Source of the DNA: Vallitaleaceae bacterium 9-2
GTDB lineage: Bacteria; Bacillota; Clostridia; Lachnospirales; Vallitaleaceae
Direction of reading: 5' to 3'
Assembly (NCBI GenBank): GCA_038396585.1
Contig: CP121691.1
Span: 3,224,001 to 3,288,000, forward strand
Length of the DNA: 64,000 bases
Shown here: positions 1 to 64,000 of the stretch, piece by piece
How the letters are laid out: every line of letters starts with the position of its first letter
Numbering within the stretch: position 1 is the first letter of the stretch
Notes under the pieces: model-generated
What the model was told of the DNA's origin: nothing
Seen by the model: the letters and a program-made list of their open reading frames with translations, nothing else
The model's database searches: none
Translations under genes and position numbers: made by a program

Positions 1-1289
1 ATGGCACCTTTAATATCTGTATGCGAAAGCACCACCATAAACTCTTCACCACCTAGGCGAAAAATCACATCCGACTTTCGGCATGATTGCACCAATAAAT
101 CCGCTGTGTGCTTTAGGACTTGATCCCCGATGGGATGTCCCCAATGGTCATTAATGTTTTTAAAATGGTCTAGGTCGACTATTAGCATAGACATATCAAT
201 ATCATAGCGTTCTGCCTGTTCGATTTCTGTCCCTATAAATGTCTCAAGATGATACCGATTGTATAATCCTGTCAACTTATCTCGTACCGCCAAATTCGTC
301 AGCGTCTCTTCAATCTTTTTCTGTTCTGTAACATCATAAAAATTCAGCAAAATCGCCTCTTTTCGCTGATAAATGCCGGATGAGACAGATACTTCCATAA
401 TCACCGGATCTATTGTCCCAAAGGTCACTTCTAAGGCTCCCTTATCTTCTTCTTGAAGCAACTGTTCATATATCTGCTTCCACGAAACCTCGCTTTTCTT
501 AAAAAGCTCTTCAATATGCTCCATCGACTTACTCACGCCTAAGCGCTCAAGTAAAACATCCCCACGTTCATTACGTGTAACTACTTTGCCCTCTTTTGAT
601 AACATGAACATGGCGTTACGCATAATGTGAAAAAGCTTAACCATATTGGTGTTATTCTCCTGGGCCTCAATGTACCACTCTCGAATGGTTTGATGTGCTG
701 GGACAAAGACATATACCAGCAAGATAACGCTACATATAATCATTAAATTCAAAAAGATGACCTGTAGTCTCTTAATCCACAAAAACGTCTCTCCCGCCTC
801 CCAGACATACTGATTAACCATAGTATCCATATGCGCTAAAAAGTCATCTTCATAGATAAACACCTTCATCCGCGCTTCAAGCAATGTTTCTTGAGAAGCC
901 GGTGTGATTCGACCAATGTTTTTTAATACATCCTGTGCACTGCTTATAAAAATACTTCGGGTAGGTTCAAACTTCTCAAGCATGTCTGCTATTGCCGCGC
1001 TTTGGTTTTCTTCAACGAGTTGCAAGTACTCACTTTCAAGAGACTGTATTGATCGATGTAATTCAACTGCATAGTGATCACGTACACTAACATCAAGATT
1101 TTCTCTCAGCATCGCCACATCTTTGGCAATCTTTTGACTGAGCATACGCTGTCGTCCTGCGATATTAATCACCTCTGAAACCTTGTCATAATCTGCACTT
1201 AACTTTGCTATTGACCATTGCCATATCAAAAAAAGTGCAATCAAGAAACATGAAGCAATAATAATTCGCCTTTCCACTTTTTTATACAT
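1..1289 (-). CDS. Membrane-bound diguanylate cyclase (GGDEF), C-terminus cut by window edge
   Basis: The reading frame is open from an ATG at 1289 to the window edge. The ATG is preceded by a strong G-rich ribosome binding site (AAGGGGGGC). The N-terminus has a transmembrane segment and then an AGRQRMLSQ motif, typical of the PilJ/NarX-like extracellular sensor domain. A second transmembrane segment sits near residue 165, followed by a PAS-like region and a GGDEF domain with the active-site motif GGEEF about 15 residues before the edge. It should make cyclic di-GMP from two GTP in response to an extracellular signal. The GGEEF signature is intact, so activity is expected; the last part of the domain lies outside the window. 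Confidence 0.88.
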   Translation of the reverse strand, partial: MYKKVERRIIIASCFLIALFLIWQWSIAKLSADYDKVSEVINIAGRQRMLSQKIAKDVAMLRENLDVSVRDHYAVELHRSIQSLESEYLQLVEENQSAAIADMLEKFEPTRSIFISSAQDVLKNIGRITPASQETLLEARMKVFIYEDDFLAHMDTMVNQYVWEAGETFLWIKRLQVIFLNLMIICSVILLVYVFVPAHQTIREWYIEAQENNTNMVKLFHIMRNAMFMLSKEGKVVTRNERGDVLLERLGVSKSMEHIEELFKKSEVSWKQIYEQLLQEEDKGALEVTFGTIDPVIMEVSVSSGIYQRKEAILLNFYDVTEQKKIEETLTNLAVRDKLTGLYNRYHLETFIGTEIEQAERYDIDMSMLIVDLDHFKNINDHWGHPIGDQVLKHTADLLVQSCRKSDVIFRLGGEEFMVVLSHTDIKGA

Positions 1290-1374
1290 CGAAGCCCCCC
1301 TTATAGCAACAATTCATTTATTTCTATCATATCATATAAATCGGATTTTTTCCCTATTCAAGATTTAATTATAC

Positions 1375-1417
1375 AAAAAAAGATTATGCGATATGATTAT
1401 ACCGCATAATCTTTTTT
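1375..1417 (-). terminator. Terminator of the oxidoreductase/epimerase operon
   Basis: A 10-bp perfect stem (AGATTATGCG at 1381-1390, CGCATAATCT at 1403-1412) has a 12-nt loop. It is flanked by an A run on the left and a T run on the right, so it can work in both directions. It lies just after the stop of the Gfo/Idh/MocA gene on the minus strand. Confidence 0.8.
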
Positions 1418-1435
1418 CTTATATTCTTACCATCA

Positions 1436-2485
1436 TTACAATTTTATCGAGCACTTCTGTTCATGGGAAAAGAACGCCGCTTCCATGACTTTCATCACTT
1501 CAAGCGCTTGAGCGGAAGTTACACTAAGTGGCGCTTTACCTTCGATTGCATCAATCAAGCCATCATAAACTACCGTCAGGCTGTCAGTAACATCCATGGG
1601 CTCGCTTAGCTTAATTGTCTCTGTTGATTCACTACGCCTAGGCGCCATCGTCTTTGTCGGGCCTGCCTTAGTATAGACAATCTCATCTTCCCATGTGTTT
1701 TCTTTGTCAATACATCGAACAATCTGACCATGACAATCCCAATCATCAATTTGAAGGGTTCCTTGTGTTCCTAAAACATACCAACGCGGATGCGTTATAT
1801 AATTATTGGTTGAGACTTCCACTTGTGCACTAAGTCCACTTTCAAACGTCATCACCAATCGGAAGTTATCATCCACTTCAGGGTATTCGATGCTATACAT
1901 TTTACAATAGACATCAACAACCTTTTCAGGAATCATATGCATCAATTGGTCAATTAAATGCACACCCCAATCAAGCATCATTCCACCACCAAGGGATTTA
2001 ATCGTACGCCATCCTTTTGGCATACCTCGTGATCCCTCCACACGAGATTCAATCACATAAGGCTTTCCAATAAGTCCTTGTTCAATACTACGGCGCATTA
2101 ATACAAAGTCTTTATTGGTTCGGCGATTTTGATTAATGGTAAAGAGTTTGTCTGTTTGTTTTTCTACTTCCATAATCTCCAAGAGTTCTTCTGAATTCAT
2201 GGTCACCGGTTTTTCACAAATGACATGTTTGCCTGCTCTAAGTGCTTCAATCGATAATTCTTTGTGAACTTCATTGGTCGTCGCAATCAGTACGATATCG
2301 ATTGATTTATCTGTAAGCAAGGCTTCTTTACTTTCATAAGAGATGAGTCCATTGTCTTTTGCAACAGTACCACGCTCTGGATTCACATCATAAATGCCCT
2401 TAACGTTAAGACGTTTGTATTTTTTTAATTGTTTGACATGGTAGTCTGCCATCCCACCATAGCCAATAATTCCAAGTGTATACAT
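1436..2485 (-). CDS. Gfo/Idh/MocA-family NAD(P)-dependent sugar oxidoreductase
   Basis: A 349-residue cytoplasmic dehydrogenase. The N-terminal Rossmann motif is GIIGYGGMA, followed by the family CEKP motif (lysine near the active site) and then GGGMMLDWGVHLID, which carries the conserved aspartate and histidine. A longer frame starts at 2530, but the ATG at 2485 is preferred because AAGGAGAT lies 7 bp before it and the longer form would overlap the upstream gene. It is the last gene of a four-gene operon with two TIM-barrel epimerases and a second oxidoreductase. It probably oxidises or reduces a hydroxyl of a sugar, glycoside or inositol; the substrate cannot be read from sequence. Confidence 0.85.
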   Translation of the reverse strand: MYTLGIIGYGGMADYHVKQLKKYKRLNVKGIYDVNPERGTVAKDNGLISYESKEALLTDKSIDIVLIATTNEVHKELSIEALRAGKHVICEKPVTMNSEELLEIMEVEKQTDKLFTINQNRRTNKDFVLMRRSIEQGLIGKPYVIESRVEGSRGMPKGWRTIKSLGGGMMLDWGVHLIDQLMHMIPEKVVDVYCKMYSIEYPEVDDNFRLVMTFESGLSAQVEVSTNNYITHPRWYVLGTQGTLQIDDWDCHGQIVRCIDKENTWEDEIVYTKAGPTKTMAPRRSESTETIKLSEPMDVTDSLTVVYDGLIDAIEGKAPLSVTSAQALEVMKVMEAAFFSHEQKCSIKL

Positions 2486-2498
2486 TTTTTCTATCTCC

Positions 2499-3464
2499 TT
2501 ATGCCCACCACATATCTGTCGGGGTCTCATGAATCAATACATCTTTTAATAGGTTTACAGCTTTTGTCAATCCTTCATCAATTGACATTAAGCCATCCTC
2601 ATGTTCAATACTGACGACTCCGTTATAACCTACCGCACGTAGTGTACTTATCATCTCATTCCACTCAAGCTGTCCGTGTCCATAACCCACAGTTCTAAAG
2701 ACCCAAGAACGGTTAAGCACGTCACCATAGTGGCGGTTGTCAAGCACACCGTTCACTTGCGTATTATGCGCATCAATCTTCGTATCTTTTGCATGAAAAT
2801 GATAGATAGCTCCTTTTAACGCTTTAATGGATTCTACCGGATTCATACCTTGCCAGTATAGATGTGATGGATCAAAGTTAGCTCCAATAGTATCGCCAAC
2901 CGCTTCTCTTAAACGTAAAAGTGTCGCCGGATTATATACACAAAATCCCGGATGCATCTCAAGAGCAATTTTTGTTACTCCATGCGCATTAGCAAATTTT
3001 ACAGTTTCTTTCCAATAAGGAATAAGCACGTCATTCCACTGGTACTCAAGAATCTCACTAAAGTCTTCCGGCCATGGGCATGTTACCCAGTTAGGTTTTT
3101 GAGAACTTTCACTGTCACCAGGACAACCTGAAAATCCAACAATGGTATCAATTCCAAGCTTTTCAGCCAACAAAATTGCGTTGACAAACTGATCATGAAA
3201 ATCTTTTGCAATCGCTTTATTGGGATGTACCGGGTTTCCATGACATGCCAAAGCGGCAATCTCGATATCATGTTTTTTTAATAATTCCTTAACGCCTTCA
3301 ACCTTTGCATCATCTTCTAATAACGCTTTTGTGTTTAAATGTGTATCTCCAGGATAACCACCTGCACCTACCTCAAGCGCTTCTACACCCATGTTTTTTA
3401 ATTTAATAATAGCATCTTCAAAACTTAGTCCATATAATGGCACTGTTAATACGGATAATTTCAT
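2499..3464 (-). CDS. Sugar phosphate isomerase/epimerase-like TIM-barrel protein
   Basis: 321 residues of the xylose-isomerase-like TIM-barrel (AP endonuclease 2) fold. The usual metal ligands are visible: E169 in ALEMHPG, D198 in NFDPSHL, H224 in YHFHAKD and E287 in SIEHED. Related proteins isomerise or epimerise sugars, and some cleave 3-keto-glycosides. The start is supported by GAGGTG inside the end of the upstream gene; only 2 bp separate the two genes. It sits between the other epimerase and a Gfo/Idh/MocA oxidoreductase, so a keto-sugar intermediate is a reasonable inference. Confidence 0.83.
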   Translation of the reverse strand: MKLSVLTVPLYGLSFEDAIIKLKNMGVEALEVGAGGYPGDTHLNTKALLEDDAKVEGVKELLKKHDIEIAALACHGNPVHPNKAIAKDFHDQFVNAILLAEKLGIDTIVGFSGCPGDSESSQKPNWVTCPWPEDFSEILEYQWNDVLIPYWKETVKFANAHGVTKIALEMHPGFCVYNPATLLRLREAVGDTIGANFDPSHLYWQGMNPVESIKALKGAIYHFHAKDTKIDAHNTQVNGVLDNRHYGDVLNRSWVFRTVGYGHGQLEWNEMISTLRAVGYNGVVSIEHEDGLMSIDEGLTKAVNLLKDVLIHETPTDMWWA

Positions 3465-3466
3465 TT

Positions 3467-4192
3467 TTACACCTCTTTCAAATAATTAACGGAACGTTTC
3501 ATCGCTTCTAACGGATCTATGTCCATCGTTTCTTGTTCATAAACAAACGCACTTTTATCTGCTGTCTCAACCGCTTTTTTAAAATCAATAACACCTGCAT
3601 CTGCGGTTACATTTTTCTTAGTCTGCATATTTTCCATCTGCTTTAAGTGAATAATCGGCGAACGATCTTTTATTTTTTCCAAATATTGAATCGGATCAAT
3701 GCCTGCATATGCCACCCAGTATAAATCCGGTTGTTGGTACAAATTCCCGGGTTCTACATTCTCAAACAATCGGTCCAATAAATACGTATCTTGGTCTTTG
3801 ACAAACTCATGTGCATGATTGTGATACAAAAGCTTAATATTATAATTTTTTGCTACTTCACCGATGTGATTTAGCTTCTGTGCGAGCACTTTGACATCCT
3901 CGATTGTTTTTATATCATAGTATGGACACACGATAAATTCACTGCCAAGTTCTTTTAAATACTCCATCTCACCTTTTGGATTCTCCTCTAAACGTTCAAT
4001 GGATACATGTGATGAAAGACAAGTTATATTCAATGCCTCTAAGGCTTTTCGTAGTTCCTTGGCACTATATCCCCCGTAACCGGCAAATTCAACTCCGCTA
4101 TAGCCCATCAATGCAATCTCGCGCAAAGTATGCATATATGCCTTTTCCATAGCATCCTTCACCGAGTATAGTTGTGCATATATTGATTTCAT
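3467..4192 (-). CDS. Sugar phosphate isomerase/epimerase-like TIM-barrel protein (short type)
   Basis: 241 residues, same fold as its downstream neighbour but clearly different in sequence. YHNHAHEF (123-130) is the typical metal and substrate motif of IolE/Hyi-like members, followed by D156-L-Y-W and H182. The protein lacks a signal peptide and should be cytoplasmic. A good ribosome binding site (GAGGAGGAT) lies before the ATG at 4192. It is the second gene of the four-gene operon. A role in isomerising or cleaving the product of the neighbouring dehydrogenases is likely, but the exact reaction is unknown. Confidence 0.82.
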   Translation of the reverse strand: MKSIYAQLYSVKDAMEKAYMHTLREIALMGYSGVEFAGYGGYSAKELRKALEALNITCLSSHVSIERLEENPKGEMEYLKELGSEFIVCPYYDIKTIEDVKVLAQKLNHIGEVAKNYNIKLLYHNHAHEFVKDQDTYLLDRLFENVEPGNLYQQPDLYWVAYAGIDPIQYLEKIKDRSPIIHLKQMENMQTKKNVTADAGVIDFKKAVETADKSAFVYEQETMDIDPLEAMKRSVNYLKEV

Positions 4193-4219
4193 AATATCCT
4201 CCTCTTAGTTCAACGCCTC

Positions 4220-5299
4220 TTAATCAAACTCGATTGTTTTTCCTGTGCGAGCGGATTCATAGATAGCTTCTAAAATCTCTGTAACCACAAGCGCTTGTTC
4301 AGGCTTAACAACAAGTTCACTTCCATGAATAACCGCATCATAGAAAGTTTTGGCTTCAATCACTTCCGGCTTATCATCTCCGCCTTCATAGAAGTCTACA
4401 CCATCCGCTCCAAGCGCCGGTTTTTTCTCAACAAGTTTTCCAAGGTCCGCCATGTTAAAGCGTAATCCATCGCGCATATCGGCACCTGCTTTGGTTCCGC
4501 AAAGAGTAGTCTTGGCTTCACCACTATCTAAAGTATTAAGCGCCCAGCTGGATTCTAAAATAATTGTTGCCCCATCTTGCATGGTGATAAAACCAAAAGC
4601 TGAATCTTCTACTGTAAACTCTTTTGGATCCCAGTCACCAAAAGCATTACCTGTCTCTGTTTGGTCCCCAAGTTTTTTATAGACACTTCCTTTGACACTT
4701 TTAACTTTGTAGTTATCCATCAACCATAAAGTTAAATCCAGTGCATGCGTTCCGATATCAATTAACGGTCCTCCACCTTGCTCTTCTTCGTTTAAGAACA
4801 CGCCCCATGTTGGGACTGCACGTCGGCGTACCGCATGTGCTTTTGCAAAATATATCTCACCTAAATCGCCTCGTTGGCAAGCTTTGTGCAAATATCGGCT
4901 ATCTTCACGATATCGGTTTTGATATCCAACCGACAGAAGATTACCTGTCTCTTTTGCTGCTTGTAACATGGCTTTTGCATCTGCAGCTGTTTTTGCCATC
5001 GGTTTTTCACATAACACATGTTTGTTCGCATGAAGCGCATCGATACTGATATCTTTATGGGATTTATTCGGTGTACAGACGTGAATGGTTTGAATCTCTT
5101 TGTCCTTAAGTAATTCTTTGTAATTCGTATACACCTTCGCGTCCTTAGTTCCAAATTCTTTTGCCGCCTTAACTGCACGTTCTTCTATAAGGTCACAAAA
5201 TGCAACTACTTCCACTTCCTCCACTGCTGACAGCGCAGGTAAATGCTTTTGCATTCCAATTCCACCACACCCAATGATACCTACTTTAACTTTTTTCAT
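4220..5299 (-). CDS. Gfo/Idh/MocA-family NAD(P)-dependent sugar oxidoreductase
   Basis: 359 residues. Rossmann motif GIIGCGGIGMQKH at residues 8-20, CEKP at 97-100, and GGPLIDIGTHALD in the C-terminal domain with the catalytic Asp/His pair. First gene of the operon; start at 5299 with GGAGGTTTT before it. It shares only the family fold with the enzyme encoded at 1436-2485, so the operon has two distinct dehydrogenases. One may oxidise the substrate and the other reduce the product after the TIM-barrel enzymes act. The divergent AraC gene at 5444 is the obvious candidate regulator. Confidence 0.86.
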   Translation of the reverse strand: MKKVKVGIIGCGGIGMQKHLPALSAVEEVEVVAFCDLIEERAVKAAKEFGTKDAKVYTNYKELLKDKEIQTIHVCTPNKSHKDISIDALHANKHVLCEKPMAKTAADAKAMLQAAKETGNLLSVGYQNRYREDSRYLHKACQRGDLGEIYFAKAHAVRRRAVPTWGVFLNEEEQGGGPLIDIGTHALDLTLWLMDNYKVKSVKGSVYKKLGDQTETGNAFGDWDPKEFTVEDSAFGFITMQDGATIILESSWALNTLDSGEAKTTLCGTKAGADMRDGLRFNMADLGKLVEKKPALGADGVDFYEGGDDKPEVIEAKTFYDAVIHGSELVVKPEQALVVTEILEAIYESARTGKTIEFD

Positions 5300-5443
5300 T
5301 GTAAAACCTCCTTGTTCTTCTAGTGTTGCATATATTATTTATAATATTAAGTATAGTCATCTCCATTGTTTTATACTATAATGAATCTATAGAAAAATAC
5401 CACAAATTTGTCATAGCTTATGAATATACGAAAGGAAATTTTT

Positions 5444-6370
5444 ATGATTGGTTTTTATGAAGATGAAAAATTTGTTGAAAACGGTATCGCTTATCCCTTT
5501 AAATCTCACCTTCAGGAATCTGACGGACGCTCGACAATGGTCGGTGCTCATTATCATACCCATATCGAGATTCTCTACTGTCTATCAGGACAATTTCGCG
5601 TTATTTTAGATGGAATTGATTTTTTAATTGATCGCGGAGATATGATGATTATCAATTCGATGGAGGTGCACCATGTCTTTGCTCTATCCGAAGAAAAAAA
5701 TCAATATATCGTTATCCGCTTCAAACCTGAACTTTTATACTCCACTCCTGAGAGCATTTTTGAGACAAAATATGTTCTTCCTTTTACCTTAAAGTCCGCT
5801 ACCCACCAAAAGCGGTTCCCTGCCAGAGAAATCAACGATACCTTCATTCCTGACCTACTCGGTCAAATCCTTCAAGAAGATGCCGAAAAAAAATATGGCT
5901 TCGAACTTGCCATTCGAAATCATATCGGGCGTATATTTTTATGGATTTTGCGAAGTTGGAACGAAAAAAGTATTGAGCTAAATCTAGACCACAGCTTAAA
6001 TGCGCAGAATATCCAACGTTTGCAAAAAGTTTTTGATTATGTAGATGCGAACTATATGCACCTAATCGACGTCAAGGAAGTCGCCCAACTGTGCAACATG
6101 AGTTATAGTTACTTTTCTCGTTTTTTCAAAGCAAAGATGCATCAAAACTTTAGCGATTATGTGAATTTTATGCGTATCACCAAAGCCGCCAACCTCCTTA
6201 CAACGACAGATGAAAGCGTTACAGATATCGGATTATCTGTGGGCTTTTCTACAACAAGCTACTTTATAGAACAGTTTAAATCTTTTAAAGAATTAACCCC
6301 TCTTCAATATCGTAAAAACTTTATTGAAATGGTTAACGCAAGCGTTTCTTCTGCTCACGAAGTTCCTTGA
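5444..6370 (+). CDS. AraC-family transcriptional regulator (cupin sensor + HTH)
   Basis: 308 residues. The N-terminal half is a cupin-like ligand-binding domain (HYHTHIEILYCLSG, MEVHHVF). The C-terminal 100 residues hold the two helix-turn-helix motifs of AraC/XylS proteins (VAQLCNMSYSYFSRFF; VGFSTTSYFIEQFK). The frame also extends upstream to 5420, but GAAAGGA precedes the ATG at 5444. Divergent from the oxidoreductase/epimerase operon, which it probably activates when the sugar ligand is bound. Its last 38 bp overlap the 3' end of the convergent tadA gene. Confidence 0.87.
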   Translation: MIGFYEDEKFVENGIAYPFKSHLQESDGRSTMVGAHYHTHIEILYCLSGQFRVILDGIDFLIDRGDMMIINSMEVHHVFALSEEKNQYIVIRFKPELLYSTPESIFETKYVLPFTLKSATHQKRFPAREINDTFIPDLLGQILQEDAEKKYGFELAIRNHIGRIFLWILRSWNEKSIELNLDHSLNAQNIQRLQKVFDYVDANYMHLIDVKEVAQLCNMSYSYFSRFFKAKMHQNFSDYVNFMRITKAANLLTTTDESVTDIGLSVGFSTTSYFIEQFKSFKELTPLQYRKNFIEMVNASVSSAHEVP

Positions 6371-6809
6371 AAAATTCCTGGAGAATCCCCTTGCACGCAT
6401 CATGACACACATCATAAGTGACCTCTACTTGATGATTATACCCCGGTTCATTTAACAGGTTCACTACCGAACCGGCACTTCCTGCTTTGGGGTTCATCGC
6501 TCCAATAACCACGCGTGGAATACGCGCCTGCACAATGGCCCCTGCACACATGGGACAGGGTTCTAGCGTAATATACATCGTCGTCTCTTCAAGACGCCAA
6601 TCCCCTATATACGCCATCGCTTCTTGCATAGCAAGAATCTCCGCGTGGGCTAGTGTCGACTTATCTGTATTGCGTCGGTTATACCCGCGCCCTATAATTT
6701 TATCTTCATGTACAATAATGGCACCGATAGGAACTTCATTGAGTGCATAGGCTTTTTTCGCCTCATCAAGTGCTGTATTCATATAGTCTATGTCTTTTTC
6801 TTCATTCAT
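6333..6809 (-). CDS. tadA: tRNA-specific adenosine deaminase TadA
   Basis: 158 residues, the normal length. Zinc deaminase signature: H55-A-E57 (HAE) and PCPMC with C85 and C88. TadA converts A34 to inosine in the tRNA-Arg(ACG) anticodon, allowing wobble decoding of CGN codons, and is usually essential. The neighbours are unrelated. The 3' end overlaps the convergent AraC gene by 38 bp. Assignment to TadA rather than a free-base deaminase rests on length and the PCPMCAGAI motif. Confidence 0.9.
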   Translation of the reverse strand: MNEEKDIDYMNTALDEAKKAYALNEVPIGAIIVHEDKIIGRGYNRRNTDKSTLAHAEILAMQEAMAYIGDWRLEETTMYITLEPCPMCAGAIVQARIPRVVIGAMNPKAGSAGSVVNLLNEPGYNHQVEVTYDVCHDACKGILQEFFKELREQKKRLR

Positions 6810-6921
6810 TGATTAACCTCATTATTTCTTGTTATTTTCCCATATTACTGTCCTTATTGTAATGTAAATTTTAGATGCCGTCAAAATTTTTTATTTTTTT
6901 TGGATTGTCATCCCAATTCCC

Positions 6922-6950
6922 TTGAATTCCATTTACCCGCATGGTAAAAT
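6922..6950 (+). promoter_or_regulatory. Sigma-A-type promoter for the DivIVA-domain gene
   Basis: TTGAAT at 6922-6927, a 17-bp spacer, and TAAAAT at 6945-6950, about 55 bp before the TTG start at 7004. Confidence 0.55.
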
Positions 6951-7003
6951 ATACCTAGTTATTGTTGAGGATGACTATTTTTTCATTGAGAGGAGAGAAT
7001 TAA

Positions 7004-7438
7004 TTGGAGAATTTTACCATTGTTAAGCGCGGATATGACCCCGAACAAGTCGACCATCACATATTCTTACTAAATGAAGAACTCAAACAACACAAAGCTA
7101 ATGCAGAAGCTGTAACCAATGCCATGGTACATGCAGAGATGACTGCCCGCAAGATTGTTGAGGACGCTGAAAAAAAAGCTGACACTATTGAAGGGGATGC
7201 CCATCAGCACCTTGCCGCTCTTGAACGCAAGATTAAGCATATCCGAATGAAACTCGACGCTTTTCAATCTCAATATAATCAACTCATTCACCGTTATGTT
7301 ATCTCGATGAACAATGATGATTTTAGTAATTTATATGCTTCCCTTGATAAAATTACAAAATCCCTCCACACAAAGCGCTCTGACACCGATCATTCTGTGA
7401 TTGAGATGAATTATGAACAAAGCGCAAATGACTATTAA
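7004..7438 (+). CDS. Short DivIVA-domain coiled-coil protein
   Basis: 144 residues with a TTG start at 7004, chosen because GAGGAGA lies 8 bp upstream and the DivIVA-type motif (IVKRGYDPEQVDHHI) begins at once. The rest is predicted coiled coil (residues 25-100) and a polar tail. DivIVA-like proteins organise cell-pole or septum components. This one is too short to be the main DivIVA, and there are no cell-division neighbours, so the specific role is unknown. The next gene follows after 33 bp and may be co-transcribed. Confidence 0.7.
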   Translation: MENFTIVKRGYDPEQVDHHIFLLNEELKQHKANAEAVTNAMVHAEMTARKIVEDAEKKADTIEGDAHQHLAALERKIKHIRMKLDAFQSQYNQLIHRYVISMNNDDFSNLYASLDKITKSLHTKRSDTDHSVIEMNYEQSANDY

Positions 7439-7471
7439 CCACTCTATACCACAATAAACAACGGAGTTATT

Positions 7472-8197
7472 ATGTATATAACAGCAATAAATAAAACAAC
7501 ACTACTTGATTATCCGAATCATCTTGCTTCCACCCTTTTTTTACAAGGGTGTAATTTTTTGTGTCCATTTTGCCATAATCGTGAATTAATAGCCCCGGCA
7601 AACACATGTGCAGACCAAAACAATATCCAAGGGACTATTTTATCTACGCTTCGCAAGCGCCGTCATCTTATTGAAGGTGTCTGTATCACCGGAGGAGAAC
7701 CTACACTTCATAAGGATTTAGAAGGATTACTCCATCAAATCAAGGCTCTAGGGCTTAAAGTCAAGCTTGATACCAATGGTTCCAATCCAAAGATGCTGTC
7801 TAGGTTACTGGATAATCAACTCCTTGATCATGTCGCTATGGATATAAAAAACAGTCCAAGCGAATACGAAAGAACATGTGGATGCTCCATCGACATAGAC
7901 GCTATCGCTTCGAGCCTTAAATTACTAACCAAGTATAGGCGTATCGATTTTTCCTATGAGCTTCGCACCACTCTCATCAGCGAATTCCACACTTATGCAC
8001 AGCTTGAAGCCATCACCCAATGGATATCCACCTTAGGCGTCGCTCCATCAACACCTTGGCATCTACAAAAATATGTCTATAGTCCTATGCAGATTAACCC
8101 GACCGTATACCATTGCATTGAAAAAGAGACCCTCACTCCATGGCTTGAGTCCCTTTCACAAATACATCCGACGCTATCGCTTCGCGGATATGAATAA
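7472..8197 (+). CDS. Radical SAM protein, anaerobic ribonucleotide reductase activase-like
   Basis: 241 residues. The SAM-cluster motif is C27-X3-C31-X2-C34 in GCNFLCPFCHN, followed by TGGEPTLHKDL, the SAM-binding GGE motif. The N-terminus (INKTTLLDYPNHLASTLFLQGCNF) matches the NrdG2-type activating enzymes, which make a glycyl radical on NrdD so that ribonucleotides can be reduced without oxygen. No nrdD is present in the window, so the partner must lie elsewhere. Activation of another glycyl radical enzyme cannot be excluded. Confidence 0.78.
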   Translation: MYITAINKTTLLDYPNHLASTLFLQGCNFLCPFCHNRELIAPANTCADQNNIQGTILSTLRKRRHLIEGVCITGGEPTLHKDLEGLLHQIKALGLKVKLDTNGSNPKMLSRLLDNQLLDHVAMDIKNSPSEYERTCGCSIDIDAIASSLKLLTKYRRIDFSYELRTTLISEFHTYAQLEAITQWISTLGVAPSTPWHLQKYVYSPMQINPTVYHCIEKETLTPWLESLSQIHPTLSLRGYE

Positions 8198-8202
8198 ATC
8201 TA

Positions 8203-11200
8203 TTATGGATTAAACTTAATAATGCTTTCAATAATATACTCATAATCGCGATACGCAAAAGTATCGCCTATTTTTTTATTGAGCAATTGGCACTTAAATC
8301 CATTCAACTCCTCTTCTGTCTCTCCATCAATATGTACTTCAAACACTTCTTCTGAAGCCTTATCAATCAAGCGCACTTTGTCCTGATACCAACACACCGC
8401 CTCTTCCGACTGTTGAGCCAGATGATATAAAGTTGTCTGTTCGGCCTTTTGCGATACCTGTGTCGGCAATTGTGCTTTTTGGTCTAGGTGATGCTTAATC
8501 TGCTGAATAACTTGTTCTCTATTTTTCCACCAATCATAACTCCAGACCCGCAACACATCCCAGTCTCTTGTTTGATAAAAACGTTGTCGATAAATATCAC
8601 GTTCTAACAGACTTTGTCCACTTTGATAGACTGCGCTATCTGTCTCTAGACCAAGAATATAGGCCTGTCTATTTTCATCCCATATAGCCGCATCGATTTG
8701 ATAGCGTCCTCGTCCGATATAATTATCCACACAAAATCCTTCTTGACGAAGTACGACACTTAATTCTTCAACAAATCCTTCTGTCTCATCTTTTGGTTTT
8801 GCTTCAAATTCAGACATTCGGTGCAGTAATAAATCCTGTCGCTCCTTATTTTGCTCGGAGACTTCTTTGGCATACTGCAGGTATTGTTTGAACAGTTTTG
8901 CTCCACGATTTTTTGTCTTTGAAACGGTCAACGCCTCCGGTTCAATGGATGTAATGACATAGCATTTTTTCTTTGCACGACTAATGGCTACGTTGAGTCG
9001 GTTCTCACCACCGTCTTGCGAAAGCGATCCAAAATTCATTGAGATCTTCCCGGCTTCATTGGGTGCATATCCCACCGAAAAAATAATAATATCCCGTTCA
9101 TCCCCTTGGACATTTTCAATATTTTTTACAAATATAGATACATCTTCTTCTTTACGGCGCCGCTGTCGTTCTTCCATATAAAGGGTTTTGAAGGTTTCAT
9201 CAATTTGGCATCTCGTCTCTAAAAGGTCTTCAATCAAGTCTTTTTGACTAATATTAAAGGTAATAATTCCAATGCTTTCATTATTGTTGCGTGTTCGAAG
9301 CAATTGGTCCACTAATTCCACGATACGATTGGCTTCGACGTTATTGCGGCGCTGTTCCCATCGTCCGTCAACTTTAATGCGTTCAATCGGTGCGGTCTTA
9401 TCAAAGTTACACTTGACACGATTTGGCGATACATTAAGTCGACCACTATAGAAAGCATGATTAGAAAACTGAATCAATTCTTCAAATTCCGAACGATAAT
9501 GATAGTTTAAATGAACTGGCGTGTACGTTACCTTAGCAAGATCTAGCAAACTTTCTTCTTCAAGGGCTGCCGCCGTTTTTATATCTATTATCTCTTCTTC
9601 TTCGTCATCCACACGCGCCATAAATGCCGATGTAGGTCGAAGCTGCTGATCATCTCCTGCAATAACAATCTTAGCTCCACGGTATATGGTTGGTATGGCG
9701 TTTTCTACAAACATCTGCGAAGCCTCATCAAAAATAATCACATCAAACAAGTTATTCTGCAGCGGAAGTATCTCTGATACAGTTTCCGGGCTCATCAACC
9801 AACAAGGATAAAGCGTAAACAGCAAATTGGTAAACTCAAAAATAAGGTTACGAATAGGCCATAAGCGTCTCTTTTTTTCTGCCTGACGGCGCATCTCTTT
9901 GTAGTTGGCATCACCTAAAAATATCTGCATTTGATCATTCCAGTAGCTATGGATAATCTTTGCGGTCTGACGTTCATTTTGTTCCATCAAATCTTGAATC
10001 CCATCCGTAATCTGATTGAACTGATGATAATAAAGATAAAACGCATTAAATTCCTCAGTCTTTTCAATGACCTGGATATGTTCTAGGACAATAAATTCTA
10101 GAAGATTATCCAGCATAATTTCCATATATTTTACATCTTGACCGTGGGTAAATGCATATTCCAAAAGCCTAACATCAATATCTTCCAGACCAAAAATACT
10201 GACGGTAAGTTCTTGATAATAGGCATAATTTTTAATACTTGCTTCAATGTTTTTGACTTGGTCAAAAAAAGTGCTTGGATTCATCATTGCCTCAGATACC
10301 TTGCGCTTGCCATCTTTAACAAAACCTTCCATGAGCTTAGACACTTCTTGACCCATAGCATTTAAGACCTTCGAGTGTTCGCTAAAGTACTGGATGTATT
10401 TTTGTTGCTCTTGTTCAAATCGTTGGCGATTCCCATTGCGCTCTTTTGTTTTTGCTGCATGCTTAACCCACTTGGGTAAATTCCACCAGCTGATTTTTTC
10501 TTCTGCAACAAGTGCTTGATTCATCTCTTGATTATAATTTTTTGCCAAAAGGTCTACAAGTTCTTGGGTTAATGGCTTTTGCTCCGCGCAATATTCCCTG
10601 GCTAGAATTTCATAAATTTTTGAATCTAGTGCAGCTAGGGTTTCTTTATACGTCATAATGTGATGACAAACCTTGATAAGCTGGTCCTTCTCCATAAAAT
10701 CCAGATTATCTTTAATCGATGTAAGATAGGGGTAGTTGTCCACAAGGGTAGCGTATTTGTGATATGTATCCACAATGTAGGGTTGCTTATTCAACTTTTC
10801 AAAAGAACGGTTGAGCTCATCATAGGTATAATGCATGAACGGATTATCTTCACGAAAAGCTTTATAATATGGATATCTAGGGTCTTCCTGGCTAAATATA
10901 CCTTCTGATTTGTTATACATCTGTTGAAGGGTGATACCAAATGGACGCTCTCTGATCAGTTCATGTTCAACACATTCTAATTGTTCAATATGTTCATTAA
11001 TCTTTGCTGCATTGTCCTCAAAAAATTGTCGGTTCTCAATGCCTTCAATATCAAAGCCTTGTTCTACTTGTTGACGTAGCTTATCATAGAAGCTTTTCTT
11101 ATCTTTATTGGCATCATGAATGAGCATCATCTTTGACTGAATCCCTGCGAGACGATTATACAGTACATCAAGCGCTGCCCGTTTTTGTGATACTACAAGA

Positions 11201-12396
11201 ACGCGTTTACCTTTTGCAAGCGCATCTGAGACCATATTACTAATGGTTTGTGACTTTCCTGTTCCAGGTGGTCCATAGATAACCATTTGATCCGTTTGCG
11301 CAAGTGTGGATAATGCAGTCTCTTGACTGTAATCTACAGGCATCATCGTATACAGGCTTTGACGATAGGTATTCGTCAATGCCACTGTATCTATTTCTTC
11401 ATCTCCTGTATTCGTTAAAAGCGTAGAGAGGCTATGGTTCATCGTCTCGGCTCCATCAAGTGCTTCTAACGCCTCATAATCGGCATAGATTGCATTGGAT
11501 ATCGGAAACTGTCCCATCACAAGGTAAGATTTGATAAGCAATTCTCCCGGTGCATACTCAGGTAGCGTTGCATTGGTATATCCGCGAAGCGTTTCATATT
11601 GAATTCGATCATCAACAGTCACCATCCCCATCTGCTCCAGCTCATTACGCACAAATTCTTCAATCGCTTCCGACTTAATTGATGAAAGGTCTAATGTATC
11701 ATAGTCCTTGATTACCGATTGATGGCACTTATTCGCAGCAAATAAAAACACCTTATTCACCATGGCGTCTCTAGCTTCACTGTTTTTTATCGACCAAGTA
11801 TTACCATGTACTTCAAGCTCCACAGGAAAAAGAAAAAAAGGTGCTCGAACGAAGCTTCCATCGCGAAAGCGCCCCTCCACAAACGGGAATCCGATGGATA
11901 GTTCATACTTTCCAGTTTCCTTTTCAATAGCCAATGTCTCACGATGTAGATAACTCAGGTGATTTGACAGCATCAACGCCGTCTCATAGTCTTGTTCAAT
12001 CTTCTTTTTTTGCGACTCTTGATGTAACTGATATTTTTCTTCGATTTCCTGATGGCGCTGTCTTAATATGTGCTCTTCATCCTTAGACAGACCTTCTTGC
12101 TTTTTCATCATCGATGATAAGGCGCTAAATTCTTGTTCACGTTCCAACGTAATCGCCTCTTCAAGCGCTTGCAATCGTTTTTTACGAACTTTATACGGAT
12201 CTTCAAGAATCACCATTGATTTTGACATATCCCCAAGAATATACTCCGCCAAAGATGTGACATCAAAATTTTGCTCGATAAAGCTACGATACAAGTCAAA
12301 ACTTCTTTTTTTATGTACCTTCCTAAGTATGAGACTGCGATTGCGACCGCTTATGTTTACAAGTCGGTCTTTGTACGTTTTTAATACCTCTTGCAT
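8203..12396 (-). CDS. Large superfamily 1 helicase with C-terminal restriction-endonuclease-like domain
   Basis: 1397 residues from the ATG at 12396, preceded by GGGAGGAT; a longer frame from 12435 lacks a ribosome binding site. N-terminal region of unknown fold with a coiled coil (about 80-150). Walker A GPPGTGKS lies near residue 378, Walker B FDEASQM near 885, and the DNA2/NAM7-type motif VI (NVAISRAKKK) near 1135. Residues about 1225-1295 resemble the MTES_1575-type nuclease fold (YQIDAA, then GLETD, then WDVLRVWS). It probably unwinds and cuts DNA or RNA. Similar proteins occur singly and in defence regions; no restriction or toxin genes are adjacent. Function unknown. Confidence 0.78.
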   Translation of the reverse strand: MQEVLKTYKDRLVNISGRNRSLILRKVHKKRSFDLYRSFIEQNFDVTSLAEYILGDMSKSMVILEDPYKVRKKRLQALEEAITLEREQEFSALSSMMKKQEGLSKDEEHILRQRHQEIEEKYQLHQESQKKKIEQDYETALMLSNHLSYLHRETLAIEKETGKYELSIGFPFVEGRFRDGSFVRAPFFLFPVELEVHGNTWSIKNSEARDAMVNKVFLFAANKCHQSVIKDYDTLDLSSIKSEAIEEFVRNELEQMGMVTVDDRIQYETLRGYTNATLPEYAPGELLIKSYLVMGQFPISNAIYADYEALEALDGAETMNHSLSTLLTNTGDEEIDTVALTNTYRQSLYTMMPVDYSQETALSTLAQTDQMVIYGPPGTGKSQTISNMVSDALAKGKRVLVVSQKRAALDVLYNRLAGIQSKMMLIHDANKDKKSFYDKLRQQVEQGFDIEGIENRQFFEDNAAKINEHIEQLECVEHELIRERPFGITLQQMYNKSEGIFSQEDPRYPYYKAFREDNPFMHYTYDELNRSFEKLNKQPYIVDTYHKYATLVDNYPYLTSIKDNLDFMEKDQLIKVCHHIMTYKETLAALDSKIYEILAREYCAEQKPLTQELVDLLAKNYNQEMNQALVAEEKISWWNLPKWVKHAAKTKERNGNRQRFEQEQQKYIQYFSEHSKVLNAMGQEVSKLMEGFVKDGKRKVSEAMMNPSTFFDQVKNIEASIKNYAYYQELTVSIFGLEDIDVRLLEYAFTHGQDVKYMEIMLDNLLEFIVLEHIQVIEKTEEFNAFYLYYHQFNQITDGIQDLMEQNERQTAKIIHSYWNDQMQIFLGDANYKEMRRQAEKKRRLWPIRNLIFEFTNLLFTLYPCWLMSPETVSEILPLQNNLFDVIIFDEASQMFVENAIPTIYRGAKIVIAGDDQQLRPTSAFMARVDDEEEEIIDIKTAAALEEESLLDLAKVTYTPVHLNYHYRSEFEELIQFSNHAFYSGRLNVSPNRVKCNFDKTAPIERIKVDGRWEQRRNNVEANRIVELVDQLLRTRNNNESIGIITFNISQKDLIEDLLETRCQIDETFKTLYMEERQRRRKEEDVSIFVKNIENVQGDERDIIIFSVGYAPNEAGKISMNFGSLSQDGGENRLNVAISRAKKKCYVITSIEPEALTVSKTKNRGAKLFKQYLQYAKEVSEQNKERQDLLLHRMSEFEAKPKDETEGFVEELSVVLRQEGFCVDNYIGRGRYQIDAAIWDENRQAYILGLETDSAVYQSGQSLLERDIYRQRFYQTRDWDVLRVWSYDWWKNREQVIQQIKHHLDQKAQLPTQVSQKAEQTTLYHLAQQSEEAVCWYQDKVRLIDKASEEVFEVHIDGETEEELNGFKCQLLNKKIGDTFAYRDYEYIIESIIKFNP

Positions 12397-12479
12397 TTTT
12401 ATCCTCCCATATTGTTTTTCTACATTCAAAAACACTTTCTTTTAGTATACCTATATACGGATTAATCTACAAGAAAATC

Positions 12480-12507
12480 TTGCCAATGTGTTGGAAAATG
12501 ATATACT
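12480..12507 (+). promoter_or_regulatory. Promoter of the GNAT acetyltransferase gene
   Basis: TTGCCA at 12480-12485, a 16-bp spacer and TATACT at 12502-12507, 38 bp before the ATG. AAGGAGAT precedes the start codon. Confidence 0.5.
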
Positions 12508-12544
12508 AAATAGAGAAACATATATCGACCTATAAGGAGATCGT

Positions 12545-13096
12545 ATGCGAAAAGTACAGTTAGAATCCCCTCGTCTTATTATAAAAACAATTACGCCTTC
12601 TCAAGCTTCAAAAGTCTTGGCATTTTATATGGAAAACAAGGATTTTTTCGAACCCTTTGAGCCTTATCGTCCACCGTACTTTTATACCAAACAACATCAG
12701 CGTCAACTCCTTCGCTGGGATTTACAGGGATTAGCCGAATCTTCTATGGTAAGGTTTTGGCTATATAAAAAAGAAGACCTTGCCCATCCCATCGGAAGCA
12801 TATCCTTGTCCAATATTTTTCGTGGGGTTTTTCAATCGTGTAATATCGGCTACAAAATTGATTGTCAGCATACACGTCAAGGATATATGGAAGAAGCCAT
12901 GATTCAAGTCATTGAGTATGCTTTTTTAACATTGGATCTTCATCGTATTGAAGCCAACGTTATGCCACGTAATACCCCTTCGTTAAGCCTTGTAAAAAAG
13001 CTCGGTTTTCACGAAGAAGGCTTAGCTAAGCAATATTTAAAAATTAATGGTCAGTGGGAAGACCATCTACATATGACACTCTTAAACGAAACTTAA
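12545..13096 (+). CDS. GNAT-family N-acetyltransferase (RimJ/RimL-like)
   Basis: 183 residues, typical length for the RimJ/RimL branch. Starts with the branch-typical ESPRLIIKTI strand, has the acetyl-CoA-binding region (NIGYKIDCQHTRQGYMEEA) and the C-terminal LGFHEEGLAKQYLKINGQWEDH. Members acetylate N-termini of ribosomal proteins, other proteins or small molecules; the substrate is not predictable. Encoded alone; the 3' side holds the first small-RNA copy. Confidence 0.82.
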   Translation: MRKVQLESPRLIIKTITPSQASKVLAFYMENKDFFEPFEPYRPPYFYTKQHQRQLLRWDLQGLAESSMVRFWLYKKEDLAHPIGSISLSNIFRGVFQSCNIGYKIDCQHTRQGYMEEAMIQVIEYAFLTLDLHRIEANVMPRNTPSLSLVKKLGFHEEGLAKQYLKINGQWEDHLHMTLLNET

Positions 13097-13112
13097 TGAT
13101 ACTTTTATACAA

Positions 13113-13166
13113 TTTACAAATTGTTCATAAAGTATACATTTTGTATACACAACTATATTGTATTAT
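13113..13166 (+). promoter_or_regulatory. Putative promoter of small RNA copy 1
   Basis: TGTATTAT at 13159-13166 supplies a -10 (TATTAT at 13161-13166) that ends 5 nt before the first hairpin base. No good -35 is seen. A conserved box (TTTACAAAT, then TTCATA) begins at 13113, exactly 48 bp before the -10, as in copy 2. This could be an activator site. Confidence 0.45.
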
Positions 13167-13171
13167 TTATC

Positions 13172-13261
13172 TGTAAGAATTAGTTACCTCTTACATATTA
13201 AATACTCTCCCCCTCATCCTTTACAATAGCACCAAGCTTCGAGCTTAGGTGCTCTTTTTTT
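13172..13261 (+). ncRNA. Candidate small regulatory RNA, copy 1
   Basis: A 90-nt element with three parts. The 5' hairpin is TGTAAGA (13172-13178) paired with TCTTACA (13189-13195), with a 10-nt loop. An unpaired C-rich stretch CTCTCCCCCTCATCC lies at 13205-13219. The terminator (GCACC/GGTGC and AAGCT/AGCTT pairing, 13229-13252) is followed by a T run at 13253-13261. The copy at 22017-22106 is identical at 86 of 90 positions, and all four differences fall in loops or a bulge. There is no open reading frame of note and no plus-strand gene downstream, so a leader or riboswitch is unlikely. The C-rich segment resembles the Shine-Dalgarno-pairing segments of known Gram-positive small RNAs (RsaE/RoxS-like in principle). 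No known family was recognised. Confidence 0.72.
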
Positions 13262-13265
13262 GTAT

Positions 13266-13333
13266 AAAAAACCAGCCATACAGGCAATCCCTACCGATAT
13301 AAAGCTTCGGTCAGTACTGCTGTATGGCTGGTT
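13266..13333 (-). terminator. Terminator of the chemoreceptor gene
   Basis: A 14-bp perfect inverted repeat (13270-13283 with 13320-13333) encloses a smaller stem ACCGA (13293-13297) with TCGGT (13307-13311). A T run follows on the minus strand (A run at 13266-13271). It lies directly after the chemoreceptor stop codon. Confidence 0.75.
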
Positions 13334-13338
13334 ATTAA

Positions 13339-15033
13339 TTAAATGTTAAAGTATCCTACCTTTTCATCTAGGCGGTTTGCACTGTTTTGATTCTGCGTTG
13401 TTCGAGTCAACACATCATCCGATTTCATAGCAATATCCGTTAGTTTTTCTGCAATGAGTGTCGTGCCTTCTGCCCCTTCTATAGAGGCTCTAGAGATTTC
13501 ATCAATAGCTAAGCGAATCTGTCGAATCGTCTCTACCAACTGTAACGCCACATGATTAATCTCCATCACCACTGTTTGCACTTGATCTGAGTCTTGGTTA
13601 TATTGGTCACTGGTTTTTACAAACACTTGGTAATCCTTTAACACCTGTGTATCGACAAATGCTAATAGTTCCTGTGAATCTTGAACCATGCTTGTTACCG
13701 TATCCGATACATTACTTGTGATTGCATTAATTCTAGATACCGCTTTGTTGGAATCTTCTGCTAACTTGCGAATCTCATCTGCCACCACTGCAAATCCTTT
13801 TCCTGCCTCACCTGCACGTGCAGCTTCTATCGCAGCATTTAGTGCCAGTAGGTTGGTTTGGGATGTAATCGCCATGATTGTCTGAGATAATTCGCGTATT
13901 TCTTCAATTGCATCGGCTTTTTGAATTGAATCTCGAAGTTGTTGATTTGTCTTTTCATAAATGCCGGTTGCACTATTATATGAATTGAGGGTTTCTTCTT
14001 TCAGTAAATCTGCCCGCTTTTTAATTTCCTTTGCCAGCGTTTCACCTGAATAGGTCTTATCCTTCATCTGCTCAATGCGTTCTTCGATTTCAGTCGCTGA
14101 TGCATGCATCTGTTGTGTCGATGCCGATGTCTCATCCATCCCTGCGGATAGCTCTTCTGTTGTTGCAGAGATATCTTGAATACTTGCATGGACAATTTCC
14201 ATATCTTCAAACGCTTCTGTCGCAGAGCCCTTTAACTTCTGAGACTCTTGCTTAATCTCATCTAAGACACCTGTAATCTGAGTTTTCATAATATCTGCTG
14301 AGCGTGCAATCTGTCCGATCTCATCTTTTCTCATGGTCAATTTTGGGGGAAACTCAATATCAAATCGCCCTTGCTCCATAGATTGCATGCGTTCTTGAAC
14401 CATATACAATTTTTTGGCGATAAGGCTTCCAAAAAGATACATAAGCACACTACTGATTATAAGCAATACAAACGCTGCTATTCCAATTATTAGCATAACC
14501 TGATCAATCGCCTTAGAAACTTGCTCTGTATAAACTCCCACAAACCACATGCCTATTATTTCCCCAGCATTGTCTTTAATGGGAACATATACCGTGTGCG
14601 AGGATCTGCCCAGAATATCTGCCATGCCAGAGTATAGTTCTCCTTGCTCTAGAACTTTTTGGACGACCGCTTGGGAAGCCTGGGTTCCTACTTGGCGCTG
14701 CCCATTAGCATCTGAGACATTGGTAGTTATACGTGTATCGCCTTGGAAAATTGTGACTAATATATCCGCTCCATTGGTAATTTCATCAATAATTTCTGTA
14801 TTGTCATTGATGACGACGTCCCCTTTATAAAGCTTATCGTCTATAATGCTCCAATCGCCCGGATAAATTGTGTCGATAAGATGCAATCCTACACCCGAAT
14901 AATTTTCCAGTTCTTGTGTTTTTTCTCGCATAATTAAGGCATTCATTTCATTATGCATAAAAAGAACAATTGCTGTTGTCAGTGCGACAATAATCCCGGT
15001 GGTAATTAAACTGATTTTCCATTTGATTTTCAT
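13339..15033 (-). CDS. Methyl-accepting chemotaxis protein with periplasmic-type Cache sensor
   Basis: 564 residues from the ATG at 15033; AAAGGAAGTG precedes it, while the longer frame from 15105 lacks a comparable site. Transmembrane helix at about 7-28, extracellular sensor with a single-Cache-like pattern (30-180), second helix about 183-205, HAMP domain, then the cytoplasmic signalling domain with the conserved hairpin tip ([18 protein letters not shown]) and C-terminal helices. It should sense a ligand and modulate CheA. Its place directly downstream of an ABC sugar importer suggests a carbohydrate attractant, perhaps delivered by the importer's binding protein. This is inference. Confidence 0.9.
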
Positions 15034-15117
15034 TTTGGCACTTCCTTTCATAATTATGAAATAAAATACCCTCTCTGGTTTTCCCATCGCAATACCTGCT
15101 GCCATTTCTCACAAGTT

Positions 15118-15143
15118 ATATCGGATGGTTTTATGAAATCCTA
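15118..15143 (-). promoter_or_regulatory. Possible sigma-D (flagellar/chemotaxis) promoter for the chemoreceptor
   Basis: On the minus strand, CCGATAT (15118-15124) matches the sigma-D -10 consensus exactly. The -35 expected 15 bp upstream reads TAGG, only a partial match to TAAA. It lies about 85 bp before the chemoreceptor start and would free it from the importer operon. Confidence 0.35.
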
Positions 15144-15170
15144 AAGTTTGCATGAAAAAAAATACAAATT

Positions 15171-15995
15171 CTATCCCTTAACCGCTCCTGCCATCAAGCT
15201 TTGCTGTACTTGATTACTAAGGAGGAAGTAGATGAGGATAGTCGGTAATGTTGCGATAACCATACCTGCGCCAATCAGTCCCCAATCCGTTGTGTATTGT
15301 CCCGCAAAAGACATAATCCCTACCGGTAATGTCCGATAAGTTGAACTATCAATTAAAGTGTTCGCAAAAATTAATTCATTCCATGTCCCTAGGAATGTAA
15401 AGATGGATGCCGTCGCAATTGCCGGACGCATAATGGGAAGAATAATGGTAATAAAGCTGCGAAAGATTCCACACCCATCAATATAGGCCGCCTCTTCCAT
15501 CTCGCGTGGTATCGCTTTATAAAACCCGGTCAAAATCATAATGCTCATAGGGATACCAAAAGCGATATAAGGAATAAGTAATCCTAGGTATCCTCCCTTT
15601 AGTCCCATCCAGTCCATCATTTGAAATAAGGGCAACAAGGTCGCCTGAATCGGAATCATAATCCCAAGGGTAAAGATGGAAAAGACAAGGGTCTTATGCT
15701 TCCAATGCATTCTTGCAATAGCGTATGCCGCCATGGCTGATAAGATGCCTACAAAAACAACCGTCAACCCAGAGTAGATGACGGAGTTCATAAAGTAGCG
15801 TAAGATGCCTCCATCATTAAGGGCGGTTGTATAGTTTACCCAACGCCATGTCTCAGGTAATCCCAAAACATTGTCTCCAAAAATCTCGTTATTGGTTTTT
15901 AATGAAAAGGTAATCAGCCAATACAAAGGAAAGATTTGGGTTAGAGCAATTATGATTAAAAGTAAAAATTGCAGTTCTTTTTTTAGTTTTTGCAT
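15171..15995 (-). CDS. Carbohydrate ABC transporter permease (MalG-type)
   Basis: 274 residues from the ATG at 15995, preceded by AAGGAGGAAAG. Six transmembrane helices. The EAA loop, which docks the ATPase, is seen as MEEAAYIDGCGIFRSFITIILPIMRP. Second permease subunit of a CUT1-type sugar importer with the upstream MalF-like gene and binding protein. No ATPase gene is present in this operon, as is common where one MsmX/MsiK-like ATPase serves many importers. Confidence 0.9.
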   Translation of the reverse strand: MQKLKKELQFLLLIIIALTQIFPLYWLITFSLKTNNEIFGDNVLGLPETWRWVNYTTALNDGGILRYFMNSVIYSGLTVVFVGILSAMAAYAIARMHWKHKTLVFSIFTLGIMIPIQATLLPLFQMMDWMGLKGGYLGLLIPYIAFGIPMSIMILTGFYKAIPREMEEAAYIDGCGIFRSFITIILPIMRPAIATASIFTFLGTWNELIFANTLIDSSTYRTLPVGIMSFAGQYTTDWGLIGAGMVIATLPTILIYFLLSNQVQQSLMAGAVKG

Positions 15996-16005
15996 ACTTT
16001 CCTCC

Positions 16006-16899
16006 TTATAATGATGAAGCGTTTTCTTCAGCACGCTTAAAAATCCGACTAATAATCAAACTAAACAATAGACATTCAATAACAATGAAAAAGGCCTGGG
16101 CACTTCCATATCCATATAAGCTCTTCCTAAACAAGTTGGTATACATCAGTGTTGAAGGTACCTCTGATGCATGGTTAGGTCCGCCACCTGTCATGACATA
16201 AATTAAGTCGAAGGAACGTAGGGCTCCGGTTAAAGCAAAAATCATACAGGTTTTGATTACAGGCGACAATAAAGGAATGGTAATCTTTAGTGTCGTCTTG
16301 AATTTTGTCGCACCGTCAATCTGGGCCGCCTCATAGTAATCGTTTGGAATCGATTTGATACCTGCATAAAAAATCAGCATATGATATCCAATATATTGCC
16401 ATACAGCGGGCACAACGGTTGCATAAAAAGCTGTCTTTGGTTGTGCCAGCCAGGCGTACTCAAAATCACTCCCACTAATTGTGCGAATGAGAATATTCAA
16501 TAGTCCATAGTCACTTTTGAAAATACGCATCCATAATTGTCCGATAACCATACTCGATATAACCACAGGTACAAAATAGATGGTTCTAAAAAACTTTTCT
16601 CCACGTACACCACGCGAAAGAATAAGTGCAAGGGTAAACGAAATCGGTAATTGAATGAATAGGGATGCCGCCACAAGTATAAAAGAGTTCTTCACTGAGT
16701 CCGGAAAATATCGATCTTTTGTAAATAACTCAATATAATTTGAAAAGCCTAGGAATACTTTTTCACCTATACCATTATAATCATAGAGACTATATACACC
16801 TGTTGTTATGATGGGGATGATAACAAAAGCAATAAAAATAAGCAATGCCGGCAAAACAAAGATGGCAACATACCATTTATTACTAAGAATTCTGTCCAT
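16006..16899 (-). CDS. Carbohydrate ABC transporter permease (MalF/UgpA-type)
   Basis: 297 residues, six transmembrane helices. The EAA loop is YYEAAQIDGATKFKTTLKITIPLL. The start at 16899 has GGAGGTT before it. First permease subunit of the CUT1 importer; an intercistronic hairpin separates it from the binding-protein gene, and 10 bp separate its stop from the MalG-type start. Transports an oligosaccharide or glycoside of unknown identity, probably linked to the nearby GH4 glycosidase. Confidence 0.9.
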   Translation of the reverse strand: MDRILSNKWYVAIFVLPALLIFIAFVIIPIITTGVYSLYDYNGIGEKVFLGFSNYIELFTKDRYFPDSVKNSFILVAASLFIQLPISFTLALILSRGVRGEKFFRTIYFVPVVISSMVIGQLWMRIFKSDYGLLNILIRTISGSDFEYAWLAQPKTAFYATVVPAVWQYIGYHMLIFYAGIKSIPNDYYEAAQIDGATKFKTTLKITIPLLSPVIKTCMIFALTGALRSFDLIYVMTGGGPNHASEVPSTLMYTNLFRKSLYGYGSAQAFFIVIECLLFSLIISRIFKRAEENASSL

Positions 16900-16924
16900 T
16901 GTATAACCTCCGTTATTTATAAAT

Positions 16925-16954
16925 GGGGATTATCGCCCAAAAGCGATAATCCCC
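16925..16954 (-). other. Intercistronic hairpin after the sugar-binding-protein gene
   Basis: 12-bp perfect stem: GGGGATTATCGC at 16925-16936 with GCGATAATCCCC at 16943-16954, loop of 6 nt. No T run follows, so it is more likely to protect the 3' end of the binding-protein mRNA, raising its yield over the permeases, than to stop transcription fully. Confidence 0.6.
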
Positions 16955-16967
16955 ACAGCTCATTTGC

Positions 16968-18323
16968 TTATTGATTGATTGCACTTTCATGGTCTTCTAT
17001 AAATGCTTCTATATCAAAACCATCCGCAAATAATGTCTGTACAAGCTCATTGTGGATTGTTGCAGGTTCTGAATCAAGAGAAGTGTCCCACGCAAGAACA
17101 CCGGTCTCGCCTTCACTTAACAATTCTTTGATTTGAATGAACAATGGGTTTAATCCGCTTTCATCAAAGTCACCTGTCCAACCTGAGAATCCCGTTCCTG
17201 TCTCATAAGCCGCTTGTCCCATTTTTTCATTAATATAGATGGCAAATTCTGCAGCTTCTGCTGGGTAACTTGTCCCTTTATTCACCCAAAAAGATTCAAT
17301 AAATCCACCGGCATAGTCCGAAGGATTACCTTTGCCTTCAATGATCGGAATATTAACGGCAACCACTTGGTCTGGATCAATTGTTGCTGTTGTATCGGTA
17401 TACACTTGGTTCGCAAACCAGCTACCCATAAGGCGCATAGCCGCTTTTCCTGTAATAAATGCACTATTGGCATCATCATTTCCTGATTCAAGAGGGTTTT
17501 TGCCAAAGGCTCCCATGTCATAAAGTTCGCTAACTTTCTTAGCCGCCTCTTCATATCCTTGGGCTGTAAATGGCTTTTCACCTCGAAGCATTGCATTCAC
17601 ATCGTCACCACCAACTTCACGTAACGCCATTGCCTGATAAATAAATGCTGCATTCCAACCATCTTTGGCTCCTGCTGCAAAAGGTGTAACATCATCAAGT
17701 GCTAATAGCTTTTCTGAAGCACTTACAAGTTCTGCATAGGTTGTTGGAATCTTCGCACCCGCTTCATCAAATAAAGCTTTGTTGGCAAATAACGTCATAT
17801 ACCATGAAAACATGGGTACGGAAAACGTTTGACCGTTGTACTCAAATGCACCTGTTGATCCTGGTAAAATTCTTGCTTTAACATCATCCGTCAAGTAATC
17901 ATCTAATGGTAATAAAGCATCTGCATTAACAAGTTTTCTTGCCATTCCTGCTCCCCAGTAGTAGAAGACATCAATACCGCTGGCACTACCTGCAAACTCT
18001 GCTGCAATTTTAGTTTTATACGCTTCGGTGTCTAGTGTTTCTGTATTAATCACTACGTTTGGATGTTCTGCTTCATAAGCTGCAACCGCTTCATCATAAA
18101 GCTTTTTTAATTCATTGGTATCATTAGACCACTGATGCCAAACGTTTAGTACAATCTCTTCGTCCGTTGTTGCTTGTGAATCATCGGAGGTCTCTTCATT
18201 GACCGCTGCATTATCTGTTGTGCTCTCGTTCAAAGATGCATCATTATCTGCATTAGTACATCCAATAATTCCTGTCATCATGGCAACGACAAGTAATAAC
18301 GTTATGATTTTCTTTACTTTCAT
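16968..18323 (-). CDS. Sugar-binding lipoprotein of an ABC importer
   Basis: 451 residues from the ATG at 18323, preceded by GAGGAGAT; the track of codons upstream to 18350 lacks a site. Lipoprotein signal peptide with lipobox TGIIGC, then a low-complexity Ser/Thr/Asp linker, then the extracellular solute-binding family 1 fold (VLNVWHQWSND, ending in a DTSLDSEPA region). It delivers sugar to the two downstream permeases. First gene of the importer operon with its own promoter; expression is probably controlled by the YesM/YesN pair encoded directly upstream. Confidence 0.92.
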   Translation of the reverse strand: MKVKKIITLLLVVAMMTGIIGCTNADNDASLNESTTDNAAVNEETSDDSQATTDEEIVLNVWHQWSNDTNELKKLYDEAVAAYEAEHPNVVINTETLDTEAYKTKIAAEFAGSASGIDVFYYWGAGMARKLVNADALLPLDDYLTDDVKARILPGSTGAFEYNGQTFSVPMFSWYMTLFANKALFDEAGAKIPTTYAELVSASEKLLALDDVTPFAAGAKDGWNAAFIYQAMALREVGGDDVNAMLRGEKPFTAQGYEEAAKKVSELYDMGAFGKNPLESGNDDANSAFITGKAAMRLMGSWFANQVYTDTTATIDPDQVVAVNIPIIEGKGNPSDYAGGFIESFWVNKGTSYPAEAAEFAIYINEKMGQAAYETGTGFSGWTGDFDESGLNPLFIQIKELLSEGETGVLAWDTSLDSEPATIHNELVQTLFADGFDIEAFIEDHESAINQ

Positions 18324-18399
18324 ATGTATCTCCTCTTCTTTTATCATCATATGCTACAATCGCTATGTTTTATCAAGCATGCTTAATGTTGATGATGTC

Positions 18400-18428
18400 A
18401 TTATACGGCAGAAGAGATAGCAACTCAA
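18400..18428 (-). promoter_or_regulatory. Promoter of the sugar importer operon
   Basis: On the minus strand: TTGAGT (18423-18428), a 17-bp spacer, TATAAT (18400-18405). A possible response-regulator site (18430-18454) abuts the -35, as expected for an AraC-type activator. A 10-bp palindrome AAGCATGCTT (18375-18384) lies in the leader. Confidence 0.65.
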
Positions 18429-18459
18429 TTGACTATTTTGTGGTTAATGGTCACTTTTT

Positions 18460-20040
18460 TTACTCTCTGGATTCTTTATACTGTTTGACCGTCATCCCGA
18501 TTTGTTTTTTAAAACAAATACTAAAGTAATGGGCGTTGTTAATGCCGATACGCTCGGCAATCTCATAAACTTTCAAATCGGTTGTATTAAGTAATCGAAT
18601 GCTTTCATCAATACGCTTCTTCATAATATACGCCGTTAAGGATTGCCCCGTCTCTTGTTTAAACACACGACTCAGATAGGAGTCGTTGACATATATTTTT
18701 CCGGCAACATAGGCTAGTCCCATCTGCGGATCATAGATATCGGCTTCAATAACCTCTAACGCTTGTTCAATAACTTGTTTGCCTTTTTTAGGCTTTAAAC
18801 GTTTGTTGTACTCCATCATCGCCTTTAATGTATCACGAATAATAACTTCCATCATAGCAATCGTCTCAATATTATCCACTCTCTGGTCAAAATCATGATA
18901 CTTGCCAAGCGTTGCCAATGACTTACCATGCTTATGTAACACCGGCTCTGCTTTAGTTAGAATATTAATGGTCATAAATTTGAGCCACTGTAAATCCTGA
19001 TTGCCTGATTTGCGAATTTGCTGAATATAATTATCGACAAATGCTTCGACTTGAGGTTCGAGACCATTTTGCACGGAAAACAAAAAATCGTCCCAATCCA
19101 TAGCCGCTATATTTACCGTCTGCTTGCATCGAAGGTAATCCTCATACAAAATACATCGCGCCTCATCTAACATCATCCGCGCATGTAAAGCTTTATTCGC
19201 TTCTTGATAGGCTTGATGTATCCCTTCGTAACCTTTACACATCTGACTAATGCCCACATCAACTTTTGTGTTCAATAGATGTCCCACTTTGTCTCGCACC
19301 ATATTCATCCGCTGAACAATAAGCTCATAATTTGGCAAGGAAAAATAGAGGATCAGATTCCCCAGATAATGTATAAAGGCAATTTCTTCATCAAGTTGCA
19401 TGGCTTCAATAATATCAAGAATTTTATAATGATAGTTTTTTTGCTGTTCTTCATCCAAACTCTGGTCTAATTGGACAATGCAGCAAACGCATTGCCCCAT
19501 AAGATTACTATATCCATATGTATCTAACTTCGTCTTTGCTTCCGATTTGGTCACGTGGTTTTCTACCAAACGTTGTAAAAAGCTTTGTCGAAGAATTTCT
19601 TTGTTTTGATCAACAGAAGCCTTAAGTTGATCAATTTTTTGAACTTCTAACGCATCCGTCTCCATTTTCTGTTTTAGGGTTTGCATCACATCGCTGATAT
19701 TTTGTATATTAATCGGTTTAAGCAAAAAGTCTTCAACACCTAGTCGGACAGCTTTTTGTGCATATTCAAAATCACGATACCCGGTGATTATAACAAATTT
19801 TGTTCCATAGTCCTTGAACTCTTTTTGTGCTTTTTCAATAAACTCTAATCCGTTAATATTTGGCATGTTAATATCGGTCAATACAATATCCGGTCGAGTT
19901 AGCGCCATAAGTTCAAGAGCTTTGGATCCCGTCTCTGCTTCCCCAATAATCTCAAACCCATGTTCTTCCCATGCAAATCCTTTTTTTATTAAAACCCGTT
20001 CTAGTTTTTCGTCATCTACAATAAGTACTTTAATTGACAT
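18460..20040 (-). CDS. YesN-type response regulator (receiver + AraC DNA-binding domain)
   Basis: 526 residues. Receiver domain at the N-terminus (IVDDEKL, phospho-acceptor D56 in LTDINMP), a long middle region, and the AraC-type pair of helix-turn-helix motifs in the last 100 residues (YVAGKIYVNDSYLSRVFKQETG; ERIGINNAHYFSICFK). It overlaps the upstream histidine kinase gene by 11 bp, so the two are translationally coupled. It most likely activates the sugar importer operon that starts 110 bp downstream. Confidence 0.92.
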   Translation of the reverse strand: MSIKVLIVDDEKLERVLIKKGFAWEEHGFEIIGEAETGSKALELMALTRPDIVLTDINMPNINGLEFIEKAQKEFKDYGTKFVIITGYRDFEYAQKAVRLGVEDFLLKPINIQNISDVMQTLKQKMETDALEVQKIDQLKASVDQNKEILRQSFLQRLVENHVTKSEAKTKLDTYGYSNLMGQCVCCIVQLDQSLDEEQQKNYHYKILDIIEAMQLDEEIAFIHYLGNLILYFSLPNYELIVQRMNMVRDKVGHLLNTKVDVGISQMCKGYEGIHQAYQEANKALHARMMLDEARCILYEDYLRCKQTVNIAAMDWDDFLFSVQNGLEPQVEAFVDNYIQQIRKSGNQDLQWLKFMTINILTKAEPVLHKHGKSLATLGKYHDFDQRVDNIETIAMMEVIIRDTLKAMMEYNKRLKPKKGKQVIEQALEVIEADIYDPQMGLAYVAGKIYVNDSYLSRVFKQETGQSLTAYIMKKRIDESIRLLNTTDLKVYEIAERIGINNAHYFSICFKKQIGMTVKQYKESRE

Positions 20041-21817
20041 GTTGCTCCGCTCCTTCTATGCGCTTAATACGAATGGTAATCTCTGTTCCCTGACCGATTT
20101 CACTGTGTAGTGTTACCGGAGAAGATATATCATAATATAAAGAAATCCGTTGTATTAAGCTATATAATCCAAAGCCTGACTTGTTCACTCGATTTTTCCC
20201 TTTCAATACTTGTACAATACGCTCTTCGCTCATCCCAACGCCGTCATCATTGACGATAAAAATCATCTCATCTTCATCAATGTATCCTTTTATATATATG
20301 TTGCCGTCTCCTTCTCGTTGCTTGATGCCATGATAGACAGCATTTTCAATAACCGGTTGTAAAATCAGCTTTAACATCTTATTGGCTTTCATTTCTTCTT
20401 CAATATCATAGTGCATCTTAATGCGATTATCATAGCGAATATTTAGTATGGTCATATAATTTTTCACACTACTTAGCTCATCTTCAACCGTTACCACTTC
20501 TTTTCCGCTATTTAGACTGTTGCGATAAAAATTCCCAAGTGCCTGAATCAATTGAAAGCAGTTCTCATTATCTTCAATAAGAGCCAATGCAGAAGCCGCA
20601 TCTAATGTGTTATATAAAAAATGTGGATTGATCTGAGCAAAGATAAGATCCAGTTCATTTTTTGCTATGATTTTTTCTTCTACCTTGATTCGGTCAATAT
20701 ATTGTTTAATCGCATAAATCATATGATTATTTACACGCTTTAGAGATACAATTTCATTTTCAAAATCCGACGGAATGTCCATCGGAACAAATTCGCCACG
20801 TTCTACTCGCTGCATATGTTTTTGAATTTTTGTTAACGGATTAAAAATCAGTCGCGTAAGGGCTATTGCACTCAAAAATACAATAAGTGAGTTAAAAATT
20901 AAGAATCCGATAATGGTTGACCAATAGGTATTTTGCATAATATTTTTACTATCTGTCTGCATCACACTAATAATCTTCCAATCATTAATGCCCAAATCTT
21001 TTTGAATAAATATGGCATCTTTTCCCATGAATTGAATAGGTTCATAAGATGTGACTGCATCGATTCGATTCCTTATCGTATGATATAATTCTTCTTTATG
21101 CTTTGTCGGTGAGATAATAAACTCCCCCGCGCCATTGACGATTGAAAAATTAAGGTTCCCATCTTGCGACACTTGTTCAAAGTATTTCTGAATAACCGAT
21201 TCATCCATCATAATTAATAATGTCGCCAAATATTCATAGGTATTTACATCACCAACTTCGCGAACATATGTAATATAATTTTGCTCCGGTCGGCTTGTAT
21301 ACTGAATAATCTCTTCACTTTGATGTATAAAAAATCCATCGCCGTTGGCTTTTTCCATCTGTTTGAACCATTGTGTGTTTTTGTAATTTTGTGTATCAAC
21401 TGCGATAGGACCTACTTTATAAGATTTATAATGACTGCCGTATGCATCAATGAGTACGACACTTGATATATATTTTCCTGACAAAATCATATTGGAAAGA
21501 CTGCTTTGGACTGTTTGTAGGGTCGATGAAGAGATGTTACTTCCTTGAATAGACTTTAAGCTTTGCTGAATGTCCTTATCAAAGTATATAACATTGGAAA
21601 ATTGCGTAATATTTTCAAAAATCAGTTCTAAGTTCCCCTCAAGAACGTTAATCGTCTGTAATCCCGCTTCTGCAATTTCTTTTTCCGTATTGCGCTCAAA
21701 TACAGCATAAATCACTGTGATACCTATAAAAAAGGTTATTGCTAAAAGATTGATATATAAAATAATAATTTTTGTACGTATTTTCATATGTCGAATTCGC
21801 CGTAGTAAACGTTTCAT
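20030..21817 (-). CDS. YesM-type sensor histidine kinase
   Basis: 595 residues. Transmembrane helix at about 15-38, large extracellular Cache-like sensor (40-290), second helix about 295-320, HAMP linker, His_kinase domain with phospho-acceptor histidine in QINPHFLYNTLD near residue 397, and an ATPase domain (LILQPVIENAVYHG; NDDGVGM). Typical kinase partner of YesN regulators controlling carbohydrate uptake. It probably senses an extracellular sugar or a loaded binding protein. Upstream on the opposite strand lies the second small-RNA copy. Confidence 0.92.
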   Translation of the reverse strand: MKRLLRRIRHMKIRTKIIILYINLLAITFFIGITVIYAVFERNTEKEIAEAGLQTINVLEGNLELIFENITQFSNVIYFDKDIQQSLKSIQGSNISSSTLQTVQSSLSNMILSGKYISSVVLIDAYGSHYKSYKVGPIAVDTQNYKNTQWFKQMEKANGDGFFIHQSEEIIQYTSRPEQNYITYVREVGDVNTYEYLATLLIMMDESVIQKYFEQVSQDGNLNFSIVNGAGEFIISPTKHKEELYHTIRNRIDAVTSYEPIQFMGKDAIFIQKDLGINDWKIISVMQTDSKNIMQNTYWSTIIGFLIFNSLIVFLSAIALTRLIFNPLTKIQKHMQRVERGEFVPMDIPSDFENEIVSLKRVNNHMIYAIKQYIDRIKVEEKIIAKNELDLIFAQINPHFLYNTLDAASALALIEDNENCFQLIQALGNFYRNSLNSGKEVVTVEDELSSVKNYMTILNIRYDNRIKMHYDIEEEMKANKMLKLILQPVIENAVYHGIKQREGDGNIYIKGYIDEDEMIFIVNDDGVGMSEERIVQVLKGKNRVNKSGFGLYSLIQRISLYYDISSPVTLHSEIGQGTEITIRIKRIEGAEQHVN

Positions 21818-21904
21818 CCTATCACCACATTTCTATCGTGTTTCTTTATATTATACTATACTTATTTTTTTCTGTGCATGAAGATAGGTTATTATTTTTA
21901 CCAC

Positions 21905-21925
21905 TAAGGTCACTATTTTGACCTT
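21905..21925. promoter_or_regulatory. Inverted repeat upstream of the kinase/regulator operon
   Basis: AAGGTCA (21906-21912) and TGACCTT (21919-21925) form a 7-bp inverted repeat. It contains TAAGGTCACTATTTT, which resembles parts of the sequence next to the importer promoter (TGACTATTTT and TAATGGTCAC at 18430-18454). Possibly the YesN binding site. Confidence 0.35.
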
Positions 21926-21956
21926 TTATGTTTATTTTTCTTTAATTCGATGTAAA

Positions 21957-22010
21957 TTTACAAATCATTCATACTTCTTGCATACTATAGACATATTTCT
22001 CCTGTATTAT
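21957..22010 (+). promoter_or_regulatory. Putative promoter of small RNA copy 2
   Basis: TGTATTAT at 22003-22010, 6 nt before the 5' hairpin, and the conserved TTTACAAAT/TTCATA box starting at 21957, with the same 48-bp spacing to the -10 as in copy 1. Between the box and the -10 the two copies differ, which argues that the shared parts are functional. Confidence 0.5.
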
Positions 22011-22016
22011 AATAAC

Positions 22017-22106
22017 TGTAAGAAATAGTTACCTCTTACATATTAAATACTCTCCCCCTCATCCTTTACAATAGCACCAAGCTTTAAGCTTCGGTGCTCT
22101 TTTTTT
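22017..22106 (+). ncRNA. Candidate small regulatory RNA, copy 2
   Basis: Same 90-nt layout as copy 1. Hairpin TGTAAGA (22017-22023) with TCTTACA (22034-22040), C-rich unpaired segment TCTCCCCCTCATCC (22051-22064), terminator 22074-22097 and T run to 22106. The upstream gene (yesM-like) is divergent and the downstream gene (GH4 enzyme) is convergent. This copy therefore must have its own promoter and cannot be a leader or a 3' untranslated region. Its 3' end touches the stop codon of the GH4 gene. Confidence 0.75.
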
Positions 22107-23571
22107 ATACTGTTATGTCACGTGTTCCTTTTTCTTTGGCCACTTCTTCCGGCGTTTTTACCTTGAATCGGACAGCTCCTTGATAGTCAGAAATTCTTTT
22201 TTTATACGTTCCGTCTGCAAAACGTTGTTCACTTTGTTGAATAGCTTTTGTATACTGTGGCAACCACTGCTTTTGTGCTACTAGCATCTCATCAACCATC
22301 TCCCAAACTTCCGGTGGATTACATACGGCTCCTGTCAGCGGATCCATAAGTGCTGCTTGCTTAAGCAATTGTACGTCTCCATGTACGGCTGCTTCAACAG
22401 ATAATTTTTGCACCCAAATCGATTGTGAACATACCGCTGCACATCCTAGGGGCAATTGTCCGACTTTTGGCACCATAATACCATTACCATCCACATAACA
22501 TGGTACTTCTACAACGGATTCGTCCGCTAAATTTGTAATACACCCTTCATTCATCACATTAAAATGTCCTCGATACCTTCTTCCGGTTTCAAGCGCTTCA
22601 ATAATATAAGAACCATGTTCTCGTCCACGTTCAGATCCATCCATTTTTTTAGCCGGTTCTTTAATGATTTTAGGATAGTCTGTTATGAACCAGTCGCGTT
22701 CCTCACGGGTAATGCGTAGATATCCTCCGGTCTCGCCGTTAATCCATGCATCCGTATTAATCCACTCTTTAATCTCTTGCGGGCGCTTCCTATACCAAGC
22801 CACATATTCTGACAAGTGTCCATTGGATTCTGTGGAATAATGATTAAAACGCTTGAGCATGTCGATTCTGACTTTTTCTTCTCTGCTAAACCGTTCATGT
22901 TTTTGAAAAGCTTCTAATAGATGTTCTTTTAATTCAACACCTTGATGCTTGATTGAAATGTACCAGGTCTGATGGTTAATTCCTGCACAGATAATATCCA
23001 AATCGTTTCTGTCATATCCAAGCACTTGCGCAATTTGATCTTCACCATGAATCTCTCCATGACAAAGACCAATCGTAGGTACCTTGCCATAGATATTCGC
23101 AGCCCATGTAATCATTGCATTTGGATTGGAATAATTGAGCATCATGGCATCTTTATGAGCCACTTCACGTATATCTTTACAAAAGTCAAGAATCTCAGCA
23201 ATGCCTCTTTGACCATACATAATACCACCAATACATAGTGTATCCCCAACACACTGATCCACTCCATATTTTAGCGGTATGTCAATATCCATTTCAAAAG
23301 CTTCAAGCCCACCTACCCGAACACAATTAATAATGTACTTTGCATCTTTAAACGCTTCTCGTCGATTTGTCGTCGCCTGAATCTGAATATCAATTCCATT
23401 AGCATCTAAGTCTCTCTGACACAGGAATCTAACTTTTTCCAGATTATCCGGGTGAATGTCGGTAAAAGCTATCTCAATATTGTGAAACTCAGGGACAGAC
23501 ATAATGTCTGTAAATAATGTTCGTGTAAAAACCAAACTTCCGGCACCGATAAATGCAATCTTAAACTTCAT
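22105..23571 (-). CDS. melA: Glycoside hydrolase family 4, alpha-galactosidase/alpha-glucosidase type
   Basis: 488 residues. N-terminal NAD-binding motif FIGAGSLVFTR, NPNAM at 149-153, and the metal ligands C170 in GLCHGEIHG and H200 in GINHQTW. Family 4 enzymes use NAD+ and Mn2+ to oxidise C3 of the sugar and cleave by elimination. Sequence pattern and the absence of a phosphotransferase system nearby favour a non-phosphorylated alpha-galactoside or alpha-glucoside. The symbol marks the closest named family member; specificity is unproven. Transcribed towards the yesMN/importer block and divergent from an AraC regulator that probably controls it. Confidence 0.85.
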   Translation of the reverse strand: MKFKIAFIGAGSLVFTRTLFTDIMSVPEFHNIEIAFTDIHPDNLEKVRFLCQRDLDANGIDIQIQATTNRREAFKDAKYIINCVRVGGLEAFEMDIDIPLKYGVDQCVGDTLCIGGIMYGQRGIAEILDFCKDIREVAHKDAMMLNYSNPNAMITWAANIYGKVPTIGLCHGEIHGEDQIAQVLGYDRNDLDIICAGINHQTWYISIKHQGVELKEHLLEAFQKHERFSREEKVRIDMLKRFNHYSTESNGHLSEYVAWYRKRPQEIKEWINTDAWINGETGGYLRITREERDWFITDYPKIIKEPAKKMDGSERGREHGSYIIEALETGRRYRGHFNVMNEGCITNLADESVVEVPCYVDGNGIMVPKVGQLPLGCAAVCSQSIWVQKLSVEAAVHGDVQLLKQAALMDPLTGAVCNPPEVWEMVDEMLVAQKQWLPQYTKAIQQSEQRFADGTYKKRISDYQGAVRFKVKTPEEVAKEKGTRDITV

Positions 23572-23615
23572 TATACTTCTCCTTTTTTGTTGTCATCTGT
23601 TCATGTGTTATTATC

Positions 23616-23721
23616 ATTATATCTTTGACGGGCCACATCTCACAGCTCAAAAAAAAGCATTTAGAATACATAATCACAACTACTATACGAATAATGCTTT
23701 GCAGTATTAATTATGTATTCT
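23616..23721 (-). promoter_or_regulatory. Control region of the GH4 gene: -10 and inverted repeats
   Basis: A TATAAT on the minus strand at 23616-23621 gives a leader of about 40 nt to the ATG at 23571. No good -35 is present, as is usual for AraC-activated promoters. Upstream lie a perfect 12-bp inverted repeat (AGAATACATAAT 23663-23674 with ATTATGTATTCT 23710-23721) and an interleaved 7-bp pair (AAAGCAT 23654-23660 with ATGCTTT 23694-23700). Confidence 0.45.
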
Positions 23722-23775
23722 CTATATCAAACAATTTTTATAGAATTTTTCATACATAACACATCCATATTGACA

Positions 23776-23804
23776 TTGCACTCCTGTATGTTCGTTGATA
23801 TAAT
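23776..23804 (+). promoter_or_regulatory. Promoter of the AraC regulator gene
   Basis: TTGCAC at 23776-23781, a 17-bp spacer, TATAAT at 23799-23804, 31 bp before the TTG start codon. Confidence 0.65.
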
Positions 23805-23834
23805 CAAAGATATCAGTGAAAAGGAGAAGGCACA

Positions 23835-24704
23835 TTGAATAGATTCGAAAGTTATATTTTCCATCCAAATGAAGAAATCGATTTGAAACTTTATAACATT
23901 GGCAAAGAACGTTGTGCGTCCGGCTATCTTTTTGGTCCGGCAATACGCAAACATTATATGTTCCATTATGTCATCTCCGGCAAAGGCCGTTATTATTCAG
24001 GTCCATCAACTGATAAGTGCGCCCCCGATATAATTGATGTCCAGGCAGGTCAAGGTTTTCTCATTGTTCCCGGCACTTCACATTCCTATATCGCTGACGC
24101 AGATGACCCATGGCATTATATCTGGATAGAATTTGATGGCATCAAGGCGCAAAGTTTTTTAGCCAAGGCCGGCTTTAGCCACACCCATTTATTATATGAG
24201 CCCAAAGATTATAATATCCATACATTATCAAAATTATACACACCTTTAAATGCAATGTTGGACAATTCAAATGGAGCGATGACCTTTATGCTTGGACACT
24301 TGTATTTGTTTTTTGATGCATTAATCCACCAGTCCAAAAACATGCAAAACCTCGCTCCTGCTTCAGATGTAAAACATTTATACTTAGAGCAGGCATGTAA
24401 TTATATTAAAGAAAATTATGCCGCTCTTTGTTCAATTAAAGCTGTCTGTTCGCACTGTAATATTAGTCAATCCTATCTCAATAAGATATTTAAAGAACTC
24501 TTAAACATGACCATTCAAGATTATCTAATTGAATATAGAATGTCCCAGGCGCGTAAACTTTTGATGAATACTTCATTATCTATTAATGAGATTACCGTTT
24601 TAGTTGGATACAATAATCGTCTAAGTTTTTCAAGAGCTTTTAAAAATCACTATAAAACAAGCCCTTCCGAGTTTAAGAATATTTATTGTCATCTTAATGT
24701 CTGA
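23835..24704 (+). CDS. AraC-family regulator, probably of the GH4 glycosidase gene
   Basis: 289 residues with a TTG start at 23835, supported by AAGGAGAAGG just upstream. The N-terminal cupin-like sensor (FHYVISGKGRYYSG; LIVPGTSHSYIAD; HYIWIEF) is typical of AraC proteins next to alpha-galactosidase genes (MsmR-like). The C-terminus has two helix-turn-helix motifs (VCSHCNISQSYLNKIF; VLVGYNNRLSFSRAFK). Divergent from the GH4 gene with a shared 263-bp control region. Its last 16 bp overlap the convergent DHHW gene. Confidence 0.88.
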   Translation: MNRFESYIFHPNEEIDLKLYNIGKERCASGYLFGPAIRKHYMFHYVISGKGRYYSGPSTDKCAPDIIDVQAGQGFLIVPGTSHSYIADADDPWHYIWIEFDGIKAQSFLAKAGFSHTHLLYEPKDYNIHTLSKLYTPLNAMLDNSNGAMTFMLGHLYLFFDALIHQSKNMQNLAPASDVKHLYLEQACNYIKENYAALCSIKAVCSHCNISQSYLNKIFKELLNMTIQDYLIEYRMSQARKLLMNTSLSINEITVLVGYNNRLSFSRAFKNHYKTSPSEFKNIYCHLNV

Positions 24705-25768
24705 ACGTTACTAACAATTAAGCGGCTATACATAAACAATACTTCTTCTTCTCCTGTAAAACTAACATATTCACCAAGATAGTCTTTTGGCAAATATCTT
24801 GTATCAATTAAGGTTATTTTTCCATATTGTGGGATCAGCAGCGGAACTAAACTACTGCTAAAGCTATCACCAAAAATGACCAGTTCTTTGTCACGTTTTG
24901 GATTTTCAATCTGAATCAGTGGAGATCCTCCAGATAAAAACACTTCATATCCATCCCATCCATACAGCTTTTCTTCATCATAGACTTGACCTGACAAGTC
25001 CTTTTGCTGATAGTTTGTTATCACTATATCAAAAAAACTCTCATGCAGCATAAACTCGAGTATCTCAGGGTTAACCGGAAGCGCCCATTGTCCACCATAT
25101 ACACCAATAAAGTCTTCATACAACTGCGGTGTCCACTCTTCTTGATTTATAGGCTCCATACCATCGATTTGTGTTGCCAAATAATTTATAAGCTTAAAAA
25201 GCTTCTCTTGCTTCCAATGGGTATCTGTGTAGTAGTAATCAGACAACTCCAGTATTGAATGTACGTCGATATATTTTGCTGTTGTAAGCTGTTCTTGAAT
25301 CCACTCTTTTGTCTGTTCTTCTGTTGTTGCCCAGTATCTATCCTGGCTATAATAGCTCTTGTCAGGAATCATCGTAACATACGTCGGATTGTTTAAAAAA
25401 TACTGTTCTTTAATTTCTTCTATATATGTTGTGAAACGTTGGATTTCTTCTTCTGTCGGCACATCATAAGCTTTAAAGAAAAACTCCTCTTCAATCCATA
25501 AATCATTAACCATATTTTTCAAAAAAACCTTCTTTTCTGTCCATGTCTTTAAACCACGGAAAAAGTCACGAAATGGCATTTGATCCAAGGCATATTTTTC
25601 AAGGTCTTCCATATATTTTCCATCGACTAATGCATCCCAAGAAAATTGAGGTCGCTGTTGTAAATGTCGGCGTTCAGCTTGTGATATGCTTGCCACCGGT
25701 GTAATAATTTGAATCACTAAAACTAAGGCAAGTAATAGTTTAAAACCTATAGCATATATTTTTTCCAT
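24689..25768 (-). CDS. DHHW-family / AlgX-AlgJ-like exported esterase-acetyltransferase
   Basis: 359 residues. N-terminal signal anchor (LLLALVLVIQIITPV). An SGNH-type core has the DxHW motif YTDTHWK and the nucleophile serine in FGDSFSSS. These proteins work beside MBOAT acyltransferases, moving or removing acetyl groups on an extracellular polysaccharide. The start at 25768 is 2 bp after the MBOAT stop codon, and the gene ends a three-gene operon. The polymer that is modified is unknown; no polymer biosynthesis genes are adjacent. Confidence 0.82.
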   Translation of the reverse strand: MEKIYAIGFKLLLALVLVIQIITPVASISQAERRHLQQRPQFSWDALVDGKYMEDLEKYALDQMPFRDFFRGLKTWTEKKVFLKNMVNDLWIEEEFFFKAYDVPTEEEIQRFTTYIEEIKEQYFLNNPTYVTMIPDKSYYSQDRYWATTEEQTKEWIQEQLTTAKYIDVHSILELSDYYYTDTHWKQEKLFKLINYLATQIDGMEPINQEEWTPQLYEDFIGVYGGQWALPVNPEILEFMLHESFFDIVITNYQQKDLSGQVYDEEKLYGWDGYEVFLSGGSPLIQIENPKRDKELVIFGDSFSSSLVPLLIPQYGKITLIDTRYLPKDYLGEYVSFTGEEEVLFMYSRLIVSNVQTLR

Positions 25769-25770
25769 AA

Positions 25771-27174
25771 TTAAAACCTAAAATACAAGAATGGATTAAA
25801 TGAACCATCCACCAAGTACCCTGTTGTCATCATCATTAACATAAAAAGTGAAATTACTGCAATTGGAGAATATAATTTTTTTAACGTATTACTTCGACTT
25901 AATGTTTGAGCCCACCTCTTTGGCCATGATGTCGTTCCAATTCCAGCGATGAGAAAGGTAACGATATATTGACGCAGATCCATCATACTCTCTCGACTGA
26001 CTAGCGGTATATCAAGTTGTCCAAACATTCCGCGAAATACTTCAAGCATATCTTGCGTCGATTCGTACTTAAATATCACAAAACTTACCAAGACAATACC
26101 AAGGACATAGGCATGACAAAAAATTTTGGGTATCTTTTGTAACCATTTTAGTCCTACAAACTTTTCAAAAATCAAAACAGCGCCAAAAAGCACACCCCAT
26201 AAGACATAATTCCAACTGGCTCCATGCCAAAGCCCTGTCAAGAACCAGACTATTAAAATATTCAAGAACCAACGCTTTTTTGTGACCCGATTTCCACCGA
26301 GAGGGATATATACATAATCTCGAAACCACTGTCCTAGAGACATATGCCAACGACGCCAAAAATCAGTTATGCTTCTTGCCATGTAGGGATAATTGAAGTT
26401 TTCCGGAAAATGGAAACCAAACATTTTTCCTAAACCTATTGCCATATCACTATACCCTGAAAAGTCAAAATAAATCTGAAAAACAAACCCAATCGCTCCC
26501 AGCCAATACTGTAATACTGACGGGTCACTAACCGATAATGTTTTTTCAACTAAAACAGCTAGTGTGTTGGCTAAAAGCACTTTTTTCCCCAATCCAACAA
26601 CAAATCGCGATACACCTTCACCAAAAAGATCCAATGAATGAACTCGTTGTGTCAACTCTTTTTCAACAGATTTATACCGTACAATAGGTCCTGCAATCAG
26701 TTGAGGAAATAATGCAACAAACGTTCCTACACCTAAAAAACTTTTTTGTGCTTTAGCCTGACCACGATACACATCAATCGTATAACTCATTGTCTGAAAG
26801 GTGAAAAAGCTAATCCCTATGGGTAGGGGTATGTCAGGAATATCTATGTTAATCGACAGCAAAGTATTTAAATTATCTACAATAAAGTTGCCATACTTAA
26901 AAAATACCAACAGCCCCAGATTCATTATAATGGAACGCACCAAAGCCCTTTTTGCTTTTGGCGTTCCACGATATCGCTCAATCGTACGACTATGAGTATA
27001 ATCAATGATGGACGATAAAATCAATAGCAGGAAAAAAACAGGTTCCCCAGCAAAGTAGAAAATCAAACTACTGACAAATAGTGTAATATTCTTATAACGA
27101 TATGGTGTTGCTGCATAGAGCAACAACACCACCGGCAAAAAATAATATATAAAACTAATACTTGAAAAAACCAT
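25771..27174 (-). CDS. MBOAT-family membrane O-acyltransferase (AlgI-like)
   Basis: 467 residues with 10 or more transmembrane helices. The family signature DFWRRWHMSLGQWFRDYVY is present, and the catalytic histidine is in LWHGASWNYVLWG. It takes acyl groups, usually acetyl, from a cytoplasmic donor across the membrane to a surface polymer or to its DHHW partner. Its ATG overlaps the stop codon of the upstream lipoprotein gene (TAATG), so translation is coupled. Confidence 0.9.
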   Translation of the reverse strand: MVFSSISFIYYFLPVVLLLYAATPYRYKNITLFVSSLIFYFAGEPVFFLLLILSSIIDYTHSRTIERYRGTPKAKRALVRSIIMNLGLLVFFKYGNFIVDNLNTLLSINIDIPDIPLPIGISFFTFQTMSYTIDVYRGQAKAQKSFLGVGTFVALFPQLIAGPIVRYKSVEKELTQRVHSLDLFGEGVSRFVVGLGKKVLLANTLAVLVEKTLSVSDPSVLQYWLGAIGFVFQIYFDFSGYSDMAIGLGKMFGFHFPENFNYPYMARSITDFWRRWHMSLGQWFRDYVYIPLGGNRVTKKRWFLNILIVWFLTGLWHGASWNYVLWGVLFGAVLIFEKFVGLKWLQKIPKIFCHAYVLGIVLVSFVIFKYESTQDMLEVFRGMFGQLDIPLVSRESMMDLRQYIVTFLIAGIGTTSWPKRWAQTLSRSNTLKKLYSPIAVISLFMLMMMTTGYLVDGSFNPFLYFRF

Positions 27175-27896
27175 TATTGCATAATCTCTTTGAAGGCATC
27201 CATTAATTCTTGACTATGTTCATCCATAATCAAAATAACATGGTTACCGACATGGTCAACTAAAATATTTTCATCTTCAACAGCAACGCAAATCCACTTG
27301 CGTCCATCAACATTCGCTTTAATATCTGCTTTAATTGTCTCAATATCTGCAGATGGATCAACAGTGAACAAAACTATTGAATGCGCTTGGCTCGTCATCA
27401 TCGGCTCTGAAACAACCCCTTCAACAAATTCAAAATTCGTCACGCCGAGCATGTATTCCATATTTTCTTGTGTTAAGGGTTGCTTTACAAACTTAGGCCA
27501 CTCTACATCCACTTTTTCATACATAGCATCAATGATGCCTTCCATAGTCATGCCATCAACATCATCTTCTGTTACTTCATCTTCTGCTACTTCATCTTCT
27601 GTTGCTTCATCTTCCGTTACTTCATCTTCCGTTGCTTCATCTTCTGTTGCTTCATCTTCTGTTGCTTCATCTTCTGTTGCTTCATCTTCTGTTGCTTCAT
27701 CTTCTGTTGCTTCATCTTCTGTTGCTTCATCTTCTGTTGCTTCATCTTCTGTTGCTTCATCTTCTGTTGCTTCATCTTCAATCACTGTGTCTTCAATAAC
27801 TTCGTCTTGCGTTTGATCTACATCTTTTCCGGCGCTACAGCCAGCTAATACAAATACCATCATTAAACTTAACATTACTAATATTTTTTTCATCAT
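27174..27896 (-). CDS. Surface lipoprotein with acidic tandem-repeat linker
   Basis: About 240 residues; start taken at 27896, 6 bp after GAGGA (ATGs at 27902 and 27893 are alternatives). Lipobox VLAGC, then a long Glu/Asp linker of 14 pentapeptides (mostly EDEAT), then a globular C-terminal domain of about 120 residues resembling DUF4358-type proteins that occur beside DHHW and MBOAT genes. The domain's function is unknown; the operon suggests it assists surface acylation. The linker is encoded by a near-perfect DNA tandem repeat, so its length probably varies among strains. Confidence 0.78.
   Translation of the reverse strand: MMKKILVMLSLMMVFVLAGCSAGKDVDQTQDEVIEDTVIEDEATEDEATEDEATEDEATEDEATEDEATEDEATEDEATEDEATEDEATEDEVTEDEATEDEVAEDEVTEDDVDGMTMEGIIDAMYEKVDVEWPKFVKQPLTQENMEYMLGVTNFEFVEGVVSEPMMTSQAHSIVLFTVDPSADIETIKADIKANVDGRKWICVAVEDENILVDHVGNHVILIMDEHSQELMDAFKEIMQ
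27571..27780. repeat. Coding tandem repeat, 14 x 15 bp
   Basis: Fourteen units of GTTGCTTCATCTTCT (plus strand); nine units (27631-27765) are identical and the others differ at one or two bases. The unit is a multiple of three, so gain or loss of units keeps the frame and only changes linker length. Degeneration is on the 27571-27630 side. Confidence 0.95.
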
Positions 27897-27962
27897 TATC
27901 ATTCCTCTTTCTTTTTTTACATTTTATTTTACAACTTTTGTTGTCATGCTTATGACGTATGT

Positions 27963-27985
27963 AAAAAAGAAAAGGTTCCCTTTTC
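27963..27985 (-). terminator. Terminator of the radical SAM repair operon
   Basis: GAAAAGG (27969-27975) and CCTTTTC (27979-27985) form a 7-bp stem with a 3-nt loop. A T run follows on the minus strand (A run 27963-27968), 7 bp after the stop at 27992. Confidence 0.75.
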
Positions 27986-27991
27986 AAAAAA

Positions 27992-28738
27992 TTATTTGAA
28001 CTCCAGCAAATTTTTTTGATATTTTTTAGGCACAAAATTTTGCTGACACTTTGGATTATAGCGTCCTTCAATGGCTATGTGTTCAAAATATCCCTTCCAC
28101 ATTTTTTGCAACAACTCTTCTTGTTGATCTATAGGGTATTCAGCAAAAATACCTTTGTCATCCTCAGAACTAACCTCTTGAATAATCCATCGTCCCTTGT
28201 TCGCCAATACTGCTTTTTTTCTTTTTATATCATGAATAATCACTTGCTCTTCTTGTAATCTATCTGAAAAATGGTCTGCAATCAATGGCAATATATCATG
28301 ATCCGGTTCAAATTTTGCATACAAAAAAGGACCGCGTTGTTCAAAACGAATTAATCCTAAAAAGCGGTGTGCTTCAAAACCAACTTTTCTATTTAGCTTG
28401 CGAATGTTAATAACAAAAGGCTCACTATAATATTGATCAATTTTTTTCCCCAGCTTAAATGCATGCTTCAAATACTTAAGAATATAACAATCTTTGTGAT
28501 AATCATTGGACAAAAAAGTACGGTACAAGGCAATATACCCCTCATAGGACAGCTTTTCACGTATAGCTCGCTCTACACGTTGTGCTTTTTCTTCATCTGT
28601 TACCACAAAGCGTGTCTCATCAATAAGCGATCCTTGAAACACTGTTTTTCCATATATCTCTTGTATACGTTCCACATAATAATGTTCAAATATGCAGGTC
28701 AAAAGCCCATAAAAACTATCATCATACAATAAAATCAT
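27992..28738 (-). CDS. Putative DNA repair/metabolism protein, partner of the radical SAM protein
   Basis: 248 residues resembling the TIGR03915-type 'probable DNA metabolism protein' that is found next to the radical SAM protein encoded directly upstream. Visible features: a conserved N-terminal start (LLYDDSFYGLLTCIFEHY) and a basic central region (NRKVGFEAHRFLGLIRF). In other genomes a uracil-DNA glycosylase-like domain is often linked. No catalytic motif was recognised here. The ATG overlaps the stop codon of the upstream gene by 4 bp, so they are translated together. Confidence 0.75.
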   Translation of the reverse strand: MILLYDDSFYGLLTCIFEHYYVERIQEIYGKTVFQGSLIDETRFVVTDEEKAQRVERAIREKLSYEGYIALYRTFLSNDYHKDCYILKYLKHAFKLGKKIDQYYSEPFVINIRKLNRKVGFEAHRFLGLIRFEQRGPFLYAKFEPDHDILPLIADHFSDRLQEEQVIIHDIKRKKAVLANKGRWIIQEVSSEDDKGIFAEYPIDQQEELLQKMWKGYFEHIAIEGRYNPKCQQNFVPKKYQKNLLEFK

Positions 28739-29988
28739 GAGATAGCCCCCAACTCATAAAGTGAAACTTGATGATGTTGCTGCGGTGGAGCAACCTGTCG
28801 TCGTATATGTTCTTCATTCATCACAGCATCTCCATAATATCGACCTTGGCATGTCAAGAAAAACCTTGCCCGTTTTAAAACTACTCCCATTTTTTTTAAT
28901 GCATCATATGTAATCATTTGAACACGGCGTTGAGCCATAATTCGCCGTGCTGAAGTCACACCAATTCCAGGTATCCGAAGTAACTCTTGATATGAAGCTT
29001 TATTAATCTCAATAGGAAATTGTTCCAAATGTCGAAGTGCCCACATCATCTTTGGATCAACATCCATGTCTAAATTCGGTTGCTGAACGCTTAATAGTTC
29101 ATCCGCTGAAAAATGATAAAATCTTAATAGCCAATCCGCCTGATATAATCGATGTTCACGTAGCAAAGGAGGCTCTGTTTGAAGCGATGGTAGTTTCGCC
29201 CCTTCATTAACCGGCATATATGCTGAATAATAAACACGTTTAAGGTTAAAATGGTTATATAAGTTTTCACTTCGAAAAAGAATAGATTGATCTGTATCTA
29301 CGGTTGCCCCAACAATCATTTGTGTCGATTGACCTGCCGGGACAAATGACGGTGCATGTCGATATATGCCTTGCTCTTCTTTTGCATGATTGATTCCCTC
29401 TTTAATTTCTTGCATGGGCAAATATAGCTTTTTAATTGATTTTTGTGGCGCCAAAAGCTTCAAACTATCTTCTGTTGCTAATTCAATGTTGACACTCATA
29501 CGGTCAGCCAAGTACCCCGCTTCTTTGATCAATAAAGGATCGGCTCCCGGAATCGCCTTAACATGAATATAACCTCCAAAATGGTATTGTCTGCGCAATA
29601 GTTGCAACACTTTGACAATGCGCTCCATAGTATTATTTGGACTTATCTCCACCGCAGAACTCAAAAAAAGTCCTTCAATATAATTTCTTCGGTAAAATTC
29701 AATTGTTAATTGAGCAATCTCTTCTGGAGTGAAGCTTGCACGCTTAACATCATTCGATACTCGATTGACACAATATGCACAGTCATATGCACAAACATTT
29801 GTCATAAGAATTTTTAACAAACTAATACATCGTCCATCAGCTGACCATGAATGACATATTCCACAGCTTGCAGAATTGCCAATACCTCCTGTATTCTTTC
29901 GTCCAACGCCACTTGATGAACATGACACATCATACTTTGCCGCATCTGCCAAAACGGTTAACTTTTCCATTGTTGCCTCACTCAACAT
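28735..29988 (-). CDS. Putative DNA modification/repair radical SAM protein
   Basis: 417 residues from the ATG at 29988, 8 bp after AAGGAG; the GTG at 29997 overlaps that site. Radical SAM motif C66-X3-C70-X2-C73 (CAYDCAYC), extra cysteines before it (C23, C42, C45, C54; SCGICHSWS) and a C-terminal helix-hairpin-helix (ELLRIPGIGVTSARRI) that suggests DNA binding. Matches the TIGR03916-type family paired with the downstream gene. The substrate lesion is unknown. The promoter carries two LexA-like boxes, in keeping with a DNA damage response. Confidence 0.85.
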   Translation of the reverse strand: MLSEATMEKLTVLADAAKYDVSCSSSGVGRKNTGGIGNSASCGICHSWSADGRCISLLKILMTNVCAYDCAYCVNRVSNDVKRASFTPEEIAQLTIEFYRRNYIEGLFLSSAVEISPNNTMERIVKVLQLLRRQYHFGGYIHVKAIPGADPLLIKEAGYLADRMSVNIELATEDSLKLLAPQKSIKKLYLPMQEIKEGINHAKEEQGIYRHAPSFVPAGQSTQMIVGATVDTDQSILFRSENLYNHFNLKRVYYSAYMPVNEGAKLPSLQTEPPLLREHRLYQADWLLRFYHFSADELLSVQQPNLDMDVDPKMMWALRHLEQFPIEINKASYQELLRIPGIGVTSARRIMAQRRVQMITYDALKKMGVVLKRARFFLTCQGRYYGDAVMNEEHIRRQVAPPQQHHQVSLYELGAIS

Positions 29989-30028
29989 AACTATCACTCC
30001 TTGGTTTTTTCCGCAATCTTATATATTT

Positions 30029-30074
30029 ATTATAGCAAAAAGAACATATGTTTGCAAACATATGTTCTTTTTGC
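30029..30074 (-). promoter_or_regulatory. Promoter overlapped by twin LexA-like (SOS) boxes
   Basis: On the minus strand: TTGCAA (30052-30057), a 17-bp spacer, TATAAT (30029-30034). Two boxes, GAACATATGTTT (30042-30053) and AAACATATGTTC (30056-30067), fit the Firmicutes LexA pattern GAAC-N4-GTTC/T. They lie 14 bp apart inside a perfect 40-bp palindrome (30035-30074) that covers the -35 and spacer. LexA bound here would block transcription of the radical SAM repair pair. The palindrome could also form a terminator hairpin for the gene ending at 30099. Confidence 0.65.
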
Positions 30075-30098
30075 TTTTTTATGTATATTTTACTCTTT

Positions 30099-32837
30099 TT
30101 ATCGATAGGTTTGACTTGCACGTCGGCTTGAACTATAGATGGCTATATCGCCTAACTGATATGTCTCCATACCTTGACGCGTCTTAAAGCCCTCCTCTGT
30201 CCAACCATTGTTATATCCTAAGTAAGCACCCTTACCTTGTTTATGCGCCACCATCTTAAATCCTACAACAATATAACCATCATGCAAAAACGGATCAGCT
30301 CCTAGATTGATGTGTCCCAATCGGGTGATATCCGTTCCCTTCGGTAAAAAATACGCCATGTTCGGCAAGTGGAACCTTCCCTTCCATTGTTGCACTGAAC
30401 GCTTTTTCACCCCTTGATCCATTGATGTCGGTCCCCACGACGTATCTCCTATAAAGATTCGATCCTTCGCCGTTAAAGTCACCTTGCCTTCAAAAGCTAC
30501 CACTTGATCATATCGACTCACATAAACATCGACGGCTTGTCTTTGACTATAGTCTGCTACCCCATTGCGTACAGGGACATAGGTATAATAAGGCTCAATC
30601 GAAAGCGTGTCTTCCGGATGGTACAAATCCCCGTTTGTCCTAACATCAAAGACTATGGGATACCCCAACATAATCCCTTCCTTGGGAGTTCCCACCCGCC
30701 TTGTATCCTTAGGTTTTATAGGTAGGTCTATGGCGCGATATGGTGCTTCCTTTGATACATGGTCTGTCCAATAATCATCCGGGCATGCTGTCACCTGAAA
30801 ATCATAAAGCTTACTGGATAGCTTAAATGCCATGGATTCCACTGCCTTGTACTTTGTAATATCTCGATTCGCATAGTATTCATATGGATCTGTTAAGATA
30901 TCTTGATGGTTGATGGGAATGGAGCGAAACATAATCTCCCCCTCCAACTCTCGCTCCCATGCCGGAATAAAGAACGTCGCTTCCAGGCTGTTAAAGTTCC
31001 CCCAGGTATTTTTAGGAAAGTACAGTCCATCATATCCGGTGCCCACATAGACGTCAAACGGAAATGCCACTTGCTTAACCTCAAAGTAGGCACTATAATC
31101 TCGGTCTCCATATCCTCGCGCCTCCATATGCTGCCCCTTCTTCGGATAATCGATATGAAATCGTTCTCCGATAACCAGTTGGAGTGGCTCCGGATCATAT
31201 GTCAGTTGCTGGGTTTGCTTACTGATCGCATCAAGAACAGGATAGCAGACCACTGGCGTATGCACCGTTACATCGTTGATCTGTTCAATCGCTTCCCTAC
31301 GCCCATTGCTTTCTCGAGTATCAATGACTGTCTTATATACCAACTCACCTTCAGATGGCTTCAATCCATTCGACATAGTCGCCGGTATATGTAGTCCGCC
31401 TTGATACAGATCCTCCGTACTATTAAGTGATGCGGGTGGAATCGGTCGCGGAATGGGTGTTTTTGTTTCATAAAGCCCATTATCCAGAAGTACTTCCCCA
31501 TTAAAGGTTAAGCCATCATTCTTGACACGTATCTGTCCCACTGCCGCCTCTGCTGTCGGACGGAAGTTTTCATTTGGAATCGATGGATAGGACCGTCGGC
31601 TTTTACTTCCCAATGTCTTTTGCGGAAGATTAATAACAATAGGGTCTGAGACCGGATCAATGATATGCTCCTGAAGTTCGCCGCCTCTTTCCATCACTAC
31701 CTGAGGTGGCTTCACTGAGCTTTGAAGTGTATGTTGTCCTCCCGGCAAGGCTTCGTTGGTCACTATCCCTTGGTCAAGAGCAAACACACTTAGATTTTCA
31801 ATTCGATAAAAATCATATGTCCTTGGAATCGCATAGGTTTTACTGCGTGTGGTCGTTCTTGATACGCGCCGTACTTCTCCCGTCTCCTTATCCTTAACCC
31901 CTTTTACGAGCTTATAACGCCGACTCACGGTCACAGAATAGTTCTTCGTTCCATAGACATGTTGATAGTCTAAGGCGTGAAGATACTCCATCCCCTGTAT
32001 CTGGATATAGAGAGGGTCTGATGCCGGCACTGCAACCGATGCATCAAAAGCTTCATTACCTCGTGGATCTGCCTGAATCACCGCCGTTGCCTGACTATCT
32101 AACTGTGATGAAGGAATGTCCACCCGGTCTTCTCCCTCTTCTTGGGTAATCTCCTCTATAACATCTTCCATCGCCCTTAGGTTGACGGTAATGTACCACT
32201 CTTCGGCAACACCATCTTTATTGGAGTCCCATTTATGCATATACTTGATGACACCACTGCCTGTTGAGGATGCAGGAACAATAACGATAGCATTATCCAG
32301 CCAGCCACTCGGGTCCTCGGTTTCATCAAAGCGTGGACCGTATTCTTGCTCTAAAAAATGGAAGATTTCTTTTTCATAGAACGCCTGATCTTCGGGTGAT
32401 GTAATATATTGTTCAAGCATCGTTTTTTCATTTTCATTTTCTTGCCAATCATAGGTATTGATGATTGCTGAGCCGCTATGATCATCTGGATACTTTGGAT
32501 TATTGACCAAGTATCCATCAGGATTTTTTCCGATATAACGGTACTCACCTGCCTCACGGTTATAGCTGTTAGGTGAACCATCCGGCTCTTTTAAACCAGC
32601 CAAGCTAGAAGGAAATGTACCTGCATTATCAAGCACCAAAACTTCGTATGCATTCCATACATCTGTATCAAAGGCTTCTATCGGAAATCTTACTCCCCAA
32701 GCAGGTCTTTGCAAAACAACTTCGTCATATGCCACCTGCATTGCATTCGATACTTCTACTGCCATTATCTCTAATGATAATGCTCCATTAAGTAGCAATG
32801 AAAGAATTAACACAATGAATATATTATACTTTTTCAT
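30099..32837 (-). CDS. Large secreted protein of unknown function, S-layer cluster
   Basis: 912 residues. N-terminal signal peptide (FIVLILSLLLNGALS), no other membrane segments and no LPXTG or SLH anchor seen. Rich in Tyr, Pro, Asp and beta-type sequence; few cysteines. A calcium-binding-like stretch (WDSNKDGVAEEW) occurs near residue 205. No enzyme motif was recognised. It starts 9 bp after the stop of the SLH protein gene and is probably co-transcribed with it. A structural or adhesive cell-surface role, anchored through the SLH partner, is the best guess. It may belong to a lineage-specific family. Confidence 0.7.
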   Translation of the reverse strand: MKKYNIFIVLILSLLLNGALSLEIMAVEVSNAMQVAYDEVVLQRPAWGVRFPIEAFDTDVWNAYEVLVLDNAGTFPSSLAGLKEPDGSPNSYNREAGEYRYIGKNPDGYLVNNPKYPDDHSGSAIINTYDWQENENEKTMLEQYITSPEDQAFYEKEIFHFLEQEYGPRFDETEDPSGWLDNAIVIVPASSTGSGVIKYMHKWDSNKDGVAEEWYITVNLRAMEDVIEEITQEEGEDRVDIPSSQLDSQATAVIQADPRGNEAFDASVAVPASDPLYIQIQGMEYLHALDYQHVYGTKNYSVTVSRRYKLVKGVKDKETGEVRRVSRTTTRSKTYAIPRTYDFYRIENLSVFALDQGIVTNEALPGGQHTLQSSVKPPQVVMERGGELQEHIIDPVSDPIVINLPQKTLGSKSRRSYPSIPNENFRPTAEAAVGQIRVKNDGLTFNGEVLLDNGLYETKTPIPRPIPPASLNSTEDLYQGGLHIPATMSNGLKPSEGELVYKTVIDTRESNGRREAIEQINDVTVHTPVVCYPVLDAISKQTQQLTYDPEPLQLVIGERFHIDYPKKGQHMEARGYGDRDYSAYFEVKQVAFPFDVYVGTGYDGLYFPKNTWGNFNSLEATFFIPAWERELEGEIMFRSIPINHQDILTDPYEYYANRDITKYKAVESMAFKLSSKLYDFQVTACPDDYWTDHVSKEAPYRAIDLPIKPKDTRRVGTPKEGIMLGYPIVFDVRTNGDLYHPEDTLSIEPYYTYVPVRNGVADYSQRQAVDVYVSRYDQVVAFEGKVTLTAKDRIFIGDTSWGPTSMDQGVKKRSVQQWKGRFHLPNMAYFLPKGTDITRLGHINLGADPFLHDGYIVVGFKMVAHKQGKGAYLGYNNGWTEEGFKTRQGMETYQLGDIAIYSSSRRASQTYR

Positions 32838-32846
32838 TTCTGCCTC

Positions 32847-34040
32847 CTAGCGATAAATGACGACATCGGTATAAGGCATAATCTGGGTAATATTCTTCTC
32901 ATAGGTATCAATAAAGTTCTGATCCCGATACCAGATGTTAAAGTTTACTTCAATAGCTGCCTGATATTTTGTACCTTCTCCAAGCATAACTTCATCTATT
33001 CTCACCAAATAACGATCATTATCTAGGTAAAAGAAGGCTTCATCATGTTCCAGATATGTTAAATAGCCTTTTTTCTGTTCCAAATACTCCATGACAATAT
33101 CCACTTGATCTTGTGGCATTCGTCGTTGAAGTAATCGTTCAAAGTCTTCTATGTGCCCTGCATAAGGTCCATTTTCATCATACATAAGAGCTCCTATAGC
33201 ACTATCTTCAGATCTAAACTTACGTGTATATCCAATCTCATAATCTTTTTGATCAGGTGTATAGCTTAAATCGCTCGTAATCAACTTCCAATCTTCTTCT
33301 GCACTTTCTCGTACTCCTGCTGCTACAGGATCTACCCAGTTGGCGCCTCCTAATAGATGAGATTCCATGCCTGAGTGTTGTTCGTTGTACTGTTCTTCAT
33401 AATCAAATGTAGGACGTGTGTCCGGGTCAATTAAGCGTACTACAACTGTACTGGCTTCTGCCCTTGTTAACACCCCTTGCGGTTTAAAGGTATGGTCAGG
33501 ATAACCTGTGATGATTCCTAGTTTATACGTTTTCATAATATCTTTGTTGTATTTAAAAGAAAAATCTTCAGAGTCTGTGACCACTTGGAGCACCTGTGTC
33601 AAGTCGGTGAAGGTTTGTTCCCCTTCTAGGCGTTCTACAGCACGTATAATAATCATACACATTTCTTCTCGTGTAATCACTTGTTTGAAGTTCACAGGTC
33701 CCAAATAAGAGTCAAAGTCTTCTGCTTTAACTATTCCAAGCTCCATTGCCTTATCGATATAGTTCTGTGCCCAGTAACCTTCGCTATTACCTGGTTCTTC
33801 TCCTAATGCACGCACCACCATGGTAATAAACTGGTCACGTGCCAACTTCGTCTGGGGGCGAAAGGTTCCGTCTGGATAACCGACAATAATCCCTCGGTCA
33901 TCTTCACTCAAGCGTTCAACTGCATCATAAAACCAGTCACTGGTATTTACATCCGTACTTCTTGCTCCATAAATGGGGGTAAAAAAAGACAACATGATTA
34001 AACATGTCAAGACATAAGCCGTTCCTTTTAACGTATTCAT
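32847..34040 (-). CDS. SLH-domain surface protein, copy A
   Basis: 397 residues. Signal peptide, then three S-layer homology repeats (about 30-80, 85-150, 155-210) with motifs such as IIVGYPDGTFRP, GITREEM-like and IITGYPDHTFKP, which bind pyruvylated cell wall polymer. The C-terminal 190 residues are of unknown fold. About 94% identical to copy B encoded just upstream; the largest difference is a short segment at about 353-372. Own promoter at 34092-34120, and co-transcription with the 912-residue gene downstream is likely. Confidence 0.88.
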   Translation of the reverse strand: MNTLKGTAYVLTCLIMLSFFTPIYGARSTDVNTSDWFYDAVERLSEDDRGIIVGYPDGTFRPQTKLARDQFITMVVRALGEEPGNSEGYWAQNYIDKAMELGIVKAEDFDSYLGPVNFKQVITREEMCMIIIRAVERLEGEQTFTDLTQVLQVVTDSEDFSFKYNKDIMKTYKLGIITGYPDHTFKPQGVLTRAEASTVVVRLIDPDTRPTFDYEEQYNEQHSGMESHLLGGANWVDPVAAGVRESAEEDWKLITSDLSYTPDQKDYEIGYTRKFRSEDSAIGALMYDENGPYAGHIEDFERLLQRRMPQDQVDIVMEYLEQKKGYLTYLEHDEAFFYLDNDRYLVRIDEVMLGEGTKYQAAIEVNFNIWYRDQNFIDTYEKNITQIMPYTDVVIYR

Positions 34041-34091
34041 AATTCTCTCCTCAATATTATATTTTTTATTTTACTCCTACACTTCTCTATT

Positions 34092-34120
34092 AGATTACAG
34101 AAAATGTCATGTGCATGCAA
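34092..34120 (-). promoter_or_regulatory. Promoter of SLH copy A
   Basis: On the minus strand: TTGCAT (34115-34120), a 17-bp spacer, TAATCT (34092-34097) preceded by TG. The block from about 34098 to 34135 is nearly identical to the block upstream of copy B, including AGACTATCGTCC just before the -35. Confidence 0.65.
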
Positions 34121-34146
34121 TAGGACGATAGTCTTAAAGATTTACA

Positions 34147-35343
34147 CTACCGATAAATGACGACATCAGTATAAGGCATAATCTGGGTAATATTCTTCTC
34201 ATAGGTATCAATAAAGTTCTGATCCCTATACCAGATGTTAAAGTTCACCGCAACAGCAGCTTTAACATTACGCTGACCATCATAGAGCTTTACTTCATCC
34301 ACTCGAACTAAATATCTATCATTATCTAGGTAAAAGAACGCTTCATCATGTTCTAGATATGTTAAATAGCCTTTTTTCTGTGCTAAGTACTTCATGACAA
34401 TATCCACTTGGTCTTGTGGCATTCGTCGTTGAAGTAGGCGTTCAAAGTCTTCTATGTGCCCTGCATAGGGTCCATTTTCATCATACATAAGCGCTCCTAT
34501 AGCACTATCTTCAGATCTAAACTTACGTGTATATCCAATTTCATAATCTTTTTGATCAGGTGTATAACTTAAATCACTCGTAATCAACTTCCAATCTTCT
34601 TCTGCACTTTCTCGTACTCCTGCTGTCACAGGATCTACCCAGTTGGCACCTCCTAGAAGATGAGATTCCATGCCTGAGTGTTGTTCGTTGTACTGTTCTT
34701 CATAATCAAATGTAGGGCGTGTGTCCGGGTCAATTAAGCGTACTACAACTGTACTGGCTTCTGCCCTTGTTAACATCCCTTGCGGTTTAAAGGTATGGTC
34801 AGGATAACCTGTGATGATTCCTAGCTTATACGTTTTCATAATATCTTTGTTGTATTTAAAAGAAAAATCTTCGGAGTCTGTGACCACTTGGAGCACCTGT
34901 GTCAAGTCGGTGAAGACCAGTTCCCCTTCTAAACGTTCTACAGCTCTCATAATAATCATACACATTTCTTCTCGTGTAATCACTTGCTTGAAGTTAACAG
35001 GTCCCAAATAAGAATCAAAGTCTTCTGCTTTAAGTATTCCAAGCTCCATTGCCTTATCGATATAGTTCTGCGCCCAGTAGCCCTCGCTATTACCTGGTTC
35101 TTCTCCTAGTGCACGCACCACCATGGTAATAAACTGATCACGTGCCAATCTCATCTCGGGACGAAAGGTTCCGTCTGGATAACCGACAATAATCCCTCGG
35201 TCATCTTCACTTAAGCGTTCAACTGCATCATAAAACCAGTCGCTGGTATTCACATCCGTACTGCTTGCTCCATAAATGGGGGTAAAAAAAGACAACATGA
35301 TTAAACATGTCAAAACATAAGCCGTTCCTTTTAACGTATTCAT
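34147..35343 (-). CDS. SLH-domain surface protein, copy B
   Basis: 398 residues, paralogue of copy A with the same signal peptide, three SLH repeats and C-terminal domain. Differences are few and scattered (for example PEMR for PQTK after the first SLH) except for one dense segment near residues 353-373 (KLYDGQRNVKAAVAV against MLGEGTKYQAAIEV). The CDS and its promoter were duplicated together as a tandem unit of about 1.3 kb. Both copies appear intact. Confidence 0.88.
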   Translation of the reverse strand: MNTLKGTAYVLTCLIMLSFFTPIYGASSTDVNTSDWFYDAVERLSEDDRGIIVGYPDGTFRPEMRLARDQFITMVVRALGEEPGNSEGYWAQNYIDKAMELGILKAEDFDSYLGPVNFKQVITREEMCMIIMRAVERLEGELVFTDLTQVLQVVTDSEDFSFKYNKDIMKTYKLGIITGYPDHTFKPQGMLTRAEASTVVVRLIDPDTRPTFDYEEQYNEQHSGMESHLLGGANWVDPVTAGVRESAEEDWKLITSDLSYTPDQKDYEIGYTRKFRSEDSAIGALMYDENGPYAGHIEDFERLLQRRMPQDQVDIVMKYLAQKKGYLTYLEHDEAFFYLDNDRYLVRVDEVKLYDGQRNVKAAVAVNFNIWYRDQNFIDTYEKNITQIMPYTDVVIYR

Positions 35344-35393
35344 AGCTCTCTCCTCAATATTACATTTTTAGTTTACTCTGAACCTCTCCATAT

Positions 35394-35422
35394 AGATTAC
35401 AAAAAATGTCATGTGCATGCAA
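35394..35422 (-). promoter_or_regulatory. Promoter of SLH copy B
   Basis: On the minus strand: TTGCAT (35417-35422), a 17-bp spacer, TAATCT (35394-35399). Same sequence and spacing as copy A, with the same AGACTATCGTCC upstream. Confidence 0.65.
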
Positions 35423-35446
35423 TAGGACGATAGTCTATAAAAAGAT

Positions 35447-35481
35447 ACAAAAAAATCGACACACGATGGTATCGATGTCGA
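35447..35481 (-). terminator. Terminator of the mtnN operon
   Basis: ATCGACA (35454-35460) and TGTCGAT (35475-35481) form a 7-bp stem with a 14-nt loop. A T run follows on the minus strand (A run 35447-35454), shortly after the stop of the 60-residue gene. Confidence 0.7.
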
Positions 35482-35493
35482 TATAGCTTACTC

Positions 35494-35676
35494 TTATGTA
35501 GTTTCTGTTGTTTCTAAGCGTTGCTTAATATGAGGTTCCGCAAAAGTATATATGGAATATAATGACGCTAAGAGATTCAATACTTTGATGACACTATTTA
35601 TGATTTTACGTGTTTTCTTAACACGTAAAACCAATTTTTTAATGCGTCGTATTGTTCTTAAAATAAAGCGAATCAT
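35494..35676 (-). CDS. Small basic protein of 60 residues, coupled to mtnN
   Basis: The ATG at 35676 follows the mtnN stop codon with no gap (TAAATG), and GAAGGTG inside the end of mtnN is a suitable ribosome binding site. A terminator follows its stop. The first 30 residues are strongly basic (RTIRRIKKLVLRVKKTRK), then a hydrophobic amphipathic stretch (VIKVLNLLASLYSIYTF). No known family was recognised. Position and translation signals favour a real gene that may bind membrane or nucleic acid. Confidence 0.6.
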   Translation of the reverse strand: MIRFILRTIRRIKKLVLRVKKTRKIINSVIKVLNLLASLYSIYTFAEPHIKQRLETTETT

Positions 35677-36375
35677 TTATAACACCTTCATCATACCTTC
35701 AATCATCTTACACGAATTAGCTGCCGCCTCTTTTACAAACTCATTAAAGTTAACATCTGCACTTGAATCTGCCTTGTCCGAAATCGCACGAATAATAACA
35801 CAAGGTACTTTATTCAATGCGCAGACATGTGCAATTGCCGCACCTTCCATCTCTGTACAGTATGCACCAAACTTATCACGTAAATACTCTTTTTTGTTTT
35901 CGCTGGCAACAAACTGGTCTCCACTGACTATACGCTCAATGTGAATGCTCACATTTGAACTTAATGCTTCACCTGCATCATATGCCAGTTTAACTAAATG
36001 GGAGTCTGATGAAAACACGCTGTTATCCATTCGAGGAATCTGTCCAACTTCATATCCAAAGTTACGCGCATCAAAGTCATGCTCTATTGCATCTTTTGAT
36101 ATAACGATGTCACCAATTTCTAATTTATTATGTAACGCGCCTGCCACTCCTGTATTAATAATGGCATCCACATAAAATACATCAATTAATATTTGTGTAC
36201 ACACTGCTGCATTAACTTTTCCGATTCCAGCACGAACAACCACCGCTTTTTTTCCATTTAAGAAACCAATCACAAAATCCAGAGATGCTATTGAGCGGAC
36301 TTCTTGAACATCCATTTTATTTTTTAGTGCTAACACCTCTTCTTCCATTGCACCAATAATTCCAATAAATTCCAT
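35677..36375 (-). CDS. mtnN: 5'-methylthioadenosine/S-adenosylhomocysteine nucleosidase
   Basis: 232 residues, full length. IGAMEEEV at the N-terminus, NTGVAGAL in the middle, and the EMEGAAIAHV and RAISDKAD motifs that hold the substrate-binding glutamate and catalytic aspartate. It hydrolyses MTA and SAH to adenine and the thioribose or ribosyl-homocysteine product, relieving inhibition of methyltransferases and feeding autoinducer-2 or methionine salvage. GGAGGTTG precedes the start. A 60-residue gene is coupled downstream. Confidence 0.93.
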   Translation of the reverse strand: MEFIGIIGAMEEEVLALKNKMDVQEVRSIASLDFVIGFLNGKKAVVVRAGIGKVNAAVCTQILIDVFYVDAIINTGVAGALHNKLEIGDIVISKDAIEHDFDARNFGYEVGQIPRMDNSVFSSDSHLVKLAYDAGEALSSNVSIHIERIVSGDQFVASENKKEYLRDKFGAYCTEMEGAAIAHVCALNKVPCVIIRAISDKADSSADVNFNEFVKEAAANSCKMIEGMMKVL

Positions 36376-36526
36376 AACAACCTCCTAAGGGTTCATTCAT
36401 ACACGTTCATCTTCTCCCTTATTATCTCACTAAACTAGTAAAAAGACAAATACTATTTCATGATATTTTTTGAAATTTATTTAGAAACTCAAAATTACTA
36501 CACTTTTTTTCACTCTCAATCCACGC

Positions 36527-38128
36527 TTAAACTAGATGCTTTTGTGATGCTTTTGCAATTTTTTTGTAGAGAATTCCTGTCAACATCAAAAATATAACGA
36601 CGACGATAGGCATGAATACCTCTATATTCAGAGTACTCATAAATAGGATTACTATAGCGGGTGAGAGACCAATAAGCCCCGAGCCAAGAAGTCCGACGAG
36701 AGCATTGGCACTTTGCTTAACAATTGCCGTCTCCGAAACCCAATCATAGTGATGCATGTTAACGTCAATGAACATTCCCCATACAGGTATAAACAAGCAG
36801 TAGATAAGTGGAATACTAATAATAAATAGCGCACTGATAAAATTCGATGCAAAGCGAATGCTTAACAGTAATGAACTGATGAACGCCGTAGGCAAAATAA
36901 TGGACAGATTAACTAACATCTTGCTTTGAAAAATCGTCATTGGATGGATTGGTAATGATTGGAGAATCCATATGTTTTTTCCTTCAAGTGATAGTGAAAC
37001 AGCTGCCGTACAACTCATTCCAACCATTCCGCAGACAACAAATGGCAACATGCTCTCTAGCATCTGATATGCATTATCCATCGGAAACATACTTATAATC
37101 ATATCATCTGATACAAAAAAAGCAGCAACGCTGAGTACGATTGCCATAATAACGCCTACACCGACATTCAGCACATACACTGTACTTGATAGAAAACGTT
37201 TGAGTTCTTTTTTATAGAGCGCTTTTAAGGGTGACGCATTGTGTAGTTGTGTTAGTTGATAATTCGAATGTGTCTGGTGTGTCATTAATGCTGTATTAAT
37301 CTGCTTATATTGTCTAGCTAACACTAGGATAAATACCCCATACCAAAGAACAGAGGTTCCCACAAATATTCCAAGAGAAACCAAACTACTATTTACCACA
37401 GCCTCTGTATAATATCGAGCCAATGGATAGGATTTATTGATCATATCGCCTATTGTAGCTCCTAGATTCGCCATGTTTTGTGTTGCCCATGCTGATTCGT
37501 CAAGACCGCCTCCAACAAAAGATAACACAAGAATTCCTACAAGTAAAACCAAAGATAGCACTGTGGATAAAGCATTCGAATAGCGAAACTTTGATGCAAT
37601 CCAAACAATAATTGCACCGATAGTGGCTGCGATTGTCGTTGGAAACAAAGGAGCAACGAGCATTCCCACAACCCAAATCGGATAAAACAATAACGTAACC
37701 GAACTATACTGAATATAAGCTATCCCCATTGGCAACATCACAAGTAAGACCATCAAACTATTAAGCCCATACATTAATAAAAATCGGCTAAAAATAATTG
37801 TACGTGTTGTTAACGGAAGAGACATCATTATCTCATAATCTTTAAATGCAAATAACGTACCGTTAGATTTTAAAATTGTAAAAAACAGGATAAAAGCACT
37901 CGCCATAATCAAGCCATACGCCGGAATAATCTCTGTCATCCCCATCATGGCTAGACTCATTCCCATCATATACGCATATACCATCAACATTAAACACAGG
38001 AAAATCCCAACTGCCAGCATTAGATAAAATCGACGTCTGTTGCGTATTTCTCCTTTGCTTTGGAATGTATTTAACTTAAGTTGATTGATGAGTAATGTTC
38101 TAGATAATAAGAGCACTTTATTTTTCAT
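36527..38128 (-). CDS. ABC-2-type multi-pass permease
   Basis: 533 residues with about 12 transmembrane helices in two halves and no ATPase domain. It overlaps the upstream ATPase gene by 11 bp. Large permeases of this type pair with a single cytoplasmic ATPase and export lipids, peptides or drugs, or act in stress adaptation. The substrate is unknown. Third gene of an operon led by a winged-helix regulator. Confidence 0.8.
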   Translation of the reverse strand: MKNKVLLLSRTLLINQLKLNTFQSKGEIRNRRRFYLMLAVGIFLCLMLMVYAYMMGMSLAMMGMTEIIPAYGLIMASAFILFFTILKSNGTLFAFKDYEIMMSLPLTTRTIIFSRFLLMYGLNSLMVLLVMLPMGIAYIQYSSVTLLFYPIWVVGMLVAPLFPTTIAATIGAIIVWIASKFRYSNALSTVLSLVLLVGILVLSFVGGGLDESAWATQNMANLGATIGDMINKSYPLARYYTEAVVNSSLVSLGIFVGTSVLWYGVFILVLARQYKQINTALMTHQTHSNYQLTQLHNASPLKALYKKELKRFLSSTVYVLNVGVGVIMAIVLSVAAFFVSDDMIISMFPMDNAYQMLESMLPFVVCGMVGMSCTAAVSLSLEGKNIWILQSLPIHPMTIFQSKMLVNLSIILPTAFISSLLLSIRFASNFISALFIISIPLIYCLFIPVWGMFIDVNMHHYDWVSETAIVKQSANALVGLLGSGLIGLSPAIVILFMSTLNIEVFMPIVVVIFLMLTGILYKKIAKASQKHLV

Positions 38129-38831
38129 TGGCCACCTCCATAAAGAGGGCTTCCAGGGAGCTGTCTTTAATCAGTTCCTGGGTCGGTCCGTTTGCCATCA
38201 GATGCCCGGATTTGATAATGGCTATCTTATTGCATAGTTTTTCTGCTACTTCTAATACGTGAGTAGAAAAAAACACTGCACTTCCTTGTGCACAAAGCTC
38301 ACGCATAGCATTTTTTAGGGTAATAGCCGCTTTGGGGTCCAAACCAACAAAGGGCTCATCTAAGATAAGAAGCTTCGGTCGATGAATTAACGCTGCAATA
38401 ATTGCAACTTTTTGTTTCATACCGTGGGAGTAAGACGCAATCAAATCTCCTAAATCCTTCATAATCTCAAAATCCTCTGCATAACTTTCAATACGCAAAG
38501 TGCGTTCCTTACTATCCACACCAAAAATATCTGCAATAAAATTGAGATACTGGATTCCCGTAAGGTGTTCATATAAATCCGGATTATCCGGAATATAAGC
38601 CATCATCTGTTTCGCTTTAATGGGTTGTTCCTTGATGGATATATCGTTAATCTTAATTTCCCCTTCTTCAAAATCAAGGATGCCTACTACTGATTTAATC
38701 GTTGTACTTTTTCCAGCACCATTATGCCCGATAAATCCTAAAATATCACCTGATTCAACTGTCAAAGACAAATTATCTACCGCTTTTTTTCCACCTTTGT
38801 ACGTTTTTGAAAAATTCGTAATCGTTAACAT
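38118..38831 (-). CDS. ABC transporter ATP-binding protein of the ABC-2 exporter
   Basis: 237 residues from the ATG at 38831, preceded by a G-rich ribosome binding site (AGGGGGAT); the longer frame from 38855 is less likely. Walker A GHNGAGKST, signature SHGMKQK (degenerate, as in ABC-2 exporters), Walker B LLILDEP, and the switch histidine in FFSTHVLEV. Energises the permease encoded downstream. Its G-rich ribosome binding site could pair with the C-rich segment of the small RNAs. Confidence 0.9.
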   Translation of the reverse strand: MLTITNFSKTYKGGKKAVDNLSLTVESGDILGFIGHNGAGKSTTIKSVVGILDFEEGEIKINDISIKEQPIKAKQMMAYIPDNPDLYEHLTGIQYLNFIADIFGVDSKERTLRIESYAEDFEIMKDLGDLIASYSHGMKQKVAIIAALIHRPKLLILDEPFVGLDPKAAITLKNAMRELCAQGSAVFFSTHVLEVAEKLCNKIAIIKSGHLMANGPTQELIKDSSLEALFMEVANEK

Positions 38832-38841
38832 ACATATCCCC

Positions 38842-39369
38842 CTATTCTTCTTCACACGGTGATGAAATAAATGTTATCCTCCTAGGTTTTCGTTGACCAT
38901 CCGCCTTGTTTCTAATCATCTCATTGATCAGCTCTCCAATTTTTTCCGTAAACTGAGCCATCTCGTCATCTGAAAGCATCAATGTTGACGTCCCCATAAA
39001 GTACATATCCTTTTTAAAATCAGCATCTTCTTGTTTGATGTAATTGTGAAATGTTCCCATAATATTGAGTAAACCTATATCTAAAATCTGTATAATCGTC
39101 TCAAGGCTTTCTCCATCATTAATGTGGTCTTCTTTTATACTATATACCTTTTCCACTGTTCCACGAATTTTATTTTCTTTAACTACCTGTATAAAGCCTG
39201 CACTCTCAAGTGTTTTAACATGTCTATATAAGGTTGCTTGAGATACATCTGAAAGCTCTCCTGCAAGCTGTGATGTTGTCACTTCTTTTAAAAGCATACA
39301 TGTCTGTAAAATTCGAAGTCGTATTGGATGCATCAATAATTTATATGCATCCAGTGATGCTTTTTTCAT
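38842..39369 (-). CDS. ArsR-like winged-helix transcriptional regulator
   Basis: 175 residues. Winged helix at about 10-80 (HPIRLRILQTCMLLKEVTTSQLAGELSD; ATLYRHVKTLESAGFI), followed by an alpha-helical domain of about 90 residues for dimerisation or ligand binding. First gene of the exporter operon, 10 bp before the ATPase start. A large inverted repeat over its own promoter suggests that it represses itself and the exporter until a ligand binds. Confidence 0.83.
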   Translation of the reverse strand: MKKASLDAYKLLMHPIRLRILQTCMLLKEVTTSQLAGELSDVSQATLYRHVKTLESAGFIQVVKENKIRGTVEKVYSIKEDHINDGESLETIIQILDIGLLNIMGTFHNYIKQEDADFKKDMYFMGTSTLMLSDDEMAQFTEKIGELINEMIRNKADGQRKPRRITFISSPCEEE

Positions 39370-39389
39370 ATATTTTTCCTCCTAAAAAA

Positions 39390-39454
39390 CAGTTGCAAAA
39401 AACACTAATATTATCACTTTTGATAATATTAGCATTATTGCAACTGTTTGTCAA
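39390..39454 (-). promoter_or_regulatory. Promoter and nested inverted-repeat operator of the regulator/exporter operon
   Basis: On the minus strand: TTGACA (39449-39454), a 17-bp spacer, TAATAT (39426-39431). Over it lies a 12-bp perfect inverted repeat (CTAATATTATCA 39405-39416 with TGATAATATTAG 39421-39432), nested in an outer 9-bp pair (CAGTTGCAA 39390-39398 with TTGCAACTG 39438-39446). The -10 is inside the inner repeat. Confidence 0.7.
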
Positions 39455-39478
39455 TAATGGTTTACATTGTTAGTATGC

Positions 39479-41173
39479 TTAATTCGAAGTTTTTATCCAT
39501 TGATAGTTTTCGTTGACATAGGGGTTAATTGCATCAAAGATATATCCTTCCCCATACAACATGTCATATTGAAACAAGTGTAAACGTTCATCACGTTTTT
39601 CTTGCGATATCCTTTGCAGATGTGTTGCCGCAATAGGTCCAATGTTATAGGTAATATTGGCCTGTCGCAGTACTTGTGCCGCTAATTCATAAGTATCAAG
39701 ATCCTTATCCTGTATTGGCATCGGATAATTACTCCATATGACGTATTCTGTGGCATAGAGATTCTCATCCACTAACTGGGTTGCTGTTAGTCCAAGGGGT
39801 GGCAGGTGATCTCCATATAACACTAATATAGTGGGTTCTGTATGTTGTTCTAACATCGTTACTAAGTCATTGATGAACTGATCCTCTTCTTTTAGTTGTG
39901 TCATATAATAACCTAGCGGGTCTTCTTCAGGATATTTTCCGTGAGGCTGTACAGACACTGCAAAGATAAAGTCTCTTGCAGTTGTCGAGTGCAATCTTTT
40001 TTGAATACTGTCTAGATATACCGCGTCTTTTGCCCATCCCAGTGCATTAAACTCTACCTGCTCCATACCTTCAAGCGATAAAAATGCGTCAAAACCCAAC
40101 TGCTCATAGACTAAATGTCGATTATAGAATTCTCCAATATTGTTATGCATCGCATAAGTTGCATAACCATGATTTTTCAGATTATAGGCTAAGCTTTCCG
40201 CTGGTTTTTCTTTTAGAATCGCATTATATGGATATTCTCCCAGTCCAAAAAAATCCAGCTTCATCCCTGTTAAGACTTCAAACTCTGTGTTCGCGGTTCC
40301 ATCCCCTAGCACCGGAACGCCCAGCATACCAGAAGAATATGTATCCATTAGCTCCATGTAGCGTGGCATTGGTTGTATTTTTTCCGTATTTTTCATTAGA
40401 CGCTCCACATTAAATACCGATTCTAACTGTACCATAATAATGTTGGGTTTTATATTGACCTTCTTTTCTTGGTGCGTTTTTTGCCACGCCTCTTGCACCA
40501 TAGTTTTAGAATAGTCCTCTGGTTCTTGAATCCCTTGCCCAAGTAAGCTATCCGTAAAACAATACGTAAATCCGTAGTTGGCATAGCTTTGTTGAATGTC
40601 CACCGGTTCTTCGCTACCCCTATCTTCTTCAGATTGCAATGGAATAATTGTAGCACTTCCTATAAATGCACTTACCAAAATTGTCGTGATAACACTGCGC
40701 TTTCTTTGCCGAACAGAATTTTGATGTATCGCCAACTGCTTCATGATTTTATACACCAGCACAGCTAATCCAGCCATTCCAATAATTAGCCATGCAATTT
40801 GAAGGGCCGAAAAATAATTTGGCAACAATAACACTGCATTCTTTACCACTTTTAGGTCCATGGCTGTCATTGGCGCCGTACGAAAAAAATTAAGCATGAT
40901 AAAGTTGGCAATACCAATGGCCAACCAAATAAAAATCACCAAAAACTCAATCATATACCGGACCTTAAAAATCCCTGCAATAGATAATGTCAGCATAATT
41001 ATCAATGTATTTAAGCAAAAATAGAGTGTCTTTTCTGAAGCAAATTGCGCCAGTTCACCAAATGACCTTCCGTTAAGAACTTCTAATAAACAGTTCATTG
41101 CCACTGCAATAATAAGTAAACGCAGTATTGACAACATATATTTTTTTATTTTTTTACCTTGAATTTTTTCCAT
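39479..41173 (-). CDS. LTA-synthase-like sulfatase-fold phosphoglycerol transferase
   Basis: 564 residues. Five transmembrane helices (about 10-165), then an extracellular sulfatase-fold domain with metal-binding Glu in IIMVQLESVF, the nucleophile Thr in GTANTEFEVLTG and the GDHLPPLG metal motif. LTA-synthase relatives transfer glycerol-phosphate from phosphatidylglycerol to build or prime lipoteichoic acid; some modify other polymers. Encoded alone, with a promoter region shared with the divergent pyrB gene. Confidence 0.85.
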   Translation of the reverse strand: MEKIQGKKIKKYMLSILRLLIIAVAMNCLLEVLNGRSFGELAQFASEKTLYFCLNTLIIMLTLSIAGIFKVRYMIEFLVIFIWLAIGIANFIMLNFFRTAPMTAMDLKVVKNAVLLLPNYFSALQIAWLIIGMAGLAVLVYKIMKQLAIHQNSVRQRKRSVITTILVSAFIGSATIIPLQSEEDRGSEEPVDIQQSYANYGFTYCFTDSLLGQGIQEPEDYSKTMVQEAWQKTHQEKKVNIKPNIIMVQLESVFNVERLMKNTEKIQPMPRYMELMDTYSSGMLGVPVLGDGTANTEFEVLTGMKLDFFGLGEYPYNAILKEKPAESLAYNLKNHGYATYAMHNNIGEFYNRHLVYEQLGFDAFLSLEGMEQVEFNALGWAKDAVYLDSIQKRLHSTTARDFIFAVSVQPHGKYPEEDPLGYYMTQLKEEDQFINDLVTMLEQHTEPTILVLYGDHLPPLGLTATQLVDENLYATEYVIWSNYPMPIQDKDLDTYELAAQVLRQANITYNIGPIAATHLQRISQEKRDERLHLFQYDMLYGEGYIFDAINPYVNENYQWIKTSN

Positions 41174-41276
41174 CGCTCTCCAAACCCTTTTTTCTCTATC
41201 TATTTTTTATCTATTCAAACTATATCATGTCATAGATTTTATCACTTATTTTTCATATGTCAATGAAGATATTTTC

Positions 41277-41305
41277 TTGACTTACGCCTCTCAAAGTGAT
41301 ATTCT
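41277..41305 (+). promoter_or_regulatory. Promoter of pyrBI
   Basis: TTGACT at 41277-41282, a 17-bp spacer, TATTCT at 41300-41305. The expected start near 41312 gives a leader of about 66 nt, with a small A/T hairpin (41314-41330) and the PyrR-type site. Confidence 0.55.
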
Positions 41306-41347
41306 ATCCATAAATATTTTAAGAAAATATCTTATACTTTTAAATGT

Positions 41348-41361
41348 AGTCCTGTGAGGCT
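41348..41361 (+). promoter_or_regulatory. PyrR-type RNA-binding site in the pyrB leader
   Basis: AGTCCTGTGAGGCT matches the PyrR consensus ARUCCNGNGAGGYU at every defined position. It can fold into the usual short bulged hairpin. The ribosome binding site AAAGGAGA starts 4 nt later (41365-41372). No terminator lies between it and the start codon, so control of translation initiation, rather than attenuation, is the likely mode. Confidence 0.75.
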
Positions 41362-41377
41362 AACAAAGGAGATTAAT

Positions 41378-42301
41378 ATGATTAAAGGAAAACACCTTAT
41401 TGAACCTACGGATTTAACTCTTGATGAGCTGGAGGTCTTATTTGACCTTGCACTAAAAATAGAGGCTAATCCCAAGAACTACCTTAGTGAACTCAATGGC
41501 TATCTACTAGCCTCATTATTCTATGAACCTTCCACGCGAACACGCTTTAGCTTCGAAGCAGCCATGCTTCGTCTTGGCGGTCAAGTCATCGGTTTCTCCG
41601 AGCCTAATTCTTCGTCTGTATCCAAAGGTGAATCTGTTGCCGACACCATCCGTACTGTTGCTTGCTATGCGGATATTGCCGTCATGCGCCATCCTAAAGA
41701 GGGTGCCCCAAAACTTGCCTCAAAGCGTTCTCCTATTCCTATTATCAACGCTGGTGACGGTGGACATCAACACCCGACCCAAACGTTAACGGATTTACTT
41801 ACCATTCGTTCCCTTAAAGGATCTATTGCAAATAAAGTTATCGGTTTTTGTGGCGATCTTAAGTTTGGGCGTACTGTCCATTCTCTCGTAAAAGCCATGG
41901 CACGCTACGACAATATCACTTTTGTGTTTATTTCACCACCGGAACTTGCCATGCCTTCACATATCAAAGATTCCCTTAAACCTCATCAAATTATCGAAGT
42001 GGATAATCTAGAAGATGTTATTGATCAGCTTGATATCCTTTATATGACCCGTATCCAGCGCGAACGTTTCTTTAATGAAGAAGAGTATCTGCGTTTAAAA
42101 AGTTATTTTGTTTTGACCAAAGATAAACTTCTTACATCCAAAAAAGATATGATTATCATGCATCCGCTGCCACGGGTTGATGAGATTCATCCAAGTGTTG
42201 ACGAAGATCCTCGTGCAGTATACTTTACCCAGGCAGGGTATGGCATGTATATACGTATGGCCCTCATCCTTAAACTTTTGAAAGGAGATCATCATGCTTA
42301 A
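41378..42301 (+). CDS. pyrB: Aspartate carbamoyltransferase catalytic subunit
   Basis: 307 residues from the ATG at 41378, which has AAAGGAGA 6 bp upstream; the frame extends to 41354 without a site and through the PyrR hairpin. Carbamoyl-phosphate motif STRTR (52-56) and HPTQTLTD (132-139) are intact. It joins carbamoyl phosphate and aspartate to give carbamoyl aspartate, the first committed step of pyrimidine synthesis. It overlaps pyrI by 8 bp; the two should form the allosteric holoenzyme. Other pyr genes are not in the window. Confidence 0.96.
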
Positions 42302-42725
42302 AGTTGAATCCATAAAAAAAGGAATCGTTATTGACCATATCCGTGCAGGACTCGGCTATCAAATTTTTACGGACCTCAAACTTGATCAGGTCGACTATAC
42401 TACTGCACTTATACGCAATGTCCCTTCAAAAAAACTGGGCAAAAAAGACCTCATCAAGATTGATAATGTCGTTGACCTTGACTTTGACATGCTTGGACTC
42501 CTTGACCCTAATATCACCGTTGTGATTATAGAAAATGAAGAGGTTCATGAAAAAGTCAAACTTTCTTTGCCAAAAAAGGTCCACGGTATGTTACAATGTA
42601 AAAATCCACGCTGCATTAGCACCGTCGAAAAAATAGATGATATTACATTTTATCTTGTCAACGATAAGACACGTGAGTACCGTTGCGAATACTGCGACAC
42701 GCCTTATTACACACATAAGTCTTAG
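42294..42725 (+). CDS. pyrI: Aspartate carbamoyltransferase regulatory subunit
   Basis: 143 residues. N-terminal allosteric domain (IDHIRAGLG) that binds nucleotides, and a C-terminal zinc domain with C102, C107, C131 and C134 (CKNPRC and CEYC), which contacts PyrB. GAAAGGAGAT precedes the start inside the end of pyrB. Confers CTP/ATP control on the enzyme. Confidence 0.95.
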
Positions 42726-42774
42726 TTAAGCGCCAAGTAAAGCGTTGACCAGATGCCATAGAAAGGTGATGCAT

Positions 42775-44715
42775 ATGTTACAGATCAACGCATTGCACTA
42801 TAATATTGGGGAGCGTTGTCTATTTGATAACTTGACCCTAACTATTGACCGACCTGATAAAGTCGGTCTTATTGGTGTTAACGGTTCCGGGAAGACAACA
42901 CTACTTCGAATGATTGCAGGTCAACTCACTCCTGATGCCGGAACCCTCAACACTCCCAAAAATTATCAGATTAACTATCTTCCTCAAGATCCTGTGTTTC
43001 CAGAAGATCAACGTATTATTGATTATATCTTTGACAGTGACCTTCCCGTAATACAAACCCTCAAAAAATATGAGACCATCTTAGAGGAACTACGTATAGA
43101 TCCTGAAAACCCTAGCTTAGCCGAAAAACTTATTCATCTCCAAGAATCCATTGACCGTTTAGATGGTTGGGACTTGGAAAGTCAAATTAAAACCGTTATA
43201 ACAAAGCTTGATATTCCTAATATCAATACGCCTGTCAACCAATTGTCTGGCGGGCAAAAAAAACGTGTAGCTTTAGCTGCCGCTATTTTACGTCCCTCTG
43301 ACTTACTGATTCTTGACGAACCCACCAACCATCTTGATGATACAACCATCTTATGGCTAGAAGATTATCTCAAGAATTATTCCAAGTCAATCCTTTTGGT
43401 AACTCATGATCGTTATTTTCTTGATCGCGTGACCAACCGGATTGTTGAACTTGACCATGGACAAATATATAGTTATCAAGGAAATTATTCTGTTTTTGTC
43501 GAAAAAAAAGCTGAACGTCTAGAGTTGGCTAGCACATTAGAACAAAAGCGTAAAAATCTCTATCGCAAAGAACTCGCATGGATGCGCACAGGTGCTAGAG
43601 CCCGTTCAACCAAACAAAAAGCCAGAATTGACCGTTTTCATGAAATTCAAGACCAATCCTTTGCAATGGATACTGCTGAGGTTGAACTTCTCACCGGATA
43701 TAGCCGCATGGGAAAGAAAACAATCGAACTTGAACATGTCAGCATGGGATTTGATGATACACTTTTATTCAAAGACTTCTCTGTGCTTTTTCAAGCCAAT
43801 GACCGCGTAGGTATCATCGGTCCCAACGGTACCGGTAAGACGACCTTATTAAACCTTATCACCGGTCAGCTAAAACCACTAGAAGGTAGTATCAGCATTG
43901 GCCCTACCATAAAGATTGGATATTACAGTCAGCATTTTCCTGAGCCAAATATCTCCATGACATTAATTGAGTATATACGTGATACAGCCGAATATGTTGT
44001 TACCCAATCCGGAGAACGCATCACTGCAACAGTCATGCTTGAACGCTTTTTATTTGATAAATCCACACACTATGCTCCCATTGAAAAATTATCCGGTGGA
44101 GAAAAACGGCGTCTATTTTTACTCAAAGTGCTTATGGAATCGCCTAATGTATTAATCCTTGATGAACCAACCAATGACCTAGACATTGATACATTAAAAG
44201 CGCTTGAAGATTACTTGGATGACTTTATTGGTATTGTTATTGTTGTCTCACATGATCGGTATTTTCTTGACCGCGTATGTAGGCGCCTGTTTATCATGCA
44301 AGCAAATTCTTTGGACATCAATGTATTAACCGGAAACTATAGTGAGATTCTTGAACAACATGGATATGCCACCCTCACCGGCTTAAATACACTACAAAAC
44401 ACATCCGAAAAAACAGCACCATCAAATAACTCCAATGCTGTATCTTCTTCTTCACCTACAGTCCCAAAAGCTGCACCTAACCAAGAAGATACACAACCTC
44501 GAAAGTTAACCTATAATGAAAAACGTGAGTTTGAAGGGCTAGATGAACACATCCATGCACTAGAAAAAAAGTTGGACACTCTTGAACAAACCATCCAAGA
44601 AAATCAATCCAACTACAGCTTGCTTGAAGAAGCAATGCAAGAAAAAGACGCCACAGAGCTTGAATTACTCGAAGCCATGGAGCGTCTAGAATTTCTCTCG
44701 ACCTTACGCCAATAA
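42775..44715 (+). CDS. ABC-F family ATPase (Uup/EttA-like) with C-terminal coiled coil
   Basis: 646 residues from the ATG at 42775, after GAAAGGTGAT (42769 is an alternative). Two ATP-binding domains with Walker A GVNGSGKTT and GPNGTGKTT, signature motifs LSGGQKKR and LSGGEKRR, and Walker B ILDEPTN in both. The P-site tRNA interaction linker sits between them. A low-complexity Ser/Pro stretch (about 540-575) leads to a C-terminal coiled coil, as in Uup. No membrane domain; acts on the ribosome in translation or rescue. Its terminator lies within the convergent exporter gene. Confidence 0.88.
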   Translation: MLQINALHYNIGERCLFDNLTLTIDRPDKVGLIGVNGSGKTTLLRMIAGQLTPDAGTLNTPKNYQINYLPQDPVFPEDQRIIDYIFDSDLPVIQTLKKYETILEELRIDPENPSLAEKLIHLQESIDRLDGWDLESQIKTVITKLDIPNINTPVNQLSGGQKKRVALAAAILRPSDLLILDEPTNHLDDTTILWLEDYLKNYSKSILLVTHDRYFLDRVTNRIVELDHGQIYSYQGNYSVFVEKKAERLELASTLEQKRKNLYRKELAWMRTGARARSTKQKARIDRFHEIQDQSFAMDTAEVELLTGYSRMGKKTIELEHVSMGFDDTLLFKDFSVLFQANDRVGIIGPNGTGKTTLLNLITGQLKPLEGSISIGPTIKIGYYSQHFPEPNISMTLIEYIRDTAEYVVTQSGERITATVMLERFLFDKSTHYAPIEKLSGGEKRRLFLLKVLMESPNVLILDEPTNDLDIDTLKALEDYLDDFIGIVIVVSHDRYFLDRVCRRLFIMQANSLDINVLTGNYSEILEQHGYATLTGLNTLQNTSEKTAPSNNSNAVSSSSPTVPKAAPNQEDTQPRKLTYNEKREFEGLDEHIHALEKKLDTLEQTIQENQSNYSLLEEAMQEKDATELELLEAMERLEFLSTLRQ

Positions 44716-44729
44716 ACAAAGTGGCTATA

Positions 44730-44795
44730 AAACTATATGCTATCAGGTAGATAGCCTTTAAACTGGGCTTGATACAATTTAGCATATAGTTTTTT
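44730..44795 (+). terminator. Terminator of the ABC-F gene, inside the convergent CDS
   Basis: A 13-bp perfect inverted repeat (44730-44742 with 44780-44792), 37 nt apart, runs into a T run (44790-44795). It covers the stop codon and last residues of the convergent exporter gene (stop at 44733). Confidence 0.6.
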
Positions 44796-46502
44796 ATTGT
44801 CTATTAGTTCGCTATGGGTGCCTTTTTCGACAATCCCATCTTCAGTTATTACCACAATCTGATCTGCATTTTGTATCGTTGATAACCTATGTGCAATAAC
44901 AATGGTTGTTCTTCCCTTAGACAATTTGTCTAAAGCTTCTTGAATCATCTGTTCCGTTGTATTATCTAAGGCGGACGTTGCTTCATCTAAGATAAGGATT
45001 TTAGGATTTTTCAAGAAAACTCTGGCAATGCTGATACGTTGCTTTTGTCCTCCCGACAGTCGTATGCCTCGCTCTCCTATATTTGTATCATACCCTTTAG
45101 GTAAGTTCATAATAAAATCATGAATTTTGGCATTTTTTGCCGCTTCAATCATTTCATCCTCGGTCGCCGTTATCCGCCCATATAAAATATTCTCACGGAT
45201 GGTTCCTGCAAATAAAAAGACATCTTGAGAGACTAATCCGATATGTCCTCGAAGGCTTGCCATCTTTATATCTCTTATATCTTTGTGGTCGAGTAATAAC
45301 GCTCCTTTATCAATTTCATAAAATCTTGGTATCAAATGACAAAGTGTCGTCTTACCTCCACCGGAGGGACCTACAAGTGCAAATGTCTTACCTGCTTCAA
45401 TGGTCAAGTCTATATTTTGAAGTATTTTTTCATGATTATTATAAGAAAAACTTACATCCTTAAATTCAATATGACCTGTGACATCTTCCAAGTCGATAGC
45501 TCCTGGACGATCGGCAATCTCTGGTTCTTCGTCAAGTATCTCGATAAAACGCTCAAATCCGGTCATCCCCGATTCAAACTGCTGTACAAACTGCGTCAAT
45601 CGCCGAACCGGCTGCAAAAACGAATTGACATATAGGGTAAATGCAATTAAATCAGCATAATCCATATCACCAATATAAATAAAATATCCACCGACACCAA
45701 GGACAACCACATTAAGGATGTTGGTCAAAAATCCCATACCACTTAAAAAGATAGCCATGTTTTTATAGGCATAGTCCTTAGCCCCTCTAAATGTCAAGTT
45801 ACCCTCATCAAATTTATCTATTTCGTAATCTTCATTCGTAAATGACTGCGCCACTCGAATGCCTGATAAGCTACTTTCAAGATTAGCATTAACTCCGGCT
45901 ATTTTTTCCTTGACGGCTTTAAAGCTTCGACTCATCTTGGTTCGTCGTTTGATGGCAAATACAATGAGAATCGGTATAAAAATATAGACTGACAATGCCA
46001 ATCGCCATTCAATAATAATTAATGCGAAGAAAGAACCGACAAGCATAATTATGGATATAAACAAATCTTCCGGTCCATGGTGTGCAAGCTCTGTCATTTC
46101 ATTCAAGTCATTAATCATCCTTGACATAATGTGCCCTGTTCTTGTTTTATCATAAAACTTAAAGGACAGCTTTTGTAAATGTGCAAACAATTCTTTTCGC
46201 ATATCATATTCCATGCGAACGCCAAGAATATGTCCATAAAAATCAACAATATACTGAAATACTGTACGAACGACGTACAGCAAGATCAATGCCCCAACAA
46301 AAATCAAATAAAATCTAAAGTCACTGTTGGCTTGAGCCATATCCGGCAAATAATCTTGCAAAGCCTTTCGTGTCAGCATAGGAAATATCAAATCAATGCC
46401 CGCAATTAAAAACGCACAAAACATATCTAGCAAAAATAATTTTTTATGTGGTTTATAATACGCAATAAATCTTTTTAGTACACCTGAACTTACTTTTTTC
46501 AT
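44733..46502 (-). CDS. ABC exporter with fused membrane and ATPase domains (multidrug/lipid type)
   Basis: 589 residues from the ATG at 46502, with AGGAGG 6 bp upstream; the longer frame from 46523 begins before that site. Six transmembrane helices (about 15-310), then the ATPase domain with Walker A GPSGGGKTT, signature LSGGQKQR, Walker B ILDEATSALD and switch H in IAHRLST. Half-transporter of the BmrA/MsbA type that should work as a homodimer to export drugs or lipids. Encoded alone, convergent with the ABC-F gene. Confidence 0.92.
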   Translation of the reverse strand: MKKVSSGVLKRFIAYYKPHKKLFLLDMFCAFLIAGIDLIFPMLTRKALQDYLPDMAQANSDFRFYLIFVGALILLYVVRTVFQYIVDFYGHILGVRMEYDMRKELFAHLQKLSFKFYDKTRTGHIMSRMINDLNEMTELAHHGPEDLFISIIMLVGSFFALIIIEWRLALSVYIFIPILIVFAIKRRTKMSRSFKAVKEKIAGVNANLESSLSGIRVAQSFTNEDYEIDKFDEGNLTFRGAKDYAYKNMAIFLSGMGFLTNILNVVVLGVGGYFIYIGDMDYADLIAFTLYVNSFLQPVRRLTQFVQQFESGMTGFERFIEILDEEPEIADRPGAIDLEDVTGHIEFKDVSFSYNNHEKILQNIDLTIEAGKTFALVGPSGGGKTTLCHLIPRFYEIDKGALLLDHKDIRDIKMASLRGHIGLVSQDVFLFAGTIRENILYGRITATEDEMIEAAKNAKIHDFIMNLPKGYDTNIGERGIRLSGGQKQRISIARVFLKNPKILILDEATSALDNTTEQMIQEALDKLSKGRTTIVIAHRLSTIQNADQIVVITEDGIVEKGTHSELIDNKKLYAKLYQAQFKGYLPDSI

Positions 46503-46591
46503 CAAGCGCCTCCTCATAGTCAATCTAGTGTTTCAAATTAGAATATTAGCATATTAATTTTTTATTGTAAAGTGACAAGCAATTCAATGGA

Positions 46592-46621
46592 TTGCTTTTT
46601 CCCTTCATTGTGTTATATAAT
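46592..46621 (+). promoter_or_regulatory. Promoter of tpx
   Basis: TTGCTT at 46592-46597, an 18-bp spacer, TATAAT at 46616-46621. A 7-bp inverted repeat (AAGCAAT 46578-46584 with ATTGCTT 46591-46597) overlaps the -35. Confidence 0.55.
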
Positions 46622-46657
46622 GAGGGTACCAAACTAAACATAACAAGGAGGTAACTT

Positions 46658-47164
46658 ATGAAAAATAAAATAACAATGGGTGGCAATCCCATTACATTAC
46701 TTGGACAAGAGGCAACTGTTGGAATGGTTGCACCTGATTTTACTGTATTAGACTCAGACTTAAACCCCGTCACTCTATCTGACGTCAAAGGCAAAACCGT
46801 TATCATTAGCGTGGCTCCTTCAATAGATACATCGATATGTGCAAATCAAGCTCGCCGATTCAATGAAGAAGCTTCCGCATTAAAAGACACAGCCATCTAT
46901 TCTATCAGCGTAGACTTACCATTTGCATTAGGACGTTTTTGTGCTGCAGAAGGTATTGACAATATTAAAGTGTTATCTGACCATAAAGCATTGGATTTTG
47001 GGATGAAATACGGCTTTGTCATCGAAGAACACCGTCTACTTACACGTGGTATTGTCATCGTTAACCCGACAGGGACTGTCGAATACGTTGAATATGTTAG
47101 TGAAGTTTCTACGCATCCAGACTATGACAAAGCACTTGAAGTTGCGAAAAAACTAGCGAAATAG
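46658..47164 (+). CDS. tpx: Thiol peroxidase Tpx
   Basis: 168 residues, normal length. Peroxidatic C61 in SIDTSICANQ and resolving C95 in GRFCAAEGI, the same positions as in well-studied Tpx enzymes. It reduces hydrogen peroxide and alkyl hydroperoxides using thioredoxin; important to an anaerobe exposed to oxygen. ACAAGGAGGT precedes the start. An mscS-like gene follows after 10 bp and is probably co-transcribed. Confidence 0.94.
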   Translation: MKNKITMGGNPITLLGQEATVGMVAPDFTVLDSDLNPVTLSDVKGKTVIISVAPSIDTSICANQARRFNEEASALKDTAIYSISVDLPFALGRFCAAEGIDNIKVLSDHKALDFGMKYGFVIEEHRLLTRGIVIVNPTGTVEYVEYVSEVSTHPDYDKALEVAKKLAK

Positions 47165-47174
47165 GAGATTTTAT

Positions 47175-47984
47175 ATGGATATCTATATTGAAAAATTACA
47201 AGAAATGGCGGCGGAATATTCACCAAAACTTCTCGGCGCTTTAATCATTCTTATTATAGGCTGGATCATTATTGGTCGAATTCGTGCCTTGTTACCACAT
47301 ATCTTGGATCGGATGAAGATGGATGCAACGGTAAAACCTTTTTTAATTTCTACTATATCTATCGCATTAAAGATTTTGGTTGTTGTTATCGCTCTTAATG
47401 TACTGTCTAGTCAAGCGATTGCTTCACTAGTTGCCCTTATCGGTGCTGCTGGTTTAGCAATTGGTCTTGCTCTTCAAGGCACGTTAACCAACCTTGCCGG
47501 TGGTGTAATTATCCTTATTTTACGTCCGTTTCAAGTTGGAGACTTCATTACTGCTGCTGGACATTCCGGTACAGTAGAAGCTATTCACATCTTCAATACG
47601 CTTTTGGTAACACCTGACAATAAAGTCATCAATATTCCTAATGGAGCACTTTCCAATACGGATGTGATTAATTTTAGCATAAAAGAAACACGCCGCGTGG
47701 ATTTAACCTTTGGCGTGTCCTATGATGCAGATATTGATAGCGTAAAAGCTATATTGTCTCGTGTCATTGACGCTCATGATGCCGTATTAAGAGATCCTGA
47801 GCCATTTGTTCGCTTAGCAGAACATGGTGACAGCGCTGTTATCTTCGTCGTTCGAGTATGGACGAACAAAGCAGATTATTGGACCGTACACTTTGACTTA
47901 CAAGAATCTGTAATGAAGGCATTTAATGATGCCGGCATCGGTATTCCATATCCTCAAATGGATATTCATTTGGACAAAGAATAG
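47175..47984 (+). CDS. Small-conductance mechanosensitive channel (MscS family)
   Basis: 269 residues, minimal MscS length. Three transmembrane helices; the third is the Gly/Ala-rich pore helix (AAGLAIGLALQGTLTNLAGG) followed by the family beta domain (RPFQVGDFI; VTPDNKVINIPNG). Opens under membrane tension to release solutes after osmotic downshock. In the tpx transcription unit. Its last 19 bp overlap the convergent apbE gene. Confidence 0.93.
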   Translation: MDIYIEKLQEMAAEYSPKLLGALIILIIGWIIIGRIRALLPHILDRMKMDATVKPFLISTISIALKILVVVIALNVLSSQAIASLVALIGAAGLAIGLALQGTLTNLAGGVIILILRPFQVGDFITAAGHSGTVEAIHIFNTLLVTPDNKVINIPNGALSNTDVINFSIKETRRVDLTFGVSYDADIDSVKAILSRVIDAHDAVLRDPEPFVRLAEHGDSAVIFVVRVWTNKADYWTVHFDLQESVMKAFNDAGIGIPYPQMDIHLDKE

Positions 47985-49000
47985 TCCGAATTTGTAATCG
48001 TTAGTGTATCGCTATTAATGCCACTGGATGTATAGACTTCATAATTATCCATAATGAAAATACACTCTACATCCTCTAAGGTCTCGACAAGTTCGAGGCC
48101 TTTTTCTTTGCCTAATGCAAAAAACACGGTCGATAATGCATCCGCATCAATCGATGTCTTGGCTACCACAGAAACCGCTCCTATATTGTTACGTACAGGA
48201 TAGCCATCCTCTGGGCTTAAGATATGATGATACAACACTCCATCTTGCTCAAAATTTCTCTCATAGACGCCTGAGGTAACAATTGTATTATCCGCTTCTT
48301 CAATAATACCAAAGTACTTATTTCGCACATCGTATGGATCTTGCAATCCCACTTTAAACAATGTATTTTCATCCTTTTGTCCCACAAGCATCACGTTGCC
48401 ACCGAGATTGATGATTGCTTTTGTTATCCCTTGCTCTTTTAAATAATTAGCAACAAGGTCTGCTGCATATCCTTTAGCAATCGCACCTAAGTCAATCGAC
48501 ATTCCTTCTTCTAAGTATACCGTCTGCCCCGCTTCATCAAGTTGGACCTTTTTATAGTCTACATATGCTAAAGCCTCTTCTAAAGCAGATGCCTCGGGTA
48601 TATTGGCTTCATCTGTTCCAATGCCCCACAGGCTAATGACCGGTTCCATAGTTATATCAAACTTACCTTCAGATAATTGGCTATATTCCATTGATTTTTG
48701 TATAACATAAAAGGTATCCTCACTCACCTTAACCGGAGCTTGTCCTGCTGCCGTATTAATAGCAACCACTTCACTATCTTCTATGTTTAAGGACATCTTT
48801 GCTTCAATTTCTTTGATGATATCAAAGCTTTCTTGAATGATTGATGTATCTTTTGTTCCAAAAACCTGAATAGAAATAACGGTTCCAAGAACAATTTGAC
48901 TATCGGAAATTGACTGGCTCATATCCGGTCCTTTTTGGCAGCCTGTAACCAAAAGTACTATGAACATGACCATAACGACTATACTACTTTTCTTTTTCAT
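47966..49000 (-). CDS. apbE: FAD:protein FMN transferase (ApbE), lipoprotein
   Basis: 344 residues. Lipobox LLVTGC at the N-terminus places it outside the membrane. ApbE features: LWGIGTDE, the DLGAIAKGYAAD motif for FAD binding, NLGGNVMLVG and the DADALSTVFFALG metal site. It attaches FMN covalently to threonine in Rnf, Nqr or other flavoprotein subunits. No Rnf genes are in the window. The gene lies 15 bp after the ABC-F stop codon, and read-through is possible. Confidence 0.92.
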   Translation of the reverse strand: MKKKSSIVVMVMFIVLLVTGCQKGPDMSQSISDSQIVLGTVISIQVFGTKDTSIIQESFDIIKEIEAKMSLNIEDSEVVAINTAAGQAPVKVSEDTFYVIQKSMEYSQLSEGKFDITMEPVISLWGIGTDEANIPEASALEEALAYVDYKKVQLDEAGQTVYLEEGMSIDLGAIAKGYAADLVANYLKEQGITKAIINLGGNVMLVGQKDENTLFKVGLQDPYDVRNKYFGIIEEADNTIVTSGVYERNFEQDGVLYHHILSPEDGYPVRNNIGAVSVVAKTSIDADALSTVFFALGKEKGLELVETLEDVECIFIMDNYEVYTSSGINSDTLTITNSDYSLSK

Positions 49001-49015
49001 ATCCGTTCACATCCT

Positions 49016-50572
49016 CTATACAATCTTAAGGGTCCAGTCTTCTGCTGACCACTCATGTGTAATAAACGGTTCATAAAACTCCGGATCATGACTTACGAGA
49101 AGAATGGTTCCTTTAAATTCTTTTAACGCCCGTTGAAGTTCCTCTTTGGCATCAATATCCAAATGATTGGTTGGCTCATCAAGCACAAGCCAGTTTACCT
49201 CTCTAAGCATAATCTTTGTCAACCTTACCTTTGCCGCTTCTCCTCCACTTAACACCATCATTAAGCTGGTAATATGCTCATTGGTCAGTCCTGCTCGTGC
49301 AAGTGCTGCACGGACTTCACGATTGGTCATCGCAGGGTATTGTCCCCAAATCTCTTCAATGGCTGTATTTTTATTATCTTTTGAACTTTCCTGCTCAAAG
49401 TATCCCGGTTCAAGATAATCCCCTAAGTGGACCTTCCCACTAACCGGTTCAATAATTCCTAAGAGTGTTTTTAACAAGGTTGACTTTCCTAAGCCATTCA
49501 CCCCTTTAAGAGCTACTTTTTGTCCGCGCTCAAGCACAAGATTTAAGGGTTTTGTTAGTGGCTCATCATAACCAATCACTAAATCTTCTGTCTCCACAAC
49601 AAATCTTGCCGAAGCTCTAGCCTCATTAAACTTAAAGTTTGGTTTGACCTTTTCTTGTACTTTTTCAACCAATTCCATCTTATCTAATTGTTTCTGGCGA
49701 CTCTTTGCCATATTGGTTGTCGCAACCCGCGCCTTATTCTTGGCAATAAACGTCTCAAGTTTATCGATTTCTTTTTGTTGTTTTTCATAAGCTTGCTCTT
49801 GCTGACGTTTTTTCAGATCATTCATACGTACAAAATTATCATAATCCCCTTTATAACGTGTAAGCACGGAGGCTTCAATATGATAGATAACATTAACGAC
49901 TTCATTTAAGAAGGTCGTATCATGGGAAACTAGAATAAATGCATTTTCATATTCAACAAGGAATTTTTTTAGCCAAAGGATATGTTCATAATCAAGATAG
50001 TTCGTCGGCTCATCAAGGATAAGAATCATCGGACTTTCAAGAAGAAGTTTAGCCAATAGAACTTTCGTTCTTTGTCCTCCACTCAGTTCAGATACGTCTT
50101 TGTCAAGACCAATATCGCCTAAGCCTAGTCCATTAGCAATCTCTTCAACTTTAGCATCAATCATATAGAATCCATGATGCTCTAAGGTATGCTGTATATC
50201 GCTGACGTCATCCATAATGGATTGAAGCTCTTTTTCATCAACTTCACCCATTTTTTCATATAATTTTAACATCTCTTCTTCAAGTCCATACATGTACGCA
50301 AACGCACTTCGTAAGACATCTCGAATCGACTGTCCTTTTTCTAACACCGTATGTTGATCAAGGTATCCTGTGGTTATTCGGTTACACCATTCAATTTTAC
50401 CTGAATCCGGCATTAATTTGCCTGTGATAATATTTAAAAATGTGGATTTCCCTTCTCCATTAGCCCCGACAAGACCAACATGTTCGCCTTTTAACAAACG
50501 AAAAGAGGCATCTTCAAGAATTGTTCTTCCACCAAAATCATGATTAACATGTTCTACCGTTAATATACTCAT
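49016..50572 (-). CDS. ABC-F family ATPase (YbiT/EttA-like)
   Basis: 518 residues with two ATP-binding domains: Walker A GANGEGKST and GVNGLGKST, signatures LSGGQRTK and LSGGEAAK, Walker B ILDEPTN and VLDEPTN. The interdomain linker is rich in Lys/Gln/Glu as expected for ribosome contact. No transmembrane segment and no C-terminal coiled coil, unlike the ABC-F protein encoded at 42775. A translation factor or antibiotic-protection role; no resistance context is seen. Confidence 0.88.
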   Translation of the reverse strand: MSILTVEHVNHDFGGRTILEDASFRLLKGEHVGLVGANGEGKSTFLNIITGKLMPDSGKIEWCNRITTGYLDQHTVLEKGQSIRDVLRSAFAYMYGLEEEMLKLYEKMGEVDEKELQSIMDDVSDIQHTLEHHGFYMIDAKVEEIANGLGLGDIGLDKDVSELSGGQRTKVLLAKLLLESPMILILDEPTNYLDYEHILWLKKFLVEYENAFILVSHDTTFLNEVVNVIYHIEASVLTRYKGDYDNFVRMNDLKKRQQEQAYEKQQKEIDKLETFIAKNKARVATTNMAKSRQKQLDKMELVEKVQEKVKPNFKFNEARASARFVVETEDLVIGYDEPLTKPLNLVLERGQKVALKGVNGLGKSTLLKTLLGIIEPVSGKVHLGDYLEPGYFEQESSKDNKNTAIEEIWGQYPAMTNREVRAALARAGLTNEHITSLMMVLSGGEAAKVRLTKIMLREVNWLVLDEPTNHLDIDAKEELQRALKEFKGTILLVSHDPEFYEPFITHEWSAEDWTLKIV

Positions 50573-50664
50573 ATATGTTTCCTTTTCTATTCACAAATTT
50601 GTATAAGACCATTCTATATCATACTTGTTTTTTGAAAAAAAATCAAGTTGCTACTTTTATATAT

Positions 50665-50705
50665 TACGATAATATGATATAATAGTTTTACAGTAAATTA
50701 TCGTA
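50665..50705 (+). promoter_or_regulatory. Inverted repeat and -10 region of the rhodanese gene
   Basis: TACGATAAT (50665-50673) and ATTATCGTA (50697-50705) form a 9-bp perfect inverted repeat around TATAAT (50678-50683). The right arm is next to the ribosome binding site (TGGAGGTTG). No good -35 is seen. Confidence 0.45.
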
Positions 50706-50718
50706 TGGAGGTTGAATT

Positions 50719-51054
50719 ATGTCATTATTTGGAAGCTTATTAGGTCGGGGAACTACAAATATTAATGTTGTTGAATTAAAAGAAAAAATGCAGCGAAAAG
50801 AAAAGGGAATTGTATACTTGGATGTACGTACTCCTATGGAATTTAAATCCAATCACATACAAGGATTCAAAAATATTCCTGTGGATCAAGTCCCTAATCG
50901 TATAAATGAAATTCCCAAAGACAAAGAAATCGTTGTCATCTGTCAATCAGGAGCGCGAAGCAGTTCCGCTGCACGCTTCTTAAAGCAAAATGGTTATGAT
51001 AATGTTATCAATGTCTCTGGTGGTATGGGTGCTTGGTCAATGCACCGCTTATAA
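50719..51054 (+). CDS. Single-domain rhodanese-like sulfurtransferase
   Basis: 111 residues, one rhodanese domain. Catalytic C75 in VICQSGARSS, D35-R37 in YLDVRTPMEF. No signal peptide. Such proteins move sulfane sulfur between thiols; the CQSGAR loop differs somewhat from classic thiosulfate sulfurtransferases, so the donor is uncertain. Single gene with its own operator-like promoter region. Confidence 0.88.
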   Translation: MSLFGSLLGRGTTNINVVELKEKMQRKEKGIVYLDVRTPMEFKSNHIQGFKNIPVDQVPNRINEIPKDKEIVVICQSGARSSSAARFLKQNGYDNVINVSGGMGAWSMHRL

Positions 51055-51056
51055 AA

Positions 51057-52187
51057 TTACTCATCCCATAATAAACGTTCGAGAGTAGGCTGTAAATGGT
51101 ATTCACGGCAAATGTCGTGATAGGATTTACTTAGCTTACTTTTTTTATTGCGCTTATATCCACGAATCATAATATTTTTGGGGGTATGTTCCATATCAAT
51201 AAATTCCATAATTTGAACGTCATAACCATAACTTTTTAATATCTCGCCTCGGAGACCATCTGTCATTAGTGCAGCCATTCGTTCCTTTAAGAGTCCATAC
51301 TGAAGGATACCCTGCATTGGAGCAATCTCCATCTGACGATAAATCTCTTTATGACAACAAGGTACTGCCATGATGACTTTGGCATTCCATTTGACAGCTT
51401 TTTCTAACGCATAGTCTGTTGCTAAATTACATGCATGCAAACTAATGACCATATCAATCGGTGCGTCATATTCAAACATTGCGATGTCGCCTACGCGAAA
51501 CTCTAATTGTTCATAGCCAAGCTCATCCTTAAGCTTATTCAGATTTTTTATAACGGTTTCTTTTAAATCCAGACCGATAATCGTCACCTGCATTTTCTTC
51601 ATCTTAACAAGGTAATAGTATAGTGCAAATGTCAGATAAGATTTTCCACAGCCAAAGTCAATAATTGTTGGTTGATCGTTCTCTATCTCTTTAAGGCTGT
51701 CTTCAATAAACTCCAAATAACGGTTGATTTGTCTAAACTTATCATACCACTTCTTTTTTACCTGACCGTTTTTGTCCATGATACCCAAGTGAATCAAAAA
51801 ATCAACAGGTTCTCCTTCATTTATGATATATGCTTTTTTCACATTGTGTTGCCTTGCTTGAACCGCTTGCTTTGTCGCTTGCTTTGATACATGAACTTTT
51901 CCTTTTTTAGAAATTCGCAGCGACCATTGATGGCTAGAAGTCACCAGTTGAATCTGTTTGTAATGACTTGCCGTCTCTAGCATGTGCTCAAGCAACTGGT
52001 CTGACTGGACATTCGTGTGAAATGCCTGTTCCTCTGTAAATGCTTCAAATTGATAATACGTTCCTTCTTCTTCTATACGCCAAAGCAATGTTTTTTTATA
52101 TGCATATGTTTTTTTTCTTGGTTCGCTAAAGACCGCTTTAATGAGGGTCTCTTGCTGCAGTTGTTCTAAAACTACATTAAGTTCCAT
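51057..52187 (-). CDS. Class I SAM-dependent methyltransferase (two-domain)
   Basis: 376 residues. The N-terminal 120 residues are of unknown fold; the methyltransferase domain begins at about 165 with IIDFGCGKSYLTFALY (SAM-binding motif I), then IIGLDLK (acidic motif II) and VISLHACNLATDYAL. The C-terminal tail is basic. Proteins with this layout and the SLHACNLATDYAL motif resemble RNA methyltransferases, but the target cannot be named. Stop codon lies 2 bp from the convergent rhodanese stop. Confidence 0.8.
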   Translation of the reverse strand: MELNVVLEQLQQETLIKAVFSEPRKKTYAYKKTLLWRIEEEGTYYQFEAFTEEQAFHTNVQSDQLLEHMLETASHYKQIQLVTSSHQWSLRISKKGKVHVSKQATKQAVQARQHNVKKAYIINEGEPVDFLIHLGIMDKNGQVKKKWYDKFRQINRYLEFIEDSLKEIENDQPTIIDFGCGKSYLTFALYYYLVKMKKMQVTIIGLDLKETVIKNLNKLKDELGYEQLEFRVGDIAMFEYDAPIDMVISLHACNLATDYALEKAVKWNAKVIMAVPCCHKEIYRQMEIAPMQGILQYGLLKERMAALMTDGLRGEILKSYGYDVQIMEFIDMEHTPKNIMIRGYKRNKKSKLSKSYHDICREYHLQPTLERLLWDE

Positions 52188-52287
52188 GTATTCCTCCTAC
52201 TCTTACCAACACAAAACCAATCATGCCATACTCCCCTTGCGGATGGGTCAATGCATGAACGTCTTTGTTTAACGATAAAAATCAAAA

Positions 52288-52315
52288 CGGGATATGACCA
52301 TTTGGTCATATCCCG
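52288..52315 (-). terminator. Terminator of the aldolase gene
   Basis: A 13-bp perfect stem: CGGGATATGACCA (52288-52300) with TGGTCATATCCCG (52303-52315). A T-rich run follows on the minus strand, 20 bp after the aldolase stop. Confidence 0.85.
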
Positions 52316-52334
52316 ATATAAGACACGCAGTTGA

Positions 52335-53198
52335 TTATGCTTTGTTGATTGATCCGAACATTTCCATTTTTTCTTTTACTGTATCTTTAATTGCTTGGAA
52401 ACCAGGAGCTAATACTTTACGAGGGTCAAAACCTTTACCTACAAGGTCTTTATCTTCTTCAAAATATTTACGTGTAGCTGCTGTAAATGTTAATTGGCAT
52501 TCTGTGTTTACATTAATCTTAGATACTCCAAGACCGATAGCTTCTTGAACCATCTCTGTAGGAATACCTGTTCCGCCATGAAGAACAAGTGGCATGTCGC
52601 CTGTTAATTTTTGAATTTCATCAAGGGTATCAAAGCTAAGTCCTTGCCAGTTTTCAGGGTACTTACCATGGATATTACCAATACCTGCTGCCAAGAAGTC
52701 GATACCTAAGTCAGCAATACGCTTACATTCATTAGGATCTGCAATCTCTCCTGATCCGACAACACCGTCTTCTTCTCCTCCGATTGAACCAACTTCTGCT
52801 TCAACAGAGATACCTTTTTCATGAGCAATTTTAACGATTTCTTTTGTTTTTTCGATGTTTTCTTCGATGTCATAGTGAGAACCATCAAACATTACTGATG
52901 AGAATCCAGCTTCGATAACTTTAAATGCATGATCATAACTACCATGGTCTAAGTGAAGAGCAACAGGAACTGTAATGTTTAATTCTTTCATCATCCCATT
53001 AACCATTCCTACAACGGTTGCATAGCCACCCATATATTTACCTGCTCCTTCAGATACGCCAAGGATAACGGGTGAATTATTTTCTTGTGCTGTCTCTAAA
53101 ACTGCTTTTGTCCACTCAAGGTTATTGATATTAAATTGTCCTACTGCATACTTTCCTGCTTTTGCTTTTTTGAGCATTTCTGCTGCTGATACTAACAT
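52335..53198 (-). CDS. fba: Class II fructose-1,6-bisphosphate aldolase
   Basis: 287 residues. LHLDHGS (81-87) holds the catalytic aspartate D84 and zinc ligand H85; E134-A-E-V-G and HGGTGIPTE carry further zinc and phosphate-binding residues. Cleaves fructose-1,6-bisphosphate to the two triose phosphates in glycolysis. Strong promoter at 53295-53323. Single gene with a perfect terminator, as expected for a highly expressed enzyme. A tagatose-bisphosphate specificity is less likely but not excluded. Confidence 0.92.
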   Translation of the reverse strand: MLVSAAEMLKKAKAGKYAVGQFNINNLEWTKAVLETAQENNSPVILGVSEGAGKYMGGYATVVGMVNGMMKELNITVPVALHLDHGSYDHAFKVIEAGFSSVMFDGSHYDIEENIEKTKEIVKIAHEKGISVEAEVGSIGGEEDGVVGSGEIADPNECKRIADLGIDFLAAGIGNIHGKYPENWQGLSFDTLDEIQKLTGDMPLVLHGGTGIPTEMVQEAIGLGVSKINVNTECQLTFTAATRKYFEEDKDLVGKGFDPRKVLAPGFQAIKDTVKEKMEMFGSINKA

Positions 53199-53294
53199 TG
53201 AACTACCTCCGTTTTATGGTTTATTTCATTTATTTAAAAACTGCCTAGTTACCTTACCTAACTCAGCTGTCAAACTAAGCTTTATCTGAGAAGA

Positions 53295-53323
53295 ATTATA
53301 CATGAAAACTGTTAATAATTCAA
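53295..53323 (-). promoter_or_regulatory. Promoter of the aldolase gene
   Basis: On the minus strand: TTGAAT (53318-53323), a 17-bp spacer, TATAAT (53295-53300). The leader of about 90 nt contains a weak CTCAG/CTGAG hairpin. Confidence 0.65.
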
Positions 53324-53330
53324 CAACCGT

Positions 53331-54263
53331 TTAAGTCTCACTTAAAATTCTTTCAATACGTCTTTGAATGCCTTCGATTTTTTCATCTTCTTGATTAATC
53401 TCTTGGCGAAGCACTTCATTAATCTCTAGAATCTCAACGACCAACAAACTTAATGAAGACATAAAACTTTCGATTCCATCGTTAAAAGTACTCTCGCTAA
53501 ATGCTTTTCGAATCCATTCATCCGGCATCGCTAAAAAGTGTTTGACTTCTTCGTCATTATAAAGTTTTATACGATTAAGTGCATTGTGAAATTTTCGAAG
53601 TCCCCATTGAACTTTATTGACCATATGCTGTGCCTCATCAATGTGGTTGTATTCTTGGATGACACTTAAACGGTGCCCCTCCTTAACTTTTTCCCAATAC
53701 GTTCGGGCATTTTGAAGATTTTCTTTGGCCACATTAACTTCTGTAATAAGCCATTCTCCTTCACTGACAACTTCTCGCATAGCTCGCTTTTCTTTTTCAT
53801 ACTGATACGCCTGATTAAACATTTGTCGCAGTTGTTGAACTTTTAGCGACGTGTCCTCATCTGTTGTCAGGACAATTTCATTCAAAAGCTCTTCATAGTC
53901 TTGTTCAATCGATACATACGCACATAGTTTTTTATCAATTTCTAAGATGGCATTGGCAATACGCTGTTGCTCATCTTTTAGCTTTTCATATTGAAGCGTT
54001 GCAACGTATAAGTCCTCTTGTTCTTGTGCCAGTTTTTCTACTTTTTTTTCAAGTAGCTCATTAACTATGGAAGAAAACGTCATATCTTCAAGCTCTGCGA
54101 CATCTCTTTTTTCCTCAAGAAGGCTTGTGTAGAGTAATTCTTCCTTCGCATCTAAAACCATCTGCTGCTTTTCTAATAATTGCTTCTTTTCTATTAGGCT
54201 CTGACGTTGATGTCGTCCGTCATTAATACGGATAAACTTTTCTCGAATATACTTTTCATCCAT
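53331..54263 (-). CDS. Cytoplasmic coiled-coil protein of unknown function
   Basis: 310 residues, almost entirely charged alpha-helix with heptad patterns (about 15-140 and 160-310); no signal peptide, no transmembrane segment and no catalytic motif. ATG at 54263 with GAGGG upstream. It lies 30 bp after the PIN-PhoH stop codon on the same strand and is probably co-transcribed. I do not recognise the family; a scaffold or partner role is possible. Confidence 0.65.
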   Translation of the reverse strand: MDEKYIREKFIRINDGRHQRQSLIEKKQLLEKQQMVLDAKEELLYTSLLEEKRDVAELEDMTFSSIVNELLEKKVEKLAQEQEDLYVATLQYEKLKDEQQRIANAILEIDKKLCAYVSIEQDYEELLNEIVLTTDEDTSLKVQQLRQMFNQAYQYEKEKRAMREVVSEGEWLITEVNVAKENLQNARTYWEKVKEGHRLSVIQEYNHIDEAQHMVNKVQWGLRKFHNALNRIKLYNDEEVKHFLAMPDEWIRKAFSESTFNDGIESFMSSLSLLVVEILEINEVLRQEINQEDEKIEGIQRRIERILSET

Positions 54264-54293
54264 GTTTTTCCCTCATTTCTTTTAGCAACGCAT

Positions 54294-55640
54294 CTACATG
54301 CCTTGTTCTGCCACTTTGGCGAGTGGACTACGTTCCACGCGCTTAAGTGTTACATGACCTGTGATATCATATGGTTTCATTTTTTCCACAGTGTATATTA
54401 AGCCATTGGATTTTGAGTCAACATAGTGATTGTCTATCTGATTATCTGAAGGGTCGCCTAAAAAGACGAATTTGGATTCTTTTCCGGCACGGGTCAACAT
54501 GAGTTTGGCTACATGAGGTGTAATCTCTTGGGCTTCATCAACGATGACTAGTGCATTGGTAAATGTTCTTCCCCGCATATAGGTAAATGTTTTCGTCTCG
54601 ATGATACCTCGTTGACGATATTGTTCAATAAAGGATTCAACGGCAAAGCTACGTTCCATTGATACCCCGTCTTTCGTTGTTTCTTTGATATCGGTGAGAT
54701 TTTCTATAGCATCATAAAAACTTCCCATCCACGGTCGGAGTTTTTCCCGCTCATCTCCCGGAAGGTATCCGATATCACTTCCCGCCGCAACAACGGGTCT
54801 TACAAATACAATCTTGCGATATTGATTATTTTCGATGACATTTTGGAGAGCAATCGCCGTTGCCAAAATGGTCTTTCCTGAACCTGCACCACCGACAATA
54901 CTTACAAAGTGAATATCTGGGTCCATTAATAATTCAAAAGCCATTTTCTGTTCTCTATTGAGCGGTGTTAATCCCCAGGCCTTTTCATTGGTATATTTTA
55001 AGGGCACAAGTTTTTCTCCATCAAAACGCGTAAGCACTTCATGTCCTGATTTGGTAGTGCTTTTTATATCTAAAAATGCATTCGGATAAACTTTGCCTTG
55101 TAATTCTTCCGGCAGCGCAAGGCCTTCAGCATAAATCTGATCGATTTCTTGAGATGTCATCGCATAGTCGAGATATCCCTTATAGATTTCATCGGTCATG
55201 ATTTTATCATTTTGATAGTCTTGAACTTCTACACCTAAGCTTTTGGCTTTAATACTCATATAGAGGTCTTTTGTCACCAAAATTGTCGGTATACTTTCGA
55301 CCATCTCAAGATTTTTTGTCACTGCAATAATTTTGGTATCATTTTTGGTTGTATCAATACCATTAGGAAAAATGGTTGTATCCAAGTGGTTTAATTCAAC
55401 GCGTAATGTCCCTCCTGTATCTAAAGGAATTCCTTTTTGAATATCACCTTGTTGCATCAAAACCTGTAATTCTTTGGCAACTTTGCGTGCCGAGAAGCCT
55501 ACGGATCCTTCTCGCGTCTTTAGATTGTCCAATTCTTCAATCGCCAGAATCGGAATGATAATATTATTATCTTCAAAGCTGTGCAAAAAATTAGGATCAT
55601 GAATCATTACATTGGTATCAATGACATAGTTTTTAATCAT
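54294..55640 (-). CDS. PIN-PhoH fusion protein (PhoH2/YlaK-like RNase-helicase)
   Basis: 448 residues. N-terminal PIN domain (YVIDTNVMIHDP; IIPILAIEELDNLK; TKDLYM) with acidic active-site residues, and a C-terminal PhoH ATPase (Walker A GGAGSGKT near 250, FVRPVVAAGSDIGYLPGD, Walker B VIVDEAQE). Proteins of this type cut and unwind RNA. The order PIN then PhoH is the normal one. Ribosome binding site GGAGGAATG precedes the start. The thymidine kinase gene lies 31 bp upstream in the same direction. Confidence 0.9.
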   Translation of the reverse strand: MIKNYVIDTNVMIHDPNFLHSFEDNNIIIPILAIEELDNLKTREGSVGFSARKVAKELQVLMQQGDIQKGIPLDTGGTLRVELNHLDTTIFPNGIDTTKNDTKIIAVTKNLEMVESIPTILVTKDLYMSIKAKSLGVEVQDYQNDKIMTDEIYKGYLDYAMTSQEIDQIYAEGLALPEELQGKVYPNAFLDIKSTTKSGHEVLTRFDGEKLVPLKYTNEKAWGLTPLNREQKMAFELLMDPDIHFVSIVGGAGSGKTILATAIALQNVIENNQYRKIVFVRPVVAAGSDIGYLPGDEREKLRPWMGSFYDAIENLTDIKETTKDGVSMERSFAVESFIEQYRQRGIIETKTFTYMRGRTFTNALVIVDEAQEITPHVAKLMLTRAGKESKFVFLGDPSDNQIDNHYVDSKSNGLIYTVEKMKPYDITGHVTLKRVERSPLAKVAEQGM

Positions 55641-55671
55641 AGGTCATTCCTCCTTAATGATGCGAATGCAG

Positions 55672-56247
55672 TTAGTTTAAAGGATGGGCATAATGTTTAT
55701 AACACACCGGAACGTATTTTTCCAGTCCGCCAATATCAATCGGATTCCCCTCATAAACCGGAGTGCCATCGACAAGCTTTAAATTATGTGTTGCCTTACT
55801 GTTACAATACCAGCACACGGTCTTAATCTCTTCTAGCTTATCTGCTAAGGCTAATAATTGTTTAGATGCTTCAAAAAGTTCTAGCGTATAGCTTACGCGC
55901 AATCCATAACAAATTACCGGCGTATTATAGGTTAGTGTAATCTCGCGAAGCTGATTAACATGCTCTTTTGTCATCATTTGAACTTCATCGACCAAGACAC
56001 AGTCAATCTTTTCATGTTGCTTAATATGTTCATGAAAAACATCAAGGACATTGGTAGAATCTTGAATAATCTCTGCTTCCATTTTAAAACCGGCACGGGT
56101 TGAGATATATCCGTCACTTCGTGTGTCCATGCCTGGAATCATAAGTAAGACTTTTTTCCCCTGCGTCTCATAATTATGTGCTGTTGCAATTAAATTTAAC
56201 GATTTTGCTGAAAAAACCGTTCCGTATTTAAAAAATAATTTTGCCAT
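55672..56247 (-). CDS. tdk: Thymidine kinase (type II) with variant P-loop
   Basis: 191 residues, normal length. The P-loop reads GTVFSAKS (9-16), lacking the glycine before lysine that is standard (GKS/T). Other family features are kept: VLVDEVQMM, CYGLRVSYTLELFEASKQLL, and zinc ligands CWYC plus CYKH near the end. It phosphorylates thymidine for salvage. The variant loop may be a lineage feature rather than loss of function, since the rest is well conserved. Confidence 0.87.
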   Translation of the reverse strand: MAKLFFKYGTVFSAKSLNLIATAHNYETQGKKVLLMIPGMDTRSDGYISTRAGFKMEAEIIQDSTNVLDVFHEHIKQHEKIDCVLVDEVQMMTKEHVNQLREITLTYNTPVICYGLRVSYTLELFEASKQLLALADKLEEIKTVCWYCNSKATHNLKLVDGTPVYEGNPIDIGGLEKYVPVCYKHYAHPLN

Positions 56248-56315
56248 AATATTCCTTCCTTATATTCTAATTATACTCTAATTTACATATTTTTTAAATA
56301 ATTTTCTGTAACTAA

Positions 56316-58529
56316 TCACTTTCTTACACTAATCACTGATAATTCATGCAATGCCCGTGTACATACAGTATAATACAATTGCTTTTCACGTTCTTGTTGA
56401 TAGTGGTATAGTTGATCTGTTACCACATATACACAGTCAAACTCTAATCCCTTTGCTAAGTAACTAGGAATTACAATAGTCCCTTTTTTATACAGTTGCT
56501 CTTCATTATCCAAAAGTCCTATGGTATCATGCGAACCTAGAAGTTCATGAATCTGACGTGCGTGTTCTTTTGTCTTACCTATAATCGCAACAGAGCGATA
56601 GCCGTCCGCTTTATTTTCTTGAATTTTCTCTAGGAGGAGCTGGCGAAGCTTCGCCTCTGATTCCACTGAGGCCACCATAGGCTCTTTTCCATCACGTAAA
56701 GCATTTTCCGCCACAGGTTTTCCTAAAATTTTATGGCAAAAAGCACTGATTTGCTGTGTGGAACGATACGTTTTTTCCAAACGAATATGCTTGGGCTCTT
56801 TTCCGAGAAAATCTTCAATATCACCACTGACATTTGATGACATGTAGGGATGAATGCTTTGATTTGGGTCTCCTAAAAGTGTATACTTTGCATGCCCATA
56901 GATAAGCTTAATAATTTGATAATGTAATAATGTGTAATCTTGGGCTTCATCTATGAATACATATTTAACTTTATGTACTTCCTTGATGCGGTCCAACCGC
57001 CCCTTCATATATAAAATAGCCAATGCATCTTCAAAGTACAAATCTGTTCCCACTTGCGCCATATTTTGTTCAGTTAAAAAGCTATTATACAAGTCTAATA
57101 AGTCCAATGAAGTCATTTTTCGGATTTGACGGGTAATGGGTTTAAACTGTTTTTTAAGATAGGCTATTTTTTTCTTCTTAATCTCACGCTTAGTGTAATA
57201 TGTATCCGCATTAATCAACTCTTGTTCATATCGATACGCAACAGCTTGACGAACAGCTTGAACTTTAGACATCAGTCGATTTCTAACTTGCAATAATCTC
57301 GATGAACATTTTATCACACCTGCACAATCATTATACGCTTGGCGAATCTCATCCGCCGACAAGATGACTTGCTTTTCATAGAAGATGTCTTTAAAAAAGT
57401 CATCTTGAGCTTCAATTTTATCAATGAATGTGTTAAGTGCTTGAATAAACTCCACCGATGATTTTATCTTAAGTTCTTGAATGCGTCGGTCTGTATCATG
57501 ATCTATTCCTGGGGTGAGCAGATATTCCATCTGGGCATAATACGATTCAATCGAATGCCATCTAGACACTAATATCGGTTGTTCATATTCCCCTTCAATC
57601 TGTAAATGTTCTGTTGTGTGATCTGTTCGCCCTAGATTGTCTTGGATATAGTCACTAAAGGTAATCGTCTCTGCATTGGCTTCGCCTAGCTCGGGAAGTA
57701 CATGAGAGATATAATCGCTAAAGATATCATTCGGCGTAAAAATAAGTATATCTGAAGCCATTATTTTCTCACGATTTTTATATAAAAGATACGCAATTCG
57801 GTGCAGAGCGATGGATGTTTTACCACTTCCTGCTGCCCCACTTACGACTAAGGCGTCAGAGCTCTCATCACGAATAACGGCGTTTTGCTCTTTTTGAATC
57901 GTCGTGATGATTGTTTTCATCTTATCATCTGTACTTTTTGCTAACGCTTCTTTTAGCATATCGTCCATAATATTAATACTTGAATCAAACATATATTTAA
58001 TTGTATCGTACTCAATTTTAAAGTGTCGCTTGTTTAAAATTTCCCCGTGAATAATTCCTGAAGGCGCTTGATAAGAAACCTTGCCTTCTTCATAATCATA
58101 AAAAAGACTACATATAGGCGCACGCCAGTCGTAGATCAAGAATTCGTATTTATTCTTGTCCACTAAGGATGCAGAACCAATGTAGATCTCTTCTTCATCT
58201 AAGCCTTCTTCTATAAAATTAATCTTTGCAAAATATGCTGACTTTTGGAGATTATCCAGTTGTCGGCGTCGTTGCATCTGATACTCCATGGCATTTTCAA
58301 TATTTTGTCCCATGGTTTGGTACTGATGCAAGACTGCCGCACCTTCAAGGTCCACTGTAGATTCCGTCTCAAACTTAAACTCTGACAGCATATTTTTGTT
58401 AATCTCTTTTAAGGATTCTTTTTGCTCAATTACTTTATCCTCAGTTGCCTGTATCTCTTGTTGAATTTGCTGATGAACATAATTAAGCCGTCGCTGTTCA
58501 TGTTCACGTTCTCTTGTTTCCATATTCAT
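56316..58529 (-). CDS. helD: HelD-like UvrD-family RNA polymerase recycling ATPase
   Basis: 737 residues from the ATG at 58529, 5 bp after GGAGG. The N-terminal coiled coil (about 1-60) is the HelD arm that enters the RNA polymerase secondary channel; then Walker A SGAAGSGKTSIALHR near 235, Walker B VFIDEAQDYT and a C-terminal motif VI region (QLYYTVCTRALHEL). HelD removes stalled RNA polymerase from DNA, and in some species gives rifamycin resistance. The YNYR-like DWRAPICSLFYD motif is typical of this family. Confidence 0.88.
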   Translation of the reverse strand: MNMETREREHEQRRLNYVHQQIQQEIQATEDKVIEQKESLKEINKNMLSEFKFETESTVDLEGAAVLHQYQTMGQNIENAMEYQMQRRRQLDNLQKSAYFAKINFIEEGLDEEEIYIGSASLVDKNKYEFLIYDWRAPICSLFYDYEEGKVSYQAPSGIIHGEILNKRHFKIEYDTIKYMFDSSINIMDDMLKEALAKSTDDKMKTIITTIQKEQNAVIRDESSDALVVSGAAGSGKTSIALHRIAYLLYKNREKIMASDILIFTPNDIFSDYISHVLPELGEANAETITFSDYIQDNLGRTDHTTEHLQIEGEYEQPILVSRWHSIESYYAQMEYLLTPGIDHDTDRRIQELKIKSSVEFIQALNTFIDKIEAQDDFFKDIFYEKQVILSADEIRQAYNDCAGVIKCSSRLLQVRNRLMSKVQAVRQAVAYRYEQELINADTYYTKREIKKKKIAYLKKQFKPITRQIRKMTSLDLLDLYNSFLTEQNMAQVGTDLYFEDALAILYMKGRLDRIKEVHKVKYVFIDEAQDYTLLHYQIIKLIYGHAKYTLLGDPNQSIHPYMSSNVSGDIEDFLGKEPKHIRLEKTYRSTQQISAFCHKILGKPVAENALRDGKEPMVASVESEAKLRQLLLEKIQENKADGYRSVAIIGKTKEHARQIHELLGSHDTIGLLDNEEQLYKKGTIVIPSYLAKGLEFDCVYVVTDQLYHYQQEREKQLYYTVCTRALHELSVISVRK

Positions 58530-58561
58530 AGAATCCTCCGGTTATAGCCCAGTGTATTGAA

Positions 58562-59641
58562 TTAGTCTTTCATAAAATAGACCCCATCAACCACTTTATA
58601 TATCGTTTTCCCTTTAAATGGTCGTGTATTAAAAAATATACACGTATCGACAGAATTTTGTCCTCGCAATGTATATTTTACTGCTTTAATAGCTTTTTCG
58701 TTCGGTTTGGTTTCATCAAAGCTTGATTTATGTGCAGGTGGAAACTGTACCGCCCATTCTCTATTAAAAATCACACCATCCACAGAGCTTCCAAAATACT
58801 TATGGGACATGCGATTCATAACAACACTTGCAACCCCATGATGTACTTCATAGCTTGTGTCTCCTGATTCAAGCATAACTAACTTAGCAAAGTTCTGCAG
58901 TTCATCATATGTATAAAAGCGATTATCCATATACTTGGCATCGACCTTAATCGTTGGATGTATCAATCCCACTGTATAATATGTCTGATCCCAAATAACT
59001 TCAAAATCCAATAGTTCTGTAAAAAACTTTAACGGAACCATCATGCGTTCTTCAAAAAGTACGATAGGTGATCCTATCGACTGAATCTGTCCATTGACAA
59101 CAACATCTGATGTATTAAGTAAGAATTGTAAAGTATGTCCACGACCTGATACGGTTGCAACTAAATTCTCTTCATCCCACATAATATCTGTCAAACCAAA
59201 AGCTTCTGCTACAGGTCTTAGCGAAACATATGTCGTATCCATATAGATAAATGCATCTACATCCATCTTCAAATATCCACGTTGAATCAAAATATCAATC
59301 GGCATGTAGCCTTCTTGTGTTGCTGCATCCAGTTCAACTTGATACGCCTCTGATAATTCTTCTACTCCAACAAATGCCGGCACTTCTTCTGTTATAGATA
59401 CTTCCTCCGACTCCGGTACTTCCTCCGACTCCGGCACTCCACCCTTTGAATCGTCCAAATTCTCGTCTGCTGCTGCTTCTGCTGCTTCTTCATCTGTTGC
59501 TTCTTCGTCTATCTCTGCTTGTATATCTTCTTCAAGAATTGATTCCTCTTGTGTTTCTTGGCTTGTCTCCTGTGCACTAATGATCGTCATCGATAACGTC
59601 ATCACGAGTATAGTTAGAAATATTATACGTATATTTTTCAT
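58562..59641 (-). CDS. Secreted SleB-type cell wall hydrolase with copper-amine-oxidase-N domain
   Basis: 359 residues. Signal peptide (IIFLTILVMTLSMTIISA), a Glu-rich linker with a short repeat (EEVPESEEVP), a copper-amine-oxidase-like N domain (about 140-235; YVSLRPVAEAFGL, MVPLKFFTELLDF), which is a common wall-associated module, and a C-terminal hydrolase 2/SleB domain (LVMLESGDTSYEVHHGVASVVMNR). It probably cuts peptidoglycan as a lytic transglycosylase or muramidase in growth or spore germination. No ypeB partner is adjacent. Confidence 0.85.
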   Translation of the reverse strand: MKNIRIIFLTILVMTLSMTIISAQETSQETQEESILEEDIQAEIDEEATDEEAAEAAADENLDDSKGGVPESEEVPESEEVSITEEVPAFVGVEELSEAYQVELDAATQEGYMPIDILIQRGYLKMDVDAFIYMDTTYVSLRPVAEAFGLTDIMWDEENLVATVSGRGHTLQFLLNTSDVVVNGQIQSIGSPIVLFEERMMVPLKFFTELLDFEVIWDQTYYTVGLIHPTIKVDAKYMDNRFYTYDELQNFAKLVMLESGDTSYEVHHGVASVVMNRMSHKYFGSSVDGVIFNREWAVQFPPAHKSSFDETKPNEKAIKAVKYTLRGQNSVDTCIFFNTRPFKGKTIYKVVDGVYFMKD

Positions 59642-59754
59642 ATTTCCTTCCTTTCTTTACTTTTTTCTTAGAGGCTTTCCAAAAACCATTTTAATATTAT
59701 ACATCAAAACCACATCGATTAGCAACTTTTGTGTCAAATAAGCTATGAAACACA

Positions 59755-59797
59755 AAAAAACAGATAAGCAATGGAGGACTTTAACCATTGCTTATCT
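59755..59797 (-). terminator. Terminator of the alcohol dehydrogenase operon
   Basis: A 13-bp perfect stem: AGATAAGCAATGG (59762-59774) with CCATTGCTTATCT (59785-59797), 10-nt loop. A T run follows on the minus strand, about 35 bp after the stop of the dehydrogenase gene. Confidence 0.85.
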
Positions 59798-59831
59798 ATC
59801 GGATAATTGTCTTGTTTGTACCACCTATACA

Positions 59832-60995
59832 TTAATTGTCTATTCCTTCATAACACATTCGATAAAACATTACGCCCTTTTCCTTGGTCATGTTCGCCGG
59901 GGATACACGTGTTGCAAATGCGTCGAGTGACTGAGTTGCCCATGTCTGCACATGGGAAAAGTAGTCCTCTCGGTCAATACCCAGTTCTTGAAAGGTAAGG
60001 GGTAATTGCAGTTCTTGTTTTAGGGCAAATATATGCTGTATAAGATGTCTTGTAAGTTCTTGTGTCGTCCCTTGATAACCAAGTCGCTTCGCCAACGTCG
60101 CATACTCTTTTTGTTCATCACAGATTTTTATGGCATAGGGAAGCATCAGTGTACAGATTTGTCCATGTCCAATTTGATACATTGCCCCGGGGTGATCATA
60201 GGAATGGACAATGCCGGTACAAGCATTTGTAATTGCAACACCAGCTAACGCTGCTGCAACATGGATTTTTTCTCTTGCTGCTTTTTGTTTATGACTTTTT
60301 GCTGCAAGAGCGCTTGTTAGATTCTCTATAATATCTACTGCGGCTTCTAATGCAATACTTTTTATCATTTCTGATGCATTGGTAGCAACACTTGCTTCAA
60401 TAGCATGGGTCAGCGCATCCATGCTTGTTGATATGAATAGTGCATCCGAAAGCGTATCTGTAAGATTGGCATCAATAATTGCGTAATGAGGAATTAGTCC
60501 GGGATCTAGCATCAGTTTTTTTGTCTTTGATGCTTCATCAATAAAAACCGCTACCGAGGTTGCTTCTGATCCCGTTCCACTTGTTGTAGGTGCTGCAACA
60601 TGTATAGCTTTTTTCCCAAGGGGTGGTAGGGAATACGGTATCAGTGCTTCCTCAAACGTTAGCGTCGGGTTTTCATAGAATAGGTGTATGGCTTTTGCCG
60701 TGTCTAGCACACTGCCGCCGCCGATAGCAAGAATCATATCCGGTTGAAATTGCCTGACTTTTTCCATGTGCTTGAATATATCTTGCGCACAAGGTTCGCC
60801 ACTAATTTGGGCCAAGATGCAATATTCTCCTTCAAGTGCTTTAACGCTTTGTTCAATCGTTTGTTCTACATCGCTCGTATAGCTTTTCCCGCCGCGTATT
60901 ATTCCTATTTTCTTCTTGCCCAAGCTTTTTATAAACGTTAGCGCTCCGCGCCCTACAACAAAGTCCGGCATATGTATTCTAGTGATTTTTTGCAT
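59832..60995 (-). CDS. Iron-containing alcohol dehydrogenase
   Basis: 387 residues. GGGSVLDTAKA binds NAD(P); iron ligands are in DALTHAIEA (D and H) and the H-rich GIVHSYDHPGAMYQIGHGQIC. Members reduce aldehydes or oxidise alcohols and diols in fermentation. Co-directional with, and 18 bp after, the RibF-like gene. The substrate is unknown; the downstream terminator closes the unit. Confidence 0.88.
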   Translation of the reverse strand: MQKITRIHMPDFVVGRGALTFIKSLGKKKIGIIRGGKSYTSDVEQTIEQSVKALEGEYCILAQISGEPCAQDIFKHMEKVRQFQPDMILAIGGGSVLDTAKAIHLFYENPTLTFEEALIPYSLPPLGKKAIHVAAPTTSGTGSEATSVAVFIDEASKTKKLMLDPGLIPHYAIIDANLTDTLSDALFISTSMDALTHAIEASVATNASEMIKSIALEAAVDIIENLTSALAAKSHKQKAAREKIHVAAALAGVAITNACTGIVHSYDHPGAMYQIGHGQICTLMLPYAIKICDEQKEYATLAKRLGYQGTTQELTRHLIQHIFALKQELQLPLTFQELGIDREDYFSHVQTWATQSLDAFATRVSPANMTKEKGVMFYRMCYEGIDN

Positions 60996-61013
60996 CTTTT
61001 CCCCTTTCTATGA

Positions 61014-61841
61014 TTAGTGGCTATCAAAAAAAGCTCGCGTCTGGTCCAAATCTTTTTGAACCTGGTTTTGGACTTCTTCCAATCCCGAAAACTTCTTTAC
61101 GCCTCGGATAAAAAAGTGCGTCTCTAAGACTAGTCTGCGTCCATAGAGGTCTCTTGCAAAGTCAAGAAGGTAGGTCTCAATCGTAATCCTCTTATCATTA
61201 TCAACACTTGGTCGTCCGCCAATATTGGTAAGTCCTTTAAACTTCTCTCCTTCTATCTCTGTGCACGTAGCATAAACCCCTTCTTTTGGATGTCTTTTTT
61301 CAGCGCAGACGCCTAGATTTGCCGTCGGCATACCTACGGTTCTTCCTAACGCTTTTCCATGCTCTACAAACCCAATCATAAAATATGGATGTCCGCAAAG
61401 TGCTTTAAATAGCTCAAAATCACAGCTTTCAAAACTTTCTTCTACCCAAGTATTCGTGATGACACTTCCTTCATGCTTTACGTTCTCCACTAGCTCTACA
61501 TCCACTTGATGTTCTTGAGCAATTTTTTCTAAACTCTTGTCTCCCCCTGTTACTAGCATCTTTACATCTAAATCTTTTAAGATTGCCTCTAATGACGCTT
61601 CTTTTGAAATAAATAGTTCTACCCCTAGATGTTTAACTAAGTACGCTTTTTCTTCTTCTGTCAATAAAACCGACTTTTTGTCTTTATTATATAAACTTAC
61701 AACCACAGGCTTTAATTGCTTCTCATGCGCAATGTTCACCATATGTTTTATTAGAGCTTTATGTCCTCTATGCATTGATGCAAATTGTCCAACAACTATA
61801 CAGGTGTTTTTATCTTTTTCCATTTTATATGTATGATTCAT
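61014..61841 (-). CDS. RibF-like FAD synthetase/riboflavin kinase with altered first motif
   Basis: 275 residues, somewhat shorter than the usual 300-315. The N-terminal adenylyltransferase fold keeps the H-x-x-H signature (H24-R-G-H27), but the usual G-x-F-D-G reads GQFAS, so the Asp-Gly is lost. The C-terminal riboflavin kinase domain looks intact (GRTVGMPTANL, GVYA, TNIGGRPSV). It may be a second RibF copy with kinase activity only, or with changed specificity. Start at 61841 with AAGGAG before it. Between an APC permease and an alcohol dehydrogenase, which is not the usual truB-ribF-rpsO context. Confidence 0.8.
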   Translation of the reverse strand: MNHTYKMEKDKNTCIVVGQFASMHRGHKALIKHMVNIAHEKQLKPVVVSLYNKDKKSVLLTEEEKAYLVKHLGVELFISKEASLEAILKDLDVKMLVTGGDKSLEKIAQEHQVDVELVENVKHEGSVITNTWVEESFESCDFELFKALCGHPYFMIGFVEHGKALGRTVGMPTANLGVCAEKRHPKEGVYATCTEIEGEKFKGLTNIGGRPSVDNDKRITIETYLLDFARDLYGRRLVLETHFFIRGVKKFSGLEEVQNQVQKDLDQTRAFFDSH

Positions 61842-61853
61842 AGCAGCTCCTTT

Positions 61854-63236
61854 TTAGAAATTTAAGTTTTTCTTTTTTCTAGAATAATAGATCAACAGTC
61901 CAATTGCATACCACCCTAATGTGTAGCCCCACAATTTCCATCCCCCTTGCACAATATTTGGGATATAACAGGCAACGATAATTACTAATGCAATCACAGG
62001 CAAGAATATTCCTCCCGGCGCTCTAAAGTTCCCTTTTACATATGCATTTTTTTGACGGGCTTGTATGAGTGAAATACAGTTTATGATAATTGTCAATGAG
62101 GCAAATATGGCAGCAAGCCCTACGATTTCCGATGTGAATTGTGGAAAACATGAGATAATCATACTTAGTATGGCAATCACTGTCGTAGCATAGATGGGCG
62201 TTCCTGTTTTTCCATTTTTTGCTAATCTTTGAGGTAAAATTCCAGATTCTGCTGTTGCTGCAAGCGCTCTTGAAGTCAGAGCCATGACAACGAGCATCGT
62301 CGTCAGCAACGCCGCTACCGCAGAAATAGAGATGACTTTTGCAAGCCATGGTATCGCCATTAATTTTGTAAAGGATGCTGCATAAAGCGGTATAAAACGC
62401 ATCCCTGGATTTTCTTCTAGGAATTGTGCCGAGATTAAACCTACCGTTGAGAATATGACTAGAAAATAGAGTGTAAATACGATGCTCATAGCAATAAAGA
62501 TAGACTTTGGAACATTTTTGTTTGGATCTTTTACTTCAGATACCATAAAAGCAATGGCAACAATAGATCCGTATCCAACCATTGCTGTAGGAACGGCTGC
62601 AAGAAATCCTGTCCTGCCTGCGGTTCCTTGTTCAAAAAACGGGGTCAGCATCTGTGTACTCCACTCTCCTGAAAACAATGCGCTTCCAGCATAGATGAGT
62701 AATGTAACAGCTAATATAATAACTAATATTGTGTTTGCTTTTCCGGCAACTGAAAATTTTATCGTGTTAAGAATAAAAATAATCACAATTGAGATAATGG
62801 CCAGAAGGATTTGTTTGTTGGCAAATATTGGGAAACCCACGCCTAAATAGGTGCCTACATATATTGCTGCAAAAGCAACCGCTACAATGTTGGCATTAAT
62901 GTATCCCCATGTTGATATCCAGCCCCAAAAAGCTCCGGTACTTTTTTTCTTCCCTAGGGCTTTTGATGGGAAGACAAAGACCCCTCCGGATTTGGGGTAG
63001 ATAGTAGCAAGTTCTGCTACTATAAGCCCATAACATAGCATAATGGCAGCTGCAATTGCCCAGCTAAAAATAGCCGAAGGTCCTGCGTTATAAATTGTTA
63101 ATCCTGTTAATGAAAAGATAGCACTTCCTATCATTCCTCCGACGATCATAGTTACACAGGTAGTTAGTCCAAGAGTTCCATTTTGATTATTTTCCGGCAT
63201 AGACATTTGTGATGACAAACGCAAGTTGTTTGTCAC
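61854..63236 (-). CDS. APC-superfamily amino acid permease
   Basis: 460 residues with 12 transmembrane helices. GTG start at 63236, chosen for AAAGGAG just upstream; an ATG at 63206 lacks a site. The first helix has the APC motif (MIVGGMIGSAIFSLTG), which lines the substrate site. Closest in pattern to amino acid, polyamine or organocation exchangers. It lies 48 bp downstream of a SorC-type regulator and 12 bp upstream of the RibF-like gene, so this may be one unit. The substrate is unknown. Confidence 0.87.
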   Translation of the reverse strand: MTNNLRLSSQMSMPENNQNGTLGLTTCVTMIVGGMIGSAIFSLTGLTIYNAGPSAIFSWAIAAAIMLCYGLIVAELATIYPKSGGVFVFPSKALGKKKSTGAFWGWISTWGYINANIVAVAFAAIYVGTYLGVGFPIFANKQILLAIISIVIIFILNTIKFSVAGKANTILVIILAVTLLIYAGSALFSGEWSTQMLTPFFEQGTAGRTGFLAAVPTAMVGYGSIVAIAFMVSEVKDPNKNVPKSIFIAMSIVFTLYFLVIFSTVGLISAQFLEENPGMRFIPLYAASFTKLMAIPWLAKVISISAVAALLTTMLVVMALTSRALAATAESGILPQRLAKNGKTGTPIYATTVIAILSMIISCFPQFTSEIVGLAAIFASLTIIINCISLIQARQKNAYVKGNFRAPGGIFLPVIALVIIVACYIPNIVQGGWKLWGYTLGWYAIGLLIYYSRKKKNLNF

Positions 63237-63255
63237 GCTCTCCTTTCTTTTGTAG

Positions 63256-63290
63256 GAATAGCCTATGCGCTTTGCACATATAGACTATTC
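63256..63290 (-). other. Intercistronic hairpin between the SorC-type regulator and the permease
   Basis: On the minus strand GAATAG (63285-63290) pairs with CTATTC (63256-63261), and the helix continues with CTAT/ATAG and a few G-U and G-C pairs to a small AAA loop. It includes the regulator's stop codon and has no T run, so it may affect mRNA processing or coupling. Confidence 0.4.
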
Positions 63291-64000
63291 TTGATTATTC
63301 CTCAAAAAATGTGCAGTTTCTAAATCCGTAACCAAAACATTCACATATCCACCTTTTATTGCTGCACGTATAGCATGTGCCTTGTCGCTTCCACCAGCAA
63401 CGCCAATACGCGTAGGAATATTCAAATAGTCTTTTAATGCAATAGAAATAATACGATCTCTAAACGGAGTATCAATAGCCTTCCCATCTTCATCAAAAAA
63501 ATGTGTTGCTACTTCACCTGCTACATCAGTACTGAGTTGTTCTTCATCATCATAAAGCTCTGATATATGCTTCCACTGATTTTTGGCCAAACCAATACCA
63601 ACAATAGCGATATCACAAGATTTAATGACCTTATATGCTTCGCCAAAGTACTTTTCTTTCATCATTGACGACTTCAACTCTTTATCCTGAACAATTACAG
63701 GTGCATAAAGCATGGTCGCTGATGCATGTAACTTTTCTGAGAATCGATAGACAATGTCATCTACTTTAATATGTCGATGATCTCTATTCTCACTACCAAG
63801 TAGTTGGGTCACTGTCAAATTGCTCTTGTTAACTAGTGGCATATTATCCACTAATGCTGAGGTACATCTACCTCTAGAAAATCCGATGATGTCTCCGTTA
63901 CGAATGATTTCTGAGAGGTATTCTCCTGCCGCAACACCCAGCTCTGTATGACTTTCTCGATCTATTACATTATCAATAACACGAACCGCTTTCAAGTTAT
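63285..64000 (-). CDS. SorC/DeoR-type sugar-binding regulator, N-terminus beyond window
   Basis: At least 236 residues of the SorC sugar-binding C-terminal domain (LGVAAGEYLSEII, GDIIGFSRGRC, IAIVGIGL, RIGVAGGSDKAHAIRAAI). The frame is open to position 64000, and full members are about 315 residues with an N-terminal helix-turn-helix, so that domain lies outside the window; the TTG at 63995 is not a credible start. Such regulators bind phosphorylated sugars and control catabolic operons. It precedes the permease/RibF-like/alcohol dehydrogenase genes on the same strand and may regulate them. Confidence 0.85.
   Translation of the reverse strand, partial: NLKAVRVIDNVIDRESHTELGVAAGEYLSEIIRNGDIIGFSRGRCTSALVDNMPLVNKSNLTVTQLLGSENRDHRHIKVDDIVYRFSEKLHASATMLYAPVIVQDKELKSSMMKEKYFGEAYKVIKSCDIAIVGIGLAKNQWKHISELYDDEEQLSTDVAGEVATHFFDEDGKAIDTPFRDRIISIALKDYLNIPTRIGVAGGSDKAHAIRAAIKGGYVNVLVTDLETAHFLRNNQE

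What the first reader, a model, noticed from the sequence alone, without database searches (positions are those of the whole stretch)
13172..13261. Undescribed twin small RNA: copy 1 and its conserved architecture
A 90-nt element at 13172-13261 recurs at 22017-22106 with the same length and 86 of 90 identical bases. Both have a 7-bp 5' hairpin, a fixed unpaired C-rich middle (CTCTCCCCCTCATCC) and a terminator with a T run. All four differences are in loops or a bulge, which is the pattern expected if structure and the middle segment are selected. The middle is complementary to Shine-Dalgarno-like GGAUGAGGGGGAG sequences. Two genes in this window (starts at 1289 and 38831) have GGGGG ribosome binding sites that could pair. 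I do not recognise it as a known RNA family.
Basis: partly seen in the sequence, partly recalled or inferred. Interest (0 to 1): 0.85.

Follow-up and report, generated by a model that had tools for sequence, protein, structure and literature searches.

The report
Phosphate-box-controlled C-rich small RNA family
Two near-identical 90-nt stretches in this anaerobic bacterium's DNA are copies of a previously unlisted, conserved small-RNA gene family whose promoters carry the same switch as the cell's phosphate-uptake genes, so it is probably a phosphate-starvation regulator that sticks to G-rich ribosome-binding sites.

Summary
In detail: 13172-13261 and 22017-22106 are 90 nt each, 86/90 identical, with 5' hairpin, unpaired C-rich middle and terminator. 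They belong to a conserved RNA family: a covariance model finds it in 19 of 22 genomes of the host's family (Vallitaleaceae by named neighbours), 1-4 copies each, and in a second family of the order, with compensatory changes mainly in the terminator. No Rfam match.

24 of 33 copies carry four TTNACA-like units at 11-bp period, ending 4 nt before TANNNT in 23 of 24, at -59/-60 from the RNA start. pstS promoters of the same genomes have the same layout (box in 17 of 20; 4-nt gap in 16 of 17), and the best phoB-type regulators lie beside pst or phoU. Genus g8 lacks pstS, and its RNAs lack a clear box. Best reading: a Pho-controlled, multi-copy, trans-acting C-rich sRNA masking Shine-Dalgarno sequences; it works like FsrA/RoxS/LhrC but is a separate family.

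The parts
13113..13156 (+). Pho-type box of copy 1: TTTACAAATTG|TTCATAAAGTA|TACATTTTGTA|TACACAACTAT, four units at 11-bp period
   Evidence: score 21.1; random 80-nt windows 99th percentile 15.3; best hit of promoter profile R2 in the genome, by construction; layout shared with pstS promoters
13161..13166 (+). inferred -10 element TATTAT of copy 1, 4 nt after the box
   Evidence: sequence; TANNNT at this offset in 23 of 24 boxed copies
13172..13261 (+). small RNA, copy 1 (inferred transcript)
   Evidence: at the ancestral position next to the acetyltransferase gene
13172..13195 (+). 5' hairpin, 7 bp (TGTAAGA/TCTTACA), 10-nt loop
   Evidence: MFE; 96% of cells paired over 30 distinct homologues
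13205..13219 (+). unpaired C-rich segment CTCTCCCCCTCATCC
   Evidence: conserved also in 12 copies not found through the 17-mer seed; mean unpaired probability 0.93
13228..13261 (+). intrinsic terminator stem-loop and T run
   Evidence: MFE; all 5 modelled pairs show two-sided changes in relatives
12545..13096 (+). RimJ-like GNAT acetyltransferase, conserved upstream neighbour of the Pho-type copy
   Evidence: NCBIfam best match NF008072 below its cut-off; homologue beside the RNA in 10 genomes including a second family
13339..15105 (-). methyl-accepting chemotaxis protein, convergent downstream neighbour (not conserved next to the RNA)
   Evidence: Pfam; singleton in neighbour clustering
21957..22000 (+). 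Pho-type box of copy 2: TTTACAAATCA|TTCATACTTCT|TGCATACTATA|GACATATTTCT
   Evidence: score 20.8; R2 E = 6.5e-8, by construction
22005..22010 (+). inferred -10 element TATTAT of copy 2
   Evidence: sequence
22017..22106 (+). small RNA, copy 2 (paralogue)
22050..22064 (+). C-rich segment of copy 2
   Evidence: identical to copy 1
22073..22106 (+). terminator of copy 2; its T run touches the end of the convergent GH4 gene (22105-23571, -)

Best explanation
Each copy is an independent small-RNA gene: its own sigma-A-type -10, a start at about 13172/22017 and its own terminator, with no conserved reading frame. In most copies, both window copies included, the -35 is replaced by a four-unit, 11-bp-period PHO box bound by the PhoB/PhoP response regulator of the pst system, so transcription should rise in phosphate starvation. 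The exposed CUCUCCCCCUCAUCC then pairs with G-rich Shine-Dalgarno regions of several mRNAs and blocks translation. Duplicate copies, some with constitutive-type promoters, raise the dose or decouple it from phosphate. Shown here: structure, conservation, promoter layout shared with pstS. Inferred: PhoB binding, induction. Weakly supported: translational repression and its targets.
For: RNA family with conserved fold in 19/22 genomes of the family and 2 of another. Of 33 copies, 24 have the box at -59/-60 from the RNA start; 11-bp period scores best for both RNA and pstS promoters; TANNNT lies exactly 4 nt after the box in 23/24 RNA and 16/17 pstS promoters; 0 of 38 other upstream regions of the window reach the box score that 16/20 pstS regions reach. 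The best PhoB-type regulator is within about 5 kb of pstS in many genomes and next to phoU in the own genome. Genus g8 has no pstS (0/3) and its two RNA copies lack the in-register box. PHO boxes are known as 11-nt direct repeats, also in B. subtilis (PMC4415409). C-rich segments pair with Shine-Dalgarno sequences in RoxS/RsaE (PMC4409812) and LhrC (PMC4132741). One gene start of the own genome (G000:C1 2682971 region) has a perfect 12-nt complement over its ribosome-binding site (-26.7 kcal/mol).
Against: No transcript, induction or target data. Repeat-type boxes of other OmpR-family regulators (WalR) look alike, so PhoB is inferred from sharing with pst. Of the two own-genome pstS promoters one has the full layout (L083); the other (L082) has only two clear units. 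The sharpest promoter profile finds no pst gene at high significance. No target is conserved between genera: TGAGGGGG-start hits differ in every genome. The exact core in the first set is biased because a 17-mer of it was the search seed.
Confidence: 0.7

Rival explanations
1. Conserved small RNA whose repeat box is read by another OmpR-family regulator, such as a WalR-like cell-wall regulator, not by the phosphate system.
For: WalR boxes are also 11-bp repeats of a similar hexamer (own knowledge). The genomes hold 9 to more than 80 PhoB-like regulators. Some weak promoter-profile hits precede unrelated genes.
Against: Same box, same 4-nt gap to -10 and same strand at pstS in 16 genomes' loci; box absent where pstS is absent.
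Confidence: 0.15
2. The RNA acts by binding a protein (a sponge for a CU/C-rich RNA-binding protein such as a cold-shock or KH-domain protein) rather than by pairing with mRNAs.
For: The core is almost invariant over genera while no target is conserved; several copies per genome, as for protein-sequestering RNAs; no convincing target.
Against: A single C-rich segment per RNA, whereas sponges such as CsrB carry many sites; C-rich single strands in Bacillota sRNAs are proven mRNA-pairing sites (PMC4409812, PMC4132741).
Confidence: 0.15
3. A cis-acting leader or attenuator, or a mere transcription terminator of the upstream gene.
For: Terminator present; the upstream acetyltransferase gene is co-oriented in 8 family genomes.
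Against: Own promoter directly upstream; downstream gene is convergent at most Pho-type loci; orientation is inverted between the same two neighbours in the other family; paralogues lie in unrelated places.
Confidence: 0.05
4. Mobile repeat (MITE or similar).
For: Several near-identical copies per genome.
Against: Only two in the genome; no plasmid or phage match; promoters and neighbours conserved at the orthologous locus; no terminal inverted repeats or target duplications seen.
Confidence: 0.02

Closest known systems
FsrA and RoxS/RsaE (Bacillus, Staphylococcus), with CsfG
   Same: Short, terminator-ended sRNAs of Bacillota with unpaired C-rich segments; RoxS is driven by the two-component system ResDE; proven Shine-Dalgarno pairing (PMC4409812; PMC8216469).
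   Different: Several short C-rich regions instead of one; other regulators (Fur, ResD, sigma F/G); no sequence or covariance match at Rfam gathering scores.
LhrC1-5 (Listeria)
   Same: Multi-copy, near-identical, about 110 nt, each copy with its own promoter under a two-component system (LisRK), CU-rich UCCC pairing motif (PMC4132741).
   Different: Three UCCC motifs, envelope stress, no sequence similarity; here some copies lack the box and would not share the control.
Pho regulon promoters (pstS of the same genomes)
   Same: Four TTNACA-like units at 11 bp, 4 nt to TANNNT.
   Different: Drives a non-coding RNA; unit 3/4 sequence differs (TACATA/TACACA against NTTATA/TTAACA).
C-rich Lachnospiraceae and f18 RNAs found here (L147, L148, L149, L154, L155, L201, L202)
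   Same: Pho-like repeats upstream, ATACTC(T/C)CCCCCTC or ATACCCTCCCC segment, terminator.
   Different: Other 5' hairpin, other neighbours; weak model scores (E 6e-4 to 0.05), so homology is uncertain.

Membership tests
Any described RNA family (Rfam 15) | score at or above the family's gathering threshold | tested here: not met
   0 matches in the whole window; only sub-threshold chance hits on other strands or terminators
Trans-acting C-rich sRNAs (FsrA/RoxS/LhrC type, a functional class) | independent short transcript with own promoter and terminator | tested here: inconclusive
   promoter and terminator present by sequence; no transcript data
Trans-acting C-rich sRNAs (FsrA/RoxS/LhrC type, a functional class) | accessible C-rich segment | tested here: met
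   mean unpaired probability 0.93 in 33 homologues
Trans-acting C-rich sRNAs (FsrA/RoxS/LhrC type, a functional class) | pairing with Shine-Dalgarno regions of target mRNAs | tested here: inconclusive
   one perfect 12-nt site at a gene start in the own genome, none conserved
RoxS/RsaE, FsrA, LhrC (as sequence families) | sequence/structure homology | tested here: not met
   no Rfam gathering hit; different number of C-rich regions (papers)
Pho regulon | PHO box of 11-nt direct repeats upstream of -10 | tested here: met
   definition from PMC4415409
Pho regulon | same box in front of pst genes of the same genomes | tested here: met
   17 of 20 pstS regions score 18 or more, 16 of those 17 with the same 4-nt gap
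Pho regulon | PhoB/PhoP and Pst system present | tested here: met
   pstS in 19/22 genomes, PhoB-type regulator within 5 kb of pstS in many; own phoU-phoB at G000:C1 2358576-2359931
Pho regulon | phosphate- and PhoB-dependent expression | not testable with these tools
   needs cells
Mobile repeat | many copies, terminal repeats, spread on plasmids or phages | tested here: not met

The most novel reading that the evidence does not exclude
The first phosphate-starvation-controlled C-rich base-pairing sRNA family of Clostridia: a phosphate-sparing counterpart of the iron-sparing RNAs FsrA and RyhB, multiplied in some genomes and re-wired to constitutive promoters in others, with a common Pho-box plus C-rich design reaching into Lachnospiraceae.
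Probability: 0.45. Interest if true: 0.7.

Novelty: new member of a known kind. Interest (0 to 1): 0.55.

Why it matters
Nutrient-sparing sRNAs are well known for iron, but a conserved sRNA tied to the phosphate regulon was not found for Bacillota in the papers searched here (a limited open-access library). The family gives a ready test: same promoter switch as pstS, short RNA, clear pairing segment, natural promoter-swapped paralogues and natural box-less genomes without Pst.

Tried and rejected
Rfam scan for a known family: none. My first guess, a sporulation-type (CsfG-like, sigma G) promoter, was dropped once the 11-bp repeats and the pstS comparison were seen. Mobile element: rejected. 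Cis-leader: rejected by neighbours and inverted orientation. Target search with TGAGGGGG N4-12 ATG in five genomes: apart from the RNA genes' own complement, few real gene starts, none shared; an apparent shared site upstream of a thiM-like gene lies in coding sequence and is explained by protein conservation. Promoter profile R2 did not recover pst genes at strong E-values, because unit sequences differ; a scored 11-bp unit search did. Wider spread by model in class: only chance-level hits outside the order. L023 (Anaerotalea) has a different hairpin sequence with the exact core; kept in the alignment but it may be a separate variant.

Full report
Observation. Both fold into a 7-bp 5' hairpin, an open C-rich middle and a terminator with T run; the energies beat dinucleotide shuffles by 4.4-4.6 sd. 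The genome (G000, 3.81 Mb) has only these two copies.

Family. An exact 17-mer from the C-rich core, scanned through 84,980 genomes, hit 41 stretches; about half are clear homologues with hairpin, core and terminator, all from Vallitaleaceae-type Clostridia (Petrocella, Anaerotalea, several MAGs), often several per genome; the rest are chance hits. A covariance model from 13 of them found the RNA in 19 of 22 genomes of the host's family, 1-4 copies each, and weaker but clear members in two genomes of another family of the order (f22; E 5e-8 and 1e-7 with the wider model R3). In 33 aligned copies 97.5% of pair cells are paired, 8 of 12 pairs show two-sided changes, and no shuffle or slid structure comes near. 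The covariation is mostly in the terminator stem; the 5' stem (TGTAAGA/TCTTACA) is nearly invariant, so its support is that it stays paired while its loop varies from 4 to 10 nt. The alignment was fitted to the model, and the core of the first set was selected by the seed; in 12 copies not found through the seed the CTC..CCCCCTCA core is still invariant or nearly so.

Locus. The Pho-type copy lies between a RimJ-like acetyltransferase gene and a TIGR03915 gene, which converge on it, in several genera and again in f22, where the RNA is inverted between the same two genes. Copy 1 of the window is at this ancestral place (its other neighbour is now a chemotaxis receptor gene); copy 2 is a paralogue between a histidine kinase gene and a GH4 gene. 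Neither flank explains a cis role.

Promoter. Upstream of most copies there is no -35 but four units TT[ACT]A[CT]A at 11-bp period. With a simple unit score, 24 of 33 copies score 17 or more at a fixed -59/-60 from the RNA start (one of 24, L064, is a weak out-of-register match at -63; random 80-nt windows: 99th percentile 15.3). Period 11 is best among 8-14 for both the RNA and the pstS promoters. The box ends exactly 4 nt before TANNNT in 23/24 RNA and 16/17 pstS promoters; none of 38 other upstream regions of the window scores 19, against 16 of 20 pstS regions. In many of these genomes the best PhoB-type regulator lies within about 5 kb of pstS (e.g. G013, G015, G006, G003, G004); in the own genome it is next to phoU. 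Of the own genome's two pstS genes, one has the full layout, the other only two clear units. Genus g8 lacks pstS (0 of 3), and its two RNA copies have ordinary promoters without an in-register box. The remaining box-less copies have TTGACA-type promoters and coexist with boxed ones in the same genome. The definition of the PHO box as 11-nt direct repeats, also in B. subtilis, is from PMC4415409.

Mechanism. Shown: structure, conservation, shared promoter layout. Inferred: PhoB binding and phosphate-starvation induction. Inferred by analogy with RoxS, FsrA and LhrC (PMC4409812, PMC8216469, PMC4132741): masking of G-rich Shine-Dalgarno regions. Target evidence is thin. In the own genome one gene start, an AAA-ATPase regulator-like protein, has GATGAGGGGGAG as its ribosome-binding site, a perfect 12-nt complement (-26.7 kcal/mol). 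Other genomes give other genes, and none recurs. A protein sponge is therefore a live rival.

Wider design. Weak model hits in Lachnospiraceae-size family f6 and in f18 turned out, on reading, to carry Pho-like repeats, a C-rich ATACTCYCCCCCTC or ATACCCTCCCC segment and a terminator, but another hairpin and other neighbours. A pattern from them hit 4 of 397 f6 genomes in four genera. Whether they are homologues or parallel inventions is open.

Verdict. A real, undescribed sRNA family; new member of a known kind (C-rich regulatory sRNAs), with a new control (Pho box).

Noticed in passing
L097 (G006:C1:1794722, -) and L094 (G015:C1:486830, +): Upstream of trmB in two genera: two to three Pho-like units, a -10 and then a C-rich ACTAYCCCCCCTTTTATT segment; possibly another Pho-type C-rich RNA or leader.
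   Followed up: partly
L023 / G001:C11:128676 (Anaerotalea): RNA with the exact C-rich core but a different hairpin sequence (TGTTATC/GGTAACA) and a TTGACA-TATAAT promoter; a fourth paralogue in that genome.
   Followed up: partly
L147, L155 (f18) and L148, L149, L154, L201, L202 (f6): Pho-like repeats in front of C-rich, terminator-ended RNAs with other hairpins; sporadic in Lachnospiraceae-size family.
   Followed up: partly
window 13264-13339: 20-bp inverted repeat (90% complementary) just after copy 1, probably the terminator of the convergent chemotaxis receptor gene.
   Followed up: no
window 22098-22106: Terminator T run of copy 2 touches the stop end of the convergent GH4 gene (22105-23571, -), so the stem may serve both directions.
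   Followed up: no
L101 (G006:C1:1815718, -): Pho-like box with a good -10 in front of a CBS-domain protein gene and a lipoprotein gene in Petrocella-type genome.
   Followed up: no
L184 (G006) and L185 (G010): CAAGGTGAGGGGGTTG before an internal ATG near a thiM-like gene in two genera; lies in a conserved coding motif (GQGEGVV).
   Followed up: yes
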